From an uncultured beta proteobacterium (GTDB lineage: Bacteria; Pseudomonadota; Gammaproteobacteria; Burkholderiales; Burkholderiaceae_E), in the NCBI GenBank assembly GCA_903934295.1, contig CAIZNI010000056.1:124001-188000 (forward strand): DNA of 64,000 bases. The letters run 5' to 3'. Shown one piece after another: positions 1 through 64,000 of this stretch. Under the pieces are notes generated by a model that saw only the letters and a list, made by a program, of their open reading frames with translations, had not been told where the DNA came from and made no database searches. Positions within the stretch are counted from its first letter, which is position 1, and each line of letters begins with the position of its first letter. A program made the position numbers and the translations under genes.

Positions 1-264
1 GGGTACCGACGCGCTGTTGGCGCCGCCGGCCAGCATGATCGAGAGCACCAGCGCGGTCTCGATGACGGTGACGGCGATTGCCAGCACCAGCGTGCCGAAG
101 GGCTCGCCCACCTTGTGCGCGATGACTTCGGCGTGGTGCACCGCGGCGATGACGGCCGCCACCAGGGCCGGCACGCAGACGAGCAGCATCAGCCCCGTCG
201 AGGGAAAGGCGAGGCCGGCGAGGAATACGCCGAGAGCGGCCAGCGGCAGGGCGATGAAGATCAT
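1..264 (-). CDS. chaA: Calcium/proton antiporter, ChaA-like (N-terminal part, cut by window edge)
   Basis: Only the first 88 codons lie in the window; the gene runs off the left edge with no stop, so it is absent from the ORF track. The translation begins MIFIALPLAALG and contains two hydrophobic segments and the stretch HHAEVIAHKVGEPFGTLVL followed by AVTVIETALVLSIML. The HHAE...GEPFGTL...VTVIE arrangement is typical of the first conserved half of ChaA-type Ca2+(Na+,K+)/H+ antiporters of the inner membrane. The ATG at 264 is the first usable start after the upstream LysR stop at 303, and both genes point the same way. The start could lie slightly elsewhere because no clear Shine-Dalgarno motif is visible. 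Confidence 0.75.
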   Translation of the reverse strand, partial: MIFIALPLAALGVFLAGLAFPSTGLMLLVCVPALVAAVIAAVHHAEVIAHKVGEPFGTLVLAIAVTVIETALVLSIMLAGGANSASVP

Positions 265-302
265 CGGTCGATTATGCGGGGTCGGGCCGGCCCTGCCACT
301 GT

Positions 303-1211
303 TCAGCCTTTCGCGACAGGGCGCTCGCGGGCCGCGTGCGTGAGCACCGCCAGAAAGCTGCGGGCCGCGTGCGACAGGTCGTGACTGCGGGCGGTGAGTA
401 CATCGATCGAGGCCCGCGAGAAGGCGGTCCCCTGCAGGGGCTGCGAGGTCACGGTGCCGGCGGCCAGTTCGCGGGTGAAGGTCATCGGCGGCATGAACGA
501 CACCAGGCTGGAGCTCGCCACCACTTTCAGGATGAGCTGCAGGGAGTCGGTCTCCAGTGCCAGGCGCAACCGGATGCCGGCCGCCGCCGCGGCATTGTCG
601 ATCAGTCGGCGGATCCCGAAGCTGCGGTCGGGCACCGCGGCGGCCACGCCGTCGAGCAGCTTCATCGACACCGGGCCGTCGCCGTGCAGCGGATGCCCGG
701 GCGCGCAGATCAGGTGCATCGGCTGGGTCATCCGGGCGCGCAGCACCAGGTCGTCGCGCGACGGGGAGTTGAAGGCGAGCGCGATGTCGGCTGCATGCGA
801 CAGCAGCCGGTCCGGAATCTCGCCGGTGGCGCACACCGACACCCGGAACTCGATGCCGGGGTGGAGCCGGGAGAAGCGCTCCAGGATTCGCGGCAGGAAA
901 TCATGGGCGGTCGCCTCGACGACCGCCAGCCGGACCGTGCCGCGGCGCAGCGCGCTCAGGTCGTCGAGCCGCTGGCTGAGCGCGCCGACCCGTCGTTCGC
1001 CGTCGTCGACGAAGTCGAGCAGCACCTTGCCGGCCTCGGTGAGGGTCATGCCGCGGCTCGAGCGCTCGAACAGCGTCACCGCGAGCCGGGATTCGAGCAG
1101 CGCGATCTGCCGGCTGATCGCGCTGGGCGCGATCTCGAAGACCTCGGCGGCATGACGCAGCGAGCCGCTGCGCGCCACCGCGGCGAAGTACTTCAGGGAG
1201 GGCAACTGCAT
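303..1211 (-). CDS. LysR-family transcriptional regulator
   Basis: A 302-residue protein of normal LysR length. The N-terminal winged helix-turn-helix is clear (residues about 1-60: LKYFAAVARSGSLRHAAE, then APSAISRQIALLESRLAVTLFERSSRG), followed by a periplasmic-binding-protein-like effector domain. It is transcribed away from the Liv-type ABC operon that begins at 1360, the usual arrangement for a LysR protein controlling its divergent neighbour. The gap holds a GTTCT-N7-AGAAC dyad that fits the T-N11-A rule for LysR operators. Effector unknown. It probably regulates uptake or catabolism of the Liv-system substrate (inference). Confidence 0.93.
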   Translation of the reverse strand: MQLPSLKYFAAVARSGSLRHAAEVFEIAPSAISRQIALLESRLAVTLFERSSRGMTLTEAGKVLLDFVDDGERRVGALSQRLDDLSALRRGTVRLAVVEATAHDFLPRILERFSRLHPGIEFRVSVCATGEIPDRLLSHAADIALAFNSPSRDDLVLRARMTQPMHLICAPGHPLHGDGPVSMKLLDGVAAAVPDRSFGIRRLIDNAAAAAGIRLRLALETDSLQLILKVVASSSLVSFMPPMTFTRELAAGTVTSQPLQGTAFSRASIDVLTARSHDLSHAARSFLAVLTHAARERPVAKG

Positions 1212-1238
1212 GGATCTCGCTCCGCGCGGGGGTGTGGC

Positions 1239-1255
1239 GTTCTGATCATTAGAAC
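1239..1255. promoter_or_regulatory. Candidate LysR operator (dyad GTTCT-N7-AGAAC)
   Basis: A perfect 5-bp inverted repeat with a 7-bp spacer that includes TGATCA. It lies 28 bp upstream of the LysR start and about 105 bp upstream of the Liv binding-protein start. It satisfies the T-N11-A rule and is the only obvious dyad in the divergent gap. A TAGACT hexamer near 1299 could be the -10 of the Liv operon, but no good -35 is spaced from it. Confidence 0.45.
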
Positions 1256-1359
1256 ACTGGCATCTTGTTTTTGAGACACCACAAGGCGGGGCGCAGGGCT
1301 AGACTCACTCGATGGTGCCATGGTGCACCGCCCCGTCCGCCCATCGCATGGAGAACCGC

Positions 1360-2589
1360 ATGCCCGGCTTCAACCCCCCCGTCACCCGTTCGACCCGATC
1401 CCTGCTGAAGCTGACGCTCTCGACGGTGCTGGCGGCCACGCTGCTGCCCACGACCGCGCTCGCCCAGGACACGATCCGCTTCGGCGCGCCGCTGCCGATC
1501 ACCGGCCCGCTCGCCCCCGAGGCGGTCAAGCAGCAGCAGGGTTACGACCTGTGGGCCGAGACGGTCAACAGCGCCGGCGGCATCAAGGTCGGCGCGAAGA
1601 AGATGAAGGTCGAGATCGTCTACATCGACTATCAGTCGAACACGCCGCGCGCGGTGCAGGCGGCCGAGCGCCTGATCACCCAGGAGAACGTGCACTTCCT
1701 GTTCTCGCCCTTCGGCTCCGGCGCCGCCAAGGCGGCCAGCACCGTGTCCGAGAAATACGGCGTGCCCACGATCGCGGCCACCGCCTCGTCGGCGCAGGTC
1801 TACGACCAGGGCTACAAGAACCTGTTCGGCACCTTCACCCCGAACGGGACGCTCACCGAACCCCTGTCGGACATCGTCACCAAGAAGGCGCCGGGCGTGC
1901 AGCGCGTGGCGATCCTCGCGCGCAACGACCTGTTCCCGCTGGCGATCGCCCAGGAGATGGAAAAGTCCGCCAAGGCGCGCGGCCTGAATGTGGTGTTCTT
2001 CGAGAAGTACGCGATCAACACGCTGGACCACTCGTCGGCGATCGCGCAGTTGAAGTCGGTCAGCCCGCACTGGATCTTCGCCACCGGTTACATCAACGAC
2101 CTGGTGCTGATCAAGAAGCAGATGGCCGACCAGCGCATCGAGGCGGCGGTCATCACCATGATCGCCGGCCCGGCCTACCAGGAGTTCATCGACGCGGTCG
2201 GCAAGGGCGCCGAGAACGTCAGCAGCGCCGCGTGGTGGCACCCGGCAGCGCGCTACAAGGGCACCGACATCTTCGGCACCACCGAGCGGTACACCAAGCT
2301 GTTTCGCGATCGCTACAAGGCCGATCCCGACTACGGCCACGCATCGGCCTCGGTCTCGGGCGTTCTGTTCCAGATGGCCATCGAGAAGGCGGGCACGCTT
2401 GACCGCGCGAAGGTCCGCGAGCAGCTCTCGGCGATGAACGTCCAGACCTTCTGGGGTCCGGTGAAGTTCGGACCCACCGGTCAGATCAACTCGCTCGAGC
2501 CGCCGGTCTTCCAGATCCAGGGCGGGCGCACGGTGGTGGTCCATCCGGCCGCCATCAAGCAGGGCGAGTTCAAGCTGACCGTGAAGTAA
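1360..2589 (+). CDS. Branched-chain amino acid-type ABC transporter, periplasmic substrate-binding protein
   Basis: The track ORF begins at 1312, but GGAGA seven bases upstream of the ATG at 1360 (MPGFNPPV) sets the better start, giving 409 residues. A Sec signal peptide covers about residues 1-36 (basic RSLLK, then hydrophobic LTLSTVLAATLL, cleavage near ALAQ-D). The mature part starts with DTIRFGAPLPITGPLA and has the type I periplasmic-binding fold of LivJ/LivK (Peripla_BP_6). It would capture a solute in the periplasm and hand it to the permeases encoded immediately downstream. Family members bind branched-chain amino acids, but also aromatic acids, urea or amides, so the substrate is not fixed. 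The CnbZ-like gene at the end of the operon hints at a nitrogen-containing aromatic or similar compound (inference). Confidence 0.92.
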   Translation: MPGFNPPVTRSTRSLLKLTLSTVLAATLLPTTALAQDTIRFGAPLPITGPLAPEAVKQQQGYDLWAETVNSAGGIKVGAKKMKVEIVYIDYQSNTPRAVQAAERLITQENVHFLFSPFGSGAAKAASTVSEKYGVPTIAATASSAQVYDQGYKNLFGTFTPNGTLTEPLSDIVTKKAPGVQRVAILARNDLFPLAIAQEMEKSAKARGLNVVFFEKYAINTLDHSSAIAQLKSVSPHWIFATGYINDLVLIKKQMADQRIEAAVITMIAGPAYQEFIDAVGKGAENVSSAAWWHPAARYKGTDIFGTTERYTKLFRDRYKADPDYGHASASVSGVLFQMAIEKAGTLDRAKVREQLSAMNVQTFWGPVKFGPTGQINSLEPPVFQIQGGRTVVVHPAAIKQGEFKLTVK

Positions 2590-2602
2590 GCGGGCCGGCG
2601 GC

Positions 2603-3469
2603 GTGTTCACGTTCCAGATTCTGGCCAACGGGCTGGTGCTCGGCTGTTTGTACGCCTGCATCGCAGCCGGGTTCTCGCTGGTCTGGGGCGTGCTCAACGT
2701 CATCAACCTGATGCACGGTTCGTTCATCGTGCTCGGGTCCTATCTCGCCTGGGCCGCCTACAACGGGCTCGGGCTCAGCCCGTGGATCAGCGTGCTGATC
2801 GCCGCGCCGCTGTTCTACGGGCTGGGCTGGCTGATGCAGCGCGGCGTGCTCAACCGGGTGATCGCCGCGCCAGTGCTGGTCACCCTCACGCTCACCTTCG
2901 GCCTGGACCTGATGCTCAACAACGCGATGCTGCTCGCGTTCAAGGCCGACTACCGCAAGCTGATCCTGGAGCCGCCGCTGGGCACGCTCGAACTGGCCTC
3001 GGTGGTGGTGCCGGTCGACCGGCTGGTGGCGATGGCGCTGGCGCTGGTCCTGACCGGGGCGCTGTGGCTGATCCTGCGCCAGTCGCGGGTCGGCCGCGCG
3101 ATCATCGCAGTCCGCCTGGACCGGGATGCGGCGCTGCTGATGGGGGTCAATGTCCCGTCGATCTACGCCTCGGCGTTCGGCTTCGGCGCGGCGATGGCCG
3201 GTTGCGCGGGCGTGCTGCTGGCGCTGATCTTTCCGATCTCGCCGCTGTCGTCCAGCGCCTACCTGGGCAAGGCCTTCGTGGTCTGCGTGCTCGGCGGACT
3301 GGGCAGTGTGCCGGGCGCGGTGCTCGGTGGTCTGGTGCTGGGCGTGGTCGAGAGCTTCGGCGCGATGGCCTTCGGGCCCGAGCACGCGGTGACGCTGTCG
3401 TTCGGGCTGCTGATCTTCTTCCTGATCGTGCGTCCGCAGGGCCTGATCGGCAAGCGGGGTTTCGAGTGA
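2603..3469 (+). CDS. livH: Branched-chain amino acid-type ABC transporter permease, LivH-like
   Basis: A 288-residue integral membrane protein of the LivH family, starting with GTG 13 bases after the binding-protein stop. It opens FQILANGLVLGCLYACIAAGFSLVWGVLNVINLMHGS, the conserved LivH N-terminus (first helix, then the N-L-x-H-G motif), and ends IVRPQGLIGKRG as these permeases do. About eight hydrophobic segments are visible. It forms half of the membrane channel with LivM. The stop overlaps the GTG start of livM (GTGA), indicating translational coupling. Confidence 0.94.
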   Translation: MFTFQILANGLVLGCLYACIAAGFSLVWGVLNVINLMHGSFIVLGSYLAWAAYNGLGLSPWISVLIAAPLFYGLGWLMQRGVLNRVIAAPVLVTLTLTFGLDLMLNNAMLLAFKADYRKLILEPPLGTLELASVVVPVDRLVAMALALVLTGALWLILRQSRVGRAIIAVRLDRDAALLMGVNVPSIYASAFGFGAAMAGCAGVLLALIFPISPLSSSAYLGKAFVVCVLGGLGSVPGAVLGGLVLGVVESFGAMAFGPEHAVTLSFGLLIFFLIVRPQGLIGKRGFE

Positions 3470-4410
3470 TCCGGCGCCGCGAGGCACTGCTGCTGGGTGC
3501 GGTGCTGCTGCTGGCCGCGCTGCCCTGGCTGGGCAGCACCTATGCGCTGCGGCTGGGCACCTTCGCCTGCATGTACGCGGTGATGGCGGTGTCGTGGAAC
3601 GTGATCGGCGGCCTGTCGGGCTATCCGTCGTTCGCCACCGGCGCCTTCTTCGGGCTGGGCGCCTACGCGGGTGGCGTGCTGCTGTCCAAGGGGGGAGGGC
3701 TGGTGGCCGCGCTGCTGCTGTCGGGCACGATGGCGTTTGCGGGCGCGATGCTGCTGGGCGCGGTGCTGCTGCGGTTGCGCGGCCACTATTTCGCGGTCGC
3801 CAGTCTGGCGGTGGCCGAGGTGTTGCGCGAACTGGCCAACACCTCGACCGATCTGACCGGCGGGGGCATGGGCCTGAACATCCCGCTGGCCACCGGCGGG
3901 GGTTCCGGTCCGCAGGCCGAAGCCTCGTTTTTCTTCCTGGCGATGTGGGCGCTGCTGATGGTCACGCTCGTCACCGTGCTGTGGATCGAGCGCTCCAAGC
4001 TGGGTTTCGGGCTGCAGTGCATCCGGCAAAACGAGTCGGCCGCCGACATGATCGGCGTCAATGCCACTCTCTATAAAAGCGCCGCCTTCGCATTCTCGGG
4101 CGTGTTCGTGGCCATGGCCGGCACGCTCTACGCGGCCTGGGTCCACTACATCGAGCCGGCCGACGTGTTCGACGTGCTGTTCGCGGTCAAGCCGATCGTG
4201 ATGGCGCTGCTCGGCGGGCTGGGTTCCACCGCCGGCGCGGTGCTCGGCGCGTTCGCCTTCCTCGCGATCGAGGAGACGGTGTGGCGCAACTCGCTGTCGA
4301 TCCACACCGGTCTGCTGGGCCTGCTGGTCGTGGTGCTCCTGCTGTTCCTGCCCCAGGGGCTGGTGTCGGTGGGCAAGCGGTTGCGCGACCTGGGAGCGCG
4401 CCGTGTCTGA
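3466..4410 (+). CDS. livM: Branched-chain amino acid-type ABC transporter permease, LivM-like
   Basis: The track ORF starts far upstream in livH. The real start is the GTG at 3466 overlapping the livH stop by four bases (VIRRREALLL), giving 314 residues. Many transmembrane segments are visible. The conserved LivM landmarks are MAVSWNVIGGLSGYPSFATGAFFGLGAY, then YFAVASLAVAEVLREL, then AFSGVFVAMAGTLYAAWVHYIEP and VMALLGGLGSTAGAVLGA. It pairs with LivH as the second permease subunit. Its end overlaps the LivG start by eight bases. Confidence 0.94.
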   Translation: MIRRREALLLGAVLLLAALPWLGSTYALRLGTFACMYAVMAVSWNVIGGLSGYPSFATGAFFGLGAYAGGVLLSKGGGLVAALLLSGTMAFAGAMLLGAVLLRLRGHYFAVASLAVAEVLRELANTSTDLTGGGMGLNIPLATGGGSGPQAEASFFFLAMWALLMVTLVTVLWIERSKLGFGLQCIRQNESAADMIGVNATLYKSAAFAFSGVFVAMAGTLYAAWVHYIEPADVFDVLFAVKPIVMALLGGLGSTAGAVLGAFAFLAIEETVWRNSLSIHTGLLGLLVVVLLLFLPQGLVSVGKRLRDLGARRV

Positions 4411-5152
4411 GCTCCTTCGGCTCGAGTCGGTCTCGCGCCGCTTCGGCGGGCTGCAGGCGCTGCAGGACGTGTCGCTGTCGGTGGGCACCGGTGAGGTACT
4501 GGGCCTGATCGGTCCGAACGGCGCGGGCAAGACCACGCTGGTCAACGTGATCGCCGGCGTTCACCGCGCCAGTTCGGGGCGGGTGATCTTCGAGGGGCGT
4601 GACATCACCCGGCTGCGGCCCTATCAGACCGCGCGCTCGGGCCTGGCGCGCACCTTCCAGATCGTCCAGCCGTTTCCCGAGTTCACCGTGCTCGACAATG
4701 TCGCCGCCGCGGCGCTGTTTTCGCGCAGCGGTCTTGGCCTGCGCGAGGCGCGGCGCGCGGCCGAAGAGCAACTCGCCTTCGTCGGGCTGGTCGAGCTCGC
4801 CGCGCGGCCCGCCGCCAGCCTGACGCTGGCCATGCGCAAGCGGCTGGAACTGGCCAAGGCGCTGGCGATGAATCCGCGGCTGCTGTGCCTGGACGAGGTC
4901 AACGCCGGCCTGAACTCGGCCGAGGTCGAACAGGCGATGGGCCTCATCCGGCGCATCGCCCAGTCGGGGGTGACCATCGTGCTGATCGAGCACCTGATGA
5001 AGGTGGTGATGTCGGTGTGCTCGCGCATCGTCGTGCTGCAGCATGGCGCACTGATCGCCGAAGGCGCGCCGGCCGACATCGTGGCCGATCCGCGGGTGGT
5101 CGAAGCCTATCTCGGCAAGAAATACGCGCTGGCCGCCCGGAGCGCCGGATGA
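4403..5152 (+). CDS. livG: Branched-chain amino acid-type ABC transporter ATP-binding protein, LivG-like
   Basis: A 249-residue cytoplasmic ATPase starting at GTG 4403. Walker A is GPNGAGKTT at about residue 37; a Q-loop region (TFQIVQPFPEFTV) follows; Walker B is LLCLDE. Two departures from the textbook motif are visible. The ABC signature position reads LTLAMRKRLELAKAL, without the usual SGG, and the residue after the catalytic E is V (DEVNAGLN) rather than P. The remaining LivG hallmarks (AGLNSAEVEQ, the LIEHLMKVVMSVCSRIVVLQHG H-loop stretch) are intact, so I regard it as a functional variant paired with the canonical LivF. Stop and livF start overlap (ATGA). Confidence 0.93.
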   Translation: MSELLRLESVSRRFGGLQALQDVSLSVGTGEVLGLIGPNGAGKTTLVNVIAGVHRASSGRVIFEGRDITRLRPYQTARSGLARTFQIVQPFPEFTVLDNVAAAALFSRSGLGLREARRAAEEQLAFVGLVELAARPAASLTLAMRKRLELAKALAMNPRLLCLDEVNAGLNSAEVEQAMGLIRRIAQSGVTIVLIEHLMKVVMSVCSRIVVLQHGALIAEGAPADIVADPRVVEAYLGKKYALAARSAG

Positions 5153-5907
5153 GCCCGCCAGCGATCGAAACGGTGAGCGAGCGCCCGGAACTGCTGCGCA
5201 TCGAGGGGCTGCAGTCGGGCTACGGCGAGGTCACCGTGCTGTGGGGCATCGACCTCACGGTGCGCCAGGGCGACATCACCGCGCTGATCGGCTCCAACGG
5301 GGCCGGCAAGTCGACGCTGATGCGCACGATTTCCGCGCTGGTGCGCACCCGCGCCGGACGCCTGTGGTGGTGCGGTCAGCCGCTCGACGGGGAGGATCCG
5401 GCGCAGGTGCTGGCCCACGGCATCGCGCACGTTCCCGAGGGGCGCCGGCTGTTCGGCGCCATGTCGGTCGAGGACAACCTGATCATGGGCGCCTATCTGC
5501 GCCGCGCGTCGCGCGCTGAACTCCACCACGACCTCGAGCGCATCTACACCCTGTTCCCCAGGCTCAAGGAGCGCCGCACCCAGGCCGCGGGTACGATGTC
5601 GGGCGGCGAGCAGCAGATGTGCGCGATCGGGCGCGGGCTGATGAGCGCGCCCCGGCTGCTGATGATCGACGAGCTGTCGCTCGGCCTGTCGCCGCTGCTG
5701 GTCGAACAACTCGTCGAGGCGCTGGCGGTGCTCAACCGCGACGGGCTCACCCTGCTGGTCGTCGAGCAGGATGTGGTGACCGCGCTGGAGCTCTCGGGCA
5801 ACGCCTATGTGATGGACACCGGACGCATCGTCCGCCAGGGGGCGAGCAGCGAACTGCTCCGCGACCCGGCGGTCAGGCAGGCCTATCTCGGCGCGCTGGC
5901 GCCATGA
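5149..5907 (+). CDS. livF: Branched-chain amino acid-type ABC transporter ATP-binding protein, LivF-like
   Basis: The start is the ATG at 5149 overlapping the livG stop, giving 252 residues; the longer track ORF is an upstream extension. Walker A is GSNGAGKST, the signature is MSGGEQQM, Walker B is LLMIDE, and the H-loop region is VVEQDV. The stretch HVPEGRRLFGAMSVEDNL is diagnostic of LivF. It completes a five-component Liv-type importer (binding protein, H, M, G, F). The next gene starts 22 bp downstream and is probably cotranscribed. Confidence 0.94.
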   Translation: MSPPAIETVSERPELLRIEGLQSGYGEVTVLWGIDLTVRQGDITALIGSNGAGKSTLMRTISALVRTRAGRLWWCGQPLDGEDPAQVLAHGIAHVPEGRRLFGAMSVEDNLIMGAYLRRASRAELHHDLERIYTLFPRLKERRTQAAGTMSGGEQQMCAIGRGLMSAPRLLMIDELSLGLSPLLVEQLVEALAVLNRDGLTLLVVEQDVVTALELSGNAYVMDTGRIVRQGASSELLRDPAVRQAYLGALAP

Positions 5908-5929
5908 CCCCCACTCCAAGGAAAGCACG

Positions 5930-6682
5930 ATGAGCACCCGCACCCTGGCCGCTGGCGGCTACCGTTTCATCCCCGCCGTCTCTCAGTACTCGGGCGGTGT
6001 CGCCGCCGAGCCGGGCCTGCGCATCGAGCGCGCCCGCTTCTCGCGCGTGGTGCCGCTGCGCGAGGGCTTCGCGGCGATCGAGGCGCACCTGGCCGCGATC
6101 GGGCGGCCGAACGCCGCGTTCTGCGCCTGCGAGCTGCGCTCGCCGGCGCCGTTCACCGAGGACGGGTTCCGGGCGTTCAACGCGATCTACATCAAGACCC
6201 TGGAGCGCTGGGGCCTGATGGAGGGCGGCGTGAACCCGGTCGCGCGCAGCAACGTCTGTCCCGAGATCGCGCCGCCGGCCGATCCCGGGTTCTTTGCCTT
6301 CAGTTACACCGTGGTCGACGCCGGTGCCGCGCCGAGCTTCATCGTGGCCGGCAGCGCCGAGTCCGAAGAGGGCAAGGGTGACTATCGCGACAATCTGGTC
6401 GCGCGCGGCGACACCTCGCCGCAGGGCCTGCGCACCAAGGCGCGCTGGGTGCTGGGCGAGATGGAGCGGCGCATGGCCTCGCTCGGCTTCGACTGGTCGC
6501 ACGCCAGCGCGACGCAGGTCTACACCGTCCACGATTTCCATCCCTTCGTGGGTGACGAACTCGTGCGCCGCGGCGCGATGCCGGGCGGGGTGACCTGGCA
6601 CTTCAACCGGCCGCCGGTCCAGGAACTCGAGTTCGAGATGGACTGCCGCGGCCTGGCGCTGGAGCGCGTGCTGAGGGTTTGA
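5930..6682 (+). CDS. Conserved protein resembling the 2-amino-5-chloromuconate deaminase CnbZ family
   Basis: A 250-residue soluble protein, last in the Liv operon, preceded by AAGGAAAG. It begins MSTRTLAAGGYRFIPAVSQYSGGVAA and contains FCACELRSPAPFTEDGFRAFN and a C-terminal region ending FEMDCRGLALERVL. From memory these stretches resemble proteins annotated as CnbZ-type deaminases, which release ammonia from aminomuconates and are distantly RidA-like; I cannot verify this by search. No signal peptide or membrane segment is visible, so it is cytoplasmic. Its place behind a Liv-type importer suggests it acts on the imported, probably amino-substituted, compound or on its breakdown product (inference). 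If the family assignment is wrong, this is a conserved hypothetical. Confidence 0.6.
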   Translation: MSTRTLAAGGYRFIPAVSQYSGGVAAEPGLRIERARFSRVVPLREGFAAIEAHLAAIGRPNAAFCACELRSPAPFTEDGFRAFNAIYIKTLERWGLMEGGVNPVARSNVCPEIAPPADPGFFAFSYTVVDAGAAPSFIVAGSAESEEGKGDYRDNLVARGDTSPQGLRTKARWVLGEMERRMASLGFDWSHASATQVYTVHDFHPFVGDELVRRGAMPGGVTWHFNRPPVQELEFEMDCRGLALERVLRV

Positions 6683-6731
6683 GCCGTGCGCCCGCCGGTG
6701 CCCGGCGGGCGTTACCGCGCGCCGGGCCGGG

Positions 6732-7799
6732 TCAGGGCCGATCGAGAATCGCGCACGCGGTGGTCGCGAGATGCCTGACGTGGGAGTTGTCTGCCGAGGC
6801 GGGCGAGTTGCCGATGCCGATCAGGTTGCGCTTGAAGACGCCCTGGCCGATCGAGGCCAGGCGAAACATCGAGAAGGCCAGATAGACATTGAAACCCGGG
6901 ATCGCGTCGCGGCCAGTGCGCCGGCAATAGGCCTCGACATAGGCTTGCTCGCCCGGTATGCCCGCCGCCTCGGGATCGATGCCGCTGAGCGTGCCCCAGC
7001 TCTCCGATGCCGAGTGATAGAGGATGCAGCCGTAGGCCACGTCGGCCAGCGGATGACCCAGGGTCGACAGTTCCCAGTCGAGCACCGCGATGATGCGCGG
7101 CTCGGTCGGATGGAACATCACGTTCTCCAGCCGATAGTCGCCGTGCGCGATGCTCACTTCGTCGCTGGGCGGGATGCGGTCGGGCAGTTCGGCGATCAGC
7201 CGCTCCATCTCGGGGATCGGCTCGGTCTGTGCACCGCGATATTGCTTGATCCAGCGGTCGATCTGGCGCTGGAAATAGTTCCCTGGCCGGCCGTAGTCAG
7301 CCAGCCCGATGGCGGCGTAGTCAACCTGGTGCAGGCGTGCCAGCGTGGCATTGAGGTTGTCGTAGATGGCGCGGCGTTCGGCCGGCGCCATCCCCGGCAG
7401 TCGCGCATTTCGAAAGATGCGGCCCTCCAGGAAGTCCATCACATAGAAGGCGGTGCCGATGACCGACTCGTCCTCGCACAGCGCGCGCATTCGCGGCACC
7501 GGAAACCCGATCGACCCCAGCGCCGCCATGACCCGGTATTCGCGGTCGACCTGATGGGCGCTCGGCAGCAACTGGCCCGGCGGCTTCTTGCGCAGCACCC
7601 AGCGGGTCTGGCCGGCGGTGATCAGGTAGGTGGGGTTCGACGCGCCCCGGTTGAACTGGCTGAGCACCAGCGGCTGCGCCGGGTCGGCGACATGGGCGCG
7701 GAACCAGGCGTTCAGGGCGGCTTCATCGAGCCGCTGATTCTCGCGCACTTCGCCGATCGAGGGCCGACCGGGGTCGGCGGTGACAGTATCCTGATTCAT
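6732..7799 (-). CDS. APH-fold phosphotransferase family protein (ACAD10/11-kinase-like)
   Basis: The track start at 7877 lies upstream; AGGAAAG six bases before the ATG at 7799 (MNQDTVTAD) sets the start, giving 355 residues. The phosphotransferase catalytic loop is IAHGDYRLENVMFHP, with the metal-binding segment VLDWELSTLGHPLADVAY downstream. The N-lobe has LSQFNRGASNPTYLI and WVLRKKPPG (ATP-binding Lys). This subfamily is related to the kinase domain of mammalian ACAD10/11, where phosphorylation of 4-hydroxyacyl groups precedes acyl-CoA processing, and bacterial members often sit by acyl-CoA dehydrogenases. None is adjacent here, so the substrate is unknown. Aminoglycoside resistance is unlikely. 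Confidence 0.88.
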   Translation of the reverse strand: MNQDTVTADPGRPSIGEVRENQRLDEAALNAWFRAHVADPAQPLVLSQFNRGASNPTYLITAGQTRWVLRKKPPGQLLPSAHQVDREYRVMAALGSIGFPVPRMRALCEDESVIGTAFYVMDFLEGRIFRNARLPGMAPAERRAIYDNLNATLARLHQVDYAAIGLADYGRPGNYFQRQIDRWIKQYRGAQTEPIPEMERLIAELPDRIPPSDEVSIAHGDYRLENVMFHPTEPRIIAVLDWELSTLGHPLADVAYGCILYHSASESWGTLSGIDPEAAGIPGEQAYVEAYCRRTGRDAIPGFNVYLAFSMFRLASIGQGVFKRNLIGIGNSPASADNSHVRHLATTACAILDRP

Positions 7800-7988
7800 G
7801 GTCGGCTTTCCTACCGGGGCGCATGCGTCCTCCGGAACGGGTTCTGAACGGCCGCCTGAAATCATCGGCGGCGCCAAGCGCGTACTTTAAGGGGTTCGCG
7901 AGGCTTCGTTCAGGACACGCCCGGCGGCGCCGGGTCGGATTGCCGTCATTCAACACATCGGCCCGATCTCCGGGCCGTTGCGTTCGCC

Positions 7989-10193
7989 CTATTCGCCGGC
8001 GAACAGGCTGCCCGCGGTCAGGGGATACGCGGCCACATCATCGGTCACCCAGTTCGCCGCGTTCTTGACGCGATTGGCGAACGCCGTCAGGTCGCTGCGA
8101 TCCAGCGACCCGTTGTACCTGACGTTGTCCTGGGCGAAGGACAGATAGGCGCCCGCCGTGACGAGTTCAGGCGGAATCGCGCCGGCGGCCGTGCCCAGGT
8201 TGAGCGCCGCGAGGAATCGGTCCACGGTGATGGCGCCGGCACTGTTGGGCGTCAGGTCGGTGATCGTGCCCTGGAAGGCGTAGATCGTCTCGGCCGACGT
8301 GCTGAGGCCACCGCCCTTGCCCTGGATGCTGCCCTTGCTGGCCACCGGGGTGAGCAGGTCGGTCTGGATGGTGATGATGGTGCCGGCCGGATAGGCCACG
8401 TCCGCCGTCCACACATAGGCCGCTTCGCCCGTCGCCGGCATGCCGGTGGCCGCGACGTAATCGCGGTCCGAGAAGCCGATCGCCGTCCCTGCGCCGATCG
8501 GCTTGAGCAGAACGAAGGCGATCGCGTCGACCGCGTCGGCGTTGGCCGCCAGGAACAGCAGGTCTCCCGCCGCCAGGGTGGACGGCGGTGCGGCCGCGGT
8601 GGTGAAGGCCAGCGTGGTCGCGTTGGTGATGCCGGCGAACGGATTGCCCGAGGCGTCCTTGATCACCCCGGCCGGAAACTGCAGGTTGTAGGTGAAGCCG
8701 CGCAGCAGATCGGCGCTGGGGTTGATGTTGGCGGTGTTGCCGCTGACGGTGACCTGGGTGGCGTCACCGATCGGAATGGTCCGGGTGTCCCCGGCTCCGT
8801 TGCTCAGGGTCAGGTTGCCGGTGCCGGCCGTGACCGGCTCGTTGAAGGTCAGCACGATGCGGCTGCTGGTGACGCCGGTGGTACCGGCCGCGGGCGCGGC
8901 GCTAACCAGGGTGGGGGCCGTGGTGTCGACCAGCCCGGCGGTCGTGAAGGCCAGTTCGCTGGTGCCGGTGATCGCCGGTGCGTTGGCGCCGCTGGCATCC
9001 TTGAAGACGCCGGCCGCCCAGGTAACGCTGTAGGGGCTGCCGGCGAACAGGTCGGTGCTCGGGTTGATCGTCACGGTGGTGCCGCTGATCTTCACCTGCG
9101 TGGTGTCGCTGACCGCGATGCTGCGGGTGTCGCCCGTGCCATTGCTCAGCACGATGACGCCGGTTCCCGCGCTGACCGTCTGGTTGAAGCTCAGATAGAG
9201 GTTGCTGCGCACGCCCACCGCAGTCTTGCTGGTGGTGGGCGAGTAGACCACCATCTCGGGCGAGCCGGGCCCGCCACCGATTTCGCTCACCACATAGATG
9301 TTGCCGCTGCCGTCCATCGTCAGGCCCTCGTTCTGGGCGATGCTGCTGACCGGCAGGGTGCTGTGGATGTTGCCGGCGCGGTCGATCTTGACGATCTTGC
9401 CGTCGGGCGCGCTCAGGATCAGCAGGTGGGCGTGATCCGGTGCGGTGCTGGGCACCGTGTTCGACAGGGCGTGGATGTCGTTGTGCGCAGTGAGGCCGGT
9501 GAGCGTCGGCGTGAACAGGTTGGTGGCGTTTTCCAGGGTCGGCGATCCGTTCGTCGCGGTGCCGGCGCCGAAGTTGATGCCGGTCTGGAACACGCCCGAG
9601 GGGCCCGACTCCTTGACCGCGACGAAGCCCCCGGTCAGCGGATCGAAGGACAGGCCCTCGATGCCGATGTTGCCGATGGTGGTGCCGAGCTTGACCGTCC
9701 GAACGCCGGCGCCGCCCAGCGTGGTGTTGGGCACGTAGGTGAACTCGTTGACCTGCCGCGAGCGCTCTTCGACCAGCGCGAACTTGCCCCCGCCCAGGTA
9801 GGCGATGCCTTCCGGGTCGTAGAAGTAGGTGCCCTGGGGCTTGGTGACGTCAGCCGCCAGCGTCATCGAGTCGATGAGCGCGCCGGTCTTGGAGACCTGC
9901 ACGACGGCGGTGCCGCCGTCGCCGACCACGAACAGGGTGCCGGTGTCCTTGTTGAAGGTGACGCCGGAGGCCTCTTCGGCCAGCAGGTTCGCGCCCGTGC
10001 CCACCGGCAGGCGATAGCGGCCGCTCTGCGTGTAGTTCGCGAGGTCGTAGGTGCTTTGCGGGTCGGTGAAGCTCAGTGTCGGGGTGGCCAGGGCCAGCGG
10101 GGTGTCGCTGCTGCCGCCGCCGCAGGCGGCGAGGCCGGCCGAGATCAGGGCCGCGAGGGCAAGACGATGGGCAAGGGCGGGGGCGCGGAACAT
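7989..10193 (-). CDS. Secreted multidomain lipoprotein: SdiA-regulated/YjiK-type propeller, two SbsA-type Ig-like domains, C-terminal unassigned domain
   Basis: A 734-residue protein with a lipoprotein signal peptide (LALAALISAGLAAC-GGGSS, lipobox LAAC near residue 24). Residues about 45-330 have the layout of the SdiA-regulated/YjiK family: EEASGVTFNKDTGTLFVVGD, YDPEGIAYLGGGKFALVEER, IGIEGLSFDPLTGGFVAVKE and NEGLTMDGSGNIYVVSE. Two repeats related to bacterial SbsA Ig-like domains follow (LSFNQTVSAGTGVIVLSNG... and TFNEPVTAGTGNLTLSNG...), each about 105 residues. The last 180 residues begin AAGDLLFLAANADAVDAIAFVLL and contain IGFSDRDYV, a region I recognise only as common at the end of secreted bacterial proteins. 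No catalytic residues can be assigned; a surface or periplasmic binding or esterase-like role is possible. Confidence 0.85.
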   Translation of the reverse strand: MFRAPALAHRLALAALISAGLAACGGGSSDTPLALATPTLSFTDPQSTYDLANYTQSGRYRLPVGTGANLLAEEASGVTFNKDTGTLFVVGDGGTAVVQVSKTGALIDSMTLAADVTKPQGTYFYDPEGIAYLGGGKFALVEERSRQVNEFTYVPNTTLGGAGVRTVKLGTTIGNIGIEGLSFDPLTGGFVAVKESGPSGVFQTGINFGAGTATNGSPTLENATNLFTPTLTGLTAHNDIHALSNTVPSTAPDHAHLLILSAPDGKIVKIDRAGNIHSTLPVSSIAQNEGLTMDGSGNIYVVSEIGGGPGSPEMVVYSPTTSKTAVGVRSNLYLSFNQTVSAGTGVIVLSNGTGDTRSIAVSDTTQVKISGTTVTINPSTDLFAGSPYSVTWAAGVFKDASGANAPAITGTSELAFTTAGLVDTTAPTLVSAAPAAGTTGVTSSRIVLTFNEPVTAGTGNLTLSNGAGDTRTIPIGDATQVTVSGNTANINPSADLLRGFTYNLQFPAGVIKDASGNPFAGITNATTLAFTTAAAPPSTLAAGDLLFLAANADAVDAIAFVLLKPIGAGTAIGFSDRDYVAATGMPATGEAAYVWTADVAYPAGTIITIQTDLLTPVASKGSIQGKGGGLSTSAETIYAFQGTITDLTPNSAGAITVDRFLAALNLGTAAGAIPPELVTAGAYLSFAQDNVRYNGSLDRSDLTAFANRVKNAANWVTDDVAAYPLTAGSLFAGE

Positions 10194-10250
10194 GGGATGC
10201 GGCTCTCGGTGAGGAAAGCAGCATCATTGCCCCGTCATGTGACGGGACGG

Positions 10251-11120
10251 TTACGCCGCGGCGGCTGCGGTCGGCACTTCCCCGAGCACCGAGGTCCGGT
10301 GCATCTCGCGCCGGTGGCCGTCGTAGTCGTTGACCGCGAGGTGCTGCACCACCCGGTTGTCCCAGATGGTCAGCATGTGCGGGCGCCAGGTCACGCGGAT
10401 GATGAACTCCGGGCGCACCGAGTGCTCGCACAGGAAGCCGAGCAGGCCAGCGCTCTCCGGCTCGGTCATGTCCTCGAGGCGGATGGTGTAGACCTTGTTC
10501 ACGTACAGCGCCCTGCGTCCGGTGTCCGGGTGACGGCGAACCATCGGGTGCACGAACTCTGCCAGTGCCTCGGGACCGGTCCGGATCTTCATCGAGCGCA
10601 GATGCGTGCCGCTGGCCAGATGGCTTTGAGGACCATAGGGCCGGCGCGCGCTGTGCACCGCGTTCGTCTGCTCCAGCAGCGCCTGCATCCCGGGCGACAG
10701 CGACTCGAAGGCCAGGTACTGGTTGGCGAACAGGGTGTCGCCGCCCACCGGCGGCAGTTGGCGGGCGTGCAGCAGCGTGTAGCTGGGCGGGGTCTCGAGA
10801 AAGCTCCAGTCGCTGTGCCAGTTGCCCCCGAAATTCAGGCGCCGGGTCTCGTCGGCCTCCTTGACCACCGCGATCACATTCGGGTGGGTGGTCTCGCCTT
10901 CGACGAAGGGTTCCAGTCCGAAGGGGCCCAGCCGCGCGGTGAAACGCGACAGTTCCCGGTCGTCCAGCGGCTGGTCGGGCAGGGTGACCACCAGATGCTC
11001 ATGCAGCGCGCGCTGGATTTCGGCGATGGTGTCGTCGTCGGCGCGGGTCAGGTCGACGCCGGTGATCTCGGCGCCGCCGGCGCCACTGAGTTGCCTGACC
11101 TGGATTTTCCGGTAAGTCAT
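10251..11120 (-). CDS. TauD/TfdA-family Fe(II)/2-oxoglutarate-dependent dioxygenase
   Basis: A 289-residue protein of TauD length. The iron triad is visible: H102-x-D104 in GGNWHSDWSF and the distal H260 in IWDNRVVQHLAVNDY; the 2-oxoglutarate-binding Arg lies a few residues on (GHRREMHR). Family members hydroxylate taurine, 2,4-D, alkyl sulfates or other carboxylates using O2 and 2-oxoglutarate. The gene is the last of a minus-strand group (ABC permease, ATPase, binding protein, TctC receptor, TauD), the context of a sulfonate, sulfate-ester or organic-acid utilisation unit. No sulfur-assimilation gene is nearby, so taurine itself is only one option. The C-terminus ends in an alanine run. Confidence 0.9.
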   Translation of the reverse strand: MTYRKIQVRQLSGAGGAEITGVDLTRADDDTIAEIQRALHEHLVVTLPDQPLDDRELSRFTARLGPFGLEPFVEGETTHPNVIAVVKEADETRRLNFGGNWHSDWSFLETPPSYTLLHARQLPPVGGDTLFANQYLAFESLSPGMQALLEQTNAVHSARRPYGPQSHLASGTHLRSMKIRTGPEALAEFVHPMVRRHPDTGRRALYVNKVYTIRLEDMTEPESAGLLGFLCEHSVRPEFIIRVTWRPHMLTIWDNRVVQHLAVNDYDGHRREMHRTSVLGEVPTAAAAA

Positions 11121-11154
11121 CTGTTGGGTCCCTTCAGGATCGGCCGCGGCCGGT

Positions 11155-12141
11155 CTATTTCGCAGTGATGTTGGCGCTCTTGATCACCGCGCCCCATTTG
11201 GCGTGGTCGGTGCGGATCATCGCACCGAACTCCTGGGGAGAGGTCGGCTGCGGGGTCATGCCCTGCACCAGCAGCGCCTGTTGCAGGGGACCATCGGCCA
11301 GCGTGCGCCGCATCGCCAGGTTCAGGCGATCGACGATCTCGCGCGGGGTGCCGGCCGGGGCGGCCACGCCGAACCAGGTTGTCGCCTCGAAGCCGGCCAG
11401 GCCGGACTCCAGGAAGGTCGGCACCTGGGGCGCCAGCGGCGAGCGCATCTTCTGACCGAGGGCCAGCCCGACCACATCGCCGCTCTCCATGGTCTTGAGG
11501 TGGCTGGGCAGGATGTCCATCATCAGCGGCACGCGCCCGCCCATCACATCGACCATTGCCGGTGCCGAGCCGTTGTAGGGCACGTGGATGACGTCGATGC
11601 CGGCGCTGCTCTTGAGCAGTTCGATGGCCAGATGACTGGGTGTGCCGTGGCCATAGGAGGCGATCGCCATCTGGCCGGGCTTTTCCTTGGCCCGGCGGAT
11701 GACGTCGGCGAAGCTGCGGATGTCGGACTTCTTCGCGGCCACCAGCATCAGCGGGTTGGCGCTGATCAGCGTGACCGGTTCGAGGTCCTTGAGCGGGTCA
11801 TAGCCGATCGGGGTGGTGGCCAGCAGAGGGCCGGTCACCAGGTTGGCCACCACCGCGGTGAGCAGGGTGTAGCCGTCGGCGGGCGCGCGGGCCACGTACT
11901 GGGCGCCGATCATCGTGCCCGCGCCGGGCTTGTTGTTCACCACCACCTGCTGACCGAGTTCCTCCGACAGGCGCCGCGCGATCAGGCGCACCGCGATGTC
12001 GGTCGCTCCGCCGGCCGCATAGGGCACCACCCAGGTGATCGGGCGGTTGGGGTAGGCGGCCTGGGCACCGGCCAGCGCCGGGGCGGCGCCCAGGACAGCA
12101 GCCAGCAGGGCTGCTGCCGCGGTCTTCAGGTTCTTGAGCAT
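11155..12141 (-). CDS. Tripartite tricarboxylate transporter-type receptor (TctC/Bug family)
   Basis: A 328-residue exported protein: signal peptide of about 27 residues (LKTAAAALLAAVLGAAPALAGAQA), then the Bug signature YPNRPITWVVPYAAGGATDIAVRL and the GAGTMIGAQYVARAPADGYTLL segment that lines the carboxylate site. Bug proteins are greatly expanded in Burkholderiales and bind di- and tricarboxylates, aromatic acids and the like. No TctA/TctB membrane genes are present. Instead the gene sits in an ABC-importer operon, so this receptor is an orphan that may borrow a remote TctAB or act as a sensor. It begins 36 bp downstream of the preceding binding-protein stop. Confidence 0.93.
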   Translation of the reverse strand: MLKNLKTAAAALLAAVLGAAPALAGAQAAYPNRPITWVVPYAAGGATDIAVRLIARRLSEELGQQVVVNNKPGAGTMIGAQYVARAPADGYTLLTAVVANLVTGPLLATTPIGYDPLKDLEPVTLISANPLMLVAAKKSDIRSFADVIRRAKEKPGQMAIASYGHGTPSHLAIELLKSSAGIDVIHVPYNGSAPAMVDVMGGRVPLMMDILPSHLKTMESGDVVGLALGQKMRSPLAPQVPTFLESGLAGFEATTWFGVAAPAGTPREIVDRLNLAMRRTLADGPLQQALLVQGMTPQPTSPQEFGAMIRTDHAKWGAVIKSANITAK

Positions 12142-12177
12142 GAACTTCTCGCAGGGGAGGGTGAGTGTCGGTACGGA

Positions 12178-13260
12178 TCATCGCGGGGCGCGCGAATCGC
12201 CCACTTTCATTGCCGCGTCGAGCAGCGAGCGGGGCGCGATCAGGTCCTGCGGATTGGCCGGTGCCTGCTTGATGGCCTCGGCCTCGACCGCGATGCGGGC
12301 CTGCTGGCGCACCTGGGCGGCCAGGCCGTTGGGGCTGGTGAACGACACCGGCGAGTCGGCCGAGAGCAGTTCCTGCAGGGTGACGGGCGGCTGCTGCTTG
12401 AGCAGGTGCTCGGCGGCGGCCCGCGATATCCCGTTGGCGGTGCTGATCGCGGTGTAGACCGGCTCGGCGGCGGCGCCGCCCTTGGCCAGCGCGTCGCGCA
12501 TCTCCAGGTTCGACGCATTGAGGGCGGCGACGAAGCGGGCGGCGACCTCGGGTTTCGAGGCGAGGAACTCGCGGGTCATGGTCCAGATCGAGCTCGAGGG
12601 GAATCCGACATCGACCGCCCGCTGCACCAGCTTCGCGCCGGACGCCTCCAGGCGCGCGCCCCAGACATCCCAGACGTAATAGCCGTCGATCTGGCCGCGC
12701 TGGTAGGCCGGCACCGCGACCGGCGGCGCCAGCACGATCATGTTGATGTCGGCGGTCGTCATCCCCGCCCTCTGGAGCGACCAGCGCAGCGCGTAGTCGG
12801 CCTGCGAGTTCTTGGCGATCCCGATGTTCTTGCCTTTCCAGGTCCGGGGGTCGGCGGTCATGCCCGAGGCGGGATTCGCGTAGAGGCCCAGCTTGGTGGT
12901 GCTTGCATCGGCATAGACCGCGCGCAGGTTGATGCCGATCGAGTTGGCCACGATCATCGCCGACGGCGCCATGGTGGCGGTCTGGATCTCGCCGCTGCCC
13001 AGGAAGGACAGCAGCGCAGCGCCGTTGGCGCCCTCGACCATGTCGATCTTCAGGCCGAAGCGGCGCCAGACGTCGACATGCTGGGCATAGGCGAAGTCCC
13101 AGGAAGCACCCGGACCCCAGGCGACCTTGACCACCTGCAGGGGGCCGGCCGGCGGGTCGGCCGCCAGCGCCGAGCCGCTCAGGCCAGCCGTGCCCAGTGC
13201 CAGGCAGGCCGCGGCGGCGGCGCCACGGACAAATGCGACGATTGCGTTGATCGGGTTCAC
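12178..13260 (-). CDS. ABC transporter substrate-binding protein, NitT/TauT (SsuA/TauA-like) type
   Basis: The track merges this gene with an upstream open frame. The start is the GTG at 13260 (VNPINAIVAFVRG), giving 360 residues with a signal peptide (AAAAACLALGTAGLSGSALA-ADPP). The mature protein has the NMT1/SsuA-like fold: VVKVAWGPGASWDFAYAQHVDVWRRFGLKIDMVEG near the N-terminus, then GSGEIQTATMAPSAMIVA and GQIDGYYVWDVWGARLEA. It would bind a sulfonate, nitrate, taurine or similar ligand and deliver it to the ATPase/permease encoded just upstream in the same operon. Substrate not assignable from the sequence. Confidence 0.9.
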   Translation of the reverse strand: MNPINAIVAFVRGAAAAACLALGTAGLSGSALAADPPAGPLQVVKVAWGPGASWDFAYAQHVDVWRRFGLKIDMVEGANGAALLSFLGSGEIQTATMAPSAMIVANSIGINLRAVYADASTTKLGLYANPASGMTADPRTWKGKNIGIAKNSQADYALRWSLQRAGMTTADINMIVLAPPVAVPAYQRGQIDGYYVWDVWGARLEASGAKLVQRAVDVGFPSSSIWTMTREFLASKPEVAARFVAALNASNLEMRDALAKGGAAAEPVYTAISTANGISRAAAEHLLKQQPPVTLQELLSADSPVSFTSPNGLAAQVRQQARIAVEAEAIKQAPANPQDLIAPRSLLDAAMKVGDSRAPR

Positions 13261-13307
13261 TAGGCCGTCTCCTTGATGAGTGCCGGTGGCGAGCACCGGT
13301 GGTTGAG

Positions 13308-13367
13308 TGGTGCCGGGAAGCGTGGCGCGGGAAAGCGTGATGCCGGGAAGCGTGGTGCCGGGAAGCG
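13308..13367. repeat. Four tandem copies of a 15-bp unit (TGGTGCCGGGAAGCG)
   Basis: Contiguous units at 13308, 13323, 13338 and 13353: units 1 and 4 are identical, unit 3 differs at one base and unit 2 at a few positions. A partial fifth unit follows. The array fills the 119-bp gap between the ATPase stop (13380) and the binding-protein start (13260) of one operon. No stop codon lies inside it in the operon direction. Confidence 0.9.
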
Positions 13368-13379
13368 TGGTGCGCGCGA

Positions 13380-14198
13380 TCAGGCCGGAACGAGGCGTTC
13401 CAGCTGGTCGATGAGTTCGTGCTTCAGGTCGTTGAATTCGGGCCGCATCACGATGTCCCGGTAGTTCTCGTCGCCGCGAAAGGGGACGCTCACCTGGCGC
13501 AGCAGGCGACCCGGTGCCGCCGACATCAGAAAGACATGGTCGGAGATCAGCAGCGCTTCCTCGACGTCGTGGGTGATGAACAGCACGGTTCGCGTGCCGT
13601 CCGTCTTGACCACGCGCCGCAGCAGTTGCTGCATCGACAGGCGGGTCTGTGCGTCGAGCGCGGCGAAGGGTTCGTCCATCAGCAGGATGCTGCTGTCGGC
13701 GATCAGCAGCCGGGCGAGCGCGGCGCGCGACTGCATGCCGCCCGAAAGCTGGTGGGGGAAGAGTTTTTGCGCGTCGTGCAGACCGACGCTTTCCAGGTAA
13801 TGCGCGGCGGCGTCGGCGATCTCGGCGCGCGATCGCGTGGCGCCGCCGATCCGGCCGTGGCGGCAGGGGAACGCGACGTTTTCGGCGATGGTGAGCCAGG
13901 GCAGCAGGTTGGGGCGCTGGAACATGAAGCCCCGATCCGGGCCCGGCGCCGACACCGGCAATCCGGCCGCGAGCACCTCGCCGGTGGTGGGCAGGGTGAA
14001 GCCGGCGACCAGGTTCAGGACGGTGGTCTTGCCGCAACCGGTCGGGCCGATCACGGTGGCCGTCTCGCCGGCAGCGACCCGCAGGCTGATGTCGTCCAGG
14101 GCCAGCCGGTCACCCGCGCGGGTCGGGAACGATTTCGACACCGATCGCAGTTCGATGCGCGCCGGTTGACCGGCCGGGTTTGCGAGTGCTTCGGTCAT
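13380..14198 (-). CDS. ABC transporter ATP-binding protein, NitT/TauT (SsuB/TauB-like) type
   Basis: The start is the ATG at 14198 ([11 protein letters not shown]), overlapping the permease stop by four bases and giving 272 residues; the 588-residue track ORF is an upstream extension. Walker A is GPTGCGKTT, the signature LSGGMQSR, Walker B ILLMDEP, and the H-loop [27 protein letters not shown] is characteristic of SsuB/TauB-like ATPases. It energises the adjacent permease and binding protein. Translation is probably coupled to the permease. Confidence 0.93.
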
Positions 14199-15124
14199 CG
14201 TCCAACCCAGTGCAGCAGCCGCCGCTCGATCATCAGGAACACCATGTCGATGCCCACCCCGACCAGCCCGATCAGGGCCACGCCGACGTAGACCTTGTTG
14301 ATCGCATAGACCTGCGAGGCGCTCTGGATCAGGTAGCCGAGGCCGACCTGGGCGGCGATCAGCTCCGACGCCACCACCACCGCCCAGCTCAGCGCCATCG
14401 CGGTGCGCAGGCTCACGAAGATCTGCGGCAGCGCCGACGGGAGCACCACCCGGACCAGGGTCGAGAAGGTCGACAGCCGATAGTTGCGGGCCAGCCGGAA
14501 GTAGTCGGCCGGCACCGATCGCACGCCGCTCACCGATCCCAGCAGCACATAGAGGAAGGCGGTCATGAAGATCACGAAGACCTTCGCGAACTCGCCGATG
14601 CCGAACCAGATCACCACGATCGGCACGAAGGCGAGCGCCGGAATCGGACGCAGGAAGCCGAACAGGGGCAGCAGGAACGCGCCGGCCCGTTCGTTGTAGC
14701 CGAGCACGATGCCCAGCGGCACGCCCAGGCAGGCCGCGAGCAGAAAGCCGGCGGCGGTGCGCAGCACGCTGGCACGGACATGGTCGAAGAGCCCGTGTCC
14801 GCCGTATCCGCGCTGGAACAGTTCCAGCGCCGCGGCACCCACGCCCGACGGCGTGCCGAGGAACTCCGCCCGCACGCCGGGTACGATGCCCAGCGGAATC
14901 AGATACTCCCAGATCAGCAGGATCAGGACGAACACCGACAGCGGGGGCAGAATCCGGGCGCCGAGGCCGCGAAGTCCGGCGCGCCACGAGGCGCCGGTCG
15001 GTCTGCCCGCGGGCGGGCGTGGCGTCGCGGCAGGGCGTGGCGCCGCCGCGGTGGGGCGTGCTCGGGAGGGGGCGCCGGCTGGGTCTTCGATCGGCGGAGT
15101 CATCGGATTTATCGGAATTGTCAT
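14195..15124 (-). CDS. ABC transporter permease, NitT/TauT (SsuC/TauC-like) type
   Basis: A 309-residue inner-membrane permease, first gene of the minus-strand operon. The N-terminal about 60 residues are an unusual Pro/Ala/Arg-rich cytoplasmic extension (PTAAAPRPAATPRPPAGRP), itself weakly repetitive. The usual BPD_transp_1 core follows, with GYGGHGLFDHVRASVLRTAAGF, LPLFGFLRPIPALAFVPIVVIWFGIG and the EAA-type loop SVRSVPADYFRLARNY...VVLPSALPQIF. About six transmembrane segments are visible. The start is only 34 bp from the divergent GntR gene. Confidence 0.92.
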   Translation of the reverse strand: MTIPINPMTPPIEDPAGAPSRARPTAAAPRPAATPRPPAGRPTGASWRAGLRGLGARILPPLSVFVLILLIWEYLIPLGIVPGVRAEFLGTPSGVGAAALELFQRGYGGHGLFDHVRASVLRTAAGFLLAACLGVPLGIVLGYNERAGAFLLPLFGFLRPIPALAFVPIVVIWFGIGEFAKVFVIFMTAFLYVLLGSVSGVRSVPADYFRLARNYRLSTFSTLVRVVLPSALPQIFVSLRTAMALSWAVVVASELIAAQVGLGYLIQSASQVYAINKVYVGVALIGLVGVGIDMVFLMIERRLLHWVGR

Positions 15125-15158
15125 TGCACTGGCTCAACCAAACCAAACCTAATGTACC

Positions 15159-15941
15159 ATGGTTAGAACGTTTGATTCACCGAATCCCGACTGGCCTTCG
15201 CTGTCTGCTCCCGCCGTGCGCACCCTGTTCGACAAGAGCCCCGTTCCGCTTTATTCCCAGCTGGCCGAACTGCTGCGCCAGCGGCTGGCGCGCGGTCAAT
15301 GGAAGATCGGCGAGAAGCTGCCCTCGATCGAGGCGCTGATGCGCGAGTTCGGGGTGGCCCGGGTGACGGTGCGCCAGGCGGTGGAGCTGCTGGCGCGCGA
15401 CGGGCTGCTCTCGCCGCAGGCCGGGCGCGGCACGCTGGTCACTGCCTTGCCCGAGCCCGAGCGCTGGCTGCGCCTGGAGACCTCGCTGCGCGAACTCGCC
15501 GATGTCTATCGCAACGACAAGCCCAAGCTCACCCTGATCGAGGAAGCCGCCAGCCTGCCCGCGCTGCAGCCGGCCGATGGCCGGGCCGCCGCGCGCTACC
15601 ACTTTCTGCGCCGCGTGCATTCGCGCAACGGCGAGGCGTTCTGCGTGATCTCGCTGTACCTCGACGAGCGCGTGTTCGAGTTGGCGCCCGAGCGGTTTCG
15701 CCAGGAAACCGTCATTCCGGTGCTGCTCGATCTGCCCGAGGTCAGGATCGCCCGGGCCCGCCAGACGCTGGTGGTCACCACCGCCGATGTCGAGGTCGCC
15801 GGCCACCTGGGCATCGCACTCAATTCGCCGGTCGCCCAGGTGCGCCGCGTGTTCACCGCGGCCGACGAGACCGTTCTGTACCTGGGCGAGGTCACCTACC
15901 GGGGTGACTACATCCAGTTCGAGATGGACTTGCGGCTGTGA
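15159..15941 (+). CDS. GntR-family regulator with UTRA effector domain (HutC subfamily)
   Basis: A 260-residue protein. The winged helix spans about residues 20-90: PVPLYSQLAELLRQRLARGQWKIGEKLPSIEALMREFGVARVTVRQAVELLARDGLL, the classic GntR pattern. The UTRA ligand-binding domain follows (RVHSRNGEAFCVISLYLDERVFE... to YRGDYIQFEMDLRL). The 34-bp divergent gap to the ABC permease must contain the operators and promoters of both directions. Neither a Shine-Dalgarno motif nor spacing favours the ATG at 15159 strongly, so a leaderless or later start is possible. It likely represses the divergent uptake operon and its own operon with the dioxygenase and dehydrogenase (inference). Confidence 0.92.
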   Translation: MVRTFDSPNPDWPSLSAPAVRTLFDKSPVPLYSQLAELLRQRLARGQWKIGEKLPSIEALMREFGVARVTVRQAVELLARDGLLSPQAGRGTLVTALPEPERWLRLETSLRELADVYRNDKPKLTLIEEAASLPALQPADGRAAARYHFLRRVHSRNGEAFCVISLYLDERVFELAPERFRQETVIPVLLDLPEVRIARARQTLVVTTADVEVAGHLGIALNSPVAQVRRVFTAADETVLYLGEVTYRGDYIQFEMDLRL

Positions 15942-15999
15942 CGCCGGCCACGCGCCCGACCGCTTCGACAACCCACCCCCACCGACCGAGGAGACTGCC

Positions 16000-16764
16000 T
16001 TGCTACCGCTGAATCCCGAGGAGATCGCGCGCTACCGGCGCGACGGCATCATCCAGCCGCGCCAGGGCCTGGGCCCCGAGGCGCTCGCCCGCCTGCGCGA
16101 CAAGCTCGACCGATTCCTGATCGAGCAGAACATCACCGATGCCGACTATGTGCCGGACATCATCGAGCGCGATCCGAGCTGGCTGGAATACGGGGTGATG
16201 CCCGAGATCCTGGATGCGGTTGCGCAGCTGATCGGTGACGACATCATCATCTGGGGCTCGGCCCTGTTCTGCAAGGCGGGCAAGGGCGGTCGCGCCACGC
16301 CCTGGCACCAGGACGGCCACTACTGGCCGATCCGTCCGCTCGAGACCGTCACCGCCTGGATCGCGATCGACAACGTGAATGCCGAGAACAGCTGCCTGCG
16401 GGTGATCCCCGGCTCGCACCGGGATCGCGTCAGCTACCAGCACGATGTGGACAACAGCGACGCGATCATCCTGAATCAGGTGCTCAAGTCCGAGCATCTG
16501 CAAAGCGCGCCGCCGCGCGACATCGAGCTCGAGCCCGGGCGTTTCTCGATCCACGACGTGTACCTGATCCACGGCGCGAATCCGAACAATTCCGGCAAGC
16601 GGCGCGCCGGCATGGTGTTTCGCTACATGCCGGCCTCCTCGGTGTTCGACCGCGAACTGGCTGCCCGGCAGGTCCAGGAGATGGGCGTGCTGGACCTGTC
16701 ACGGCGCCAGCTCCACCTGGTGCGCGGCGTCGATCGCAGCGGCCGCAACGACATCCGGCGCTGA
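16000..16764 (+). CDS. Phytanoyl-CoA dioxygenase (PhyH)-family Fe(II)/2-oxoglutarate oxygenase
   Basis: The track ORF at 15787 overlaps the GntR gene in another frame. GAGGAGA seven bases before a TTG at 16000 sets the start, giving 254 residues. The PhyH iron site is clear: H103-x-D105 in TPWHQDGHYWP and the distal H191 in VYLIHGANPNNSGKRR, whose Arg is the likely 2-oxoglutarate anchor. VIPGSHR is also typical. Members hydroxylate a range of small molecules, including organic acids and phosphonates, at the expense of O2 and 2-oxoglutarate. It lies between GntR and a beta-hydroxyacid dehydrogenase, suggesting a hydroxylation-then-oxidation route for the compound imported by the divergent ABC system (inference). 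Confidence 0.9.
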   Translation: MLPLNPEEIARYRRDGIIQPRQGLGPEALARLRDKLDRFLIEQNITDADYVPDIIERDPSWLEYGVMPEILDAVAQLIGDDIIIWGSALFCKAGKGGRATPWHQDGHYWPIRPLETVTAWIAIDNVNAENSCLRVIPGSHRDRVSYQHDVDNSDAIILNQVLKSEHLQSAPPRDIELEPGRFSIHDVYLIHGANPNNSGKRRAGMVFRYMPASSVFDRELAARQVQEMGVLDLSRRQLHLVRGVDRSGRNDIRR

Positions 16765-16779
16765 GCGCGGGGAGCTCCG

Positions 16780-17664
16780 ATGGCGAACATCGCTTTCTTC
16801 GGGCTGGGGGCCATGGGCCATCCGATCGCGACCAACCTGATCGCGGCGGGCAACCGGCTGGCAGTCTTCGACCGCTCGCCGCTCGCCTGTGAGCGGCTCG
16901 CCGGCGCCGGGGCGCGCGTCGGCAGCGATGCGGCCGACACGGTTCGCGAGGCCGAATTCATCATCACGCTGTTGCCGACCTCGGTCGAGGTGGGCGAAGT
17001 GCTCGACGGCCCGCGGGGGGCGTTGGCGGGTGCTGCGGCCGGGGCGATGTTCATCGACATGACCACCGGGGCGCTGGCCGATTTCATGGCCCGGCACCGC
17101 GACATCCGCGCGCGCGGCATGAGCCTGATCGATTCGCCGATCGCCCGCGGGCCCGACTACGCCGCGGCCCGCCAGAACCTGTTCCTGGTCGGTGGCGATG
17201 CGGCCGAGATCGCGCGCCTGCGTCCGGTGCTCGGGCCGGTCTGCGAGGAAGTCATCCATTGCGGACCTGCGGGCGCCGCGCTCAAGACCAAGATCATCAA
17301 CAACTACCTGGCCGGCGTGAGTGTGGTGGCCAATGCCGAGGCGCTGGCGCTCGCGGCGGCGGCCGGTCTGGACCGGGATTTTCTGCGCGGCCTGTGGAAA
17401 CGCACCGTCGCCGGGCGCGGCGCGCTCGAGACGGTGTTTCCGGGCAAGGCGCTGGCCGGGGACTTCACCCCGGGCTTCTCGGCGCGGCTGGCCACCAAGG
17501 ACCTCGCGCTGGCGCAGTCGCTGGGCGAGCACTACGGGGTGCCCCTGGCCACCGGCGCTGCGGCGCGCGAGATGTTCGCGCTGCAGGACGCCCGGGGGCG
17601 ACTCGATGAGGACTGGACCGCGCTGCTCGATGTGCTCGAGCGCGGGGCCACACCACCGGCCTGA
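16780..17664 (+). CDS. NAD(P)-dependent oxidoreductase, 3-hydroxyisobutyrate dehydrogenase family
   Basis: A 294-residue beta-hydroxyacid dehydrogenase, starting 15 bp after the PhyH stop. The Rossmann motif is FFGLGAMGHPIATNL; the substrate-binding stretch is IDSPIARGPDYAAARQN (usually DAPVSGG), and the catalytic Lys lies in AALKTKIINNYLAG. Family members oxidise 3-hydroxyisobutyrate, glycerate, 2-hydroxymethylglutarate, sulfolactaldehyde-like compounds and similar. The altered substrate loop (SPIARGP) departs from the classical DAPVSGG and resembles the SPIARTR/PVART variants seen in related catabolic dehydrogenases. Probably a later step in the pathway that uses the PhyH oxygenase. Confidence 0.9.
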   Translation: MANIAFFGLGAMGHPIATNLIAAGNRLAVFDRSPLACERLAGAGARVGSDAADTVREAEFIITLLPTSVEVGEVLDGPRGALAGAAAGAMFIDMTTGALADFMARHRDIRARGMSLIDSPIARGPDYAAARQNLFLVGGDAAEIARLRPVLGPVCEEVIHCGPAGAALKTKIINNYLAGVSVVANAEALALAAAAGLDRDFLRGLWKRTVAGRGALETVFPGKALAGDFTPGFSARLATKDLALAQSLGEHYGVPLATGAAAREMFALQDARGRLDEDWTALLDVLERGATPPA

Positions 17665-17703
17665 GCCGGTCGGTCATCCCGCGGCGCCGCGGTGCGCCCG
17701 GGT

Positions 17704-20700
17704 TCAGGCGCCCGTGCTGGTCAGCAGGCGCCGGCAGAGCTCGGCAGCGCGATCGAAATTCAGGGCGTCGATCGCGCTGGCAAGGGCCTCGAGCCCATCG
17801 TCGCCCGCCGCCGCGCTCGGGCGAATGCGCTCGACGAGTTCCAGCGCGCGCATGTCCGAGGCCTGCAGCAGCGGCAGCAGGTCGCTCAGCAGCCGTTGCT
17901 GGTCGGCGGTCGGGATCGCCGTACCGGCGTCGGCTGGCGTCCCGCGACCGGTCACCGGCTCCGGGGTCTGGCCGAGCAGCCCGGTGACCAGCGGCCCGGC
18001 AGCGGCTTCCAGTTCAGCCGCTTCGCTGTGCAGGCGCGCCAGCAGCGCTTGCCGCTGATCGGCCGTCATCGGCTGGGCCAGCGCCCGTTCGGCCGATTGG
18101 GTGGCGGCATGGAAATCATGCGCGCCCACCACCGCCGCCAGACCCTTCAGGGTGTGCAGGATCATGGCGGCCTGCGGCCAGGATTCTTCCTGCCAGTGGC
18201 CGCTCAGGCGTTCGAGGCTTTCAGGCAGGTCGTTCAGGAAACCCCGGAGCATCCGGGCGTAGGCCGGCGCATTGCCGCCCAGCCGCGCGATCGCCGCCTT
18301 CATGCCGATGCCGTTTCGCTCGGCCAGTTCGAGCCACGACCGGGCGATCGGCGCGCCCGCCGGCGCGACCGGTGAGGCGCCCGCCGCGATCTCGGGGCGG
18401 CCGGTGTGACGCAGCAGCAGCGTCACCAGGTCGGACAGTTCGAAGGGTTTGCCGACATGGTCGTTCATGCCCGCCGCCAGGCAGGCTTCGCGGTCGGTGG
18501 CCATCACGTTGGCGGTCATCGCGATGATCGGCAGCGCCGAGAAGCCCGGTCGGGCGCGGATGTGCGCCGTCGCGGTGAAGCCGTCCATCACCGGCATCTG
18601 CAGGTCCATCAGCACCGCATCGAAGGGCGGATCGGCCTCGAACACTGCCGTCATGCCCTTGTGCCCGTTGTCGGCGAGTTCGACCTGCGCGCCCTCGGCC
18701 AGCAGCAGCTCCTGGGCCACCTGCCGGTTGTTCGGGTTGTCCTCGACCACCAGCAGGCGCAGCCCCTCGAGGCGGGCGACGGCCGGGGTGGCTGCGCGCA
18801 CGCGCTCGCGGGCCGCGGGATCGCCCAGTCGGGCGTCGCGGATCGCCTCGGCCAGCATCGAGGCGGTCGCCGGTTTCACCAGGAAACCGTCGAGCAGCGC
18901 GTGTTCGCGCGTCTGGTCGCGGGCCAACTGTTCGCGACCGTGGGCGGTCACCATCATCACCATCGCGTCGGGGCCCCGGTTCTTGGGTTCGCGCAGCCGC
19001 TGGCTGGTCTGCCAGCCGTCCAGCCCGGGCATCTGCCAGTCAATCAGCGCCACGTCATGGGGGCGGCCGCGGGCGCTCTGCTCACGCGACAGTGCGATCG
19101 CCTCGGCGCCGCTGGCCACCGCGTCGACGGTGCCGCCCATCGATGTGACCAGCGCGCCCAGGAGATCGCGGGCAACCGCATTATCGTCGACCAGCAGCAG
19201 CCGCAGACCGCTCAGGGGGCGCCCGCTCGCGGGTAGGGGGCGCCCGCTCGCGGGCAGGGTGCGCCCGCCCGCGGGAAGGGTGCGCCCGCCCGCGGGCGAC
19301 GCCGCCGTGCCGTCCGCGATCTCGTCGCCGATCGGCAGCCGGATGCGGAAGGCGAAAGTGCTGCCCCGGCCCGGGCTGCTGTCCAGCTGAATCTGCCCGC
19401 CCATCAGCTCGACCAGGCGCCGGCAGATCGCCAGGCCCAGGCCGGTGCCGCCGAAGCGCCGGGTGGTGGAGCTCTCGGCCTGCGAGAAGCCACTGAAGAT
19501 GTGGGCGTGCTGGTCGAGCGGAATGCCGATGCCGGTGTCGCGCACCGAGAATTCGATCAGCACGTCGCCGGCACCGCGTTCGATCTGGCGCAGCCGCACC
19601 ACCACCTCGCCGGTCTCGGTGAACTTGATCGCATTGCTGCCCAGATTGATCAGCACCTGCTGCAGGCGCATGTCGTCGGCCACCAGCACCGGGGGCAGCG
19701 CGGTGTCGATGTCGAACAGGACCTCGACCGGCTTGGGGCCCAGGCTGGCCGACAGGATCACCGAGAGGTCGCGCATCAGGCGGTCGATCGGAAACGCGCG
19801 CGGATCGAGCGACATCTTGTCGGCTTCGACCTTGGAGAAGTCCAGGATGTCGTTGAGCAGCAGCAGCAGCGATCGGGCCGCGCTCTCGGTCTTGGCCGCG
19901 TAGTCGCCCTGGCGCTGGGTCAGCGGGGTCGACTGCAGCAGCTTGAGCATGCCCAGGATCGCGTTCAGCGGGGTGCGAATCTCGTGGCTCATGTTGGCCA
20001 GGAACTGGCTCTTGGCGCGGTCTGCCTGCTCGGCGGCCTCCTTGGCATGACGGAAGTTGCGCAGGTTCTCCTCGCGTTCGCTGATCAGCTGGGTGATCAG
20101 GTCCGAGATCGCCCGCAGATCCTGTGCGTCCTCCTGGCCGGGGTCGCTGCTGTGAGGCCATTGTCCGGTGCGCATCTGCTCGGCGGTCTGGCGCAGCACC
20201 GCAAACGCGCTGGCCCGGTTCTGGTTGGCCAGTTGCAGGCTTTCGGACATCTGGTTGAAGCTGTCGACCAGCACCGTCACCTCGCCCGAGGATTTCACCT
20301 CGACCCGACGCGTGAGTTCGCCGCGCGCCAGCCGCGAGGCGGCATTGGCCAGCTCGATGATCGGTCGCGAGAAATTGCGCGCCACCACATAGGCCAGCAT
20401 CAGCACCGCCACGGCGGAGACCGCCAGCAGCGCGATGAAGAAATACAGCGCCGACTCGAAGTCCTTGGACAGCAGCGCGTACGGAACCGCGTACGCAATC
20501 CGCACGAAGGGTGCGCCCGGCACGATCGCCAGATCGCGATAGGCGAGCAGTCCGGCTGCGTTCTTGCGGAAGGTGACCTCGCTCACCAGCCCCGGCTCGG
20601 GCAGGTCGGCCGCGCTCAGCTTGATGCGGGTGCGCGCCGGTCCCAGCAGGTTTTCGCCGGCCGGCGAGAACAGCCAGATCGGTTCCTCGTCGAACAGGGT

Positions 20701-21390
20701 GAAGGTCTTGAGTCGGCTGGCGAAGCCGTCGAGCCGGACCCGGATCACCACCACGCCGCTGAACGCGCCGTTGTCGAAGTCCAGCGAGGGCAGCCCCGCC
20801 AGCAGCGAGAGCCGGCCCTTCTCGTCACGGAAGGGCCCCTCGATCGCGACCTCGCGCGGTGGCATGAACCATTCCATGTTGCCCGACGAGAGCAGGGCCG
20901 GTGTCGTGCGGATCCGCTCGAACAGGCGGTCGAAGTGAACCCGGGTGGGGGCGCTGGCCGCGCGCTGGGCAGCCACCGACGCGGCCGACAGGCTGTCGGT
21001 GGAGGCGCTGCGCTTGCGGTCCTCCACGCTGGCCACCATCTGGCCGGCGGGGTCGGCGTAGTAGATGCCGGAATAGATGTCGTAGTCGGTCTGCAGCCGC
21101 AGGAAATGGGTCTCCAGACCCTTGGCATTGATGATCCGTTCGTCCTGCGAGGCCGACAGGTACATCGCCAGCGATTCCGACGAGGTGATCTGCTTGAGCG
21201 ATCGGTTCAGCCCCAGCCCGAACTCCTGGTCGAAGCTGGCCGCGATGATGCCGATCTGCTGGCGCATCGTCTGCTCGGTTCGCAGGCGGGCCGAATCCTT
21301 GCTGAACTCGAAGGAGACGTAGATGAGCGGCACGCCGATCAGCAGACCGACCGCCAGGAAGGACAGCAGCAGACGATGAAAGATCGGCAT
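17704..21390 (-). CDS. Large hybrid sensor histidine kinase (periplasmic sensor-HAMP-HisKA-HATPase-REC-REC-Hpt)
   Basis: A 1228-residue membrane kinase. TM1 is at about residues 7-27, a periplasmic sensor of about 285 residues follows (Cache-like by length and position), and TM2 is at about 313-336. Next comes HAMP ([22 protein letters not shown]) and HisKA with the phospho-acceptor His near 467 ([16 protein letters not shown]). The HATPase has [20 protein letters not shown] and [13 protein letters not shown]. Two receiver domains carry Asp near 783 ([12 protein letters not shown]) and 928 ([12 protein letters not shown]), and a C-terminal Hpt has its His near 1078 ([13 protein letters not shown]). 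The HATPase-REC1 linker holds four 7-residue repeats. No DNA-binding output is fused, so the phosphate must pass to an unlinked regulator. It lies directly downstream of two solute-binding-protein genes on the same strand. Confidence 0.95.
19217..19300. repeat. Four in-frame tandem copies of a 21-bp unit inside the hybrid kinase
   Basis: Units of 21 bp start at 19217, 19238, 19259 and 19280 (GGGCGCCCGCTCGCGGGTAGG and close variants). Read on the minus strand they encode a seven-residue repeat of the kind [14 protein letters not shown] at about residues 697-724, between the HATPase domain and the first receiver. Each unit also contains a GC-rich partial palindrome (CCCGC...GCGGG). The length is a multiple of three, so copy-number change would keep the frame and alter only linker length. 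Confidence 0.92.
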
Positions 21391-21452
21391 CGATCAGCCC
21401 CGGCGCGCCGACCGACGGGTGCGCGCGCGGCCCGGCTCGCGGTGGCGCGCCG

Positions 21453-22571
21453 TCATCGGCGCAGGGCCAGCGATTGCTCGACGACCTCGTCGATCAGGTA
21501 AAGGGCGTCATCGAGCTTGATGCCCAGGGCCTTGGCGCGATTGCGGTTCACCAGATAGGGCCCGCGCTCGGGGGTGCGCACCGCCATGCGAGCCGGGCTC
21601 AGCCCCTGGTCGAGGATGCTGTGCGCCATCTCGAAGGCCATGTGGCCCTGGTTGAATCCCGAGTCGTTGGCGGTCAGCAGCATGCCCTCGAGCACGAACT
21701 GGTCCTCGTGCGAGGCTTCGGGAATCCGGATGTTGTTCAGGTACCAGCGCCCGACCTCCAGCATGTCGACATGGTTGCCCTTGGCGTCTCTCATGGTGTC
21801 GTGGTTCAGGACGACGAAAGCGTCGACCTGCTTGGACAGCTCCAGCGCGCGAGCCTTGAATTCCTCCAGCGAGTTCGTGATCACCTTGTCGACCAGCTTC
21901 AGCGGCAGGCTGCCGCGCTGGGCCAGCTGCTCGATCATCTTGACGTTGGGGCGCGAGGACTCCGAATCGCAGGCCAGGATGGCGAAGGTGCGGGCCTGCG
22001 GCACCAGGCGCTTGAGCAGGTCGAGGCTTTCCTTGTGATAGCCCGACTGCCAGACCCCGGTCACGTTGCGGCCCGGCGCATCGAGGCTGTCGACCAGCCC
22101 GTACTTCAGCGGCAGGCCGTTGATGCCCCAGAACACCACCGGCGTGCTCGAGTCGAGCAGCTGGGCGCCGATGTGCTTGGCCGCGTTGTCGTCGCCCAGC
22201 ATCACCAGGTCGGGCTTGAACGCGCGAATCGCGGTCATGATGCGCGCCGTCGCACTGGCCATCTCGGCGCGGCTGTCCTTGCGCTTGGTGTCCATCCAGT
22301 CCTTGCGCACAACGACTTTCGCGGTCTCGATGAAATCGTTCTGTTCGAGCTGGCGGGCCTGCGCTTCGTCGAGATAGCCCAGCTTGACCATCGCCGCGCT
22401 GACCCCCTTCTGGGTCGACTTCGACCACAGATAGGCCTTGTGGTAGCTGCTGACGATGAAGATGCGCTTGGCCGGCTTGCCCGGCTTGGCCGCCGCGGCG
22501 ACGCCGGCAAGCGCGAGCATCGGCAGCGCCAGCAGCCGGCGGCGCGACGACGCGGTGGTCTGTGTGGCCAT
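21453..22571 (-). CDS. Solute-binding protein of the ABC_sub_bind (YtvA/COG2984-type) family
   Basis: A 372-residue exported protein, with an Arg-rich start (SSRRRLLALPMLALAGVAAAA) that could be a Tat- or Sec-type signal. The mature part (RIFIVSSYHKAYLWSKSTQKGV..., LVMLGDDNAAKHIGAQLLDSSTPVVFWGINGLPLKYG, NVTGVWQSGYHKESLDLLKRLVP) matches the ABC_sub_bind layout of two Rossmann-like lobes. No permease or ATPase accompanies it. The hybrid kinase starts 62 bp downstream and another binding-protein gene ends 6 bp upstream, so all three are probably cotranscribed. I infer that it presents a ligand to the kinase's periplasmic domain rather than serving transport; this is untested. Confidence 0.85.
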   Translation of the reverse strand: MATQTTASSRRRLLALPMLALAGVAAAAKPGKPAKRIFIVSSYHKAYLWSKSTQKGVSAAMVKLGYLDEAQARQLEQNDFIETAKVVVRKDWMDTKRKDSRAEMASATARIMTAIRAFKPDLVMLGDDNAAKHIGAQLLDSSTPVVFWGINGLPLKYGLVDSLDAPGRNVTGVWQSGYHKESLDLLKRLVPQARTFAILACDSESSRPNVKMIEQLAQRGSLPLKLVDKVITNSLEEFKARALELSKQVDAFVVLNHDTMRDAKGNHVDMLEVGRWYLNNIRIPEASHEDQFVLEGMLLTANDSGFNQGHMAFEMAHSILDQGLSPARMAVRTPERGPYLVNRNRAKALGIKLDDALYLIDEVVEQSLALRR

Positions 22572-22577
22572 GGGGGT

Positions 22578-23942
22578 CTAGACCTTTCGCCGGGCGCGCC
22601 ACTTGCCGAAGATCTCGGTCACCTGTCCCGAGTAGAGGTCGAGCGCTTCCTGCGGCGTGCGCCGCCCCGAGGCCGCCTCGGCGAACATGCGCGGCAGCAG
22701 CCACTCCTTCCAGATCTCGTCGATCGCGCCGTTGGCGTAGCCCGGATAGCCCACGCCCACCGTCCACTTGTCGGCGTCCGAGAAGATGTTGTACTTGTCG
22801 GCCGGCGACGCCTTCGGGTCGTTGGCCACCAGTTGCTGCAGATCGGGCACCAGCTGCGGGAAGGTCGGGAAGTTGTAGAAGCCGCTGGCCAGGAAGGCAT
22901 TGCGCGACTCGCCCGCCAGGTCGACCAGGAATTTCTTGGCCCCGCCGATGTTGCGCGCGAACTTCCAGATGACGTAGGCATTCATCAGGTGCATGACCCC
23001 GAGCTGTCCGGCGGGTCCGCGCGCCGGGCGCCCCAGCAGAATCTTGCTGGCCACCGGGATCTTCTCACTTTCGCCGGTGCGGGTGACCGAGATCGCGTTC
23101 AGTGTGAGCGATCCCTTGCCGGCGAGCATCAGCCGGTTGTTCGAGGACGCATCCCACGAGAAGATCTCGTCGGTCATCGTCTCGGTGTAGAGCGCTTTCG
23201 CGTATTTCAGGGCTTCCAGGCTGTTGCGCGAATTCAGGCATGGCCGGCCGTCGGCGTCCTGGACCGCACCGCCGAACGACAGCAGGATCGAGCGCAGCGC
23301 CATGCTGCTGTCGAGTTCGTTGGACATCCCGATGCCCACCGGGATGCCGTGCTTCTGCTTGATCCGGGCGCCGCCCTCGCGGATCGAGTCCCAGGTGTCG
23401 GGTTTGTAGCCGACGTCGTCCCACAGGTCCTTGCGGTAGTTGACCGGGTCGGGCACGTAGCTGTCCGAGAAACCGAAATACTTGCGGGTGACCGGGTTGA
23501 AGGTGCTCTTGACGGCGATTTCCAGCGGCTTGCCGTACTTGCGCTCGCACTCGGCGTAGATGTCCCGGTGATCGATGACATGGTCTTCGTAGGAGGCCGG
23601 CGGGCTCAGGAACATGCACAGGTCGTGGCCCTGCTTCTTGCCGATCTCGGCGGCCGCGCGACTCTCGATGCTGGTCATGCCGACATTGGTCACCACGACG
23701 TCGGTGTCGTTGCGCTCGCCCCATTCCTTGATGAACTTCTTGTTGAACCATTCGTCGAAGGCGGGCACGAAGTGGTTCCACTGCATGATCTTCAGGGAAT
23801 GTTTCTTCGCGGCGCGGGCGCTGCCCAGCAGGGGCGGGGAAAGGCTGGCGGCCACGCCGACGGCGGCGCCGGTGCGGATGAAGCCACGGCGCGCCTCGGC
23901 GGGGTTCTCGTCTCGGGACGGTGGCAGGGAGGGCTCGGACAT
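22578..23942 (-). CDS. Extracellular solute-binding protein, family 1-like, with Tat-type signal
   Basis: A 454-residue protein whose N-terminus reads EARRGFIRTGAAVGVAASLSPPLLGSARA, a twin-arginine export signal (RRGFIR). The mature region (KIMQWNHFVPAFDEWFNKKFIKEWGERND, WDDVGYKPDTWDSIREGGARIKQKHGIPVG, TLNAISVTRTGE) has the fold pattern of carbohydrate/polyamine family 1 binding proteins. It is the first gene of the group that includes another binding protein and the hybrid kinase. No transporter subunits are adjacent on either side. The 230-bp upstream gap is shared with the divergent aldolase gene. Confidence 0.88.
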   Translation of the reverse strand: MSEPSLPPSRDENPAEARRGFIRTGAAVGVAASLSPPLLGSARAAKKHSLKIMQWNHFVPAFDEWFNKKFIKEWGERNDTDVVVTNVGMTSIESRAAAEIGKKQGHDLCMFLSPPASYEDHVIDHRDIYAECERKYGKPLEIAVKSTFNPVTRKYFGFSDSYVPDPVNYRKDLWDDVGYKPDTWDSIREGGARIKQKHGIPVGIGMSNELDSSMALRSILLSFGGAVQDADGRPCLNSRNSLEALKYAKALYTETMTDEIFSWDASSNNRLMLAGKGSLTLNAISVTRTGESEKIPVASKILLGRPARGPAGQLGVMHLMNAYVIWKFARNIGGAKKFLVDLAGESRNAFLASGFYNFPTFPQLVPDLQQLVANDPKASPADKYNIFSDADKWTVGVGYPGYANGAIDEIWKEWLLPRMFAEAASGRRTPQEALDLYSGQVTEIFGKWRARRKV

Positions 23943-24172
23943 GGGTGGATCTCCGTTGTGATGCGCAGGCCGGGCGTTTTGCCTCTTGATGGGTCGGATG
24001 AGGGTAGCGTGATCGCCGCGCTGGCGCTCGGTTCAATTGCGCCGCCTTATCCGGTCTGCTTTGACGATCGGGAGGAAGACGAACCGGGGGCGGCGGCGCC
24101 GGCGGCCGGTTTCCGGGACAATCCGGTCCGTTGGCCGCGCCGCGGGCCGGATCCTGGATTGAGAGGCGATCA

Positions 24173-24946
24173 ATGAATGAAGTTTCCCTGAAGCAGCGCA
24201 TCCAGGCCGGGCATGTCGCGGCGGGCACCATGGTGTTCGAGTTCTTCGTGCCGGGCCTGCCGCAGATCGCGCGCTCGGCGGGCGCCGACTTCCTGCTCTA
24301 CGACATGGAGCACAGCGGCGCCGACACCGAGACCATCAAGGCGCAGTGCGCTGCCTGCGCCGGCGTGGGCGTGGCGCCGCTGGTGCGGGTGCCCGGACAC
24401 GAGTATTCGCAGGTGGCCCGGGCGCTCGATGCCGGTGCCCACGGCGTCATGGTGCCGATGGTGGCCGACGCGGCCCAGGCCGCCGAGATCGTCTCGTTCA
24501 CCCGGTATCCGCCGCGCGGACGGCGTGGCGCGGCCTTCGGTCTGGCCCACGACGGCTACAGCGCCGGCACGCCGCGCGACAAGATGGCCGCCAGCGAAGC
24601 GCGCACCCTGGTGCTGGCGATGATCGAGACGGCCGAGGGGCTGGCCAATGTCGACGCGATCGCGGCGGTGCCGGGGGTCGATGTCCTGTTTCTGGGCCAT
24701 TTCGACCTGACGAATTTCCTCGGGATTCCGGGCGAATTCACGCACCCGGCTTTCGAGTCGGCGATCCGTGCGATTGCGGCGGCGGCGCAGCGCCACGGCA
24801 AGGTCGCCGCGACGATGGCCGGTGACCAGGCCTGGGCCGAGCGCTTCCATGCGATCGGATACCGGATGTTCGCCTGTGGGCTCGATGTCCATCTGTTCCA
24901 GCACGCGCTGGCCGGTGGCATCCGGGCGGTGCGGGCGCTGGGCTGA
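24173..24946 (+). CDS. HpcH/HpaI-family aldolase/citrate lyase-like protein
   Basis: The start ATG at 24173 (MNEVSLKQRIQAG) follows GAGAGG; the earlier track start lacks support. The 257-residue protein has the phosphoenolpyruvate-binding TIM-barrel features of class II HpaI aldolases: ADFLLYDMEHSGAD, LVRVPGHEYSQVARALDAGAHGVMVPMV, the metal ligands in MIETAEGLANVD and LGHFDLTNFLG, and GYRMFACGLDV near the end. The enzymes cleave or form 2-keto-4-hydroxy acids with Mg2+, Mn2+ or Co2+. The downstream CoA transferase begins at the stop codon, so the two are an operon acting on the same acid (inference). Confidence 0.91.
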   Translation: MNEVSLKQRIQAGHVAAGTMVFEFFVPGLPQIARSAGADFLLYDMEHSGADTETIKAQCAACAGVGVAPLVRVPGHEYSQVARALDAGAHGVMVPMVADAAQAAEIVSFTRYPPRGRRGAAFGLAHDGYSAGTPRDKMAASEARTLVLAMIETAEGLANVDAIAAVPGVDVLFLGHFDLTNFLGIPGEFTHPAFESAIRAIAAAAQRHGKVAATMAGDQAWAERFHAIGYRMFACGLDVHLFQHALAGGIRAVRALG

Positions 24947-26199
24947 TGGCGCCGGTCCCGATGTCTTCCACGACGCCCGTGTCCGACGACGCTTCCTCGC
25001 ACGGTGCGCTGCACGGCATCCGCGTGCTCGACCTGACCACCGTCCTGATGGGGCCCTCGGCCACCCAGATGCTGGGTGACCTGGGCGCCGATGTCATCAA
25101 GGTCGAGCCGCCGGCGGGCGACACTGGGCGCTATGTCGGCGCGGCGCGGCACCGCGGCATGGCGGGCGGCTTCCTGCAGAACAACCGCAACAAGCGCTCG
25201 ATCGTGCTCGACCTGAAGAACCCCGACGGGCTCGCCGCCCTGCTGCGGCTGGCCGCCCGCGCCGATGTGCTCATCTACAACGTGCGGCCCCAGGCCATGA
25301 ATCGCCTGGGCCTGTCCTACGACGACGTGCGCGCGGTGCGCCCCGACATCGTCTATGTCGGGATGTTCGGCTATGGCCAGACCGGGCCCTACGGCGGCCG
25401 CCCGGCCTACGACGACCTGATCCAGGCGGTCACCGGGATGCCCTCGCTGATGGCTGTGATCGGCGACGGCGTGCCCCGCTACCTGCCGGTGCTGATCGCC
25501 GATCGCGCCACCGGCCAGGCCGGCGTCAATGCGGTGCTGGCAGCCCTGCTGAGCCGCTCGCGCACCGGACGCGGGCAGGCGATCGAGATTCCGATGTTCG
25601 AGACCATGGTGCCCTTCGTGCTGGGCGAGCACATGGACGGACAGGTGTTCGATCCGCCGCTGGGCGAGGCCGGTTACCAGCGCGTGCTCAGCCGCCATCG
25701 GACGGCCTTCGCCACGCTCGACGGCCATGTGGCCGCGGTCCTCTACACCGATCGCCACTGGCAGGCGTTTCTGGCCTCGTGCGGCGAGCCCGATCGCTTT
25801 GCCACCGATCCGCGGCTGGTCGACCTGGCCACCCGGACCCGGCACATCGATGCGCTGTACGCGGAACTGGCCGAGCGCTTTCGCACCCGCTCCACCGCGC
25901 AGTGGATGGATCTGCTGCAGCAGGCCGACATTCCGGCCGCGCCGCTGAACACCCTGCCGTCGCTGCTCGCCGACCCGCACCTGGACGCGGTCGGTTTCTT
26001 CCGTCACGAGGACCATCCGAGCGAGGGCCGCATCCGCATGATGGCGCCGCTGGGTACCTGGTCCGGTACACCGCCCACCATCCGGCGGCTGGCGCCGCGC
26101 CTGGGCGAACACTCGCGTGAAGTGCTCGCCGAGGCGGGATATGACGCCGCCGAGATCGACCGGCTGATCGACACCGGCGCCTGTCGCGCCGCCCCCTAG
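24946..26199 (+). CDS. CoA transferase, CaiB/BaiF (family III)
   Basis: A 417-residue family III CoA transferase; the ATG overlaps the last base of the aldolase stop (TGATGG). A second ATG at 24961 would also be possible. GIRVLDLTTVLMGPSATQMLGDLGADVIKVEPP is the standard N-terminus, FLQNNRNKRSIVLDLKNPDG follows, and the catalytic Asp lies in PAYDDLIQAVTGM. Such enzymes move CoA between acyl-CoA and a carboxylic acid. With the aldolase upstream it may activate a dicarboxylic or hydroxy acid so that cleavage can proceed. Its stop overlaps the convergent dehydrogenase stop by four bases. Confidence 0.93.
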   Translation: MAPVPMSSTTPVSDDASSHGALHGIRVLDLTTVLMGPSATQMLGDLGADVIKVEPPAGDTGRYVGAARHRGMAGGFLQNNRNKRSIVLDLKNPDGLAALLRLAARADVLIYNVRPQAMNRLGLSYDDVRAVRPDIVYVGMFGYGQTGPYGGRPAYDDLIQAVTGMPSLMAVIGDGVPRYLPVLIADRATGQAGVNAVLAALLSRSRTGRGQAIEIPMFETMVPFVLGEHMDGQVFDPPLGEAGYQRVLSRHRTAFATLDGHVAAVLYTDRHWQAFLASCGEPDRFATDPRLVDLATRTRHIDALYAELAERFRTRSTAQWMDLLQQADIPAAPLNTLPSLLADPHLDAVGFFRHEDHPSEGRIRMMAPLGTWSGTPPTIRRLAPRLGEHSREVLAEAGYDAAEIDRLIDTGACRAAP

Positions 26200-27125
26200 C
26201 GCGCCGCTGAGCTGTCGTCGGTGCCTGCGGCGTCGCCGGTCGCGCCGATCACGCGGCTGATCACCGGGTGATAGCGCTCACCTTCGCCCTGGTCGACCGC
26301 CTGCCCGAACCAGGCATCGACCACGCGGGCCCCGCGGGCGTCCACCCCGGTCTGGCGGGCCAGCGCGAGCGCGTAGCGCAGGTCCTTGTGGGCATACCGC
26401 ACTGAGAAAGCGCGCTCGGGAAAGTCGCCCGGCACGATTGCCTTCAGGCCGTGGTTGCGCAGCGCGAAGCTGTCGGCCGATCCCTTGGCCAGGGTCTCGA
26501 ACAGCAGCGCCGCGTCCACGCCGGCCCGTTCGCCGATCGCGCGCGCTTCCGACAGCGCCACTACCGTCTCGAACAGCACCATGTTGTTCAGGATCTTGAC
26601 CACCTGGCCGCAGCCGACCGGACCGCACAGCGAGATCTCGGTGGCGAAGGTGGCGATCAGCGGGCGCACCTGCTCGAAACCGGCAGCGTCCGCCCCGACC
26701 ATGACCGAGAGCGTTCCGGCCTCGGCGGCGGCCCGGGTACGGGCCACCGGCGCGTCGATCAGCAGGGCGCCCGCCGCGGCGAAATCGGCGGCCAGCGCAC
26801 GGGTCATGGCCACATCGGAGGTGCTCAGGTCGACGATCACCTGACCGGCCCGCGCGCCGGCCAGCAGCCCGCCGGGCTGGCGCGCCACCTGCTCGACCAC
26901 CTCGCCCGAGGGCAGCGACAGAAAGACGATGTCGCAGGTCCGCGCGATGTCGGCGATGTCGGCGCCGGCCTGCACGCCGTCGGCGCCCAGCCGCGCCAGC
27001 GGCGCCGGGTCGGTGTCCAGCGCCTTCACCGGCAGCCCCGACTTGCGCGCCAGATTGCGGCAGATCGGCTCGCCCATCACGCCCAGGCCGATGAAACCGA
27101 TGCGGGTGAATCCGGTGGCTGTCAT
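26196..27125 (-). CDS. NAD(P)-dependent oxidoreductase, 3-hydroxyisobutyrate dehydrogenase family
   Basis: The track shows a 765-residue ORF, but its upstream 455 residues are antisense to the MFS gene; the real start is ATG 27125 (MTATGFTRIGFIGLGVMG), giving 309 residues. Rossmann motif GFIGLGVMGEPICRNL, substrate loop DAPVARTRAAAEAGTLS and catalytic Lys in GQVVKILNNMVLFE are all present. It is the second member of this family in the window; the two share the departure from DAPVSGG in the substrate loop. It is convergent with the aldolase/CoA transferase pair and divergent from the MFS carrier, and may act on the same hydroxy acid. Confidence 0.92.
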   Translation of the reverse strand: MTATGFTRIGFIGLGVMGEPICRNLARKSGLPVKALDTDPAPLARLGADGVQAGADIADIARTCDIVFLSLPSGEVVEQVARQPGGLLAGARAGQVIVDLSTSDVAMTRALAADFAAAGALLIDAPVARTRAAAEAGTLSVMVGADAAGFEQVRPLIATFATEISLCGPVGCGQVVKILNNMVLFETVVALSEARAIGERAGVDAALLFETLAKGSADSFALRNHGLKAIVPGDFPERAFSVRYAHKDLRYALALARQTGVDARGARVVDAWFGQAVDQGEGERYHPVISRVIGATGDAAGTDDSSAAR

Positions 27126-27269
27126 GAACGGTTCCTCGAAGGCGATGAGTCTCGAAGTATCGCGCGCCGGCGGGCGGTGTCCGGCACCGCCGGCGACATT
27201 CCCGGGAGAAATGAACCGCCCGCCGCCTCGGCGCACCCCGGCCGATGACAGGGGGGGTACGATCGCCCG

Positions 27270-28508
27270 ATGACGCCAACCCCTCTGCTGTCCAGCCTGC
27301 GCCCGGTCGCCCCCATCCTCATCGCCGCTTCGGTGATGCTCAGTCTGGTGATGGGACTGCGCCAGAGCATCGGCCTGTTCGTTCAGCCGGCGGTGCGCGA
27401 CCTGTCGATGGCGGTGGCCGATTTCACGCTGGCGATCGCCGTCCAGAACCTGGCCTGGGGCGTGCTGCAGCCGATCGCTGGCGCCTGGGCGACCCGGTAC
27501 GGCTTTCGTCCGGTGATGATCGGCGGGGCGATCGCCTATGTCCTGGGCCTGCTCGCGCTGGCCACCGCCACCGGATTCGCCGGCGTGCTGATCGGCGCCG
27601 GGCTGCTGATCGGGCTGGCGCTGGCCTGCTGCGGTTCCGGACTGGCGATGGCGGTGGTGGCGCGCCCGGTGCCGGCGGCGCTGCGCAGCAATGTGCTGGG
27701 CATGGTTTCGGCGGTGGGTTCGCTCGGCGCCATGATCTCGGCCCCGATCGGCCAGGCGCTGTCGCTTGATTTCGGCTGGCGTGCCGGGGTGTTCGGCTTC
27801 GTCGCGATCTCGCTGGTCATCCTGCCCTGCGCCTGGATGGCCGGGCGCGTCGACCGCATCCCGATTCCCCCCTCGCCGGGTGTCGCCGCCGATGCCGGCA
27901 CCGCGCGCGAAGCGGCCCGTGCGGCGATGCGTTACGGCCCCTTCCTCATCATGACGCTGGCCTATTTCGTGTGCGGCCTGCAGCTGGTGTTTCTCACCAC
28001 CCACCTGCCGTCCTACATCGCGTTCTGCGGGCTCGACCCGATGCTGGGCGCGCAGGCGCTGGCCATGATCGGCGGCTTCAACGTCCTGGGCAGCCTGTTC
28101 TTTGGCTGGGCCGGCGGGCGCTGGCCCAAGGCGGTGCTGCTGGGACTGCTCTACATCAGCCGCTCCCTGGTGCTGGCCGCCTATTTCGGCGAGCCGCCCT
28201 CGAGCGGCAGCACGCTGCTGTTCGCCGCCCTGATGGGCTTCCTGTGGATGGGCGTGGCGCCGCTGGTCTCGGGGCTGGTGATCGAGATGTTCGGTTTGCG
28301 CTGGCAGGCGATGATCCAGGGGTTGGCGTTCACCAGCCACCAGCTGGGCAGCTCGCTGGGCGCCTTCGGCGGCGGCTGGATGTTCGATGCCTTTGGCAAC
28401 TACCAGCTGGCCTGGCAGATCGGGGTCGGCATGGGCATCGTCGGCGGCGTGCTGCAGGTGCTCTCGGGGCTGCGCAAACCGCCGCCCCCGCAACTGGCCA
28501 CCGCCTAG
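27270..28508 (+). CDS. Major facilitator superfamily transporter
   Basis: A 412-residue protein with about 12 hydrophobic segments and a central cytoplasmic loop near residue 200 (WMAGRVDRIPIPPSP). The N-terminal half has IAASVMLSLVMGLRQSIGLFVQPAVRDL and WATRYGFRPVMIGG, the A-like MFS motif between helices 2 and 3. The pattern is that of oxalate/formate antiporter-like or monocarboxylate carriers of Burkholderiales. Divergent from the dehydrogenase with a 144-bp gap. Probably carries the acid metabolised by the neighbouring aldolase/CoA-transferase/dehydrogenase genes (inference). Confidence 0.9.
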   Translation: MTPTPLLSSLRPVAPILIAASVMLSLVMGLRQSIGLFVQPAVRDLSMAVADFTLAIAVQNLAWGVLQPIAGAWATRYGFRPVMIGGAIAYVLGLLALATATGFAGVLIGAGLLIGLALACCGSGLAMAVVARPVPAALRSNVLGMVSAVGSLGAMISAPIGQALSLDFGWRAGVFGFVAISLVILPCAWMAGRVDRIPIPPSPGVAADAGTAREAARAAMRYGPFLIMTLAYFVCGLQLVFLTTHLPSYIAFCGLDPMLGAQALAMIGGFNVLGSLFFGWAGGRWPKAVLLGLLYISRSLVLAAYFGEPPSSGSTLLFAALMGFLWMGVAPLVSGLVIEMFGLRWQAMIQGLAFTSHQLGSSLGAFGGGWMFDAFGNYQLAWQIGVGMGIVGGVLQVLSGLRKPPPPQLATA

Positions 28509-28532
28509 CCCGGGCGGCCAGTCCCCGCTCGA

Positions 28533-29849
28533 CTACCAGCACAATCCTTCCAGCGAGCAGGGCAGTGCCTGCAGCTGCGGCAGGCCGACCAGATCGATCA
28601 CCTGCTGCTCCGGCCGGGCGCGTTGCTGCAGCGCCGCCAGTGCGGTCGGGTTGTTCATCGCGACGATCAGCACATCGCACTGATCGATCAGGTCCTCGAT
28701 CCGGTCGTGCAGCAGTTCACCCACGTGCGGCAGGTGCGTCTCGATGAACCGGCGGTTCGCGCCGATCAGGCGCGACATGAACACCTCGGGGTCGTAGATC
28801 TGCAGCCGGATGCCCTTGCCCAGCAGGCGTTCGGCCAGCGTCACCATCGGACTTTCGCGCAGGTCGTCGGTGCCGGCCTTGAAGCTCAGGCCGATCAATC
28901 CGACCCGCCGCGCGCCGCTGGCCAGGACGCGCGAGACCGCCAGATCCAGATGGCGATCGTTCGAGCTGAGCACGCCCGCGAGCATCGGCATCTCGACATC
29001 GCGCATCTTCGCCAGGTGCGTCGTCGCCCGCAGGTCCTTGGGCAGGCAGGACCCGCCGAAGGCGAAACCCGGGCGCAGATAGGCCCGCGAGATGTTCAGC
29101 TGGGTGTCGCCGCACACCAGGTCCATGACCTCGAACGGGTTCACGCCCAGCGCATCGCACAGTCGGGCGGTCTCGTTGGCGAACGTGATCTTGAGCGCGT
29201 GAAAGTTGTTGCAGCAGACCTTCAGCATCTCGGCGGTGCGCAGGCTGGTGCGGTGCACGGCGCAGGGCAGGTGACCGAACAGTTCCCGGATCGCGGCCTC
29301 GGCGCCGTCATGGCGGCAGCCCACGATGGTGAAGGGCGGATGGTCGTAGTCGCGCACCGACGAGCCCTCGCGCAGGAACTCCGGCTGGAAGGCGACGAAG
29401 AAGTCGCGACCCTCCTGCTTGCCCGACTCGCGCTCCAGGATCGGCACCAGCACCTCTTCGACGGTGCCGGGCACCAGCGTCGAGCGGAACACGAAGACGT
29501 GCGAGCCGGGCTTGCCGCGCAGCGCGCGACCCAGGGCGGCCGCGCTGGCGGTGACCGCCGACAGATCCTGGCTGCCGTTGGCCGCTGATGGGGTGCCCAC
29601 ACAGATGAACGACAGGTCGGTGGCCAGGACCGCGCCGAGCGCGTCGTCGCTGGCCCGGGCGCGGCCGTCGGCGACGACCTGTTTCATCAGGTCGATCATG
29701 CCTTCCTCGACCACCGGGGTCTGGCCGGCGTTGATCTGCGCGATCTTGTGCGCGTCGATGTCCACCCCGATGACCTGATGGCCATCGCGCGCCAGGCAGG
29801 CGAGCGACACCGCGCCGACGTAGCCGAGACCGAAGATGCTGATGTTCAC
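28533..29849 (-). CDS. algD: GDP-mannose 6-dehydrogenase-like nucleotide-sugar dehydrogenase (AlgD type)
   Basis: The start is the GTG at 29849 (VNISIFGLGYVGAVSLACLARDGHQVIGVD), giving 438 residues; the longer track ORF adds an upstream Arg-rich stretch. The NAD-binding motif is FGLGYVG, the catalytic Cys lies in PGFAFGGSCLPKDL, and GLSFKAGTDDLRESPMVTLAERLLGKG and a C-terminal EGLCW closely follow AlgD as I remember it. It would oxidise a nucleotide hexose twice to the uronate, using two NAD+ per turn. No alginate or capsule genes flank it; it stands alone between an MFS gene and the P450 cassette. UDP-glucose dehydrogenase activity is the alternative. Confidence 0.85.
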   Translation of the reverse strand: MNISIFGLGYVGAVSLACLARDGHQVIGVDIDAHKIAQINAGQTPVVEEGMIDLMKQVVADGRARASDDALGAVLATDLSFICVGTPSAANGSQDLSAVTASAAALGRALRGKPGSHVFVFRSTLVPGTVEEVLVPILERESGKQEGRDFFVAFQPEFLREGSSVRDYDHPPFTIVGCRHDGAEAAIRELFGHLPCAVHRTSLRTAEMLKVCCNNFHALKITFANETARLCDALGVNPFEVMDLVCGDTQLNISRAYLRPGFAFGGSCLPKDLRATTHLAKMRDVEMPMLAGVLSSNDRHLDLAVSRVLASGARRVGLIGLSFKAGTDDLRESPMVTLAERLLGKGIRLQIYDPEVFMSRLIGANRRFIETHLPHVGELLHDRIEDLIDQCDVLIVAMNNPTALAALQQRARPEQQVIDLVGLPQLQALPCSLEGLCW

Positions 29850-30119
29850 GCGGCAATCCGTTTCCAGTCGGCGCGGCCCGCGGGCGCCCTTGCGCCGGCT
29901 GCCGGCGCGCCGATCGTTCATGTGCGAGGATGGACGATGCAGGCGCTTCGGGCGGGGCACTACGTCACGATCGCCGGCGCTTGATGCGCGTCTTGTTGCA
30001 TTGCACCAAAAGACGTCGATTGCCGTTCCAATACGAATGAATTAAGTTTCGCGGGGGTCGCGACGAGACGCTCGCCGACTTCCCTTCCATCGGACCGGTT
30101 GCACAAGAGGATTTCTGCA
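29850..30119. other. Divergent intergenic region, AlgD-like gene / P450 cassette
   Basis: About 270 bp without a gene. The left part is GC-rich and resembles a leader of the AlgD-like gene. The segment around 30000-30050 is distinctly AT-richer (TTGCATTGCACCAAAAG, then AATACGAATGAATTAAG) and is the most likely promoter region for the ferredoxin-P450-reductase operon. AGAGGA eight bases before 30120 is the ribosome-binding site. Confidence 0.5.
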
Positions 30120-30440
30120 ATGCCCAAGGTGATCTACATCGAACACAACGCCCGCCGCCACGAGATCGAGGTGCCGGTCGGTCACACCGTGATGCGCGGC
30201 GCCGTCGACAACGGCGTGCCCGGTATCGACGCCGACTGCGGCGGCGAGTGCGCCTGCGCCACCTGCCACGTCTATGTCGACGCCGACTGGCTGGCGCGCA
30301 CCGGCGATCGAACCGAGATGGAGCAGAGCATGCTCAGCTTCGCCGCGGTCACCCAGGACAACTCGCGGCTGTCCTGCCAGATCGTGATGACCGATTCACT
30401 CGACGGGCTGGTGGTGACACTGCCCGACGGCCAGCACTGA
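30120..30440 (+). CDS. [2Fe-2S] ferredoxin, electron carrier for the adjacent P450
   Basis: A 106-residue vertebrate/putidaredoxin-type ferredoxin starting at ATG 30120 after AGAGGA. The cluster ligands fit C-x5-C-x2-C-x36-C exactly: C40, C46, C49 ([18 protein letters not shown]) and C86 (RLSCQIVM). The C-terminal VVTLPDGQH resembles the redox-partner docking end of putidaredoxin-like proteins. It would shuttle electrons from the reductase encoded at 31744 to the P450 encoded 20 bp downstream. Confidence 0.95.
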
Positions 30441-30460
30441 CCCTTCCGGAGGATCCATCC

Positions 30461-31711
30461 ATGGACCAGGCAACCCTCGACGCCGCCCGCCAGGCCGCGT
30501 TTTCAATGCCGCTCGACCAGATCGATGTGAGCGAGCCCCGGCTGTTTCAGGACGACACGGTCGGCCACTACTTCGAGCGGCTGCGTCGCGATGACCCGGT
30601 GCATTACTGCGCCGACAGCCGCTTCGGTCCCTACTGGTCGGTGACCAAGTACAAGGACATCATGCAGGTGGAGGTCAACCACGGCATCTACTCGTCGGAC
30701 GTGCACCTGGGCGGCATCACCATCCGCGACGTGCCCGAGGCGCACCGTCGGCCGATGTTCATCGCGATGGACCCGCCGCGCCATGACGAGCAGCGCCGCA
30801 CCGTGAGCCCGATCGTGGCTCCGGGCAACCTGGCGATGATGGAAGCGACGATCCGCGAGCGCACCTGCAACGTGCTCGACGCCCTGCCGCGCAACGAGAC
30901 CTTCAACTGGGTGGATCGGGTGTCGATCGAGCTCACCACCCAGATGCTCGCCACCATCTTCGACTTCCCCTTCGAAGACCGCAGCCTGCTCACTTACTGG
31001 TCCGACGTGGCCACCGCCGATCTGACCTCCGGCGGCCCGATCGACACCGACGAGAAGCGCACCGCCGAACTCATGAAGTGCCTGGGCTATTTCACCCGGC
31101 TCTGGAACGAGCGGGTGAATGCGCCGCCGCGCAACGACCTGATCTCGATGATGGCGCACTCCCCGGCCACCCGGAACATGGAGCCCCGCGAATTCCTGGG
31201 CAACCTGATCCTGCTGATCGTCGGCGGCAACGACACCACCCGAAATTCGATGTCGGGCGGCCTGAACGCGCTGCTGCGCAACCCGGCCGAGTACGCCAAG
31301 CTGCGCGCCAACCCGTCCCTGACCGCCAGCCTGGTGCCCGAGATCATCCGCTGGACGACCCCGCTGGCGCACATGCGCCGCACCGCGGTGGCCGATGCGG
31401 AACTCGGCGGCAAGCAGATCCGCAAGGGCGACCGCGTGGTGATGTGGTACCTCTCGGGTAACCGCGACGGCGAGTCGATCGAGAACGCCGACCAGTTCAT
31501 CATCGATCGCGCCCGTCCGCGCCAGCACATCTCCTTCGGTTTCGGCATCCACCGCTGCGTGGGCAACCGCCTGGCGGAACTGCAACTGAAGATCCTGTGG
31601 GATGAGATCCTCAAGCGCTTCCCGGTGATCGAACTGGCCGGCGAACCCGAGCGCACCTTTTCCAATTTCGTTCACGGGTTCACATCCCTGCCGGTGCGCA
31701 TCCCCGGCTGA
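30461..31711 (+). CDS. Cytochrome P450, CYP153-type (alkane/fatty-acid omega-hydroxylase-like)
   Basis: The start ATG at 30461 (MDQATLDAARQAAF) follows GGAGGA; the track start at 30248 is within the ferredoxin gene. The protein has 416 residues. The oxygen-binding helix I motif is IVGGNDTTRNSMSGG, the ExxR region is EIIRWTTPLAHMRRTA, and the haem Cys lies in SFGFGIHRCVGNRLAE. MFIAMDPPRHDEQR, IDVSEPRLF and EPERTFSNFVHGFTSLPVRI match CYP153A proteins as I recall them. Family members hydroxylate the terminal carbon of medium-chain n-alkanes, alcohols or fatty acids in the cytoplasm. The intact redox partners on both sides make this a complete class I system. Confidence 0.93.
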   Translation: MDQATLDAARQAAFSMPLDQIDVSEPRLFQDDTVGHYFERLRRDDPVHYCADSRFGPYWSVTKYKDIMQVEVNHGIYSSDVHLGGITIRDVPEAHRRPMFIAMDPPRHDEQRRTVSPIVAPGNLAMMEATIRERTCNVLDALPRNETFNWVDRVSIELTTQMLATIFDFPFEDRSLLTYWSDVATADLTSGGPIDTDEKRTAELMKCLGYFTRLWNERVNAPPRNDLISMMAHSPATRNMEPREFLGNLILLIVGGNDTTRNSMSGGLNALLRNPAEYAKLRANPSLTASLVPEIIRWTTPLAHMRRTAVADAELGGKQIRKGDRVVMWYLSGNRDGESIENADQFIIDRARPRQHISFGFGIHRCVGNRLAELQLKILWDEILKRFPVIELAGEPERTFSNFVHGFTSLPVRIPG

Positions 31712-31743
31712 GCCGGCGCACCGTTTCCTGGAGCAGCAAACTG

Positions 31744-32982
31744 ATGTCGAGTGGAGTCCTGATCGTCGGAGCCGGGCACGCGGCGGGTGCCCTGGCGGCC
31801 GCCCTGCGCCAGAACGGCTATGCCGATCCCATCACGCTGGTGGGCGCCGAGCCCTTGCCCCCTTACCAGCGCCCGCCGCTGTCGAAGGCCTGGCTCAAGG
31901 GCGAGATCGAAGCCGATGCGCTGCTGCTGCGTCCGGCCGCGTTCTATGCGGACAAGGGCATTTCCCTGCGACTGTCGACCCGGGTGGTGTCGATCGATCG
32001 CGCCAGCGCCACGGTGCGCCTGGAGAGCGGTGAAACCTTGCCCTACGACCGCCTGGTGCTGGCCACCGGTTCACGTCTGCGCGCGCTCGACGTGCCCGGG
32101 GTGGGCAGCGCCGGTGTGCTCGAACTGCGCTCGGCCGAGGACGCGCAAAAGATCCGTGCTGCGCTGGCGCCGGGTCGCCGGCTGGTGGTCGTCGGTGGCG
32201 GCTATGTCGGTCTCGAGGTGGCGGCGTCGGCGCGCTCGCTCGGGGTCGACGTCACGGTGATCGAGCGCGAGCCGCGCCTGCTCGCCCGGGTGGCCAGTCC
32301 GACGCTCTCGCAGTTCTTTGCCCGCAGCCATGCCGAGCATGGCGTGACGCTGGTGACCGGTGCCAGCGTGGTGGCTTTCGAAGCGGCCGCCGGTGCGGTC
32401 ACCGGCGTGCGCCTGCTCGATGGCCGGGTATTCGACTGCGATGTCGCGGTGGTGGGCATCGGTGCGCTGGCCAACGACGGGCTGGCGGCGGCTGCCGGTC
32501 TTGCCTGCCGCGACGGCGTGGTGGTCGACGAGCGCGCGCGTACCGACGACGAGGCCGTCTACGCGATCGGCGACTGCACCCAGCGCCCGGTTCCCCGCTA
32601 CGGTCGCAGCCTGCGCCTGGAGAGCGTCCCGAACGCGCTCGAGCAGGCCAAGCAGGCCGCCGCCGACATCTGCGGCAAGCCGGTGCCCAAGCCCGATCTG
32701 CCCTGGTTCTGGTCGGACCAGTACGACATCCGCCTGCAGATCGCCGGCCTGTCGATCGACGTTGCCCAGCAGGTGGTGCGCGGCGATCCCGCCAGCGGCC
32801 GTTTCGCGGTGTTCCACCTGGACGGCACGGGTTGCCTGCAGGCGGTCGAGGCGGTCAATTCGGTGGCCGAATTCGCCGCCGCCCGGCAGTGGGCGGCGGT
32901 CGGTCAGCGTCTGGATCCGGCGCGCATCGCCGACACCGCGGTGCCGGTCAAGCAGATCCCGGACGCACCCGCGGCGGGCTGA
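31744..32982 (+). CDS. FAD-dependent ferredoxin reductase of the P450 system
   Basis: A 412-residue putidaredoxin-reductase-like flavoprotein, 32 bp after the P450 stop. The first dinucleotide motif is VLIVGAGHAAGALAAAL (FAD), YQRPPLSKAWLKGE follows, the second Rossmann motif is VVVGGGYVGLEVAASA (NADH), and YAIGDCT marks the FAD ribityl-binding segment. It ends with the reductase C-terminal domain (PWFWSDQYDIRLQIAGLS). It transfers electrons from NAD(P)H to the ferredoxin. Gene order ferredoxin-P450-reductase is a compact form of the CYP153 operon. Confidence 0.94.
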   Translation: MSSGVLIVGAGHAAGALAAALRQNGYADPITLVGAEPLPPYQRPPLSKAWLKGEIEADALLLRPAAFYADKGISLRLSTRVVSIDRASATVRLESGETLPYDRLVLATGSRLRALDVPGVGSAGVLELRSAEDAQKIRAALAPGRRLVVVGGGYVGLEVAASARSLGVDVTVIEREPRLLARVASPTLSQFFARSHAEHGVTLVTGASVVAFEAAAGAVTGVRLLDGRVFDCDVAVVGIGALANDGLAAAAGLACRDGVVVDERARTDDEAVYAIGDCTQRPVPRYGRSLRLESVPNALEQAKQAAADICGKPVPKPDLPWFWSDQYDIRLQIAGLSIDVAQQVVRGDPASGRFAVFHLDGTGCLQAVEAVNSVAEFAAARQWAAVGQRLDPARIADTAVPVKQIPDAPAAG

Positions 32983-33010
32983 GCGCCGCGGCCCAGCCGA
33001 TCGCCTGCGC

Positions 33011-34300
33011 TCAGTCGACCTGCTCGAGCGTCGGCAGCGCTGCCGTGCCGTCGAGCAGCGCAGGGCGCGCCAGGTAGGCGCGAAGGGTCAGCCGGAACCG
33101 GCCGGTCGGGGCCGGCAGCCAGTTGGCCGCGCGCGGGTCGGCAGCGGCCGGCCGCTCGCGGGCGATCCACAGGTCCATGGTGCCGTCGTCGTTTCGCACC
33201 AGGCCGCGCGACCGGTCGCCCACCGCATAGCGTCCGATCGGGTTCTCGACGAAGAAGCACCGGCCGTCGGCCAGCACCTCGTACATCGACAGCGACCAGA
33301 ACCCGTCATTGGGCAGCCCGCCGGCCGGCACCCGCATCCGGTAGCTGTGCGAGCCGTCCAGCGGCTGTCCGTCGGCCGCTTCATCCCTGCTCAGGTACAG
33401 GCACTCGACCGGTTCGAGCGCGGCCAGTCCGCCGAGCGCCACCGCGGCCCGCAGCCGGTAGTCCGTGCCGTAGTTGCCCAGCGCCGCCGGCGGGAATGCC
33501 CATCCGCCGATGCGTCGGGCGCCGCTCGACAGGCCCGCCTGCAGGGGCTGGTGAGCCGCCTCGATGCCGGCGATCCAGCGCGCCTGGATGTCCGGCGACA
33601 GGGTCTCCCAGGCATCGGTTGCGCCCGGGCGCACGCCCAGCGACGACCATTGCGCCAGCATCGGCGCCTCGGCGGCCGGCACCGGATTGCGGCCCAGCAT
33701 TTCGTTGACCACTGCCAGGAAATTGGCTGGGTCGCTCGACAGGCCAACCGCGATCCGTTGCGGATGCGGCTCGCGATCGAGCGCCCGGATCTCGATGCGC
33801 ATCGCGTTCTGCAATTCATGCACCGCCGGCGCGTCGTTCGCATCGTCGATCAGCCAGCGCCCGAGCAGCCAGACGTCGTTGGACGGCGCCCGGATGACGC
33901 GGGCGTCCGCGGGTTCGTTGCCCTGCCATGCCGGTCCGACCAGGAGCACCCGCAGGGGGCCTTCTTCGTCCAGACGGCAGCCCAGCATCGCGAAGTTGTT
34001 GGTGAAGACGTCGATCATCGCGACCGACCAGTAGCGGTCTTCGATCTCGGGGACGCTCAGCATCACGGTGGTGCACGACAGGTCGAGCCAGGTCGATGAG
34101 TACAGCGTGTCGTTGTTCGGGGTGGTCACCGCGCGGGAGCGGTGATCGGCCAGCAGGCGGCGGTGCTGGAAGCGACCGGGGGGCAGGCGTCCCGGGTTTC
34201 GCGGGCTTTCGATCAGGTTGTATCGCGTGCGGGCCATCTCGTAGAGCGGGAACAGGTATTCGAACGCTTGTTCCAGTGCGGGGTCGCTCGATGGCATCAT
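33011..34300 (-). CDS. DUF1254/DUF1214 domain protein
   Basis: A 429-residue protein. The N-terminal part (FPLYEMARTRYNLI... TTPNNDTLYSSTWLDLS, then SVPEIEDRYWSVAMIDVFTNNFAMLG) is DUF1254; the C-terminal part (GGLPNDGFWSLSMYEVLADGRCFF, ENPIGRYAVGDRSRGL, NWLPAPTGRFRLTLRAYLARPALLDG) is DUF1214. Biochemical function is not established for this pair. Most family members are exported, but this one has no visible signal peptide, starting MMPSSDPALEQAFEYLFP. It is convergent with the P450 cassette and divergent from the cupin gene. No partner gene suggests a role. Confidence 0.85.
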   Translation of the reverse strand: MMPSSDPALEQAFEYLFPLYEMARTRYNLIESPRNPGRLPPGRFQHRRLLADHRSRAVTTPNNDTLYSSTWLDLSCTTVMLSVPEIEDRYWSVAMIDVFTNNFAMLGCRLDEEGPLRVLLVGPAWQGNEPADARVIRAPSNDVWLLGRWLIDDANDAPAVHELQNAMRIEIRALDREPHPQRIAVGLSSDPANFLAVVNEMLGRNPVPAAEAPMLAQWSSLGVRPGATDAWETLSPDIQARWIAGIEAAHQPLQAGLSSGARRIGGWAFPPAALGNYGTDYRLRAAVALGGLAALEPVECLYLSRDEAADGQPLDGSHSYRMRVPAGGLPNDGFWSLSMYEVLADGRCFFVENPIGRYAVGDRSRGLVRNDDGTMDLWIARERPAAADPRAANWLPAPTGRFRLTLRAYLARPALLDGTAALPTLEQVD

Positions 34301-34335
34301 CGGCTTTCGGTGGTTGCTGAGCGGGGGGAGTCTAC

Positions 34336-34719
34336 ATGGCCGGGTTCACGAAGGTGGTTCTGTCAACCGAGGCCGATGGCCGCGCGCGGTTTCGCGACGA
34401 GCCGTTGGCGCTCGATGAAGGCAGCCCGCAGTCGCGCCTGTCGCGGCTGTTTGCCAGCGGCGGATACCAGTTGCGCGAGAGCCCGGTCGGGTTTCGCAGC
34501 GATTTTCATTGCACCACCAGCCCGCAATGGGTGTTCATCCTCCAGGGCGCGATGGAGATCGGCCTGCAGGGCGGCGTGAGCCGGGTATTCGGTCCCGGCC
34601 AGCATTTCTTCTCGGCCGATCTGCTGCCCGCGGGCGCTGTCTTCGACCCCGGTGTGCACGGGCACTGGAGCCGTCAGGTCGGCGATCAGCCGCTGGTCAC
34701 CCTGTTCGTGCGCGCCTGA
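34336..34719 (+). CDS. Cupin-like domain protein
   Basis: A 127-residue single-domain protein. The sequence QWVFILQGAMEIGLQGG, then VFGPGQHFFSADLLPAG...HGHWSRQVGDQPLVTLFVRA has the spacing of a small RmlC-like cupin barrel, with candidate metal ligands (FHCTTSPQW, GQHFF and HGHWS His residues) not all in canonical places. No signal peptide. The flanking gene DUF1254 is divergent 35 bp away and rlmJ follows 52 bp downstream. Function unknown; a metal-dependent isomerase or a small sensor is possible. Confidence 0.75.
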   Translation: MAGFTKVVLSTEADGRARFRDEPLALDEGSPQSRLSRLFASGGYQLRESPVGFRSDFHCTTSPQWVFILQGAMEIGLQGGVSRVFGPGQHFFSADLLPAGAVFDPGVHGHWSRQVGDQPLVTLFVRA

Positions 34720-34771
34720 ATCGCCGGGGGCTGAGCCCGGATCGGGCGCCGACTGGCGTACAGTCTCGCCC

Positions 34772-35623
34772 ATGCTCGCATACCGACACGGCTTTCACGC
34801 CGGCAATCACGGCGACGTGCTCAAGCACCTGGTGCTGATCCAGGTGATGGCGCACATGAGCGCCAAGGACAAGCCGTACCGCTACATCGACACCCATGCC
34901 GGTGCTGGCGCCTATCTGCTCGCCGATCGTTTCGCCCAGACCACCGGCGAGTACGAGCACGGCATCGCGCCGCTCTGGGCGCGTCAGGGCGAGGCGGCGA
35001 TGCCGGCCGCGGTGGCGGAGTACCTGGCGCTGATCCGCCAGTTCAACCCGCAGGGCGATCTTGCCCAGTATCCCGGTTCGCCCGCGATCGCGCAGGCGAT
35101 GCTGCGCCCGCAGGACCAGATGCGGCTGTTCGAACTCCACACCAGCGATCACCGGCTGCTGCAGGCGCATTTCGGCCGATCACCCAATACCCAGGTGATG
35201 CTGGCCGATGGCTTCGAAGCGCTCAAGAGCCAGGTGCCGCCGTCGACCCGGCGCGCGCTGGTGCTGATGGATCCGTCCTATGAGCTGGTGGGCGACTACG
35301 GCAAGGTGGTGGCCAGCGTGCGCGATGCGGTCACCCGGTTCGCCGAGGGCGTCTACCTGATCTGGTATCCGCTGGTGCGGCGTTCCGAGTCGACGCACCT
35401 GCCGCGCCGGCTCGAGCGCCTCGCTCCCAAGGGCTGGCTGCACGCCAGCCTGACGCTGGGCGAGCCGGACAAGGACGGCTTCGGGATGTATGGCAGCGGG
35501 GTGTTCGTGATCAATCCGCCCTTCACCCTGCACGCCACGCTGCTGCAAACGCTGCCGTGGCTGCGCGACGCGCTGGCCACCTCGGGGCGCGCGCGCTACC
35601 TGCTGGAACACCGCAGCGTCTAG
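34772..35623 (+). CDS. rlmJ: 23S rRNA (adenine2030-N6)-methyltransferase RlmJ
   Basis: The start ATG at 34772 (MLAYRHGFHAGNHGDVLKHLVL) gives 283 residues, close to E. coli RlmJ (280). The N-terminal YRHGFHAGNHGDVLKH stretch is diagnostic. SAM-binding lies in DTHAGAGAYLL. The catalytic N6-adenine motif IV, usually DPPY, reads DPSY here (LVLMDPSYELVGDYGKVV); a Ser in the second Pro position is tolerated in some homologues as far as I know, but is worth noting. It methylates A2030 of 23S rRNA in naked or early ribosomal RNA. Its stop overlaps the convergent GntR stop by four bases. Confidence 0.93.
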   Translation: MLAYRHGFHAGNHGDVLKHLVLIQVMAHMSAKDKPYRYIDTHAGAGAYLLADRFAQTTGEYEHGIAPLWARQGEAAMPAAVAEYLALIRQFNPQGDLAQYPGSPAIAQAMLRPQDQMRLFELHTSDHRLLQAHFGRSPNTQVMLADGFEALKSQVPPSTRRALVLMDPSYELVGDYGKVVASVRDAVTRFAEGVYLIWYPLVRRSESTHLPRRLERLAPKGWLHASLTLGEPDKDGFGMYGSGVFVINPPFTLHATLLQTLPWLRDALATSGRARYLLEHRSV

Positions 35624-36384
35624 GCGGGAGCCGCTTCCGGGTCGCCCGGGCGGTGCAGGTACAGGTCGCGCGACGGCACCAGATGCTCGCCGCACAGTCG
35701 CACCAGTTGCGCGCGGTCGCCGGCCGCCAGGGCGTCCAGCATCGCGTGGTGCTGGTCGCGCGACCGCTCCAGGTAACCGGGCCAGGCAAAGGCGCTTGAG
35801 CGGATCGGGTGGGTGCGGCGCGCGTATTCGCCGATCGCCTCGGTCAGGGCGGCGTTGCCGCACAGCGCGAACAGGCCCTCGTGAAAGCGCAGGTTGCTCT
35901 GGAAGGCCGCCCCGAGGTCGCCGCAGGCCACGGCCGCGTCATGCTCGTCCTGCAGTCGGCGCAGGGGCGCCAGCGCCGCCGTCGGCTGGGGCAGTGGCAT
36001 CCGGGCCGCGGCACTGCACTCGAGCAGGGTGCGGATCTCGTAGAGCTCGGCCACCTGGGCGGGCAGGAAGGATTTCACCGAGGTGCCCACGTGCGGCGTG
36101 TGCTCGGCCAGACCGCGCGCCTGCAGTTGCGCCAACACCCGGCGGGCGACATGCCGCTTGAGTGCGAAGCGGGCGCACAGGTCGTCCTCGACCAGGCGCT
36201 CGCGCGGCTGCAGTCGGCCCAGCACGATGTCCTGTTCGAGCAGCCCGGCCACCACCTGCACCCGGTCGCCGACATGGCGGTCGCGCAGTTCACCGCTGGG
36301 GCGGTGTTCGTGCGCTGCCGGCGCGGATGCCGATGGGGAAGGGGCGGCGGCGAGGCGGCGGCGCGGGCGGGCTCGGGGTATCAT
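35620..36384 (-). CDS. GntR-family regulator with FCD effector domain
   Basis: The track start is a TTG at 36399; the ATG at 36384 (MIPRARPRRRLAAA) is likelier, giving 254 residues, though the first 40 residues look disordered. The winged helix is at about 45-110 (VQVVAGLLEQDIVLGRLQPRERLVEDDLCARFALKRHVARRVLAQLQARGLAEH). The FCD domain follows (ELYEIRTLLECSAA, EHDAAVACGDLGAAFQSNLRFHEGLFALCGN, with metal-binding His/Asp positions such as DQHHAMLDAL and LVRLCGEHL). It is divergent from the dehydratase operon and probably represses it in the absence of a sugar-acid ligand (inference). Confidence 0.9.
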   Translation of the reverse strand: MIPRARPRRRLAAAPSPSASAPAAHEHRPSGELRDRHVGDRVQVVAGLLEQDIVLGRLQPRERLVEDDLCARFALKRHVARRVLAQLQARGLAEHTPHVGTSVKSFLPAQVAELYEIRTLLECSAAARMPLPQPTAALAPLRRLQDEHDAAVACGDLGAAFQSNLRFHEGLFALCGNAALTEAIGEYARRTHPIRSSAFAWPGYLERSRDQHHAMLDALAAGDRAQLVRLCGEHLVPSRDLYLHRPGDPEAAPA

Positions 36385-36391
36385 CGGCTGG

Positions 36392-36403
36392 ATTATCAAT
36401 AAT
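36392..36403. promoter_or_regulatory. Candidate operator/-10 region: dyad ATTAT-CA-ATAAT
   Basis: A perfect 5-bp inverted repeat with a 2-bp centre, overlapping the likely GntR promoter region and 60 bp upstream of the dehydratase start. It abuts the hairpin at 36404. In this very GC-rich window an AT-only dyad of this length is conspicuous and could serve as both a promoter element and a GntR-binding site. Confidence 0.35.
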
Positions 36404-36431
36404 GTCGACCGGTCGGGTCGACGTTTTTTTT
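36404..36431 (+). terminator. Terminator-like hairpin followed by eight T residues
   Basis: GTCGACC-GGTCG-GGTCGAC forms a perfect 7-bp stem with a 5-nt loop (36404-36422), followed after one G by TTTTTTTT (36424-36431). It reads in the plus direction, 33 bp before the dehydratase ATG, in the divergent promoter region rather than behind a gene. It therefore looks like an attenuator or a promoter-proximal control element, or a terminator for leakage from upstream. Confidence 0.55.
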
Positions 36432-36463
36432 CAGGGGCAGGGCATGTTCAGCGGCCATCCGAG

Positions 36464-38206
36464 ATGAGCGGCAAACCGGCGCGTGGTGGTCTTCGCAAGG
36501 GATTGACCAGCTACGGCGACGAGGGGTTCTCGCTGTTTCTGCGCAAGGCCTTCATCAAGGGCGCAGGCTACACCGACGACGCGCTGGAGCGCCCTATCGT
36601 GGGCGTGGTCAATACCGGCAGCGCCTACAACCCCTGCCACGGCAATGCGCCGCAGCTGATCGAGGCGGTCAAGCGCGGTGTCCTGCTGGCGGGTGGATTG
36701 CCGATGGAGTTTCCCACGATCTCGGTCCACGAGAGCTTCGCGCAGCCCACCAGCATGTACCTGCGCAACCTGATGTCGATCGATACCGAGGAAATGATCC
36801 GCGCCCAGCCGATGGACGCGGTGGTGCTGATCGGCGGCTGCGACAAGACGGTGCCGGCACAGCTGATGGGCGCGGCTTCCGCGGGTCTGCCGGCCATCGC
36901 GCTGGTGACCGGCGCGATGCTCACCGGCTCGCATCGCGGGACCCGGGTCGGCGCGTGCACCGACTGCCGGCGCTATTGGGCCGATTTCCGTGCCGACGCG
37001 ATCGACGAGGCCGAAATCGCCGCGGTCAACAACCAGCTGGTGCCCACGGTGGGCACCTGCTCGGTGATGGGCACCGCAAGCACCATGGCCTGCATCGCCG
37101 AGGCGCTGGGCATCATGATGCCGGGTGGCGCCAGCGCGCCCGCCGTCAGCGCCGACCGGATCCGCATCGCCGAGCAGACCGGCGCCCAGGCGGTCGCGAT
37201 GATCGCCGCCGATCTCACGCCGGCCCGGATCCTGACCCCTGACGCCTTCGAGAATGCGTTCCGGGTGCTGCTGGCGATCGGCGGGTCGACCAATGCGCTG
37301 ATCCACCTCACCGCGGTGGCCGGGCGGCTGGGCATCGCGGTCGATCTCGACCGGCTCGACCGTTTCGGGCGCGAGACGCCGGTGCTGGTCGATCTCAAGC
37401 CGTCCGGGCAACACTACATGGAGGACCTGCACGCCGCCGGCGGCCTGGCCACCGTGCTGCGCGAACTGCGCCCGCTGCTGCACCTGGATGCCCTGACCGT
37501 CACCGGTCGCTCGCTGGGCGAGGAGCTCGAGCGCGCCCCCGCGCCTTTCGCCCAGTCGGTGGTGCGGCCCTTCGCCGATCCGATCTACGCCGAGGGCGGG
37601 CTCGCGGTGCTGCGCGGCAACCTGGCGCCGGGTGGGGCGATCATCAAGCAGTCGGCCGCGTCGGCGGCGCTGATGGAGCATGAGGGGCGGGCGGTGGTGT
37701 TCGACGACCTTCCCGACCTGGTCGCCCGTCTGGACAGCCCCGATCTCGATGTCGGGCCGCACGACATCCTGGTGCTCAAGCACATCGGGCCGGTTGGCGC
37801 GCCCGGCATGCCCGAGGCGGGCCTGATCCCGATTCCGCGCCAGCTCGCGCGACAGGGCGTCAAGGACATGGTCCGGATTTCCGACGGCCGCATGAGCGGC
37901 ACCGCCGCCGGCACCATCGTGCTGCATGTCACGCCCGAGTCGGCGATCGGCGGGCCGCTCGCGCTGGTGCGCTCGGGCGACCGGATCCGACTGAGCGTGG
38001 CGGCCCGCCGCATCGACCTGCTGGTCGACGAGGCGACCCTCGCCGCCCGGCGCGCCGAGCTGCCGGCGCCACCCGATGCGTCGGCCGAACGCGGCTATCG
38101 CCGCCTGTTCCTGCAAACCGTCACCCAGGCCGATCAGGGGTGCGATTTCGATTTTCTGCGTGCCGGGCGCTTCGATCACCGCGTGCCGCGCGGCGACGAG
38201 GCGTGA
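36464..38206 (+). CDS. Dihydroxy-acid/sugar-acid dehydratase, IlvD/Edd family
   Basis: The true start is the ATG at 36464 (MSGKPARGGLRKGLTSYGD), giving 580 residues; the 707-residue track ORF continues into the divergent region. Three Fe-S cysteines sit at C58 (NTGSAYNPCHGNAPQ), C126 (IGGCDKTVPAQLMG) and C199 (VGTCSVMGTASTMACI). The subgroup signature GACTDCRRYWADFRAD is typical of the pentonate/hexonate dehydratases (L-arabonate, D-xylonate, and relatives) rather than IlvD of valine synthesis. It removes water from a sugar acid to give a 2-keto-3-deoxy acid. Regulator upstream and RraA-like protein downstream support a sugar-acid catabolic role. Confidence 0.92.
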   Translation: MSGKPARGGLRKGLTSYGDEGFSLFLRKAFIKGAGYTDDALERPIVGVVNTGSAYNPCHGNAPQLIEAVKRGVLLAGGLPMEFPTISVHESFAQPTSMYLRNLMSIDTEEMIRAQPMDAVVLIGGCDKTVPAQLMGAASAGLPAIALVTGAMLTGSHRGTRVGACTDCRRYWADFRADAIDEAEIAAVNNQLVPTVGTCSVMGTASTMACIAEALGIMMPGGASAPAVSADRIRIAEQTGAQAVAMIAADLTPARILTPDAFENAFRVLLAIGGSTNALIHLTAVAGRLGIAVDLDRLDRFGRETPVLVDLKPSGQHYMEDLHAAGGLATVLRELRPLLHLDALTVTGRSLGEELERAPAPFAQSVVRPFADPIYAEGGLAVLRGNLAPGGAIIKQSAASAALMEHEGRAVVFDDLPDLVARLDSPDLDVGPHDILVLKHIGPVGAPGMPEAGLIPIPRQLARQGVKDMVRISDGRMSGTAAGTIVLHVTPESAIGGPLALVRSGDRIRLSVAARRIDLLVDEATLAARRAELPAPPDASAERGYRRLFLQTVTQADQGCDFDFLRAGRFDHRVPRGDEA

Positions 38207-38232
38207 CCGCCAGCCATAGCCCAAGGATGCCC

Positions 38233-38946
38233 ATGACCACCCCCCGCATGCTCGACGCCGAGGCGATCGCCACCCTGCGCGACGTCTCCACCGCCACCCT
38301 CACCACCGTCCTGCTCAAGAAGGGCCTGCGCAATGTCTGGCTGCGCGGCACCCGACCGCTCGCCCCCGGCCAGCCGCGGCTGGTGGGGCCGGCATTCACC
38401 CTGCGTTTCGTGCCGGCGCGCGAGGATCTGGCCACCCCCGAATCCTGGGCGTCGCCGGTCTCGACCCGCGCCGCGATCGAGGCGATGCCGCCCGGCTGCA
38501 TCGCGGTGGTCGATGCGATGGGCGTGGCCGATGCCGGCATCTTCGGTGACATCCTGTGCGCCCGGATGCGCAAGCGCGGCGTGGCCGGTCTGGTCACCGA
38601 CGGGGTGGTTCGCGACGTGGCCGGTGTGTTCGGAACCGGTCTGCCGGTCTGGTGCGCCGGGGTGGCCGCGCCGCCCTCGGTGGCCGGGCTCACCTTCGTC
38701 GGCTGGCAGCAACCGATCGCCTGCGGCGGCGTCGCGGTGTTCCCCGACGATGTGGTGGTGGTCGACCAGGACGGTGCGGTGCTGATCCCCGCGGCGCTGC
38801 TGGGCGAGGTGCTGGCGCACGCGCCCGAGCAGGAGCGCTTCGAGGCCTGGATCATGACCGAGATCGAGGCTGGCGTGCCTTTGCCTGGGCTCTACCCGCC
38901 CGATGCGCCGACCCGCGCGCGGTATGAGGCGAGCCGCAAGGCCTGA
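38233..38946 (+). CDS. RraA-like protein (4-hydroxy-4-methyl-2-oxoglutarate aldolase/dimethylmenaquinone methyltransferase-like fold)
   Basis: ATG 38233 (MTTPRMLDAEAIATL) with AAGGA six bases upstream is the best of several nested starts, giving 237 residues. The core contains STATLTTVLLKKGLRNVWLRG, LVGPAFTLRF, CIAVVDAMGVADAGIFGDIL, RGVAGLVTDGVVRDVAGV (the metal/substrate loop DGxxRD) and VVVVDQDGAVLIP. Members of this fold are class II aldolases or hydrolases; ones linked to IlvD/Edd dehydratases are thought to act on keto-deoxy acids. Immediately downstream of the dehydratase and upstream of a hydrolase. Confidence 0.9.
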   Translation: MTTPRMLDAEAIATLRDVSTATLTTVLLKKGLRNVWLRGTRPLAPGQPRLVGPAFTLRFVPAREDLATPESWASPVSTRAAIEAMPPGCIAVVDAMGVADAGIFGDILCARMRKRGVAGLVTDGVVRDVAGVFGTGLPVWCAGVAAPPSVAGLTFVGWQQPIACGGVAVFPDDVVVVDQDGAVLIPAALLGEVLAHAPEQERFEAWIMTEIEAGVPLPGLYPPDAPTRARYEASRKA

Positions 38947-38950
38947 GCGG

Positions 38951-39793
38951 ATGCAGCCGATTGCCTGCGCCGGGCCGGCCGGACCGGTGCGGCTTGTCAC
39001 CGGCGAGGCGCGCCCCGGATCGCGCATCGTCTGGCGCTGCGCGGGCGCCGGTGCGCCGCTGCTGCTCCTTCATGGCGGCATGGGCAGCTGGAACCACTGG
39101 GTGCGCAATGTCGACGCGCTGGCGGCGAGCTACCGGGTGCTCGTGCCCGACATGCCCGGCTATGGTGAGTCCGATCTGCCGGACGGAGCCGACGACCCGC
39201 CCGCGCTTGCTCGGGCATTGCGCGACGGTCTCGATGAACTGCTCGCGCCCGATGAGCGCCTGCGCATCGCCGCCTTTTCATTCGGCGGCACGGTCGCCGG
39301 TCAACTGCTGCTGGCGATGCCGGATCGCATCGCCGGGCTGGCGCTGGTGGGCTCGGCCGGCCTGGGCGTGGTGCGTCCCGGCACCGTGCCGATGGAGCGC
39401 TGGAAGGGCGTCGACGACCCCGCGGCGCTGGCCGGCGTGCACCGGCGCAACCTGGCGCGCCTGATGATCTCGCGCGCCGACCGGGTCGACGAACAGGCGG
39501 TTCGGCTGCACGCGTCCAACCTGGCGCGCGGCCGGGTGCGCAGCGTCGCGCATTCGCTGGGCGACAGCCTGCGTCAGGCGCTGGCGGCCGTGCCGGTGCC
39601 GCTGGCCGGCATCTGGGGCGAACTCGACCCGACCACGCCGCGCGGACCGCAGGAGGTCGGTGAGATCTTCCAGGCGCTGCGCGGTGACCAGGCCCGCCTC
39701 ACGGTGCTGCCCGACGCCGGCCACTGGGTGCAGTACGAGGCCAGCGACCGCTTCAATCCGCTGCTGCTCGAGGCGTTGCGCGCGTTCGCCTGA
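38951..39793 (+). CDS. Alpha/beta-fold hydrolase
   Basis: The start ATG at 38951 (MQPIACAGPAGPVRL) lies 4 bp behind the RraA stop, giving 280 residues. The oxyanion region is LLLLHGGMGSWNHW; the nucleophile elbow is AFSFGGTVAG (S in a G/F-x-S-x-G variant); the acid is probably D of GELDPTTP and the His that of PDAGHWVQYEASDRF. These fit meta-cleavage or lactonase/esterase-type hydrolases. A lactonase supplying the sugar acid, or an esterase releasing it, would fit the operon (inference). No signal peptide. Confidence 0.88.
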   Translation: MQPIACAGPAGPVRLVTGEARPGSRIVWRCAGAGAPLLLLHGGMGSWNHWVRNVDALAASYRVLVPDMPGYGESDLPDGADDPPALARALRDGLDELLAPDERLRIAAFSFGGTVAGQLLLAMPDRIAGLALVGSAGLGVVRPGTVPMERWKGVDDPAALAGVHRRNLARLMISRADRVDEQAVRLHASNLARGRVRSVAHSLGDSLRQALAAVPVPLAGIWGELDPTTPRGPQEVGEIFQALRGDQARLTVLPDAGHWVQYEASDRFNPLLLEALRAFA

Positions 39794-40712
39794 CCCGGCG
39801 AATCCGCGCGGGCGCCTCGAAAAGGCTGCGCGAGAGCACCGCCAGCGCCTCGAATTCGGCGACCCGCGCGCTGGTCTCGCGGGCCACGATCGCGATCGTG
39901 CGGCGCGGCGCCGGGGCGGCCAGCGGCCGGGCGATGAGCGAACTGCCCTCCAGCAAACCGGCCTTCAGGGCCATCTCGGGCACCAGCGCGATCCCCAGGC
40001 CCTCCTCGACCATCTGCACCAGCGTGGGCAGGCTGGTGGCCTCCAGGCCGTTCGGGTTGGCGCGTTCGGCCAGCCGGCAGCCCTCGAGGGTATGGGTGCG
40101 CAGGCAGTGGCCCTCCTCGAGCAGCAGCAGGCGCTGCGAATCGAGCGCTTCGATCCGCAGGCTGGCGCGGCGCAGTGCCGGGTCGCCGGCCGGCGCCACC
40201 AGCCAGAGTTCATCGACCAGCACCTCTCGCACCTGCAGGCCGGCGGTGTCGCCGGGCAGCGCGATCAGCGCGAAATCGAGGCTGCCGTCGCGAACCCGGG
40301 CCAGCAGCGGCTCGGTCTGCTCCTCGCGCAGCGCCGCGCGCAGGCTGGCGTGCCGGTCGCGCAGCGCGCGCACCAGTCGCGGCAGCAGGTAGGGTGCGAT
40401 GGTCGGGATGGCGCCCAGCCGGACCAGCCCGGTCATCGGGCGCGCCGCCTGCGCCACCTGATCGCACAGGTCGCGGGCCATCGCCAGCAGGTCGCGGGCG
40501 CGTCGCACCGCATCGGCGCCGATGTCGGTGAGCGCGACCCGCTGGCGCGTGCGCTCGACCAGTTGCGCGCCCAGCGTGCGCTCGAGCTCCTGGAGACCGC
40601 CCGAGAGGGTGGACTGGGTGACGAAGCAGGCCTGCGCCGCCTCGGTGAAGTTGCGCGTGTCGGCCAGCGCGACCAGATAGGTCAGCTGTCGAAGCGAGGG
40701 CAGTGCGGTCAT
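39753..40712 (-). CDS. oxyR: Hydrogen-peroxide-inducible genes activator, OxyR-like LysR regulator
   Basis: The start ATG at 40712 (MTALPSLRQLTYLVALADTRNF) gives 319 residues. The HTH is AAQACFVTQSTLSGGLQELERTLGAQLVERTRQRVALT. The redox pair is preserved: C203 in LLLLEEGHCLRTHTLEGC and C212, nine residues apart as in E. coli OxyR (C199/C208). TSLPTLVQMVEEGLGIALVPEM is also an OxyR landmark. Divergent from rubrerythrin, which it probably activates upon disulfide formation. A dyad in the gap is a candidate operator. Its stop overlaps the convergent hydrolase end by about 40 bp. Confidence 0.93.
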   Translation of the reverse strand: MTALPSLRQLTYLVALADTRNFTEAAQACFVTQSTLSGGLQELERTLGAQLVERTRQRVALTDIGADAVRRARDLLAMARDLCDQVAQAARPMTGLVRLGAIPTIAPYLLPRLVRALRDRHASLRAALREEQTEPLLARVRDGSLDFALIALPGDTAGLQVREVLVDELWLVAPAGDPALRRASLRIEALDSQRLLLLEEGHCLRTHTLEGCRLAERANPNGLEATSLPTLVQMVEEGLGIALVPEMALKAGLLEGSSLIARPLAAPAPRRTIAIVARETSARVAEFEALAVLSRSLFEAPARIRRVRRTRATPRAAAD

Positions 40713-40720
40713 CGGTTGGC

Positions 40721-40744
40721 TCGATTTGATATCGGAAAAATCGA
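40721..40744. promoter_or_regulatory. Candidate OxyR operator: TCGATTT-N10-AAATCGA
   Basis: A perfect 7-bp inverted repeat separated by 10 bp, in the 122-bp gap between oxyR and the rubrerythrin gene and close to the oxyR start. A second AT-rich element (GATTATAAAC ... GAATTATCTG) follows and could contain the -10 region of the rubrerythrin gene. The dyad does not match the E. coli ATAG/CTAT consensus but has the right size and position for an autoregulatory LysR site. Confidence 0.45.
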
Positions 40745-40834
40745 TTATAAACAACGGAATTATCTGTTGGACCGTTGGATGGCCTGCGCCCAGTATTCGT
40801 TCATCGCCACCCGCAACCTTCCAGGAGAAACACG

Positions 40835-41320
40835 ATGAACCAGCCCCAGTCAGTCACCCTTCGCAACCTCGAGTCGGCATTCGCCGGCGAGTCGATGGCC
40901 CACATCAAGTACCGCTATTTCGCGCGGATCGCCCGCGAGCAGGGCGACGAGGAAACCGCCCGCGTGTTCGAGGCGACCGCCGACCAGGAGGTCGCGCATG
41001 CCTTCGGCCACCTCGACCTGCTGTTTCCGAAATCACAGATGAGCCCGGCACGGGCGCTCGAACTGGCGATCGAGGGCGAGACCCACGAGTACACCGAGAT
41101 GTATCCGTCGTTCCGGCACCTCGCGATCGAGGAAGGCAACCAGGCGGCGGCGGCCGAGTTCGACGAGCAGATCGCCGAGTCGAAAGTGCATGCCGGTCAG
41201 TTCCGCGCCACGCTCGAGAAGGCCGCCAAGCGCTTCGCGGCGTTGGCAAAGGTGGAGGAGCGGCACGCCAATCATTATCGTGAGACGCTCGCCCGCGTGA
41301 CGGCCGCCAGGCCCGCCTGA
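40835..41320 (+). CDS. Rubrerythrin (di-iron peroxidase core, without rubredoxin domain)
   Basis: The start ATG at 40835 ([29 protein letters not shown]) follows AGGAGAAA, giving 161 residues. The four-helix di-iron ligands appear as [44 protein letters not shown] and [11 protein letters not shown]. Full-length rubrerythrins carry a C-terminal rubredoxin domain; here the protein ends after the bundle and a separate rubredoxin is encoded 83 bp downstream. It would reduce hydrogen peroxide to water with electrons from that rubredoxin. Controlled by the divergent OxyR (inference). Confidence 0.93.
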
Positions 41321-41403
41321 GCAGACGATCGAATCAGTCAGCCGGCGACGGCCATTCCCCGGGGCGACCGGCACGGCGCCCCTGTTCAACCAAGGAGCAA
41401 GAC

Positions 41404-41568
41404 ATGAAAAGCTGGATCTGTGTGGTGTGTGGTTTTGTCTATGATGAGGCCGCTGGCCTTCCCGACGACGGCATCGCGCCCGGCACCCGCTGGGATGACG
41501 TTCCCGCCGACTGGTCCTGCCCGGAGTGCGGTGTGGCCAAGAGCGATTTCGAGATGGTCGAAGCCTGA
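41404..41568 (+). CDS. Rubredoxin
   Basis: A 54-residue protein too short for the ORF track, start ATG 41404 after AAGGAG. The iron ligands are C6 and C9 ([15 protein letters not shown]) and C39 and C42 ([19 protein letters not shown]), the complete C-x2-C...C-P-x-C-G rubredoxin pattern, with the aromatic core (W4, Y13, W30, W37). It is the electron donor for the adjacent rubrerythrin core, or possibly for a non-haem alkane oxygenase elsewhere. The gene follows rubrerythrin in the same direction. Confidence 0.97.
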
Positions 41569-41590
41569 CGCCTGAACCTCGCTCTGCCGG

Positions 41591-42172
41591 ATGCCCATGG
41601 ATGCCTTCCTGATTTCCACCGGTGTCGTCGCGCTCGCCGAAATCGGCGACAAGACGCAACTGCTTTCATTCATCCTGGCGGCGAAGTTCCGGCGACCCTG
41701 GCCGATCTGCCTGGGCATCCTGGTGGCGACGCTGCTCAACCACGGGGTGGCGGGGGCGCTGGGCGCGTGGATCACCACGCTGCTGGATCCGCAGATGCTG
41801 CGCTGGGGACTGGGCGTCTCGTTCCTGGCGATGGCTGCCTGGATCCTGGTGCCTGACCGGTTCGACGAGAGCGAGGCGAAATTCGCGCGCCTGGGCGTGT
41901 TCGGCACCACCGTGGTCGCGTTCTTCCTGGCCGAGATGGGCGACAAGACGCAGATCGCGACGGTCGCGCTGGCGGCGCAGTACCACGCCTTCGTGGCGGT
42001 GGTGCTGGGCACCACGCTGGGCATGATGCTGGCCAATGTGCCGGCGGTGGTGCTGGGCGACCGGATCGCGCACCGGATGCCGGTGCGTCTGGTGCATTCG
42101 ATTGCCGCGGCCGTGTTCGCATTGCTGGGGGTGGCCACGCTGGCGGGGGCGGGCGAACGCTTCGGGTTCTGA
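41591..42172 (+). CDS. TMEM165/GDT1 (UPF0016)-family divalent cation transporter, probable Mn2+ exporter
   Basis: A 193-residue membrane protein with about six segments and two copies of the family motif E-x-G-D-K-T: EIGDKT at residues 17-22 and EMGDKT at 115-120. The duplicated arrangement is the inverted-repeat fold of GDT1 proteins, which move Mn2+ and/or Ca2+; bacterial relatives (MneA/MntX-like) export Mn2+. ATG 41591 or 41597 is possible. Located directly after OxyR, rubrerythrin and rubredoxin, so it likely adjusts manganese in relation to peroxide stress (inference). Confidence 0.92.
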   Translation: MPMDAFLISTGVVALAEIGDKTQLLSFILAAKFRRPWPICLGILVATLLNHGVAGALGAWITTLLDPQMLRWGLGVSFLAMAAWILVPDRFDESEAKFARLGVFGTTVVAFFLAEMGDKTQIATVALAAQYHAFVAVVLGTTLGMMLANVPAVVLGDRIAHRMPVRLVHSIAAAVFALLGVATLAGAGERFGF

Positions 42173-42509
42173 CCGATCGCCGGTCATGTCCCGGTCATGC
42201 GACTCGAAGCCGCCTTGGGCGCCCATTGCGGTGTCGACGACAGCACGCCGGTTGCTGTCGGACACGACTTCGACTACCAGACCACCGCCACCGAGTGTTT
42301 CGCGCTCGCGTGCAGACAGTGCGGGCTGGCGCGGCGCATGCGTATCCGCTGGGTCTGATGAAGTCGCCGCGGCTTGTCGCAAGCGCCTTCATGGTCCGAT
42401 GCCGATCGCTGGGCGCGAAACCGGTGGTCACCGCGCAGGACCATGACCGGCGCGAGTCTGCCGCGCATGCCTCGACTGAATCGACGCCGTTCCGCGCAGC
42501 CGCCCGGGT
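42173..42509. other. Intergenic region with at most one tiny ORF
   Basis: 337 bp between the GDT1-like gene and the convergent GST-like gene. It contains the small candidate ORF at 42197-42358 (listed separately). The rest, about 150 bp, shows no recognisable gene, repeat, terminator with a T-run or dyad. Track ORFs here are fragments in random frames. Confidence 0.5.
42197..42358 (+). CDS. Possible small cysteine-containing protein (53 aa), uncertain
   Basis: ATG 42197 to TGA 42358 in the gap after the GDT1-like gene: MRLEAALGAHCGVDDSTPV ... DFDYQTTATECFALACRQCGLARRMRIRWV. Four cysteines, of which the last three form C-x5-C-x2-C, and two histidines could bind a metal, but the pattern fits no family I know. 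No clear Shine-Dalgarno motif is present. In a genome this GC-rich, random ORFs of this length are common, so this may not be a gene. Confidence 0.3.
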   Translation: MRLEAALGAHCGVDDSTPVAVGHDFDYQTTATECFALACRQCGLARRMRIRWV

Positions 42510-43502
42510 TCAGTCGCCCAGCATCGCCAGGCAGCCCGCCTCGGTCAGCACCGCCTGCAGGTCCGGATCGGCGGGCTGGGCCCGGTATCGCGCCCGCAGC
42601 GCCGCCAGTGACTTGGCGTGGTACTTCTGCGGTTTCTGGGTGAACGGCCCGGCGGCCAGATCCACCGCGAAACTGTCCCGCGCATCGGCGACCGCTGCCT
42701 CGTTGGCCAGCGTCCAGGGGGCGAACAGTCCGCCCACCGATTCGCGCAGAAAAGGCATCAGCGTGGCCTGCAGGGCCGGCCAGTTTTCGAACGGACCCTC
42801 GGCGCGCGGCCAGAGCATCCGGTGGATCCAGTCCAGCAGGTGTGGCGCACGGCCCTCGATCAGTGCGCCCGGCGTGGGGTCGGTCCAGGCGCAGTACAAC
42901 TGCCCCCACAGGCCGAAGTCGCCGAACGACGGGCGCCCGCCGAACAGGTAGGGCCGATCGCGCAGGTGCTCGTCCAGACGCGCGATCGCCTGCTCGAAGC
43001 TCGATTCGATCAGCGGGGCCGTCGCGGGGCTGGACCCGACGAACCAGACGCGCTCGACCATCCGCGCGCGCACCTGTTCGCGGATGGCCTCGAAGCCGCC
43101 GGCATCGGCCTGCGGATCGCGCATGCGCGCCAGCCGTCCGGCCGAGGCGATCTGGTCCACCTCACGGGCCCAGCGGTAATGAAACATCCACTTGTTGCCC
43201 CACTCGTCACCGAACTCCTCGAGCAGCGCCGACAGGAATCGGTTGACCGGGTCGTCGGGGTGCACCGAGGGCTCGGGATGCAAGGCCTCGAGCGCGTCGA
43301 TGATGGGCGTGGAGTCCTGCAGCGACTGGCCCTCGGGCGTCACCACCAGCGGGATGATCGGCACCCGGGCGTACTTCTGGTATTCGGCCTGGCTGCTCCC
43401 GGTGCGCGGAATCCAGTCATGCGCGATGCCCTTGTAGCGAAGGTAGGCGCGCACCTTCACCGAGTAGGGGGACATCTCGGCGCCGAACAGGCGATGGTTC
43501 AT
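42510..43502 (-). CDS. Glutathione S-transferase-like protein
   Basis: The start ATG at 43502 (MNHRLFGAEMSPYSVKVRAYLRYKG) gives 330 residues, distinctly longer than classical GSTs (200-230). The thioredoxin-like N-domain is clear: SPYSVKVRAYL at the glutathione site, VPIIPLVVTPEGQSLQDSTPIIDALEAL with the cis-Pro and the DST motif. The helical C-domain contains RPYLFGGRPSFGDFGLWGQLYC. The additional C-terminal about 90 residues have no assigned role. The substrate is unknown. The next gene, D-aminoacylase, lies upstream on the same strand and ends 31 bp before this start. Confidence 0.85.
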   Translation of the reverse strand: MNHRLFGAEMSPYSVKVRAYLRYKGIAHDWIPRTGSSQAEYQKYARVPIIPLVVTPEGQSLQDSTPIIDALEALHPEPSVHPDDPVNRFLSALLEEFGDEWGNKWMFHYRWAREVDQIASAGRLARMRDPQADAGGFEAIREQVRARMVERVWFVGSSPATAPLIESSFEQAIARLDEHLRDRPYLFGGRPSFGDFGLWGQLYCAWTDPTPGALIEGRAPHLLDWIHRMLWPRAEGPFENWPALQATLMPFLRESVGGLFAPWTLANEAAVADARDSFAVDLAAGPFTQKPQKYHAKSLAALRARYRAQPADPDLQAVLTEAGCLAMLGD

Positions 43503-43533
43503 GGGGTCCTTTCGTCGCGCCTGGCCGGCGTCT

Positions 43534-45225
43534 TCAATGCCCCTGGCGCAGCAGCTTGCCCGGCAGCGGCTGGTGAACCGCGCCGTTCTCGTCGGCGACC
43601 CGCTCGCCGTTGACCCACACGCCGAGCACGCCGCTGGACCGGGTGACCACCCGGGTCGCATTGGCCGGCAGGTCGTTGGCGCGCGAGCGCGCGCCGCGGC
43701 CCACGCGGGCCGGGTCGAACAGCAGCAGGTCGGCGGCCCAGCCTTCGCGCAGGCTGCCGCGCTCGCGAATGCCGAAGAAGTCGGCCTGGGCGCTGGTCAG
43801 GCGGCGCACCGCCTCGGGCATGCCCATGATGCCCTTGTCGCGCACCCAGTAGCCCATCAGATGCAGGCCGAAGCCCGAATCGTCCAGGAAGGACAGATGC
43901 GCCCCCGCGTCCGACAGCGAGATCAGGCTTTCGCTGTGGGTCAGCAGCTTCGCGACCGCCTGCTCGTCGTGATTGAGCGCGGTCAGCGAGAACAGCGTGC
44001 CCAGGTTCTCGGCGATGGCCAGGTCGAACAGGCAATCGAGCGGATCCACGCCGCGCTCGGCGGCGATGTCGGCGATGCTGCGGTCCTCGAGGGCGCTGTT
44101 TTCCGGATTGACGACCTGCAGCACCTGGATCAGTTGCCAGTTGCCGGAGAAGATCCGGCGGGCCGGGATCTTGAGTTCCTCGCGCAGGCCATTGCGCAGC
44201 ACCGGGTCGCGCATGCGCTCGATCAGGGCATCGCCCTTCAGACCGAAGATCGGTTTCCAGGCCAGCAGCGGCTCGAGCGGGTAGGGAGACTCGAATGAAA
44301 AGTCGAAGACCAGCGGGGTGGCGGCGACCGCGCCGCGCATCCGGTTGCCGCGCCGGTTGGCCGCGGCGATCCCGTCCAGGTCGTCGAACACCCCGTTGGG
44401 CGCCAGGCTCGAGTGCAGCAGCGCCGCGACCAGAACCGGTCGTCCCGATGCCGCCGCGAACTCCTCCAGCTTGGCCACCGGGGTGGGGGGGCCCTTGGTG
44501 ATCATGAACACGCCCTGGTCGCGATCGCGCATCGGCTTGGCCAGCGCCAGGAACTCCGACCAGTCGGCCAGCCGCGACGGCATGGGGCGGCCGTCGTAGG
44601 CGCTGTGCGATGTGGTGGTGGTCGAGGCCAGACCGATCGCACCCGCTGCCAGCGCTTCATCGACCAGCGCCTGCATGCGTGCCACCTCGTCGGGCGTCGC
44701 GGCGCGATCCGAGCCGTCGGAGCCCATCACATAGGTGCGCACCGTCGAATGACCGACGAAGGCGGCGAGGTTCATCGCGCAGCCGCCGGCTTCGATCTGG
44801 TCCATGTACTGGCTGAAGCTTTCGAAGTTCCAGCGGATGCCGGCCTGCAGGCTGGCCAGCGACATGCCCTCGACCTGGGTCAGGTTCTTGGTGACCAGGT
44901 CGCGCGATGCTGCGTCGGGGCGGCAAGGGGCGATGGTGAAGCCGCAGTTGCCGATGACAGCGGTGGTCACGCCCATGCCGACCGACTGGTCGAGATAGGG
45001 ATCCCAGGTGATCTGGGCATCGTAGTGGGTGTGGTTGTCGATGATGCCGGGCATCAGCGACTGGCCGGCGGCATCGATGTTTTCGCGGGCCTGGCTGGAG
45101 TCGATCGGGGCATCGCGGCGGCGCACTGCGGCGATGCGGCCGTCCTTGACGGCCACCTGGCCCTCGAAGGGTTCGGAACCGAGACCGTCGTAGATTTTGG
45201 CGTTTGAAATCAGCAGATCGAACAT
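43534..45225 (-). CDS. N-acyl-D-amino-acid deacylase/D-aminoacylase-type amidohydrolase
   Basis: A 563-residue amidohydrolase of D-aminoacylase/D-glutamate deacylase size. N-terminal beta-sandwich: MFDLLISNAKIYDGLGSEPF...AVKDGRIAAV; metal-binding HxH in PGIIDNHTHYDAQITWDPYLDQS; GVTTAVIGNCGFTIAPCRPD is the D-aminoacylase hallmark; and the C-terminal SDAGAHLSFLDD motif holds the catalytic Asp. AGGAGGA six bases before the ATG is a strong ribosome-binding site. These enzymes hydrolyse N-acyl-D-amino acids, though several are annotated for dihydropyrimidine-like or other amide substrates. Regulatory dyads lie in the upstream 135 bp. Confidence 0.92.
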   Translation of the reverse strand: MFDLLISNAKIYDGLGSEPFEGQVAVKDGRIAAVRRRDAPIDSSQARENIDAAGQSLMPGIIDNHTHYDAQITWDPYLDQSVGMGVTTAVIGNCGFTIAPCRPDAASRDLVTKNLTQVEGMSLASLQAGIRWNFESFSQYMDQIEAGGCAMNLAAFVGHSTVRTYVMGSDGSDRAATPDEVARMQALVDEALAAGAIGLASTTTTSHSAYDGRPMPSRLADWSEFLALAKPMRDRDQGVFMITKGPPTPVAKLEEFAAASGRPVLVAALLHSSLAPNGVFDDLDGIAAANRRGNRMRGAVAATPLVFDFSFESPYPLEPLLAWKPIFGLKGDALIERMRDPVLRNGLREELKIPARRIFSGNWQLIQVLQVVNPENSALEDRSIADIAAERGVDPLDCLFDLAIAENLGTLFSLTALNHDEQAVAKLLTHSESLISLSDAGAHLSFLDDSGFGLHLMGYWVRDKGIMGMPEAVRRLTSAQADFFGIRERGSLREGWAADLLLFDPARVGRGARSRANDLPANATRVVTRSSGVLGVWVNGERVADENGAVHQPLPGKLLRQGH

Positions 45226-45243
45226 GGTGTTCCTCCTGAGCCC

Positions 45244-45341
45244 AGTATAAAGGCCAGGGGTCCTGGTGGGTTCGATCGAAGCGCTGGGGACCGGTTTTAC
45301 TGGTCGATCATGGTCGGTTGCGAGTGACCGGCCATGATCGA
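45244..45341 (-). promoter_or_regulatory. Promoter region with several dyads upstream of the D-aminoacylase gene
   Basis: On the minus strand a TATACT hexamer (45244-45249) lies 19 bp before the ATG and fits a -10 element, with no convincing -35. Dyads crowd the region: CCAGG-GGT-CCTGG (45254-45266), the palindrome TTCGATCGAA (45271-45280), GACCGGT-TTT-ACTGGTC with one mismatch (45289-45305), and a 15-bp inverted repeat TCGATCATGGTCGGT/ACCGGCCATGATCGA with one mismatch and an 8-bp loop (45304-45318, 45327-45341). Two of these share TCGATC, so a repeated protein-binding site is plausible. The large stem lies 20 bp past the stop of the upstream gene and could also act as a transcript-end hairpin, though no T-run follows. 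Confidence 0.5.
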
Positions 45342-45360
45342 AACGGAATGACCGCCCGGG

Positions 45361-45870
45361 TCAGCGCCAGCCGTGATGCGGGTGCCCGCGGTGATGGCGG
45401 TGATGGCGATAGCCGTGGTAGCCGTAGGCGGGAATCACCACCACCGGTGCCGGGCGATAGTAGTGGGGCTGGGCCTGGTAGACCGGCACGACATGAACGG
45501 GTGCGGCGTAGGCGGTGCCCGCAGGGATCAGCGGCCGGTAGGCGACGGGCGGGTGCGGCGCGCGGGCGTGGTTCGGCGGGTAGTAGGCCGGCGGGTGGCC
45601 GTAGGTCTGCGGGTGGCCGTAGCTGTGCGGGTGGCCATAGCTCTGCGGGTGGCCGTAGGTATGCCGGTGGCCGTAGGTGGGCGGATGGCCGTAGGTGGGC
45701 GGATGGCCGTAGGCGGGCGCGTAGGTCTGCGAATGGCCGGTGACCAGACTGGCGCCGACGACGCCCTGCGGGCCGATGACGATGCTGGCGCCGAAGTCCT
45801 GCGCGAGGGCCGCGGACGCGGCCGTCGCGGTGACACCGGCCGCCAGCAGTGCGATGAGCCTTCTGTGCAT
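45361..45870 (-). CDS. Secreted low-complexity protein with YGHP hexapeptide repeats
   Basis: The start ATG at 45870 follows GGAGGT five bases upstream, giving 169 residues. A signal peptide of about 24 residues (RRLIALLAAGVTATAASAALAQ) is followed by DFGASIVIGPQGVVGAS. The central region repeats YGHP(P/Q/H)(T/S) about seven times, and the C-terminal region is rich in His, Tyr, Pro and Arg (YHGYRHHRHHRGHPHHGWR). No enzyme motif is visible. The His/Tyr density suggests metal binding, cell-surface adhesion or a disordered periplasmic role. The longer track start is unsupported. Confidence 0.8.
   Translation of the reverse strand: MHRRLIALLAAGVTATAASAALAQDFGASIVIGPQGVVGASLVTGHSQTYAPAYGHPPTYGHPPTYGHRHTYGHPQSYGHPHSYGHPQTYGHPPAYYPPNHARAPHPPVAYRPLIPAGTAYAAPVHVVPVYQAQPHYYRPAPVVVIPAYGYHGYRHHRHHRGHPHHGWR
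45583..45708. repeat. Seven tandem copies of an 18-bp unit within the YGHP protein gene
   Basis: Contiguous 18-bp units (for example GTAGGTGGGCGGATGGCC, two identical neighbours, others diverged) encode the hexapeptide repeat of the secreted protein. Unit length is a multiple of three, so copy-number change leaves the frame intact. Identity between neighbouring units is higher on the left-hand, C-terminal side of the gene and at the exact duplicate near 45673-45708. Confidence 0.9.
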
Positions 45871-46066
45871 GGTGAACCTCCGTGATAATGGTTGAACGCG
45901 ATGGTTGAACGCGAGAGGAAATCGGGTCGGTGCTGCCTGGGCGATCAGTGCATCAACCCGCCTTGGACGGTCCGCGAAATCGCCCCGCCTCCTGTTTGAA
46001 CGCAGCCGGTTCGTGCCGGCCGACCCGCGCGATCCTGGCTTACAAACCGTTACCGCCCATCGCCCC

Positions 46067-47281
46067 TTGAATCCCACCGAAACCCGAAACGCCGGCCTGC
46101 TGCCGGTGGCGATCGTTCTGCTGGCCGGCATGGTGGCGGCACTGAACATCGGCAAGTTGCCGCCCTCGATGCCGGCACTGCGCCAGAGCTTCTCCCTGAC
46201 GCTGGTGCAGGCGAGCTACCTCGTCTCGATCTTCCAGCTCGCGGGGCTGTCGCTGGGTCTGTTCGGGGGCCTGCTCGCCGACCGGTTCGGGCCGCGCCGG
46301 GTGATGGGCTGCGGGCTGGCGCTGCTTGCGTTGAGCAGCGGTGCGGGCGCCTTCGCCGGCGATGCGCTCACCCTGCTGGTCTTGCGCGCCCTGGAAAGTG
46401 CCGGCTTCATCCTGACCGTGCTGCCGGGGCCTGCCCTGCTGCGCCGGGGCGTTGATCCGGCGCGCCTGTCCTGGGCACTGGGCTGCTGGGGCTGTTACAT
46501 GCCGGCCGGCATGGCGACGATGATGCTGGCCACGCCCTGGCTGATCGGGCAGTGGGGCTGGACGAGTGCGTGGGCGGTGTGTGCGGGCCTCGCGGTGCTC
46601 ACGCTGCTGGTGCTGCAGCGCGTGCCGCCCGATGCGCGCCGCGCCGACACCTCGGACGGCGTCGCGCGACTGGCCCGCGACACGCTGGGCAGCCCCGGCC
46701 CGTGGTGGCTGGCCCTGTGTTTCGGGCTGTATGCCGGCCAGTTCATCGCGATGTTCAGTTTCCTGCCGACGGTCTATCTGGCGGCAGGCATTTCCGCGGC
46801 GCTCGCCGGCTCGCTGTCGGCGCTGGGCGTGGCGGTCAATGTGCTCGGCAACCTCGCCGCGGGCGTGCTGCTGACGCGCGGTGTGCCCCGACACTGGCTG
46901 ATTGCGGGAACCTCCCTGGTGATGGCCGCCGGTGCCGGCGCCGCTTTCGCCGAGGCGCTGCCCTTCGGGTGGCGGTTTTTCGCGGTCCTGTGTTTCTCGG
47001 CTGCCGGTGGGCTGATCCCGGGGACCCTGTTTGCGACCGCGCCGCGCTTCGCCCCCCATGCCGGCGCGGTATCGACCACCACCGGACTGATGCAGCAGGG
47101 GTCGGCGATCGGCCAGGCGCTGTCGCCGCCGCTGGTGGCGGCGGTGGCCAGCGGCCCGGGCGGCTGGCCACTGGCCAGCGCCTGCCTCGCGGCATTTGCG
47201 CTCGCCAACCTGGGCGCGGCCTGGGCGATCGGGCGGTTCGAGGCTCGCCAGGCAGTGAGCCGGGTGTCGGCGGGTCGTTGA
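46067..47281 (+). CDS. Major facilitator superfamily transporter (CynX/NimT-like)
   Basis: About 404 residues from a TTG at 46067 (after H-R-P); the track uses a TTG at 45905, which would add an unlikely Arg-rich leader, and no ATG precedes the first helix, so the start is uncertain. Twelve hydrophobic segments; the helix 2-3 loop is FGGLLADRFGPRRVMGCG, the MFS A-motif. MPALRQSFSLTLVQASYLVSIFQLAGLSLGLFGG and the general order resemble the CynX/NimT group of cyanate or 2-nitroimidazole carriers. Substrate unknown. It lies between the divergent YGHP protein and the orphan ParA gene. Confidence 0.85.
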   Translation: MNPTETRNAGLLPVAIVLLAGMVAALNIGKLPPSMPALRQSFSLTLVQASYLVSIFQLAGLSLGLFGGLLADRFGPRRVMGCGLALLALSSGAGAFAGDALTLLVLRALESAGFILTVLPGPALLRRGVDPARLSWALGCWGCYMPAGMATMMLATPWLIGQWGWTSAWAVCAGLAVLTLLVLQRVPPDARRADTSDGVARLARDTLGSPGPWWLALCFGLYAGQFIAMFSFLPTVYLAAGISAALAGSLSALGVAVNVLGNLAAGVLLTRGVPRHWLIAGTSLVMAAGAGAAFAEALPFGWRFFAVLCFSAAGGLIPGTLFATAPRFAPHAGAVSTTTGLMQQGSAIGQALSPPLVAAVASGPGGWPLASACLAAFALANLGAAWAIGRFEARQAVSRVSAGR

Positions 47282-47427
47282 GCCAGTGGCGTCTGGCCGG
47301 GGCGGCGACGTCTGGTCGGGAGGGCAGCCGCGTCCCGTCAGGGCGGTAGCGTCTCGTTAATGAGGCAAAATGCAGTTCCTGCTGCGCCGCAGCGAGGGGC
47401 ATCGTCCCACTTCAAAGAGGCATCGAC

Positions 47428-48216
47428 ATGAAACGGGTCGTTTTCAACCAGAAGGGCGGGGTTGGCAAGTCGACGATCGCGGTGAATCTGGCGGCGATCG
47501 CCGCGTCGCGCGGGCGGCGCACGCTGCTGATCGACCTGGACACGCAGGGCAATTCCTCGCGTTACCTGCTGGGCGACGCCGCGATGGACATCAAGCCCAC
47601 CACTGCCGATTTTTTCGAGCACAGCCTGTCGTTCCGGCTGTCGTCGATGTCGATCGGCGAGTATGTGCATCCGACGCCCTTCGAGAACCTGATGCTGATG
47701 CCGGCCAGCCCGGGTCTGGCCGACCTGCAGTCCAAGCTCGAGTCGCGATCGAAGATCCTGAAGCTGCGCAAGGCGCTGGAGGAACTGGAGGGCTTCGATG
47801 AAATGATCATCGACACGCCGCCGGCACTGAATTTCTATACCCGCTCGGCGCTGATTGCCGCCGATGCCTGCCTGATTCCCTTCGACTGCGACGACTTTTC
47901 CCGCCAGGCGCTCTATGGGCTGCTGGAGGCGGTCGAGGAGATCCGGGACGATCACAACGAAGGCCTGCGTGTCGAAGGCATCGTCGTGAACCAGTACCAG
48001 GCGCGGGCTGCCCAGCCGCAGCGCATCGTGCAGGAACTGATCGACGAGAAGCTGCCGGTGCTGGCGAGCCGGCTGTCGTCCTCGGTGAAGGTTCGCGAGT
48101 CCCATGACGCGGCCTCGCCGCTGATTTCGCTGGCGCCCTCGCACAAGCTCACCCTCGAGTTCATCGCCTTGTACGAGGAACTCGAACGCCGCCGCAAGGG
48201 CGCCCGCAAGCGCTAG
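47428..48216 (+). CDS. ParA-family ATPase without an adjacent ParB
   Basis: A 262-residue P-loop ATPase starting at ATG 47428 after AAGAGG. The deviant Walker A is KGGVGKST (residues 9-16), followed by the A' motif LLIDLDTQGNSS and Walker B MIIDTPP. ADACLIPFDCDDFSRQALYGLL and IVVNQYQARAAQPQRIVQELI are usual ParA/Soj positions. Neither a ParB gene nor parS-like sequence is visible, and the neighbours (MFS, alcohol dehydrogenase) are metabolic. Such orphan ParA proteins can position proteins, flagella, chemoreceptors or storage granules rather than DNA. The C-terminus is basic (RRRKGARKR). Confidence 0.92.
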   Translation: MKRVVFNQKGGVGKSTIAVNLAAIAASRGRRTLLIDLDTQGNSSRYLLGDAAMDIKPTTADFFEHSLSFRLSSMSIGEYVHPTPFENLMLMPASPGLADLQSKLESRSKILKLRKALEELEGFDEMIIDTPPALNFYTRSALIAADACLIPFDCDDFSRQALYGLLEAVEEIRDDHNEGLRVEGIVVNQYQARAAQPQRIVQELIDEKLPVLASRLSSSVKVRESHDAASPLISLAPSHKLTLEFIALYEELERRRKGARKR

Positions 48217-49343
48217 AACGCGCTGTCGAGCATCTGCAGGTAGTCCTCGCGGGTGGCGGTGCGCGGGTTGGTGAGGTGGCAGTGGTCGAGCAGCGCCGCG
48301 TCGGCGATGCCGGCCAGGTGGGCGCGCTGCAGACCCATCGCGCCCAGGCCGGCGGGCAGGCCGAGCCGCTGATTCAGACCTTCGATGAACGCCGCCGGAT
48401 CGCTGCCCGGGGCGATGCCGAGCGCATCGGTCAGGGTGCGCGCCTTGGCGGTGATCGCTGGCGCGTTGAAACGCAGCACCGCCGGAAGCAGCATCGCGTT
48501 GAGCGTTCCGTGGTGCAGCGCCAGCCCCGGCACCGCGCCCAGCGGGTGCGACAGCGCGTGCACCGCGCCCAGGCCTTTCTGGAAGGCCATCGCGCCTTCC
48601 ATCGCCGCCATCATCATCTCCCAGCGCGCGGTGCGGTCCGAGCCGTCGCGGGTGGCGCGCTCGATGTGGCCGATCGCCCGGCGCAGGCCGTCGAGCGCGA
48701 TCGCTTCGGCCGGCGGATTGATCGACGGTGCGATGAAGGTCTCGATGCAGTGCGCGATCGCGTCCATGCCGGTGGCGGCGGTGATGCCCGCCGGCAGGCC
48801 GAGCGTGAGTTCGGGGTCACACAGCGCCAGCCGGGGCAGCAGGTTCGGGCTCAGCAGGCCGAGCTTGCGGCCGTTGCGCATCACGATGACGCTGCCGCGG
48901 CCGACTTCGCTGCCGGTGCCGGCGGTGGTCGGGATGGCGATCAGGGGCGCCACCTTCGGCGTGATCCGCGCGACGCCGCCTTCGACCGCTGCGTATTGCA
49001 GCAGCTCGCCCGGGTGGGTGGTGATGAGGGCGACCGCCTTGGCCAGGTCGATCGACGACCCGCCGCCCACCGCCACCAGACCGTCGCACCCGCTGTCGCG
49101 ATAGACCTGGGCCGCGGTCATCACCGCGTCCTCGGTGGGATTGGGCGGCGTGCCGTCCCACACGGTGGTGCGGGCGGCGCTGCCGATGGTCTCGAGCACG
49201 CGGGCGGCGATCCCGGCGGCGACCACCCCGCGATCGGTGACCAGCATCGGGTGGGCGATGCCCAGTTTCTTCAGCTCCGCGGGCAGCAGGCTCAGGGCGC
49301 CGAAGTCGAACTGGATGGTGGTGAGGTAGGTGATGGTGGCCAT
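48213..49343 (-). CDS. Iron-containing alcohol dehydrogenase (group III)
   Basis: A 376-residue Fe-ADH: GALSLLPAELKKLGIAHPMLVTDRGVVAAG at the N-terminus, nucleotide-binding CDGLVAVGGGSSIDLAKAVAL, APLIAIPTTAGTGSEVGRGSVI, and the metal-binding His residues in GMDAIAHCIETFI and GAVHALSHPLGAVPGLALHHG. These oxidise alcohols or reduce aldehydes, or act on maleylacetate and hydroxyacids. The stop overlaps the convergent ParA stop by four bases. Upstream 117 bp to ccmH contain an 18-bp tandem repeat. The substrate cannot be inferred. Confidence 0.93.
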   Translation of the reverse strand: MATITYLTTIQFDFGALSLLPAELKKLGIAHPMLVTDRGVVAAGIAARVLETIGSAARTTVWDGTPPNPTEDAVMTAAQVYRDSGCDGLVAVGGGSSIDLAKAVALITTHPGELLQYAAVEGGVARITPKVAPLIAIPTTAGTGSEVGRGSVIVMRNGRKLGLLSPNLLPRLALCDPELTLGLPAGITAATGMDAIAHCIETFIAPSINPPAEAIALDGLRRAIGHIERATRDGSDRTARWEMMMAAMEGAMAFQKGLGAVHALSHPLGAVPGLALHHGTLNAMLLPAVLRFNAPAITAKARTLTDALGIAPGSDPAAFIEGLNQRLGLPAGLGAMGLQRAHLAGIADAALLDHCHLTNPRTATREDYLQMLDSAF

Positions 49344-49374
49344 GGCGGTTCCGGCAGTGGAGGGCGGGGAATGC

Positions 49375-49416
49375 AGAGGAGACAGGAAAGACAGAGGGGA
49401 CAGGAAAGACAGAGGG
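49375..49416. repeat. Tandem 18-bp repeat (about 2.3 copies), AGAGG(A/G)GACAGGAAAGAC
   Basis: Two neighbouring 18-bp units differ at one base (49375-49392, 49393-49410) and a third begins AGAGGG. It occupies the gap between the alcohol dehydrogenase start (49343) and the ccmH stop (49460). On the plus strand it is strongly purine-biased (A and G only, apart from two C per unit). Confidence 0.85.
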
Positions 49417-49459
49417 CGGATCGGGTGGAGGGCGACTGACGCCGTCGACGGTGCGCCGG

Positions 49460-49957
49460 TCAGTCGTCGAGCAGGCGGCGGGCCCGCTCCAGCTCGCTGG
49501 CCGGGGCGGTGACCGGGGCGGTGGCCGGAGCGACCGGTCGAGCCGTTTCAGGCGCGCGGGCCCGTGGCGCCGTCCGGCCTGCGTCGGATCCGGTGGCTTC
49601 GGCCGCCAGACGGCTGCGGCGCTGCACCAGCGTCCAGACCAGGGCGCCGCCGGCCAGCAGCGCGAAGGGGCCGCCCCAGAGCAGGGCGGTGTTGCGCTGC
49701 ATCGGCGGCTTGTAGAGAACGAAGTCGCCGTAGCGCTCGACCAGATAGTCCTTGATCTGGGTGTCGGTGCGACCGGAGGCGATCAGTTCCTGCACCTGGT
49801 TGCGCAGGTCGATGGCGAGGTCGGCGTTCGAGTCGGCCAGGGTCTGGTTCTGGCAGACCAGACAGCGCAGTTCCTCGGAGAGCGCGCGCAGGCGCACCTG
49901 CCCGGCGGCGTCGAGCGGCGGCGGGGGCGGCGAGGTGGGGGTGGCGGGACGGCTCAT
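49460..49957 (-). CDS. ccmH: Cytochrome c maturation protein CcmH (thioredoxin-like CxxC)
   Basis: A 165-residue protein with the CcmH/CycL core: ALSEELRCLVCQNQTLADSNADLAIDLRNQVQELI, redox pair C32 and C35 (LRCLVCQ), and YLVERYGDFVLYKPP. A single C-terminal transmembrane segment (NTALLWGGPFALLAGGALVWTLV) follows, then an extended Ala/Pro tail. CcmH reduces apocytochrome c CxxCH in the periplasm. Oddly, no signal peptide precedes the domain: the protein starts MSRPATPTSPPPPPLDAAG, and no upstream start codon exists in the frame. Start overlaps the ccmG stop (ATGA). Confidence 0.9.
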   Translation of the reverse strand: MSRPATPTSPPPPPLDAAGQVRLRALSEELRCLVCQNQTLADSNADLAIDLRNQVQELIASGRTDTQIKDYLVERYGDFVLYKPPMQRNTALLWGGPFALLAGGALVWTLVQRRSRLAAEATGSDAGRTAPRARAPETARPVAPATAPVTAPASELERARRLLDD

Positions 49958-50487
49958 TCGGCTTTGAGCTTTGCGATCAGCGGCGCGAGCCGGCGTTCGA
50001 TGACGTCGGCGGTGAGCGGCCCGACGTGCTTGTCGCGCACGATGCCCGCCTTGTCGATGATGAAGGTTTCCGGCGCGCCGTAGACCCCCCAGTCAATGGC
50101 GGCCTTGCCGTTGCGGTCGCTGAGGTTGAGCGCGTACGGATTGCCGAGCCGCGCCAGCCACGCCTGTGATGCCTCGGGTTCGTCCTTCCAGGCCAGCCCG
50201 ACGATCGGCGCCAGACCGCGCTTTGCCCAGTCATTGAGCAGCGGATGCTCGACCTGGCAGCCGGCGCACCACGAACCCCAGACGTTGAGCAGCCAGACCT
50301 GGCCGCGCATGCGTGCCGGCGACCAGTCAGGACCCGCGCCCCCTAGCAGCGGCACGCTCACCGCCGGCGCGGGTCGCCCGACCAGGGGCGACGGGATCTC
50401 GCGCGGGTCGCGGTCCAGTCCCTTGAGCAGGAACCAGGCGATGCCGGCGAACAGGGCCAGCGGGAGGAGGAACTTGAGCGCTCGCAT
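49954..50487 (-). CDS. ccmG: Thiol:disulfide interchange protein CcmG/DsbE
   Basis: A 177-residue membrane-anchored thioredoxin-like protein. The N-terminal anchor is LKFLLPLALFAGIAWFLLKGL, followed by DPREIPSPLVGRPAP (a DsbE hallmark) and the active site WCAGC at residues 73-77 (GSWCAGCQVEHP; usually WCxxC). GVYGAPETFIIDKAGIVRDKHVGPL completes the fold with its cis-Pro. It passes reducing equivalents to CcmH or the apocytochrome in the periplasm. Confidence 0.95.
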   Translation of the reverse strand: MRALKFLLPLALFAGIAWFLLKGLDRDPREIPSPLVGRPAPAVSVPLLGGAGPDWSPARMRGQVWLLNVWGSWCAGCQVEHPLLNDWAKRGLAPIVGLAWKDEPEASQAWLARLGNPYALNLSDRNGKAAIDWGVYGAPETFIIDKAGIVRDKHVGPLTADVIERRLAPLIAKLKAE

Positions 50488-50517
50488 TGGCGTGCAGTCG
50501 GCCAGGAAGGGGAGGGG

Positions 50518-50549
50518 AGGCGAAGGAGAAAGGAGGCGAAGGAGAAGGG
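50518..50549. repeat. Tandem 16-bp duplication between ccmF and ccmG
   Basis: AGGCGAAGGAGAAAGG is followed directly by AGGCGAAGGAGAAGGG in the 78-bp gap of the operon. On the minus (transcribed) strand it is pyrimidine-rich, and would not contribute a ribosome-binding site for ccmG. Confidence 0.8.
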
Positions 50550-50565
50550 CGGCGGTGCAGGGGAC

Positions 50566-52536
50566 TCAGGCGGTGCCGGCGGTGACCGCCCCCGGCGCGC
50601 GCCGGGTGGCCACCCGGCGGTAGCGCGCATCCAGCACGGCCGACAGGCCGCCCAGCGCCATCAGCACGCAGCCCAGCCAGATCCAGTTCACGAAGGGCTT
50701 CACATGCACCCGGACCGCCCAGGCGCCGCTGGGCAGCGGTTCGCCCATCGCGACATAGACGTCGCGCAGCAGGCTGCGATCGATGGCGGCTTCGGTCATC
50801 GGCTGACGCGAGGCCCGGTAGATGCGCTTTTCCGGGTTGAGCACCGCCACGGTGTCGCCGCCGCGACTGAGCACGAAGCGCCCGCGCGTGGCATCGTAGT
50901 TGGGGCCGGCGACGGTTTCCAGTCGCTCGAAGCGCAGCGAATAGCCCGACAGCTCGAGGGTGGCGCCCGGTGCGAGGCTCTGTTCGCGCTCGGTCTCATA
51001 GCCTTTGACCATGGTGACCCCGATCACGAAGACCGCGATGCCCAGGTGAGCCAGATTCATGCCCCACTGGCTGGCCGACAGCAACCGCAGACGGCCCCAC
51101 TGGAGGCGGCCGCCGGCACGCATGGTTTCAAGCAGTCCCGCGGCGGTGGCCGCGATGATCCAGAAGGCGAAAAGCAGGCCCAGACTGACCATCGGGCGCA
51201 CACCGTCTCGGGTGAGGGGCGCCAGCAGCGCTGCCACGACCGCGACTGCCAGGGCCCAGCGCAGCCGGCGCGCCAGGTCCGGCAGATCGGCTTCGCGCCA
51301 GCGGGCCAGCGGTCCCACGCCCATCAGGAACAGGGCGGGTGCCATCAGCGGGTAGAACACCGTGTCGAAGTAGGGGGGGCCGACCGACAGCTTGCCCAGT
51401 CCCAGGGTGTCCAGGGCCAGCGGATAGAGCGTGCCCAGCAGCACCGCGGCCATCGCCACCACCAGCACGATGTTGTTGGCCAGCAGCATCGATTCGCGCG
51501 AGATCAGGGCGAAGCCCGAGCCCACGCCGATACCGGGCGCCCGCCAGGCGAACAGCACCAGCGAGCCGCCGATCACGATCGCCAGGAAGATCAGGATGAA
51601 CACGCCGCGCGTGGGGTCGGTGGCGAAGGCATGCACCGAGGTGAGCACGCCCGAGCGGACCAGGAAGGTACCCAGCAGCGACAGGCTGAAGGCAAGGATC
51701 GCCAGCAGCACGGTCCAGCTGCGAAACGCGCCGCGCTTCTCGGTGACTGCCAGCGAGTGGATGAGGGCGGTGCCCACCAGCCAGGGCATGAACGAGGCGT
51801 TTTCCACCGGATCCCAGAACCACCAGCCGCCCCAGCCGAGCTCGTAGTAGGCCCAGAAGGAGCCCAGGCAGATGCCCAGCGTGAGAAAGCACCAGGCGAT
51901 GGTGGTCCACGGACGCGCCCAGCGCGCCCAGGCGGCGTCGAACCGGCCCTCGAGCAGACCCGCCACTGCGAAGGCGAACGCCACCGCGAAGCCGACGTAG
52001 CCCATGTAGAGCAGCGGCGGATGAAACACCATGCCCGGGTCCTGCAGCAGCGGGTTGAGATCCCGCCCGTTGGCGGCTGCCGGGAGCAGCCGTTCGAAAG
52101 GGTTCGAGGTGAAGATCAGAAACAGCAGCAGCCCGCCCGAGATCAGGCCCAGCACGCCCAGCACCCGCGCGCGCAGGGTGGCCGGCAACGAGGCCGACAG
52201 CAGCGCGACCGCGGCGCTCCAGCCGGTGAGCATCAGCAGCCACAGCACCATCGAGCCTTCGTGGGAGCCCCACGAGGCGGCCACCCGGTAGGCCAGCGGC
52301 AGCGCGGAATTCGAGTGCTGGGCGACCAGCGCCACCGAGAAGTCGTTGGCCACGAACAGCGTCACCAGACAGGCGCCGGCGAACAGCACCAGCGCGAACG
52401 ACGACAGTGCCGCCGGCGCTGCCACCGCCATCAGGCGCGAGTCACGCCGCCAGGCGCCGACGAGTGCCAGGATGTTCATCAGGAAGGTGATCGGCAGCGC
52501 CAGCGTCAGTGCGAACTGGCCGAGTTCAGCGGTCAT
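50566..52536 (-). CDS. ccmF: Heme lyase subunit CcmF
   Basis: A 656-residue polytopic membrane protein, the size of CcmF (E. coli 647). About 14-15 hydrophobic segments. The haem-handling WWD domain is [20 protein letters not shown], and the periplasmic haem-ligand His residues appear in [12 protein letters not shown] and the [15 protein letters not shown] region. HQF-type C-terminal regions [16 protein letters not shown] also fit. It receives haem from CcmE and joins it to the apocytochrome together with CcmH and CcmI. The start overlaps the ccmE stop. Confidence 0.95.
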
Positions 52537-53012
52537 GGGCGGGTGCTCCGGGTGGCCTGGTCGACGAACTGCTGGGGGGCGCCCACCGGGTGCCCGGCGC
52601 GCTTGAGCGCTTCGGCGGCCTCGGGGGGCATGTAGTTCTCATCATGCTTGGCCAGCACTTCGCTGGCGCGAAACGAGCCGTCGGGCTGGACCTGGCCCTG
52701 GGCGACCACACCACGCCCTTCCTTGAAGAGGTCCGGCAGGATGCCCTTGTACGCGACCTGGATGGTGCGCGCGTTGTCGGTGACCCGGAAGTTGATCTGG
52801 GTGCCGTCGGCTTCGCGGCGCAGGCTGCCGTTCTCGACCAGGCCGCCGATCCGGAAGGTCTTGCCCTGGGGCGCTTCGCCGGCGGCGATCTGGGTCGGGG
52901 TAAAGAAGAACACCAGGTTGCTCTGGAAGGCATTGAGCACCAGGCCGACGGCGACCGCCAGCGCCGACACGCCACCCAGGATCCAGATCATGCGTCGGTG
53001 GCGGGGCTTCAT
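52533..53012 (-). CDS. ccmE: Periplasmic heme chaperone CcmE
   Basis: A 159-residue protein anchored by one N-terminal helix ([22 protein letters not shown]). The OB-fold contains [21 protein letters not shown] and [21 protein letters not shown]. The haem-attachment motif is [12 protein letters not shown] with H123 (family H-x-x-x-Y form). It binds haem covalently through this His after CcmC loading, and releases it to CcmF. The start overlaps the ccmD stop (ATGA). Confidence 0.96.
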
Positions 53013-53167
53013 TGGTCATCCTCCTGCGAGTTCAGTTCGGCCTGTCGGATCGCGTGCCGGCGGCGCCGGCGCAGCAGCCACAGTTCCAGGGCGATCGCCG
53101 CGGCCATCATGCCGTAGGAGCCCCAGACAAAGAACCCGTAGCCGCCCATGTGGAAGAAGTCGCGCAT
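53009..53167 (-). CDS. ccmD: Cytochrome c maturation small membrane protein CcmD
   Basis: A 52-residue protein missed by the ORF track, read on the minus strand from ATG 53167: [19 protein letters not shown], then a hydrophobic segment ([13 protein letters not shown]) and a basic tail [14 protein letters not shown]. Length, single helix and position between ccmC and ccmE match CcmD, which releases holo-CcmE from the CcmAB-C complex. The start lies 7 bp after the ccmC stop, and the stop overlaps ccmE. Confidence 0.93.
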
Positions 53168-53174
53168 GATCGGT

Positions 53175-53924
53175 TCAGCCCTGCCGGCCGAGCTGGCGGG
53201 CGATTGCGTCGCTGCCGCCCTCGCGCTCGATGATGATGCTGCGCACCCGGTGCAGCGCGACCGCGATCGAATAGAGCCAGGCCGCCAGCGCCATCACCAG
53301 CATGGCGGTGAGCATCATCCGGGCCATGCGGGGCGAGCCGGTGAGCGAGACGCTGGCGCCCTGGTGAAGCGTGTTCCACCATTTCACCGAAAAATAGATG
53401 ATCGGGACATTGATCGCGCCGACCAGGGCCAGCAGCGCGCTGGCGCGGTCGGCCCGGCGCGGCTCGTCGATGGCCGCGCGCAGCGCCATGAACCCGAGAT
53501 AGAGGAACAGCAGGATCAGCGTCGAGGTCAGGCGCGCGTCCCAGACCCAGTAGGCGCCCCAGGTCGGACGGCCCCACAGCGCGCCGGTCCACAGGGCGAG
53601 GAAGGCGAACAGGGCACCGGTGGGCGCCAGTGCCTGCGCCATCATCGCCGACAAACGGGTGTTCCAGATGAGCGAAGCGGCGCACCAGCCGGCCATCACC
53701 AGGTAGATGAACATCGCCATCCAGGCCGCCGGCACGTGGATGAAGATGATGCGGTAGGCCTCACCCTGCTGCCAGTCGGTGGGGGCGACCACGAGCCCGA
53801 GGTAGAGGCCGATCACGGTCAGCAGCGCCGCCGCGCCGCCGAACCACGGGATCAGCCGTCCGGCCAGCGGGAAAAAGGCCGCCGGCGAGGCGAACCGAAA
53901 CCAGGGCTTGGTGTCTTTGCTCAT
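53175..53924 (-). CDS. ccmC: Heme exporter/handling protein CcmC
   Basis: A 249-residue membrane protein with six hydrophobic segments. The WWD motif is GAYWVWDARLTSTLIL, and periplasmic His residues lie in FIHVPAAWMAMF and KWWNTLHQGASVS, both family landmarks. It presents haem to CcmE at the periplasmic face. Its start overlaps the ccmB stop by four bases. Confidence 0.96.
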   Translation of the reverse strand: MSKDTKPWFRFASPAAFFPLAGRLIPWFGGAAALLTVIGLYLGLVVAPTDWQQGEAYRIIFIHVPAAWMAMFIYLVMAGWCAASLIWNTRLSAMMAQALAPTGALFAFLALWTGALWGRPTWGAYWVWDARLTSTLILLFLYLGFMALRAAIDEPRRADRASALLALVGAINVPIIYFSVKWWNTLHQGASVSLTGSPRMARMMLTAMLVMALAAWLYSIAVALHRVRSIIIEREGGSDAIARQLGRQG

Positions 53925-54643
53925 TCGTAGGCGATTTTAACCGCGAGGGCGGTCGCGAAGGGGCCCAAGACCCAGCAGCCGATGAGGCCGGCCGCCAGCA
54001 GGGACAGGTGGGCCGCGGCGCCCAGGCCGCTGGCGGCGGCCTCGGCGGCACCGGCGCCGAAGATCAGGATCGGCACCGCCAGCGGCAGCACCAGCAGCGC
54101 CAGCAGCGCGCTGCCGGCGCGCGCGCCCAGGGTCAGCGCGGCGCAGATCGCGCCCAGCCACGACAGGCCGGGCGTGCCCAGCGCGAGACTCGCGGCCAGC
54201 GCCAGCATCGCGTCGGTGCTCATGCCGAACTGCAGCCCTGCCAGCGGCGCGAGCAGCACCAGCGGCAGTCCACTGGTCAGCCAGTGCGCCAGGACCTTGC
54301 CCGCCACCAGCGCCGGCAGGGGCGCCGGTGCCAGTACCAGCTGTTCCAGCGTGCCGTCGGCATGGTCGGCGGCGAACAGCCGCGGCAGCGACAGCAGCGA
54401 GGCGAGCAGGGCCGCGACCCAGGCGATCCCGGGTGCGATCTGGGCCAGCAGCGTCGGCTCGGGACTGACGCCGAGCGGGAACAGGGTCATGACCAGGACG
54501 AAGAACACCACGATCAGGGCCAGCTCGGCTTTCGATCGCATGGCCAGGCGCAGGTCGCGGGCGCAGGCGTGAGCCAGCGCGGCCAACGCGCCGGTGGTGG
54601 CGGTGGCGCGCAGGCGCGGCGATGCGGTGGCGGGGCTGCGCAT
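53921..54643 (-). CDS. ccmB: Heme ABC-type exporter permease CcmB
   Basis: A 240-residue protein with about six hydrophobic segments. The CcmB core reads RDLRLAMRSKAELALIVVFFVLVMTLFPLGVSPEP, IAPGIAWVAALLASLLSLPRLF and DGTLEQLVLAPAPLPALVAGKVLAHWL. It pairs with the CcmA ATPase in releasing holo-CcmE from CcmC. The first about 25 residues (Ala/Thr/Arg-rich) extend beyond most homologues; a later start is possible. Gap to ccmA 15 bp. Confidence 0.95.
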   Translation of the reverse strand: MRSPATASPRLRATATTGALAALAHACARDLRLAMRSKAELALIVVFFVLVMTLFPLGVSPEPTLLAQIAPGIAWVAALLASLLSLPRLFAADHADGTLEQLVLAPAPLPALVAGKVLAHWLTSGLPLVLLAPLAGLQFGMSTDAMLALAASLALGTPGLSWLGAICAALTLGARAGSALLALLVLPLAVPILIFGAGAAEAAASGLGAAAHLSLLAAGLIGCWVLGPFATALAVKIAYE

Positions 54644-54658
54644 GGGATCGGTGCCGCC

Positions 54659-55333
54659 TCAGGCGGCCGCGCGCACGCGCGCCGGGGCCTGCAGGCGGAT
54701 CACCCGGGCATCGCGCTGGGAGGGGACTTCGAGGTGGGTGGCGACCACCGCGCAGCCGCCCGCGACCAGGTGCTGGTCGAGCAGGTGGGCGAACAGGACC
54801 TGACCGTCGGTGTCCAGTGCGGTGTTGGGTTCGTCGAGCAGCCACAGCGGCCGCCGGCCGAGCACCAGGCGCGCCAGCCCGACCCGCCGGCGCTGACCGG
54901 CTGACAGGCGCAGGAAGGGCAGGTGACGCTGGCGACCCAGTCCCACCCGGTCGAGCGCGGCATCGACCGCCGGCCCGTGATCGCCGGCGGCGCCCAGATC
55001 CAGCCAGGCCTGCTGGAGCAGGTTCTCGCGCGCGGTGAGGGTGTCCTTCCAGCCGCTGGCATGGCCCTGGTAGAGGATGACCGAATGCCAGTCGGGATCG
55101 CCGGCGCGGCGTGGCTGGTCGTGCCAGCGCACATCGCCGGCGCTGGGACGGATCAGGCCGGCGATGATGCGCAGCAGCGTCGATTTGCCGCTGCCGTTGT
55201 CGCCGGTCAGCATCAGCCACTGGCTGGCGGGCAGGTCCAGGTCGAGGTTGGTGAAGAGGGTGCGGTTGCCCATCGTGCAGGCGAGGCCCCGGCAGCTGAG
55301 CAACGCCGTCGGTTCGGGCGGGGTGTCCGTCAC
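54659..55333 (-). CDS. ccmA: Cytochrome c maturation ATP-binding protein CcmA
   Basis: A 224-residue ABC ATPase starting at GTG 55333. Walker A is TGDNGSGKSTLLRIIAGL, the signature LSAGQRRRVGLARL (CcmA-typical LSAGQ), Walker B PLWLLDEP. CRGLACTMGNRTLFTNL at the start fits the family. It energises removal of holo-CcmE from the CcmC complex. The start overlaps the ccmI stop (GTGA), so translation is coupled to the upstream ccmI. Confidence 0.95.
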   Translation of the reverse strand: MTDTPPEPTALLSCRGLACTMGNRTLFTNLDLDLPASQWLMLTGDNGSGKSTLLRIIAGLIRPSAGDVRWHDQPRRAGDPDWHSVILYQGHASGWKDTLTARENLLQQAWLDLGAAGDHGPAVDAALDRVGLGRQRHLPFLRLSAGQRRRVGLARLVLGRRPLWLLDEPNTALDTDGQVLFAHLLDQHLVAGGCAVVATHLEVPSQRDARVIRLQAPARVRAAA

Positions 55334-56748
55334 GGGACGACCTGATCGATCCGGATCGCGAGATCGCGCCGTCCGGGGGGGCCCGCCGCGCTGACGCCGA
55401 ACAGGTCGCCGCTGGCGCGAATCGCGTTGCCACTGGCGCTCAGTCGCGCCTCGATGATCAGGGGGCCGGCCTGCGAGGGCTTGCTGGCCGGATTCATCGC
55501 GTCGGCATCGCTCAGCTCGAAGGTGATGGGCAGCTGTTGCGGCGTCAGGCGGCGAGCGGCCAGCGGCATGCGCGGGCCCTCGGCCAGTCGCGCCGACACG
55601 AAGAGCACCGTGCCCGGTGGCAGCCGGTTGGCCAGTGAGGGATCGATCTCGATCCGGCCGGCCGCCACGGGGCCCCCGGGGGCCGATGCAATGGGCGCGT
55701 TGGGCGCGTTGGGCGCGTTGGGTGCGGCGGGTGCGGCGGGTGCGGCAGATGCGGCAGATGCGGCAGATGCGGCAGATGCGGCAGATGCGGCAGGCGCGGC
55801 AGGCGCGGTGGGCCCCCCGGCGGCGCTGCCCGCACCCGTTGCGCCGCCTGGTGCCGCTGCGACGCCGAGCGTGGTTTCGATGCGGCCGATCGCCTCGCCG
55901 ATCGCGCCGGCTTGTCCCGAATCGGGCGGCAGCAGGTCGCGCAAGGTTCGCAGCGTGGTCAGTGCGGACTTCAGGTCGCCGTTGCGGTACTGGGCCGCAC
56001 CCATGAGGGCCAGCGACTTTGGATCGCGCGGGTCGATTGCCAGCGCGCGCGTCAGCAGCGCGACCGGTTCGGGGCCGAACTCGCCGCCCTTCAGGCTGAC
56101 CAGTACATCGGCGTAGTCGGCGAGCAGGCGCGCGCTGGGCGGCGAAAAATGCTGGGCCGCCTTCGCGAACGCCTCAGCTGAACCGGCCAGATCGCCCTTC
56201 ATGCGCAGCGCTTCGGCCAGCATGGCCCATGCCTCGCCGTCGGTTGCCGCGCGGGTGGCGCGTTCGCGCAGGTCGGCGATCGCGGCGTCGAGTCGTGCCG
56301 GATCCATCTCGCCACGCAGTTCGAAGGGGTCGAGCGCCACCACGCCGGGCGCACCGACGCGGTCATAGACCAGCGCGGCCACCAGCGGGATCGCGAGGGC
56401 GAGACCCGTGACGAGCAGCCAGGGCTTGCCGGCGCTGGCGGATCGGCCAACGGCGGTGACCGGTGCTGGGCCGTCCGCCGGAAAATGATCGGCGACTTCG
56501 GCCACCAGTTCGGCCTGGGCGCGCTGCGCTTCCTCCGGGCTCAGGCGACCGGCCTGTGCCTCGGTGTCGATTTCATGGCGGCGGTCGCGATAGACGGCGA
56601 GCCGCTTGGCGTCGTCGGCGGCGAGCGTCGATTCGCCCGCGTGGGGCGCGGCCGCAGGCCCGCCGCGCGGGGTGCGCAGCAAAGGCCAGATGACGGCGGC
56701 GGTGGCGGCGCAGGCAAGCACCGCGAGCGCTACCCAGAAAGCTGTCAT
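55330..56748 (-). CDS. ccmI: Cytochrome c biogenesis protein CcmI/CycH (TPR protein) with a low-complexity linker
   Basis: The start ATG at 56748 (MTAFWVALAVLACAATAAVIWPLL) gives 472 residues. The N-terminal part follows CcmI-1: one helix, DAKRLAVYRDRRHEIDTEAQAGRLSPEEAQRAQAELVAEV, then a second helix near KPWLLVTGLALAIPLVAALVY. TPR-like repeats at about 180-320 (ATDGEAWAMLAEALRMKGDLAGSAEAF, DPKSLALMGAAQYRNGDLKSALTTL) bind the apocytochrome. A run of (A-A-S/P)n and (N-A-P)n triplets, about 40 residues, separates them from the C-terminal beta-rich domain (IEIDPSLANRLPPGTVLFVSARLAEGPRMPLAARRL). It lies upstream of ccmA, unlike the common ccmABCDEFGHI order. Confidence 0.93.
   Translation of the reverse strand: MTAFWVALAVLACAATAAVIWPLLRTPRGGPAAAPHAGESTLAADDAKRLAVYRDRRHEIDTEAQAGRLSPEEAQRAQAELVAEVADHFPADGPAPVTAVGRSASAGKPWLLVTGLALAIPLVAALVYDRVGAPGVVALDPFELRGEMDPARLDAAIADLRERATRAATDGEAWAMLAEALRMKGDLAGSAEAFAKAAQHFSPPSARLLADYADVLVSLKGGEFGPEPVALLTRALAIDPRDPKSLALMGAAQYRNGDLKSALTTLRTLRDLLPPDSGQAGAIGEAIGRIETTLGVAAAPGGATGAGSAAGGPTAPAAPAASAASAASAASAASAAPAAPAAPNAPNAPNAPIASAPGGPVAAGRIEIDPSLANRLPPGTVLFVSARLAEGPRMPLAARRLTPQQLPITFELSDADAMNPASKPSQAGPLIIEARLSASGNAIRASGDLFGVSAAGPPGRRDLAIRIDQVVP
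55693..55811. repeat. Run of 9-bp tandem repeats in the ccmI linker
   Basis: About 13 contiguous 9-bp units in four subtypes: GTTGGGCGC-type (x3), GCGGCGGGT-type (x2), GCGGCAGAT-type (x5) and GCGGCAGGC-type (x2). They encode three-residue repeats (N-A-P, P-A-A, S-A-A) between the TPR and C-terminal domains of CcmI. The blocks of identical units show expansion of individual variants, as expected from slippage. Confidence 0.93.
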
Positions 56749-56845
56749 GGAGATGGGCAACTCGTTGATTTTGCTGGATTGTCGCACACGCCCCGCACCG
56801 TCTCCCGCTGGGAGCGGCGCAGGCCGGGGCGGCGGGGCCGGCCGA

Positions 56846-58018
56846 TCAGGCGGGCAGCAGGGGGCCGCGCGCCAGTCGGGCGGTCAGGGTATCGAGAAAG
56901 CTCAGGCACTGGACGAGTTGCGAGCCCTCGACGTATTCGTCGGGCTGATGGGCGACCCGGATCTCGCCCGGCCCGCAGACCACCGTCGGCACGCCGGCCT
57001 CCTGAAGCATCCCGGCCTCGGTGCCGAAGCTCACGCGACCGAATCCTTCGTGCGGACACAGGGGCGCCAGCGCCTGCGCCAGATAGCGGTTGCCGCGTTC
57101 ATCCAGGCCCGGCGCATCGAGGATCTCGTCGATGACGATGTCGCACTCGGGCGAGACCTGGCGCATCGCCGGCACCAGCACGCGCGCGCAGTGATCGCGG
57201 ATGCGCGCCACGATGTCGCCGGCCGCCACCCCGGGCAGCGTGCGGATCTCGAACATGAATTCGCAGTCGCGGGCGGTGATGTTGTGGGCGGTGCCGCCAT
57301 TGATCACGCCGGCGTGCACGCTGGTGTGGGGGAATTCGAAGCCGTCGTGGCGCTCGGCCTGATTGAGTTCGCGCTGCAGCGCGCTCAGGAAGACGATGAT
57401 TTCGGCCGCGGTCTCGACCGCCGAGACGCCCTGGTCGCGCAGCGAGGAGTGCACCGAGAAACCGCGCACCCGGCAGCGGAAGATGGCGGTTCCCTTGTTG
57501 GCGACCACCACCTGCATGCGGGTGGGCTCGCCGATGATGCAGGCCGACGGGCGCACCGGCGCCTGGGCGAGGTGGCGGGCCAGCAGCCGCATGCCGTGCA
57601 TGTTGCTCTCCTCGTTGAAGGACAGCGCCAGGTGCACCGGCGAGGACAGTCGCGCGCTGACTAGCCGCGGTATCGCATCGACACAGCAGGCGATGAATCC
57701 CTTCATGTCGGCACTGCCGCGCCCGAGCCAGCGGCCATCGCGCTCGGTGAGCCGGAAGGGGTCGGTGCTCCAGTCCTGTCCGGCGACCGGCACGACATCG
57801 GAGTGGCCCGAGAGCATCACGCCGGGTCGATCGGCCGGGCCGATGGTGGCGAACAGATTGGCCTTGCCGGGCTCGTCGCCGGGCTGGATCAGGGCCTTGA
57901 TGCCGTGATCGTCCAGCCGGTTGGCCACCCACTCGATCAGCTCGATGTTGCTGCGGCTGCTCACGGTGTCGAAGGCCACCAGGCGCTCGAGGATGGCAAG
58001 GGTGCTGTCGAGTTTCAT
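56846..58018 (-). CDS. argE: Acetylornithine deacetylase ArgE-type M20 peptidase
   Basis: A 390-residue M20 family metallohydrolase. Zinc ligands and catalytic residues: VMLSGHSDVVPVAGQDWSTDPF (H, D), GRGSADMKGFIACCVD (D), LSFNEESNMHGMRLL (catalytic E and ligand E), and the C-terminal PTVVCGPGEIRVAHQPDEYV (His). Order and length fit ArgE, which removes acetate from N-acetyl-L-ornithine in arginine synthesis; related deacylases for other N-acyl amino acids are an alternative. Its stop lies 97 bp before ccmI on the same strand. Confidence 0.9.
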   Translation of the reverse strand: MKLDSTLAILERLVAFDTVSSRSNIELIEWVANRLDDHGIKALIQPGDEPGKANLFATIGPADRPGVMLSGHSDVVPVAGQDWSTDPFRLTERDGRWLGRGSADMKGFIACCVDAIPRLVSARLSSPVHLALSFNEESNMHGMRLLARHLAQAPVRPSACIIGEPTRMQVVVANKGTAIFRCRVRGFSVHSSLRDQGVSAVETAAEIIVFLSALQRELNQAERHDGFEFPHTSVHAGVINGGTAHNITARDCEFMFEIRTLPGVAAGDIVARIRDHCARVLVPAMRQVSPECDIVIDEILDAPGLDERGNRYLAQALAPLCPHEGFGRVSFGTEAGMLQEAGVPTVVCGPGEIRVAHQPDEYVEGSQLVQCLSFLDTLTARLARGPLLPA

Positions 58019-58110
58019 GGACGGGCTGCCGGGAAAGGAGTCGTCGGAGTGTATCGGATGGCCTGTCGGCCTCTGCTAAGGTGGGGTCATTCCCCGGCCG
58101 GAGCCCCTGC

Positions 58111-59019
58111 ATGAAACCGATCGTCGCCCTGGGCGAACCCCTTTATGAATTCAGCCGGCTTCCCGGCACGGTCGAGTTCCGCCAGGGGTTCGGTGGCGAC
58201 ACGTCCAATTTCGCGATCGCAGCTGCGCGTGTCGGGGCCCGGGTCGCCTACCTGTCACGGGTCGGCGACGACCCGTTCGGCGATGAACTGCTCGACCTCT
58301 GGCGCGCCGAAGGGGTCGATGCCCGCGCGGTCGAGCGGGTGGCGCAGGGGGCCACCGGCCTCTATTTCATTACCCACGGGCCGCAAGGCCACGTCTTTTC
58401 CTACCGACGTGCCGGTTCGGCGGCGTCGGCGATGACCTTCACGCCGGGCTTTGCGGCGGTGGTGGGCGAGGCTGCCTGGCTGCATGTGTCGGGCATTTCG
58501 CAGGCGATCAGCGAGACCGCCTGCGACACCGTGTTCGCGGCGATCGACCATGCCCGCACGCACGGCGTACCGGTGTCCTACGACCTGAACCACCGCGTGC
58601 GCCTGTGGCCGGCGGCGCGCGCGGCGGCGATCGCCCGGGCCACCATCGCGCAGTGCGACCTGTTCCTGCCGAGCCTGGACGAGGCCGCGGCGCTGTTCGG
58701 TATCGCATCGGCCGATGCGCTGATCGACTGGTCGCATGCACTGGGGGCGCGTCGGGTGGCGGTGAAGGCCGGCGCGGCGGGAGCAGTGGTCAGCGATGGG
58801 GTGAGCCGGGTCACGATACCGGGGCATCCGGTGACCGCGATCGATGCCACCGGCGCGGGCGACTGCTTCGGCGGGGTGCTGGTGGCCCGGCTGGTGGCCG
58901 GCGATCCGCTGGCGGACGCGGCGCGCGCGGCCTGTGTCGCGGCGGCACTGAGCACCACCGGCTACGGCGCGGTCGCGCCCTTGCCGGATTGGGCGCGGAT
59001 CCGGGGCCTGCTGGGCTGA
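58111..59019 (+). CDS. kdgK: PfkB-family sugar kinase, probably 2-keto-3-deoxygluconate kinase (KdgK-like)
   Basis: ATG 58111 (MKPIVALGEPLYEFSRLPGTVEFRQGFGGDTSNFAIAAARVG) after GGAG gives 302 residues. FGGDTSNFAIAAARVGARVAYLSRVGDDPFG is the first ribokinase signature; the second is DATGAGDCFGGVLVARLV with catalytic Asp. TGLYFITHGPQGHVFSYRRAGSAAS resembles the substrate region of KDG kinases as I recall them. It would phosphorylate KDG or KDGal in sugar-acid catabolism, which fits the dehydratase operon at 36.4 kb, though it is 20 kb away. Divergent from argE. Confidence 0.83.
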   Translation: MKPIVALGEPLYEFSRLPGTVEFRQGFGGDTSNFAIAAARVGARVAYLSRVGDDPFGDELLDLWRAEGVDARAVERVAQGATGLYFITHGPQGHVFSYRRAGSAASAMTFTPGFAAVVGEAAWLHVSGISQAISETACDTVFAAIDHARTHGVPVSYDLNHRVRLWPAARAAAIARATIAQCDLFLPSLDEAAALFGIASADALIDWSHALGARRVAVKAGAAGAVVSDGVSRVTIPGHPVTAIDATGAGDCFGGVLVARLVAGDPLADAARAACVAAALSTTGYGAVAPLPDWARIRGLLG

Positions 59020-59045
59020 TCGGGCCGCCAGGGGGCGGCTTCGCC

Positions 59046-59131
59046 GTCAGCCCCCGATCGTCAGCCCCCGATCGTCAGCCCCCGATTGTCGGTCCCCGAC
59101 CGTCGCCCGCGATCCTCAGCCCCCGATCGTC
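59046..59131. repeat. About six copies of a 14-bp unit (GTCAGCCCCCGATC) reaching into the end of the next gene
   Basis: Three near-identical units at 59046, 59060 and 59074, then two diverged units, then TCAGCCCCCGATCGT (59116-59130), which contains the stop codon and last codons of the minus-strand gene at 59116-60162. The intergenic copies are therefore duplicates of that gene's 3' end, with the last ones diverged. A 14-bp unit is not a multiple of three. Confidence 0.88.
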
Positions 59132-60162
59132 CAGCGGACCGTCGGTGCCTCGAGGGTGCCGCCCCGCGTCGCCACCACTTCATGGATCGGTCCGTGTGCG
59201 CGCAGTGCGCCGACCCACAGCTGCTGCCAGCAGTCCCAGAGCAGGGTCTGCTCGGCCGGCGCCAGATCGCGCAGGATCCGCAGGCCGCTCTGCTCGACGG
59301 TGGCGGTGGTGACGCTGGCGGCGAGCACCGCGCAATCGTCACCCAGGCCGCGCAGCATCCGCGTCAGGTAGTCGGCCGCGCAGTCGGCGCCGCCGTCGGA
59401 CGCGCCGACCAGCGCGGCGGTCTCGCGCCAGTACTGCATGCCGATCAGGCGCGCCGCCAGTCCCGCCAACTCGCGGGTGTCGTCTTCACCGATCACCTCG
59501 GCCAGGGTGACGATGCCGTTGCGGATGTATTCGAGTGCGTAGTTCCGGGCGGCCTTGCGCAGCCGCTCCGGATTCCACTGCGCCTGCGGCGCGCGCGGCT
59601 GGCGGGCCGGGTCGGCGGGCGGTGGACGCTCGCCGGGCGCAAAGCGCAGCCGCTCGGCGGGCGCCAGGTCGTGGTCATGCTCGAGGAAGTAGCCGCACAG
59701 GCCGAACTCGCCGCTCATGTCCTCGCTCACGCACACGAATCCCAGCCGCGGATTGCCCAGCGAGACGCCGTTGTGCGCATACCAGCCCTCGAGGAAGCCG
59801 CGGCTCGCCTCGATCGGCACGCCGCAGATGGTCGGGCCGTCGAACATCCAGCGCGGATAGCGGAAGCGCACCCAGGCCTTGCGGTCGCTTTCCTCGGCGT
59901 ACTCGACCGCGACGCCGCCCATCTCGTTGGACAGCACGTGGTAGCGCGCGCAGGCCACCGCGTGCGGCAGTCCGGTCAGCCCGAGCTTGTCGAAGCTGGA
60001 CAGGAATTTCGCCTCGTGCTGGCGGCGAAACAGCCGGAACATCCACTGGCCCACGACCGAGGGGCCGCGCCGGCTGGCGATCATCAGCTGCAGGCCGAGC
60101 AGGTAGGCGTGGTGCAGGCGGGCCTGGGCGTCGATCGCCGGGCCGGTGTTCGAGTCGGTCAT
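59116..60162 (-). CDS. Conserved protein of unknown function (348 aa)
   Basis: A 348-residue protein on the minus strand, no signal peptide or membrane segments. The first 170 residues look globular with conserved-looking segments (HHAYLLGLQLMIASRRGPSVVGQWMFRLFRR, YHVLSNEMGGVAVEYAEESDRKAWVRFRYPRWMFDGP, CGYFLEHDHDLAPAERLRF). A Pro/Arg-rich linker (residues about 190-210) leads to a mostly helical C-terminal half (WNPERLRKAARNYALEYIRNGIVTLAEVIGEDDTRELAGLAARLIGMQYW). I do not recognise the family; LEHDHDLAPAERL hints at a ligand- or metal-binding loop. Its 3' end is part of the 14-bp repeat array. Confidence 0.75.
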   Translation of the reverse strand: MTDSNTGPAIDAQARLHHAYLLGLQLMIASRRGPSVVGQWMFRLFRRQHEAKFLSSFDKLGLTGLPHAVACARYHVLSNEMGGVAVEYAEESDRKAWVRFRYPRWMFDGPTICGVPIEASRGFLEGWYAHNGVSLGNPRLGFVCVSEDMSGEFGLCGYFLEHDHDLAPAERLRFAPGERPPPADPARQPRAPQAQWNPERLRKAARNYALEYIRNGIVTLAEVIGEDDTRELAGLAARLIGMQYWRETAALVGASDGGADCAADYLTRMLRGLGDDCAVLAASVTTATVEQSGLRILRDLAPAEQTLLWDCWQQLWVGALRAHGPIHEVVATRGGTLEAPTVRWTIGG

Positions 60163-60503
60163 GATGGGGGCGGCGCTCCGGAGGACGGGGCGCAGTTCGA
60201 AGGATCAGCCCCTTCCGGGGAGTTTGCCTGAGATATCGCTAGCACGGTTTCCGGAAACGGGCTATCATCGAAGGCTGCGCTGAACGTTTTCTCGTTGTTT
60301 CGCTGCCGATTCTCAGGCAGCGGCTCCAGGCTCTGATCAGCTCTTTCTCATCGTCCCCGACCTTTCGCCCTGCCGAGGCATTTTGCCCCGGTTCAGGCTG
60401 GCATTGCGGTCTTCGGTTGGCGTCGATGCTTTGACGTCCACCGTGTCCGCACGGTCAACTCACCCCGTCCGCAACGCCCGGGGTGCGCGAAAGGTTGTTC
60501 CTG
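60163..60503 (+). other. Long non-coding leader region upstream of the RhlE-type helicase
   Basis: 341 bp with no convincing gene. Notable elements are a perfect 12-bp palindrome GTTTCCGGAAAC at 60247-60258, followed by TATCAT that could be a -10, and a 7-bp hairpin CGCTGCC-GATTCTCA-GGCAGCG at 60301-60322. The part after 60265 is richer in pyrimidines than its surroundings (TTTTCTCGTTGTTTCG, GCTCTTTCTCATCG). A long 5' leader would suit a cold-inducible DEAD-box gene, but no known cold-shock or riboswitch motif is recognised. Confidence 0.4.
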
Positions 60504-61880
60504 ATGAATTTTGCCGAACTCGGGCTCAAGTCCCCCCTGCTTGAAGCCATCACTGCCGCCGGTTACACCGAACCCACCGCTGTCCAGCTCGAGGCCATTC
60601 CGGCCGCGCTGGCGGGCTCCGACCTGCTCGTGTCCTCGCACACCGGCAGCGGCAAGACCGCCGCCTTCATGCTGCCGGCGCTGCAGCGCCTGGGCACCCA
60701 GCCCGGTGCCCGCGGCAAGGGCCCGCGCGTGCTGGTCCTGACCCCCACCCGTGAACTGGCGCTGCAGATCAACCGCGCCGCGCTCGACTATGGCAAGGGC
60801 GTGCGCAACCTGCGTACCGCCGCGCTGGTCGGCGGCAGCTCCTATGCGCACCAGCTGCGCTCGCTCGAGCGCCCGGTCGACATCGCGGTGGCCACGCCGG
60901 GCCGCCTGATCGACCACCTGGAACGGGGCCGCATCGACCTGTCGCGGGTCGAGATCCTGGTGCTCGACGAAGCCGACCGGATGCTCGACATGGGCTTCCT
61001 GGAAGATGTCGAGAACATCGTCGGGCGCACGCCCGAAACGCGTCAGACCATGATGTTCTCGGCCACGCTCGACGGCGTGGTGGGCAACCTGGCCCGCCGC
61101 CTGACGCGCGATGCCCGCCGCATCGAAGTCGTGACCAGCGAGCAGCAGCATGCCAATGTCGAGCAGATCGTTCTGTACGCCGACGACCTGTCGCACAAGA
61201 ACAAGCTGCTCGATGCGCTGCTGCGCAATCCCGACATGCAGCAATGCGTGGTGTTCGCGGCCACCAAGATGGCGGCCGACCAGATCGCGGTGCAGCTCGA
61301 GGAAAGCGGCTTTCGCGCCGCCTCGCTGCATGGCGACATGCACCAGGGTCAACGCAATCGCACGCTGCAGGGCATGCGCGAGGGTCGCACCCAGGTGCTG
61401 GTCGCCACCGATGTGGCGGCTCGCGGCATCGACGTGGCGGGCATCTCGCACGTGATCAATTTCGACTCGCCGCGCCAGGCCGAGGACTATGTCCACCGGA
61501 TCGGTCGTACTGGCCGCGCCGGACGCACCGGCACCGCGGTCACGCTGATGAACCACCACGAGCGTCATCGCACCCGCGACATCGAGCGCTACACCGGCCA
61601 GCCGCTGCGCATCGAGACCATTGCCGGTCTCGAGCCGCGCCGTCGTCCGACCAAGCCGTCGTTCGGCGCACCGAGCGGTCCGCGCGGTGCCGATCCGCGC
61701 CGCGGCGCACCGGGCGGTCCGCGTGGCGGGTATGCCGGGCGCGCAGCCCACGGCTCGCATGCCGGCGCTTCCGCCCATTCGGGTGCCCATGCCGGGGCAG
61801 GTCCCGCGCCGGCGGCCGACAGCCGCGGCCCGCGTTCGGGCCCGGGCCAGGGTTACACGGCGCGTCCGCGCAGCCGATGA
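60504..61880 (+). CDS. rhlE: DEAD-box ATP-dependent RNA helicase, RhlE type
   Basis: The start ATG at 60504 (MNFAELGLKSPLLEAITAAGYTEPTAVQLEAIPAAL) gives 458 residues; track starts earlier by seven codons. Motifs: Q motif TEPTAVQ, I SSHTGSGKT, Ia PTRELA, II DEAD (VLDEADRMLDMGF), III SAT, V ARGIDVAG, VI HRIGRTGRAG. A basic, Gly/Pro/Arg-rich C-terminal tail (RRRPTKPSFGAPSGPRGADPRRG...) is typical of RhlE and probably binds RNA nonspecifically. It remodels ribosomal and other RNAs. The stop overlaps the next gene's start. Confidence 0.95.
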   Translation: MNFAELGLKSPLLEAITAAGYTEPTAVQLEAIPAALAGSDLLVSSHTGSGKTAAFMLPALQRLGTQPGARGKGPRVLVLTPTRELALQINRAALDYGKGVRNLRTAALVGGSSYAHQLRSLERPVDIAVATPGRLIDHLERGRIDLSRVEILVLDEADRMLDMGFLEDVENIVGRTPETRQTMMFSATLDGVVGNLARRLTRDARRIEVVTSEQQHANVEQIVLYADDLSHKNKLLDALLRNPDMQQCVVFAATKMAADQIAVQLEESGFRAASLHGDMHQGQRNRTLQGMREGRTQVLVATDVAARGIDVAGISHVINFDSPRQAEDYVHRIGRTGRAGRTGTAVTLMNHHERHRTRDIERYTGQPLRIETIAGLEPRRRPTKPSFGAPSGPRGADPRRGAPGGPRGGYAGRAAHGSHAGASAHSGAHAGAGPAPAADSRGPRSGPGQGYTARPRSR

Positions 61881-63193
61881 CCGGCCAACCCGCCGGAACC
61901 GCCCTGCCGCGTCGTGTCGCGGTGGTGGGTGGCGGGCCGGCGGGTCTGATGGCGGCCGAGCGACTGGCCGACGGGGGCTGCACGGTCGATCTCTTCGACG
62001 CGATGCCCTCGGTGGGACGCAAATTCCTGCTCGCCGGCAAGGGCGGGCTGAACATCACCCATTCCGAACCCGCCGAGCGCTTCGGCGACCGGTTCGGCGC
62101 GGCCGGCGACTGGCTCGCGCCGATGCTGGCCGGGTTCGGCCCGGCCGAACTGCGGGCCTGGGTCCATGGCCTGGGGATCGACACCTTTGTCGGCACCTCC
62201 GGTCGGGTCTTCCCTGAACACATGAAAGCGGCGCCGCTGCTGCGTGCGTGGCTGCACCGGCTGCGCGCGCAGGGCATTCGCTTTCACATGCGTGCGCGCT
62301 GGAGCGGATTCGCGCCGGCGCCCACCGGGGAGGTCGCGCTGTGCTTCGACGCCCGGTCGGGCGACGAGCCGCTGCGCCACGAGGCCGGGGTGGACGGTCA
62401 TCCGCGCTCGTTCGATGCGGTGGTGTTGGCGCTGGGCGGGGCGAGCTGGCCGCAGCTGGGCTCCGATGGCCGTTGGTGGCCGGTGCTCCAGGACCAGGGC
62501 GTGGCGCTGGCACCGCTGGTGCCGGCGAACTGCGGATTCGATGCCGGCTGGTCCGAGCATTTTGCGACCCGGTTTGCCGGCGCCGCGGTGAAGTCGGTCG
62601 CTGCGGGTGTGCAGCCGGACGCGGCGCCCCGGCAGGGCGAGTTCGTGGTGACCGCCACCGGTGTCGAGGGCAGCCTGGTCTACACCCTTGCTCCCGAACT
62701 GCGCGACCGGATCGCGCGCGAAGGCATGGCCTTCCTGTTTCTGGATCTGTTGCCCGACCGTTCGCTGGCGCGGGTGTCCGATGAGTTGTCGCGCCCGCGT
62801 GGCGGGCGTTCGATGTCGAATCACCTGCGGGTGCGACTGGGGCTGACCGGCGTGAAGGCGGCGCTGCTGCGCGAATGCGCGGCGCCGACGGTGTTCGATG
62901 ATCCGGCGCAACTGGCGGGCGCGGTGAAGGCCTTGCCGGTGCGGCTGTTCGCCGCGCGTCCGATCGCCGAGGCGATCAGCACCGCCGGTGGCGTGACACG
63001 CGAGGCAACCGATTCGCACCTGATGCTGCGCGGGCTGCCGGGGGTTTTCTGTGCGGGCGAGATGCTCGACTGGGAGGCGCCCACTGGCGGCTATCTGCTG
63101 ACGGCCAGCCTGGCCAGCGGCCGGGCGGCGGCTGCGGGGGTGCTCGGCTGGCTGCAGGCGCAGGGACCGGCGGCGCAGGGGTCGGCGGCATAG
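61877..63193 (+). CDS. NAD(P)/FAD-dependent oxidoreductase, BaiN/HI0933 family
   Basis: The start ATG at 61877 overlaps the helicase stop (ATGA), giving 438 residues. The Rossmann FAD motif is VAVVGGGPAGLMAAERLA, followed by the family-specific VGRKFLLAGKGGLNITHSE and EGSLVYTLAPELRDR. GELxDxxAPTGGYLL-type end: CAGEMLDWEAPTGGYLLTASLASGRAAAAG. HI0933 proteins carry FAD with an inserted domain; only a few relatives have known roles (BaiN bile-acid reduction). The last ten residues and the stop lie inside a 15-bp tandem array. Confidence 0.9.
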   Translation: MTGQPAGTALPRRVAVVGGGPAGLMAAERLADGGCTVDLFDAMPSVGRKFLLAGKGGLNITHSEPAERFGDRFGAAGDWLAPMLAGFGPAELRAWVHGLGIDTFVGTSGRVFPEHMKAAPLLRAWLHRLRAQGIRFHMRARWSGFAPAPTGEVALCFDARSGDEPLRHEAGVDGHPRSFDAVVLALGGASWPQLGSDGRWWPVLQDQGVALAPLVPANCGFDAGWSEHFATRFAGAAVKSVAAGVQPDAAPRQGEFVVTATGVEGSLVYTLAPELRDRIAREGMAFLFLDLLPDRSLARVSDELSRPRGGRSMSNHLRVRLGLTGVKAALLRECAAPTVFDDPAQLAGAVKALPVRLFAARPIAEAISTAGGVTREATDSHLMLRGLPGVFCAGEMLDWEAPTGGYLLTASLASGRAAAAGVLGWLQAQGPAAQGSAA

Positions 63194-63247
63194 GGGTCGG
63201 CGGCATAGGGACCGGCGGCATGGTGACCGGCGGCATGGTGACCGGCG
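63158..63247. repeat. Six tandem copies of a 15-bp unit spanning the stop codon of the BaiN-like gene
   Basis: 15-bp units start at 63158, 63173, 63188, 63203, 63218 and 63233 (GCGCAGGGACCGGCG, GCATAGGGGTCGGCG, GCATGGTGACCGGCG and variants). Unit 1 and 2 encode the C-terminal AQGPAAQGSA; the TAG stop (63191-63193) lies in unit 3. The others are non-coding and end 32 bp before the next gene. The last two units are identical, indicating recent duplication. Confidence 0.92.
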
Positions 63248-63278
63248 GCATAATCGGGGTCTGCCAAACGGAGATCCC

Positions 63279-64000
63279 ATGACTGCTTCCACCCGCACCC
63301 TGTTCGAGCCGCTGGACTCGGGGTCGCTGCACCTGCCCAACCGACTGGTCATGGCCCCGATGACGCGTTCATTCGCGCCCACCGGCGTGCCCACCGCCGA
63401 GACCGCCGCCTACTACGCGCGTCGCGCGGCCCAGGATGTGGGCCTGATCATCACCGAAGGCACCCTGATCGAGCGGCCCGCTGCCGGCAACGATCCGGCG
63501 GTGCCGCGTTTCTACGGCGCCGACGCGCTGGCCGGCTGGGCCGAGGTGGTCAAGGCGGTCAAGGCGGTGGGCGGGCGCATCTGGCCGCAGATCTGGCATG
63601 TGGGCGCGCTGCGCAGCGCCAGCCAGTCCTGGCGTCCCGACTCGCCCTTCGAGAGTCCGTCGGGTTTGAGCCGCCCCGAGCGGACGTCCGGCGTGGCGAT
63701 GACCGAGGCCGACATCATCGCGACCATCGAGGCGTTCGCCCAGGCCGGCGCGCAGGCGATGCGCCTGGGCTTCGACGGTGTCGAACTGCACGGCGCCCAT
63801 GGCTATCTGATCGATCAGTTTTTCTGGGCCGGCAGCAATCAGCGTACCGACCAGTGGGGCGGCGCGACGCTGGCGCAGCGCAGCCGCTTCGCCGCCGAAA
63901 CGATTGCCGCGGTACGCCGGGCGACGCGCCCCGATTTTCCGATCGCGATCCGTCTGTCGCAATGGAAGCAGCAGGACTTCCCGGCGCGCATGGCGCTGAC
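63279..64000 (+). CDS. Alkene reductase / NADH:flavin oxidoreductase, Old Yellow Enzyme family (C-terminus beyond window)
   Basis: The first 240 codons of an FMN-dependent ene-reductase, start ATG 63279 after GGAG. Landmarks: LFEPLDSGSLHLPNRLVMAPMTRSFA, IITEGTLIERPAAG, IWPQIWHVGALR (H-x-G), AFAQAGAQAMRLGFDGVELHGAHGYLIDQFFW with the catalytic His-Gly-Ala-His-Gly-Tyr, and NQRTDQWGGATLAQRSRF. Family members (NemA, XenA-like) reduce activated C=C bonds, nitro esters or quinones with NAD(P)H. Cut by the right edge at an ALT residue. Confidence 0.92.
   Translation, partial: MTASTRTLFEPLDSGSLHLPNRLVMAPMTRSFAPTGVPTAETAAYYARRAAQDVGLIITEGTLIERPAAGNDPAVPRFYGADALAGWAEVVKAVKAVGGRIWPQIWHVGALRSASQSWRPDSPFESPSGLSRPERTSGVAMTEADIIATIEAFAQAGAQAMRLGFDGVELHGAHGYLIDQFFWAGSNQRTDQWGGATLAQRSRFAAETIAAVRRATRPDFPIAIRLSQWKQQDFPARMAL

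Follow-up and report, generated by a model that had tools for sequence, protein, structure and literature searches.

A small secreted protein with a YGHP array and a candidate RisA box upstream of its gene in an uncultured beta proteobacterium

The gene examined here lies in a 64,000-nucleotide stretch of DNA from an uncultured beta proteobacterium (GenBank assembly GCA_903934295.1, contig CAIZNI010000056.1, positions 124,001 to 188,000; hereafter the window, whose numbering is used throughout). It encodes a short protein carrying a tandem hexapeptide repeat, and raises the question of whether such a protein is an orphan or belongs to a family, and what might control it. The reading frame (45361..45870, minus strand) specifies 169 amino acids. 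It opens with an ATG directly preceded by the Shine-Dalgarno sequence CGGAGGTTCACC, its GC content by codon position is of the coding type (0.74/0.55/0.88), and a search of the genome found a single copy of the gene. Antisense reading frames on the plus strand were set aside, since it is the minus-strand frame that has the signal peptide, the Shine-Dalgarno sequence, and the coding-type GC by position.

The translation begins with a predicted signal peptide, MHRRLIALLAAGVTATAASAALA (residues 1-23; 45802..45870), which ends in ALA ahead of QDF and is common to the orthologues described below. The N-terminal part of the mature protein, QDFGASIVIGPQGVVGAS (45715..45801), matches the DVxWSVxVGSxG of the orthologues in alignments, and is followed by seven hexapeptide units, a Pro/Tyr-rich stretch, and the His/Arg-rich tail YGYHGYRHHRHHRGHPHHGWR (45364..45426). 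Both the exported nature of the protein and the His/Arg-rich tail, as proposed in the first-pass annotation, could be read directly from the translation. The statement that the protein falls in no named family also held, with no match in Pfam or NCBIfam, and a search of the PDB likewise returned nothing significant. An AlphaFold2 model had a mean pLDDT of 47 and left the array without structure; beta strands were placed with low confidence after the signal peptide, at residues 26-32, 38-44, and 47-51. At such a mean pLDDT the structure prediction was uninformative, and the low value speaks for a largely disordered protein.

The seven units (residues 54-95; 45586..45711, minus strand), delimited by Tandem Repeats Finder and unit comparison, run in the order YGHPPT, YGHPPT, YGHRHT, YGHPQS, YGHPHS, YGHPQT, and YGHPPA. 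Tandem Repeats Finder reported a period of 18, 7.3 copies, and a score of 164 for 45583-45713, and the periodic-identity score of 48 exceeded the maximum of 32 among 2000 residue shuffles; the 18-bp tandem array described in the first-pass annotation is therefore real. Of the seven units, the third reads YGHR and the other six have YGHP. Units 1 and 2 are identical in DNA (18/18 bp), and the remaining pairs match at 13-17/18 bp. When the units were compared directly, the YGHP codons were found to differ mostly synonymously and the last two codons of the unit mostly non-synonymously, a silent-site bias that hints at selection on the motif, with few changes behind this reading. Among the titles listed in a literature search, YGHP appeared only in unrelated uses, and "PXPV repeat" gave no match.

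Relatives of the protein were recognized chiefly by position. At the same place and in the same orientation, divergent from a gene for an MFS transporter, four species of the genus (G001, G004, G007, and G008) carry an open reading frame for a small secreted Pro/Tyr/His-rich protein. A family profile built from these four proteins and the window protein then matched proteins in G003 (6.4e-23) and G009 (1.0e-8), so that six further species of the genus were found to carry a diverged gene of this kind. The G009 gene is likewise divergent from the MFS gene, an arrangement shared by five of the six relatives, and in G003 the small gene and its upstream box are kept though no MFS orthologue was found there. 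In G002 and G006 the small gene is absent, and an amidohydrolase gene (87% identical) directly adjoins the MFS gene. The common plan of the family is a signal peptide, a [DE]VxWSVxVGSxG-like motif, a linker rich in Pro and in most cases also in Tyr, and a basic tail that is usually rich in His. Identity among the orthologues is 30-41%, and alignment shows that the Trp of VxWSVxVG has been lost in the window protein. A held-out profile made without the window protein scored it at 16.0 bits, compared with a best score of 8.0 among 1000 shuffles. The kinship of the window protein with its orthologues is real but weak in sequence, being partly compositional, and is underpinned by position as well. 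When 200 related genomes were searched with the protein, most matches were compositional, and the true G004 orthologue was recognized by synteny; whole-protein searches of genome contigs and viral contigs gave no convincing relative, and plasmids only partial matches over the repeat region.

The YGHP protein is best explained as a rapidly evolving representative of a so far unnamed protein family of this betaproteobacterial lineage, whose members are small, secreted, and rich in Pro, Tyr, and His. Whereas the first-pass annotation would have taken the lack of any homologue as counting against its reading, syntenic homologues exist. The search for the repeat in related genomes, which it had also proposed, brought out these diverged orthologues, but YGHP units occur in none of the six and are confined to the window species. 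Because of this, we infer that the array is a recent, species-specific expansion of a variable linker by tandem duplication. No report of this secreted family was found in the literature searched.

The syntenic MFS transporter gene (46067..47281, plus strand, start codon uncertain; Pfam MFS_1, 1.3e-36) is divergent from the small gene, and the downstream neighbor (43534..45225, minus strand) encodes an Amidohydrolase_3 family enzyme by Pfam that is probably unrelated. Beyond the MFS gene, at 47428-50487, are genes for a ParA-type ATPase, an Fe-ADH, CcmH, and a CcmG-like protein. Several relatives, too, have CcmH/CcmG genes close to the small gene or the MFS gene. On the other side of the locus, genes for rubrerythrin, rubredoxin, and a GDT1 cation antiporter lie consecutively at 40775-42172.

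The 220 nt upstream of the seven orthologues (that of the window and the six others) were then compared. Within otherwise poorly conserved sequence, one block stood out, GTAA(G/C)-N4-GTAAC-N5-GTAA(G/A/T). The direct-repeat box GTAAC-N5-GTAAG, usually as a triple GTAA, is upstream of all seven orthologues, with one mismatch in G007. In the window the predicted response-regulator box of RisA type is GTAACGGTTTGTAA(G) (46040..46053, minus strand), 169 nt 5' of the ATG; the last two of the three half-sites are kept (CGGTAACGGTTTGTAAG) and the first is gone. The core GTAACNNNNTGTAA has its sole exact match in the 4.6-Mb genome in the upstream region of this gene. Exact matches to the box numbered seven in ten genomes of the genus, six of them ahead of the small gene. 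The box pattern itself was taken from the very promoters cited in its favor, and its count shows no enrichment over the reversed-pattern control, which also gave seven. In another genus, G012 has a single exact box, ahead of a gene for a secreted protein (GGSWSVTVGGYGPPVYGG...) that the protein profile had overlooked. Where an MFS locus has no small gene, the box is missing too.

A hexamer, TAGSAT (TAGCAT or TAGGAT), follows the box by 29-30 nt in six of the seven species and faces the small gene; it is a possible -10 element. The conserved box and the fixed spacing of TAGSAT in the relatives argue that the family is transcribed. The window species has no TAGSAT at 29-30 nt after its box, and a sigma-70 consensus scan of its promoter region found nothing. 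Since the hexamer and first half-site are missing, and no other of the seven orthologues has its box so far from the ATG, the promoter of the window species may have drifted. Between its box and ribosome-binding site is a 13-bp direct repeat, two tandem copies of ATGGTTGAACGCG (45888..45914), which was not seen upstream of the orthologues.

The regulator that might recognize the box was suggested by where else the box occurs. The triple GTAA pattern had 15 matches in the ten genomes of the genus, at 13 places because three in the window species' own genome overlap, compared with three for the reversed pattern, and five of the 15 are ahead of the small gene. In four species (G001, G005, G008, and G009) triple boxes lie between a gene for an OmpR-type regulator and a divergent gene for a small secreted protein. 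In the own genome a one-mismatch box is found at the corresponding operon (L137, G000:C16, box near 1501), between it and a divergent small secreted gene (AHSPPERLEPQERARLRHELRQQ...). The regulator of this operon has Response_reg and Trans_reg_C domains and is closest in the PDB to OmpR of E. coli (8.5e-49), and the adjoining kinase gene encodes a RisS_PPD domain (2.1e-31). Because of the OmpR match and the RisS periplasmic domain in the next gene, the pair was read as RisA/RisS. The arrangement of risA-risS with a divergent small secreted gene was also observed in other genera. Across 200 genomes of the order there were 26 triple boxes, five of them at risA (regulator identity 69-81%), a total below that of the reversed-pattern control, so the argument from the box is one of position rather than of counts. 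In Bordetella pertussis, the RisA motif obtained by ChIP-seq is GTTACA, and a RisA site is present in the promoter of risA itself (PMC11019879); read on the opposite strand, the half-site TGTAAC is GTTACA. From these positions and motifs, the YGHP gene is probably controlled by RisA/RisS through the upstream tandem GTAAC half-sites. No RisA data for environmental Burkholderiales were found in the literature searched.

As the box sits between two divergent genes, it could instead serve the MFS gene, or be bound by an OmpR-family regulator other than RisA, such as one like CpxR. The latter is conceivable because the box of E. coli CpxR, GTAAA-N5-GTAAA, is a similar repeat (PMC12802237), and because G006 as well as the own genome has a related box near a gene for an LTXXQ (CpxP/Spy-type) protein. 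We nonetheless consider such a use of the box unlikely, given the missing box at MFS loci without the small gene, the retention of gene and box in G003, the orientation of the TAGSAT hexamer toward the small gene, and the triple box that marks the risA-risS promoter in several genera. Neutral drift would account for the protein in another way, as a weakly constrained, secreted low-complexity linker with an array that is noise from slippage. The very low identity of the orthologues, the absence of the gene from G002 and G006, and the lack of a confidently predicted structure are all in keeping with drift, but gene, place, and box are retained in most species of the genus, and most variation in the YGHP codons is silent, in contrast to the free variation of the last two codons of the unit. 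We regard drift as improbable.

A further possibility is that the protein is a periplasmic or secreted buffer for transition metals. Zn, Ni, or Cu would then be bound by histidines in the YGHP units and the HHRHHRGHPHH tail, and metal binding would be what the repeat was expanded for. The window protein has 22 His after residue 20, and His-rich low-complexity regions of bacterial proteins show strong enrichment in those that bind nickel and cobalt (PMC6821194). Its best PDB match, below threshold (E 0.054), was the periplasmic zinc-binding protein PA4063 of Pseudomonas (PMC10393844), but this match is not significant and runs over the His-rich repeat. The orthologues have only 3-14 His in the same region, at positions that are not conserved, and none has YGHP units. 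Pfam pointed to metal handling in neither direct neighbor and in none of the next four genes on the side of the MFS gene, and the GDT1 antiporter gene is approximately 3.2 kb away in another cluster. Metal binding, suggested by the first-pass annotation from the spacing of the repeat as one option beside a putative adhesive surface role, is accordingly not borne out as a conserved role of the family, and a dedicated metal buffer in the window species seems doubtful to us.

The reading we prefer, and hold to be somewhat better than an even prospect as a whole, is that of a disordered exported envelope protein of an unnamed family under the control of RisA. Envelope stress, sensed by RisS, would lead RisA to bind the direct repeats and activate transcription of the gene. 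The product would pass through Sec to the periplasm or the cell surface, and might there serve as a bulk, flexible, weakly ligand-binding component of the envelope, for example in proton or metal-ion buffering through His or as a surface coat. More speculatively, and with little confidence on our part, disordered Tyr/Pro/His-rich exported proteins could form a widespread unnamed class that is a regular output of RisA/RisS in Burkholderiales, with fast-changing arrays tuning a pH- or metal-responsive envelope coat. A repeat protein that looked like an orphan is placed in a family conserved at its locus, and its proposed regulator can be tested. The regulatory link, which sits outside 45361-45870, is the more useful finding. 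It supplies a candidate RisA box (triple GTAA with TAGSAT 29-30 nt downstream) with which targets of RisA can be predicted in environmental Burkholderiales.

Several known systems resemble this one in part. The His-rich metal-binding proteins (PA4063, DUF2796) are likewise exported and have a His-rich low-complexity stretch, but the window protein has no significant homology to them, no flanking metal genes were found, and its His residues are not kept in the orthologues. Tyr/Pro-rich glycine-zipper proteins of related genera share with it a signal peptide, an (A)PVY/YAPP linker, a basic tail, and an upstream GTAAC box; they differ in having domain PF13441, absent from the window protein by Pfam, and in the box being inverted relative to their genes. 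Such secreted glycine-zipper proteins, with PVYAPAPVYAP-like linkers and the inverted box upstream, were observed at many loci of the genus g7 (L072, L075, L076, L079, L083, L084, L092, and others), and at several loci (L128, L131, L133, L134, and L136) an AsmA-like gene, named by eye, is divergent. A second secreted family, VGVSISIGQPGFYGRIDIG...PPGHAKDWxKHCxxYxACGxPVYFV, has an N-terminus resembling VxWSVxVG (L077, L081, L082, L085, L086, L088, L090, and L091). Sites of the form GTAAC[GA]GTTTGTAA were also seen in genus g7 (L129, L130, and L132) between a Crp/Fnr-like gene and an MgtC-like or universal-stress-protein gene, again by eye.

The CpxR box and its CpxP/Spy targets are similar in direct-repeat architecture, in having envelope targets, and in the related box near the LTXXQ gene of this genome. 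However, most half-sites here have C or G as their last base where that of CpxR has A, the kinase linked here resembles RisS, and the window protein has no LTXXQ domain by Pfam. At G000:C61:18492-18514 (L144/L159) the triple GTAA box is near a secreted LTXXQ protein with a His/Met-rich stretch, and a similar pair is present in G006 (L151). Compared with the RisA regulon, the target family at this locus is unnamed and the link to RisA is read from sequence, but the two are alike in their TGTAAC/GTAAC half-sites, in a box ahead of risA-risS in several species, and in an exported protein as target.
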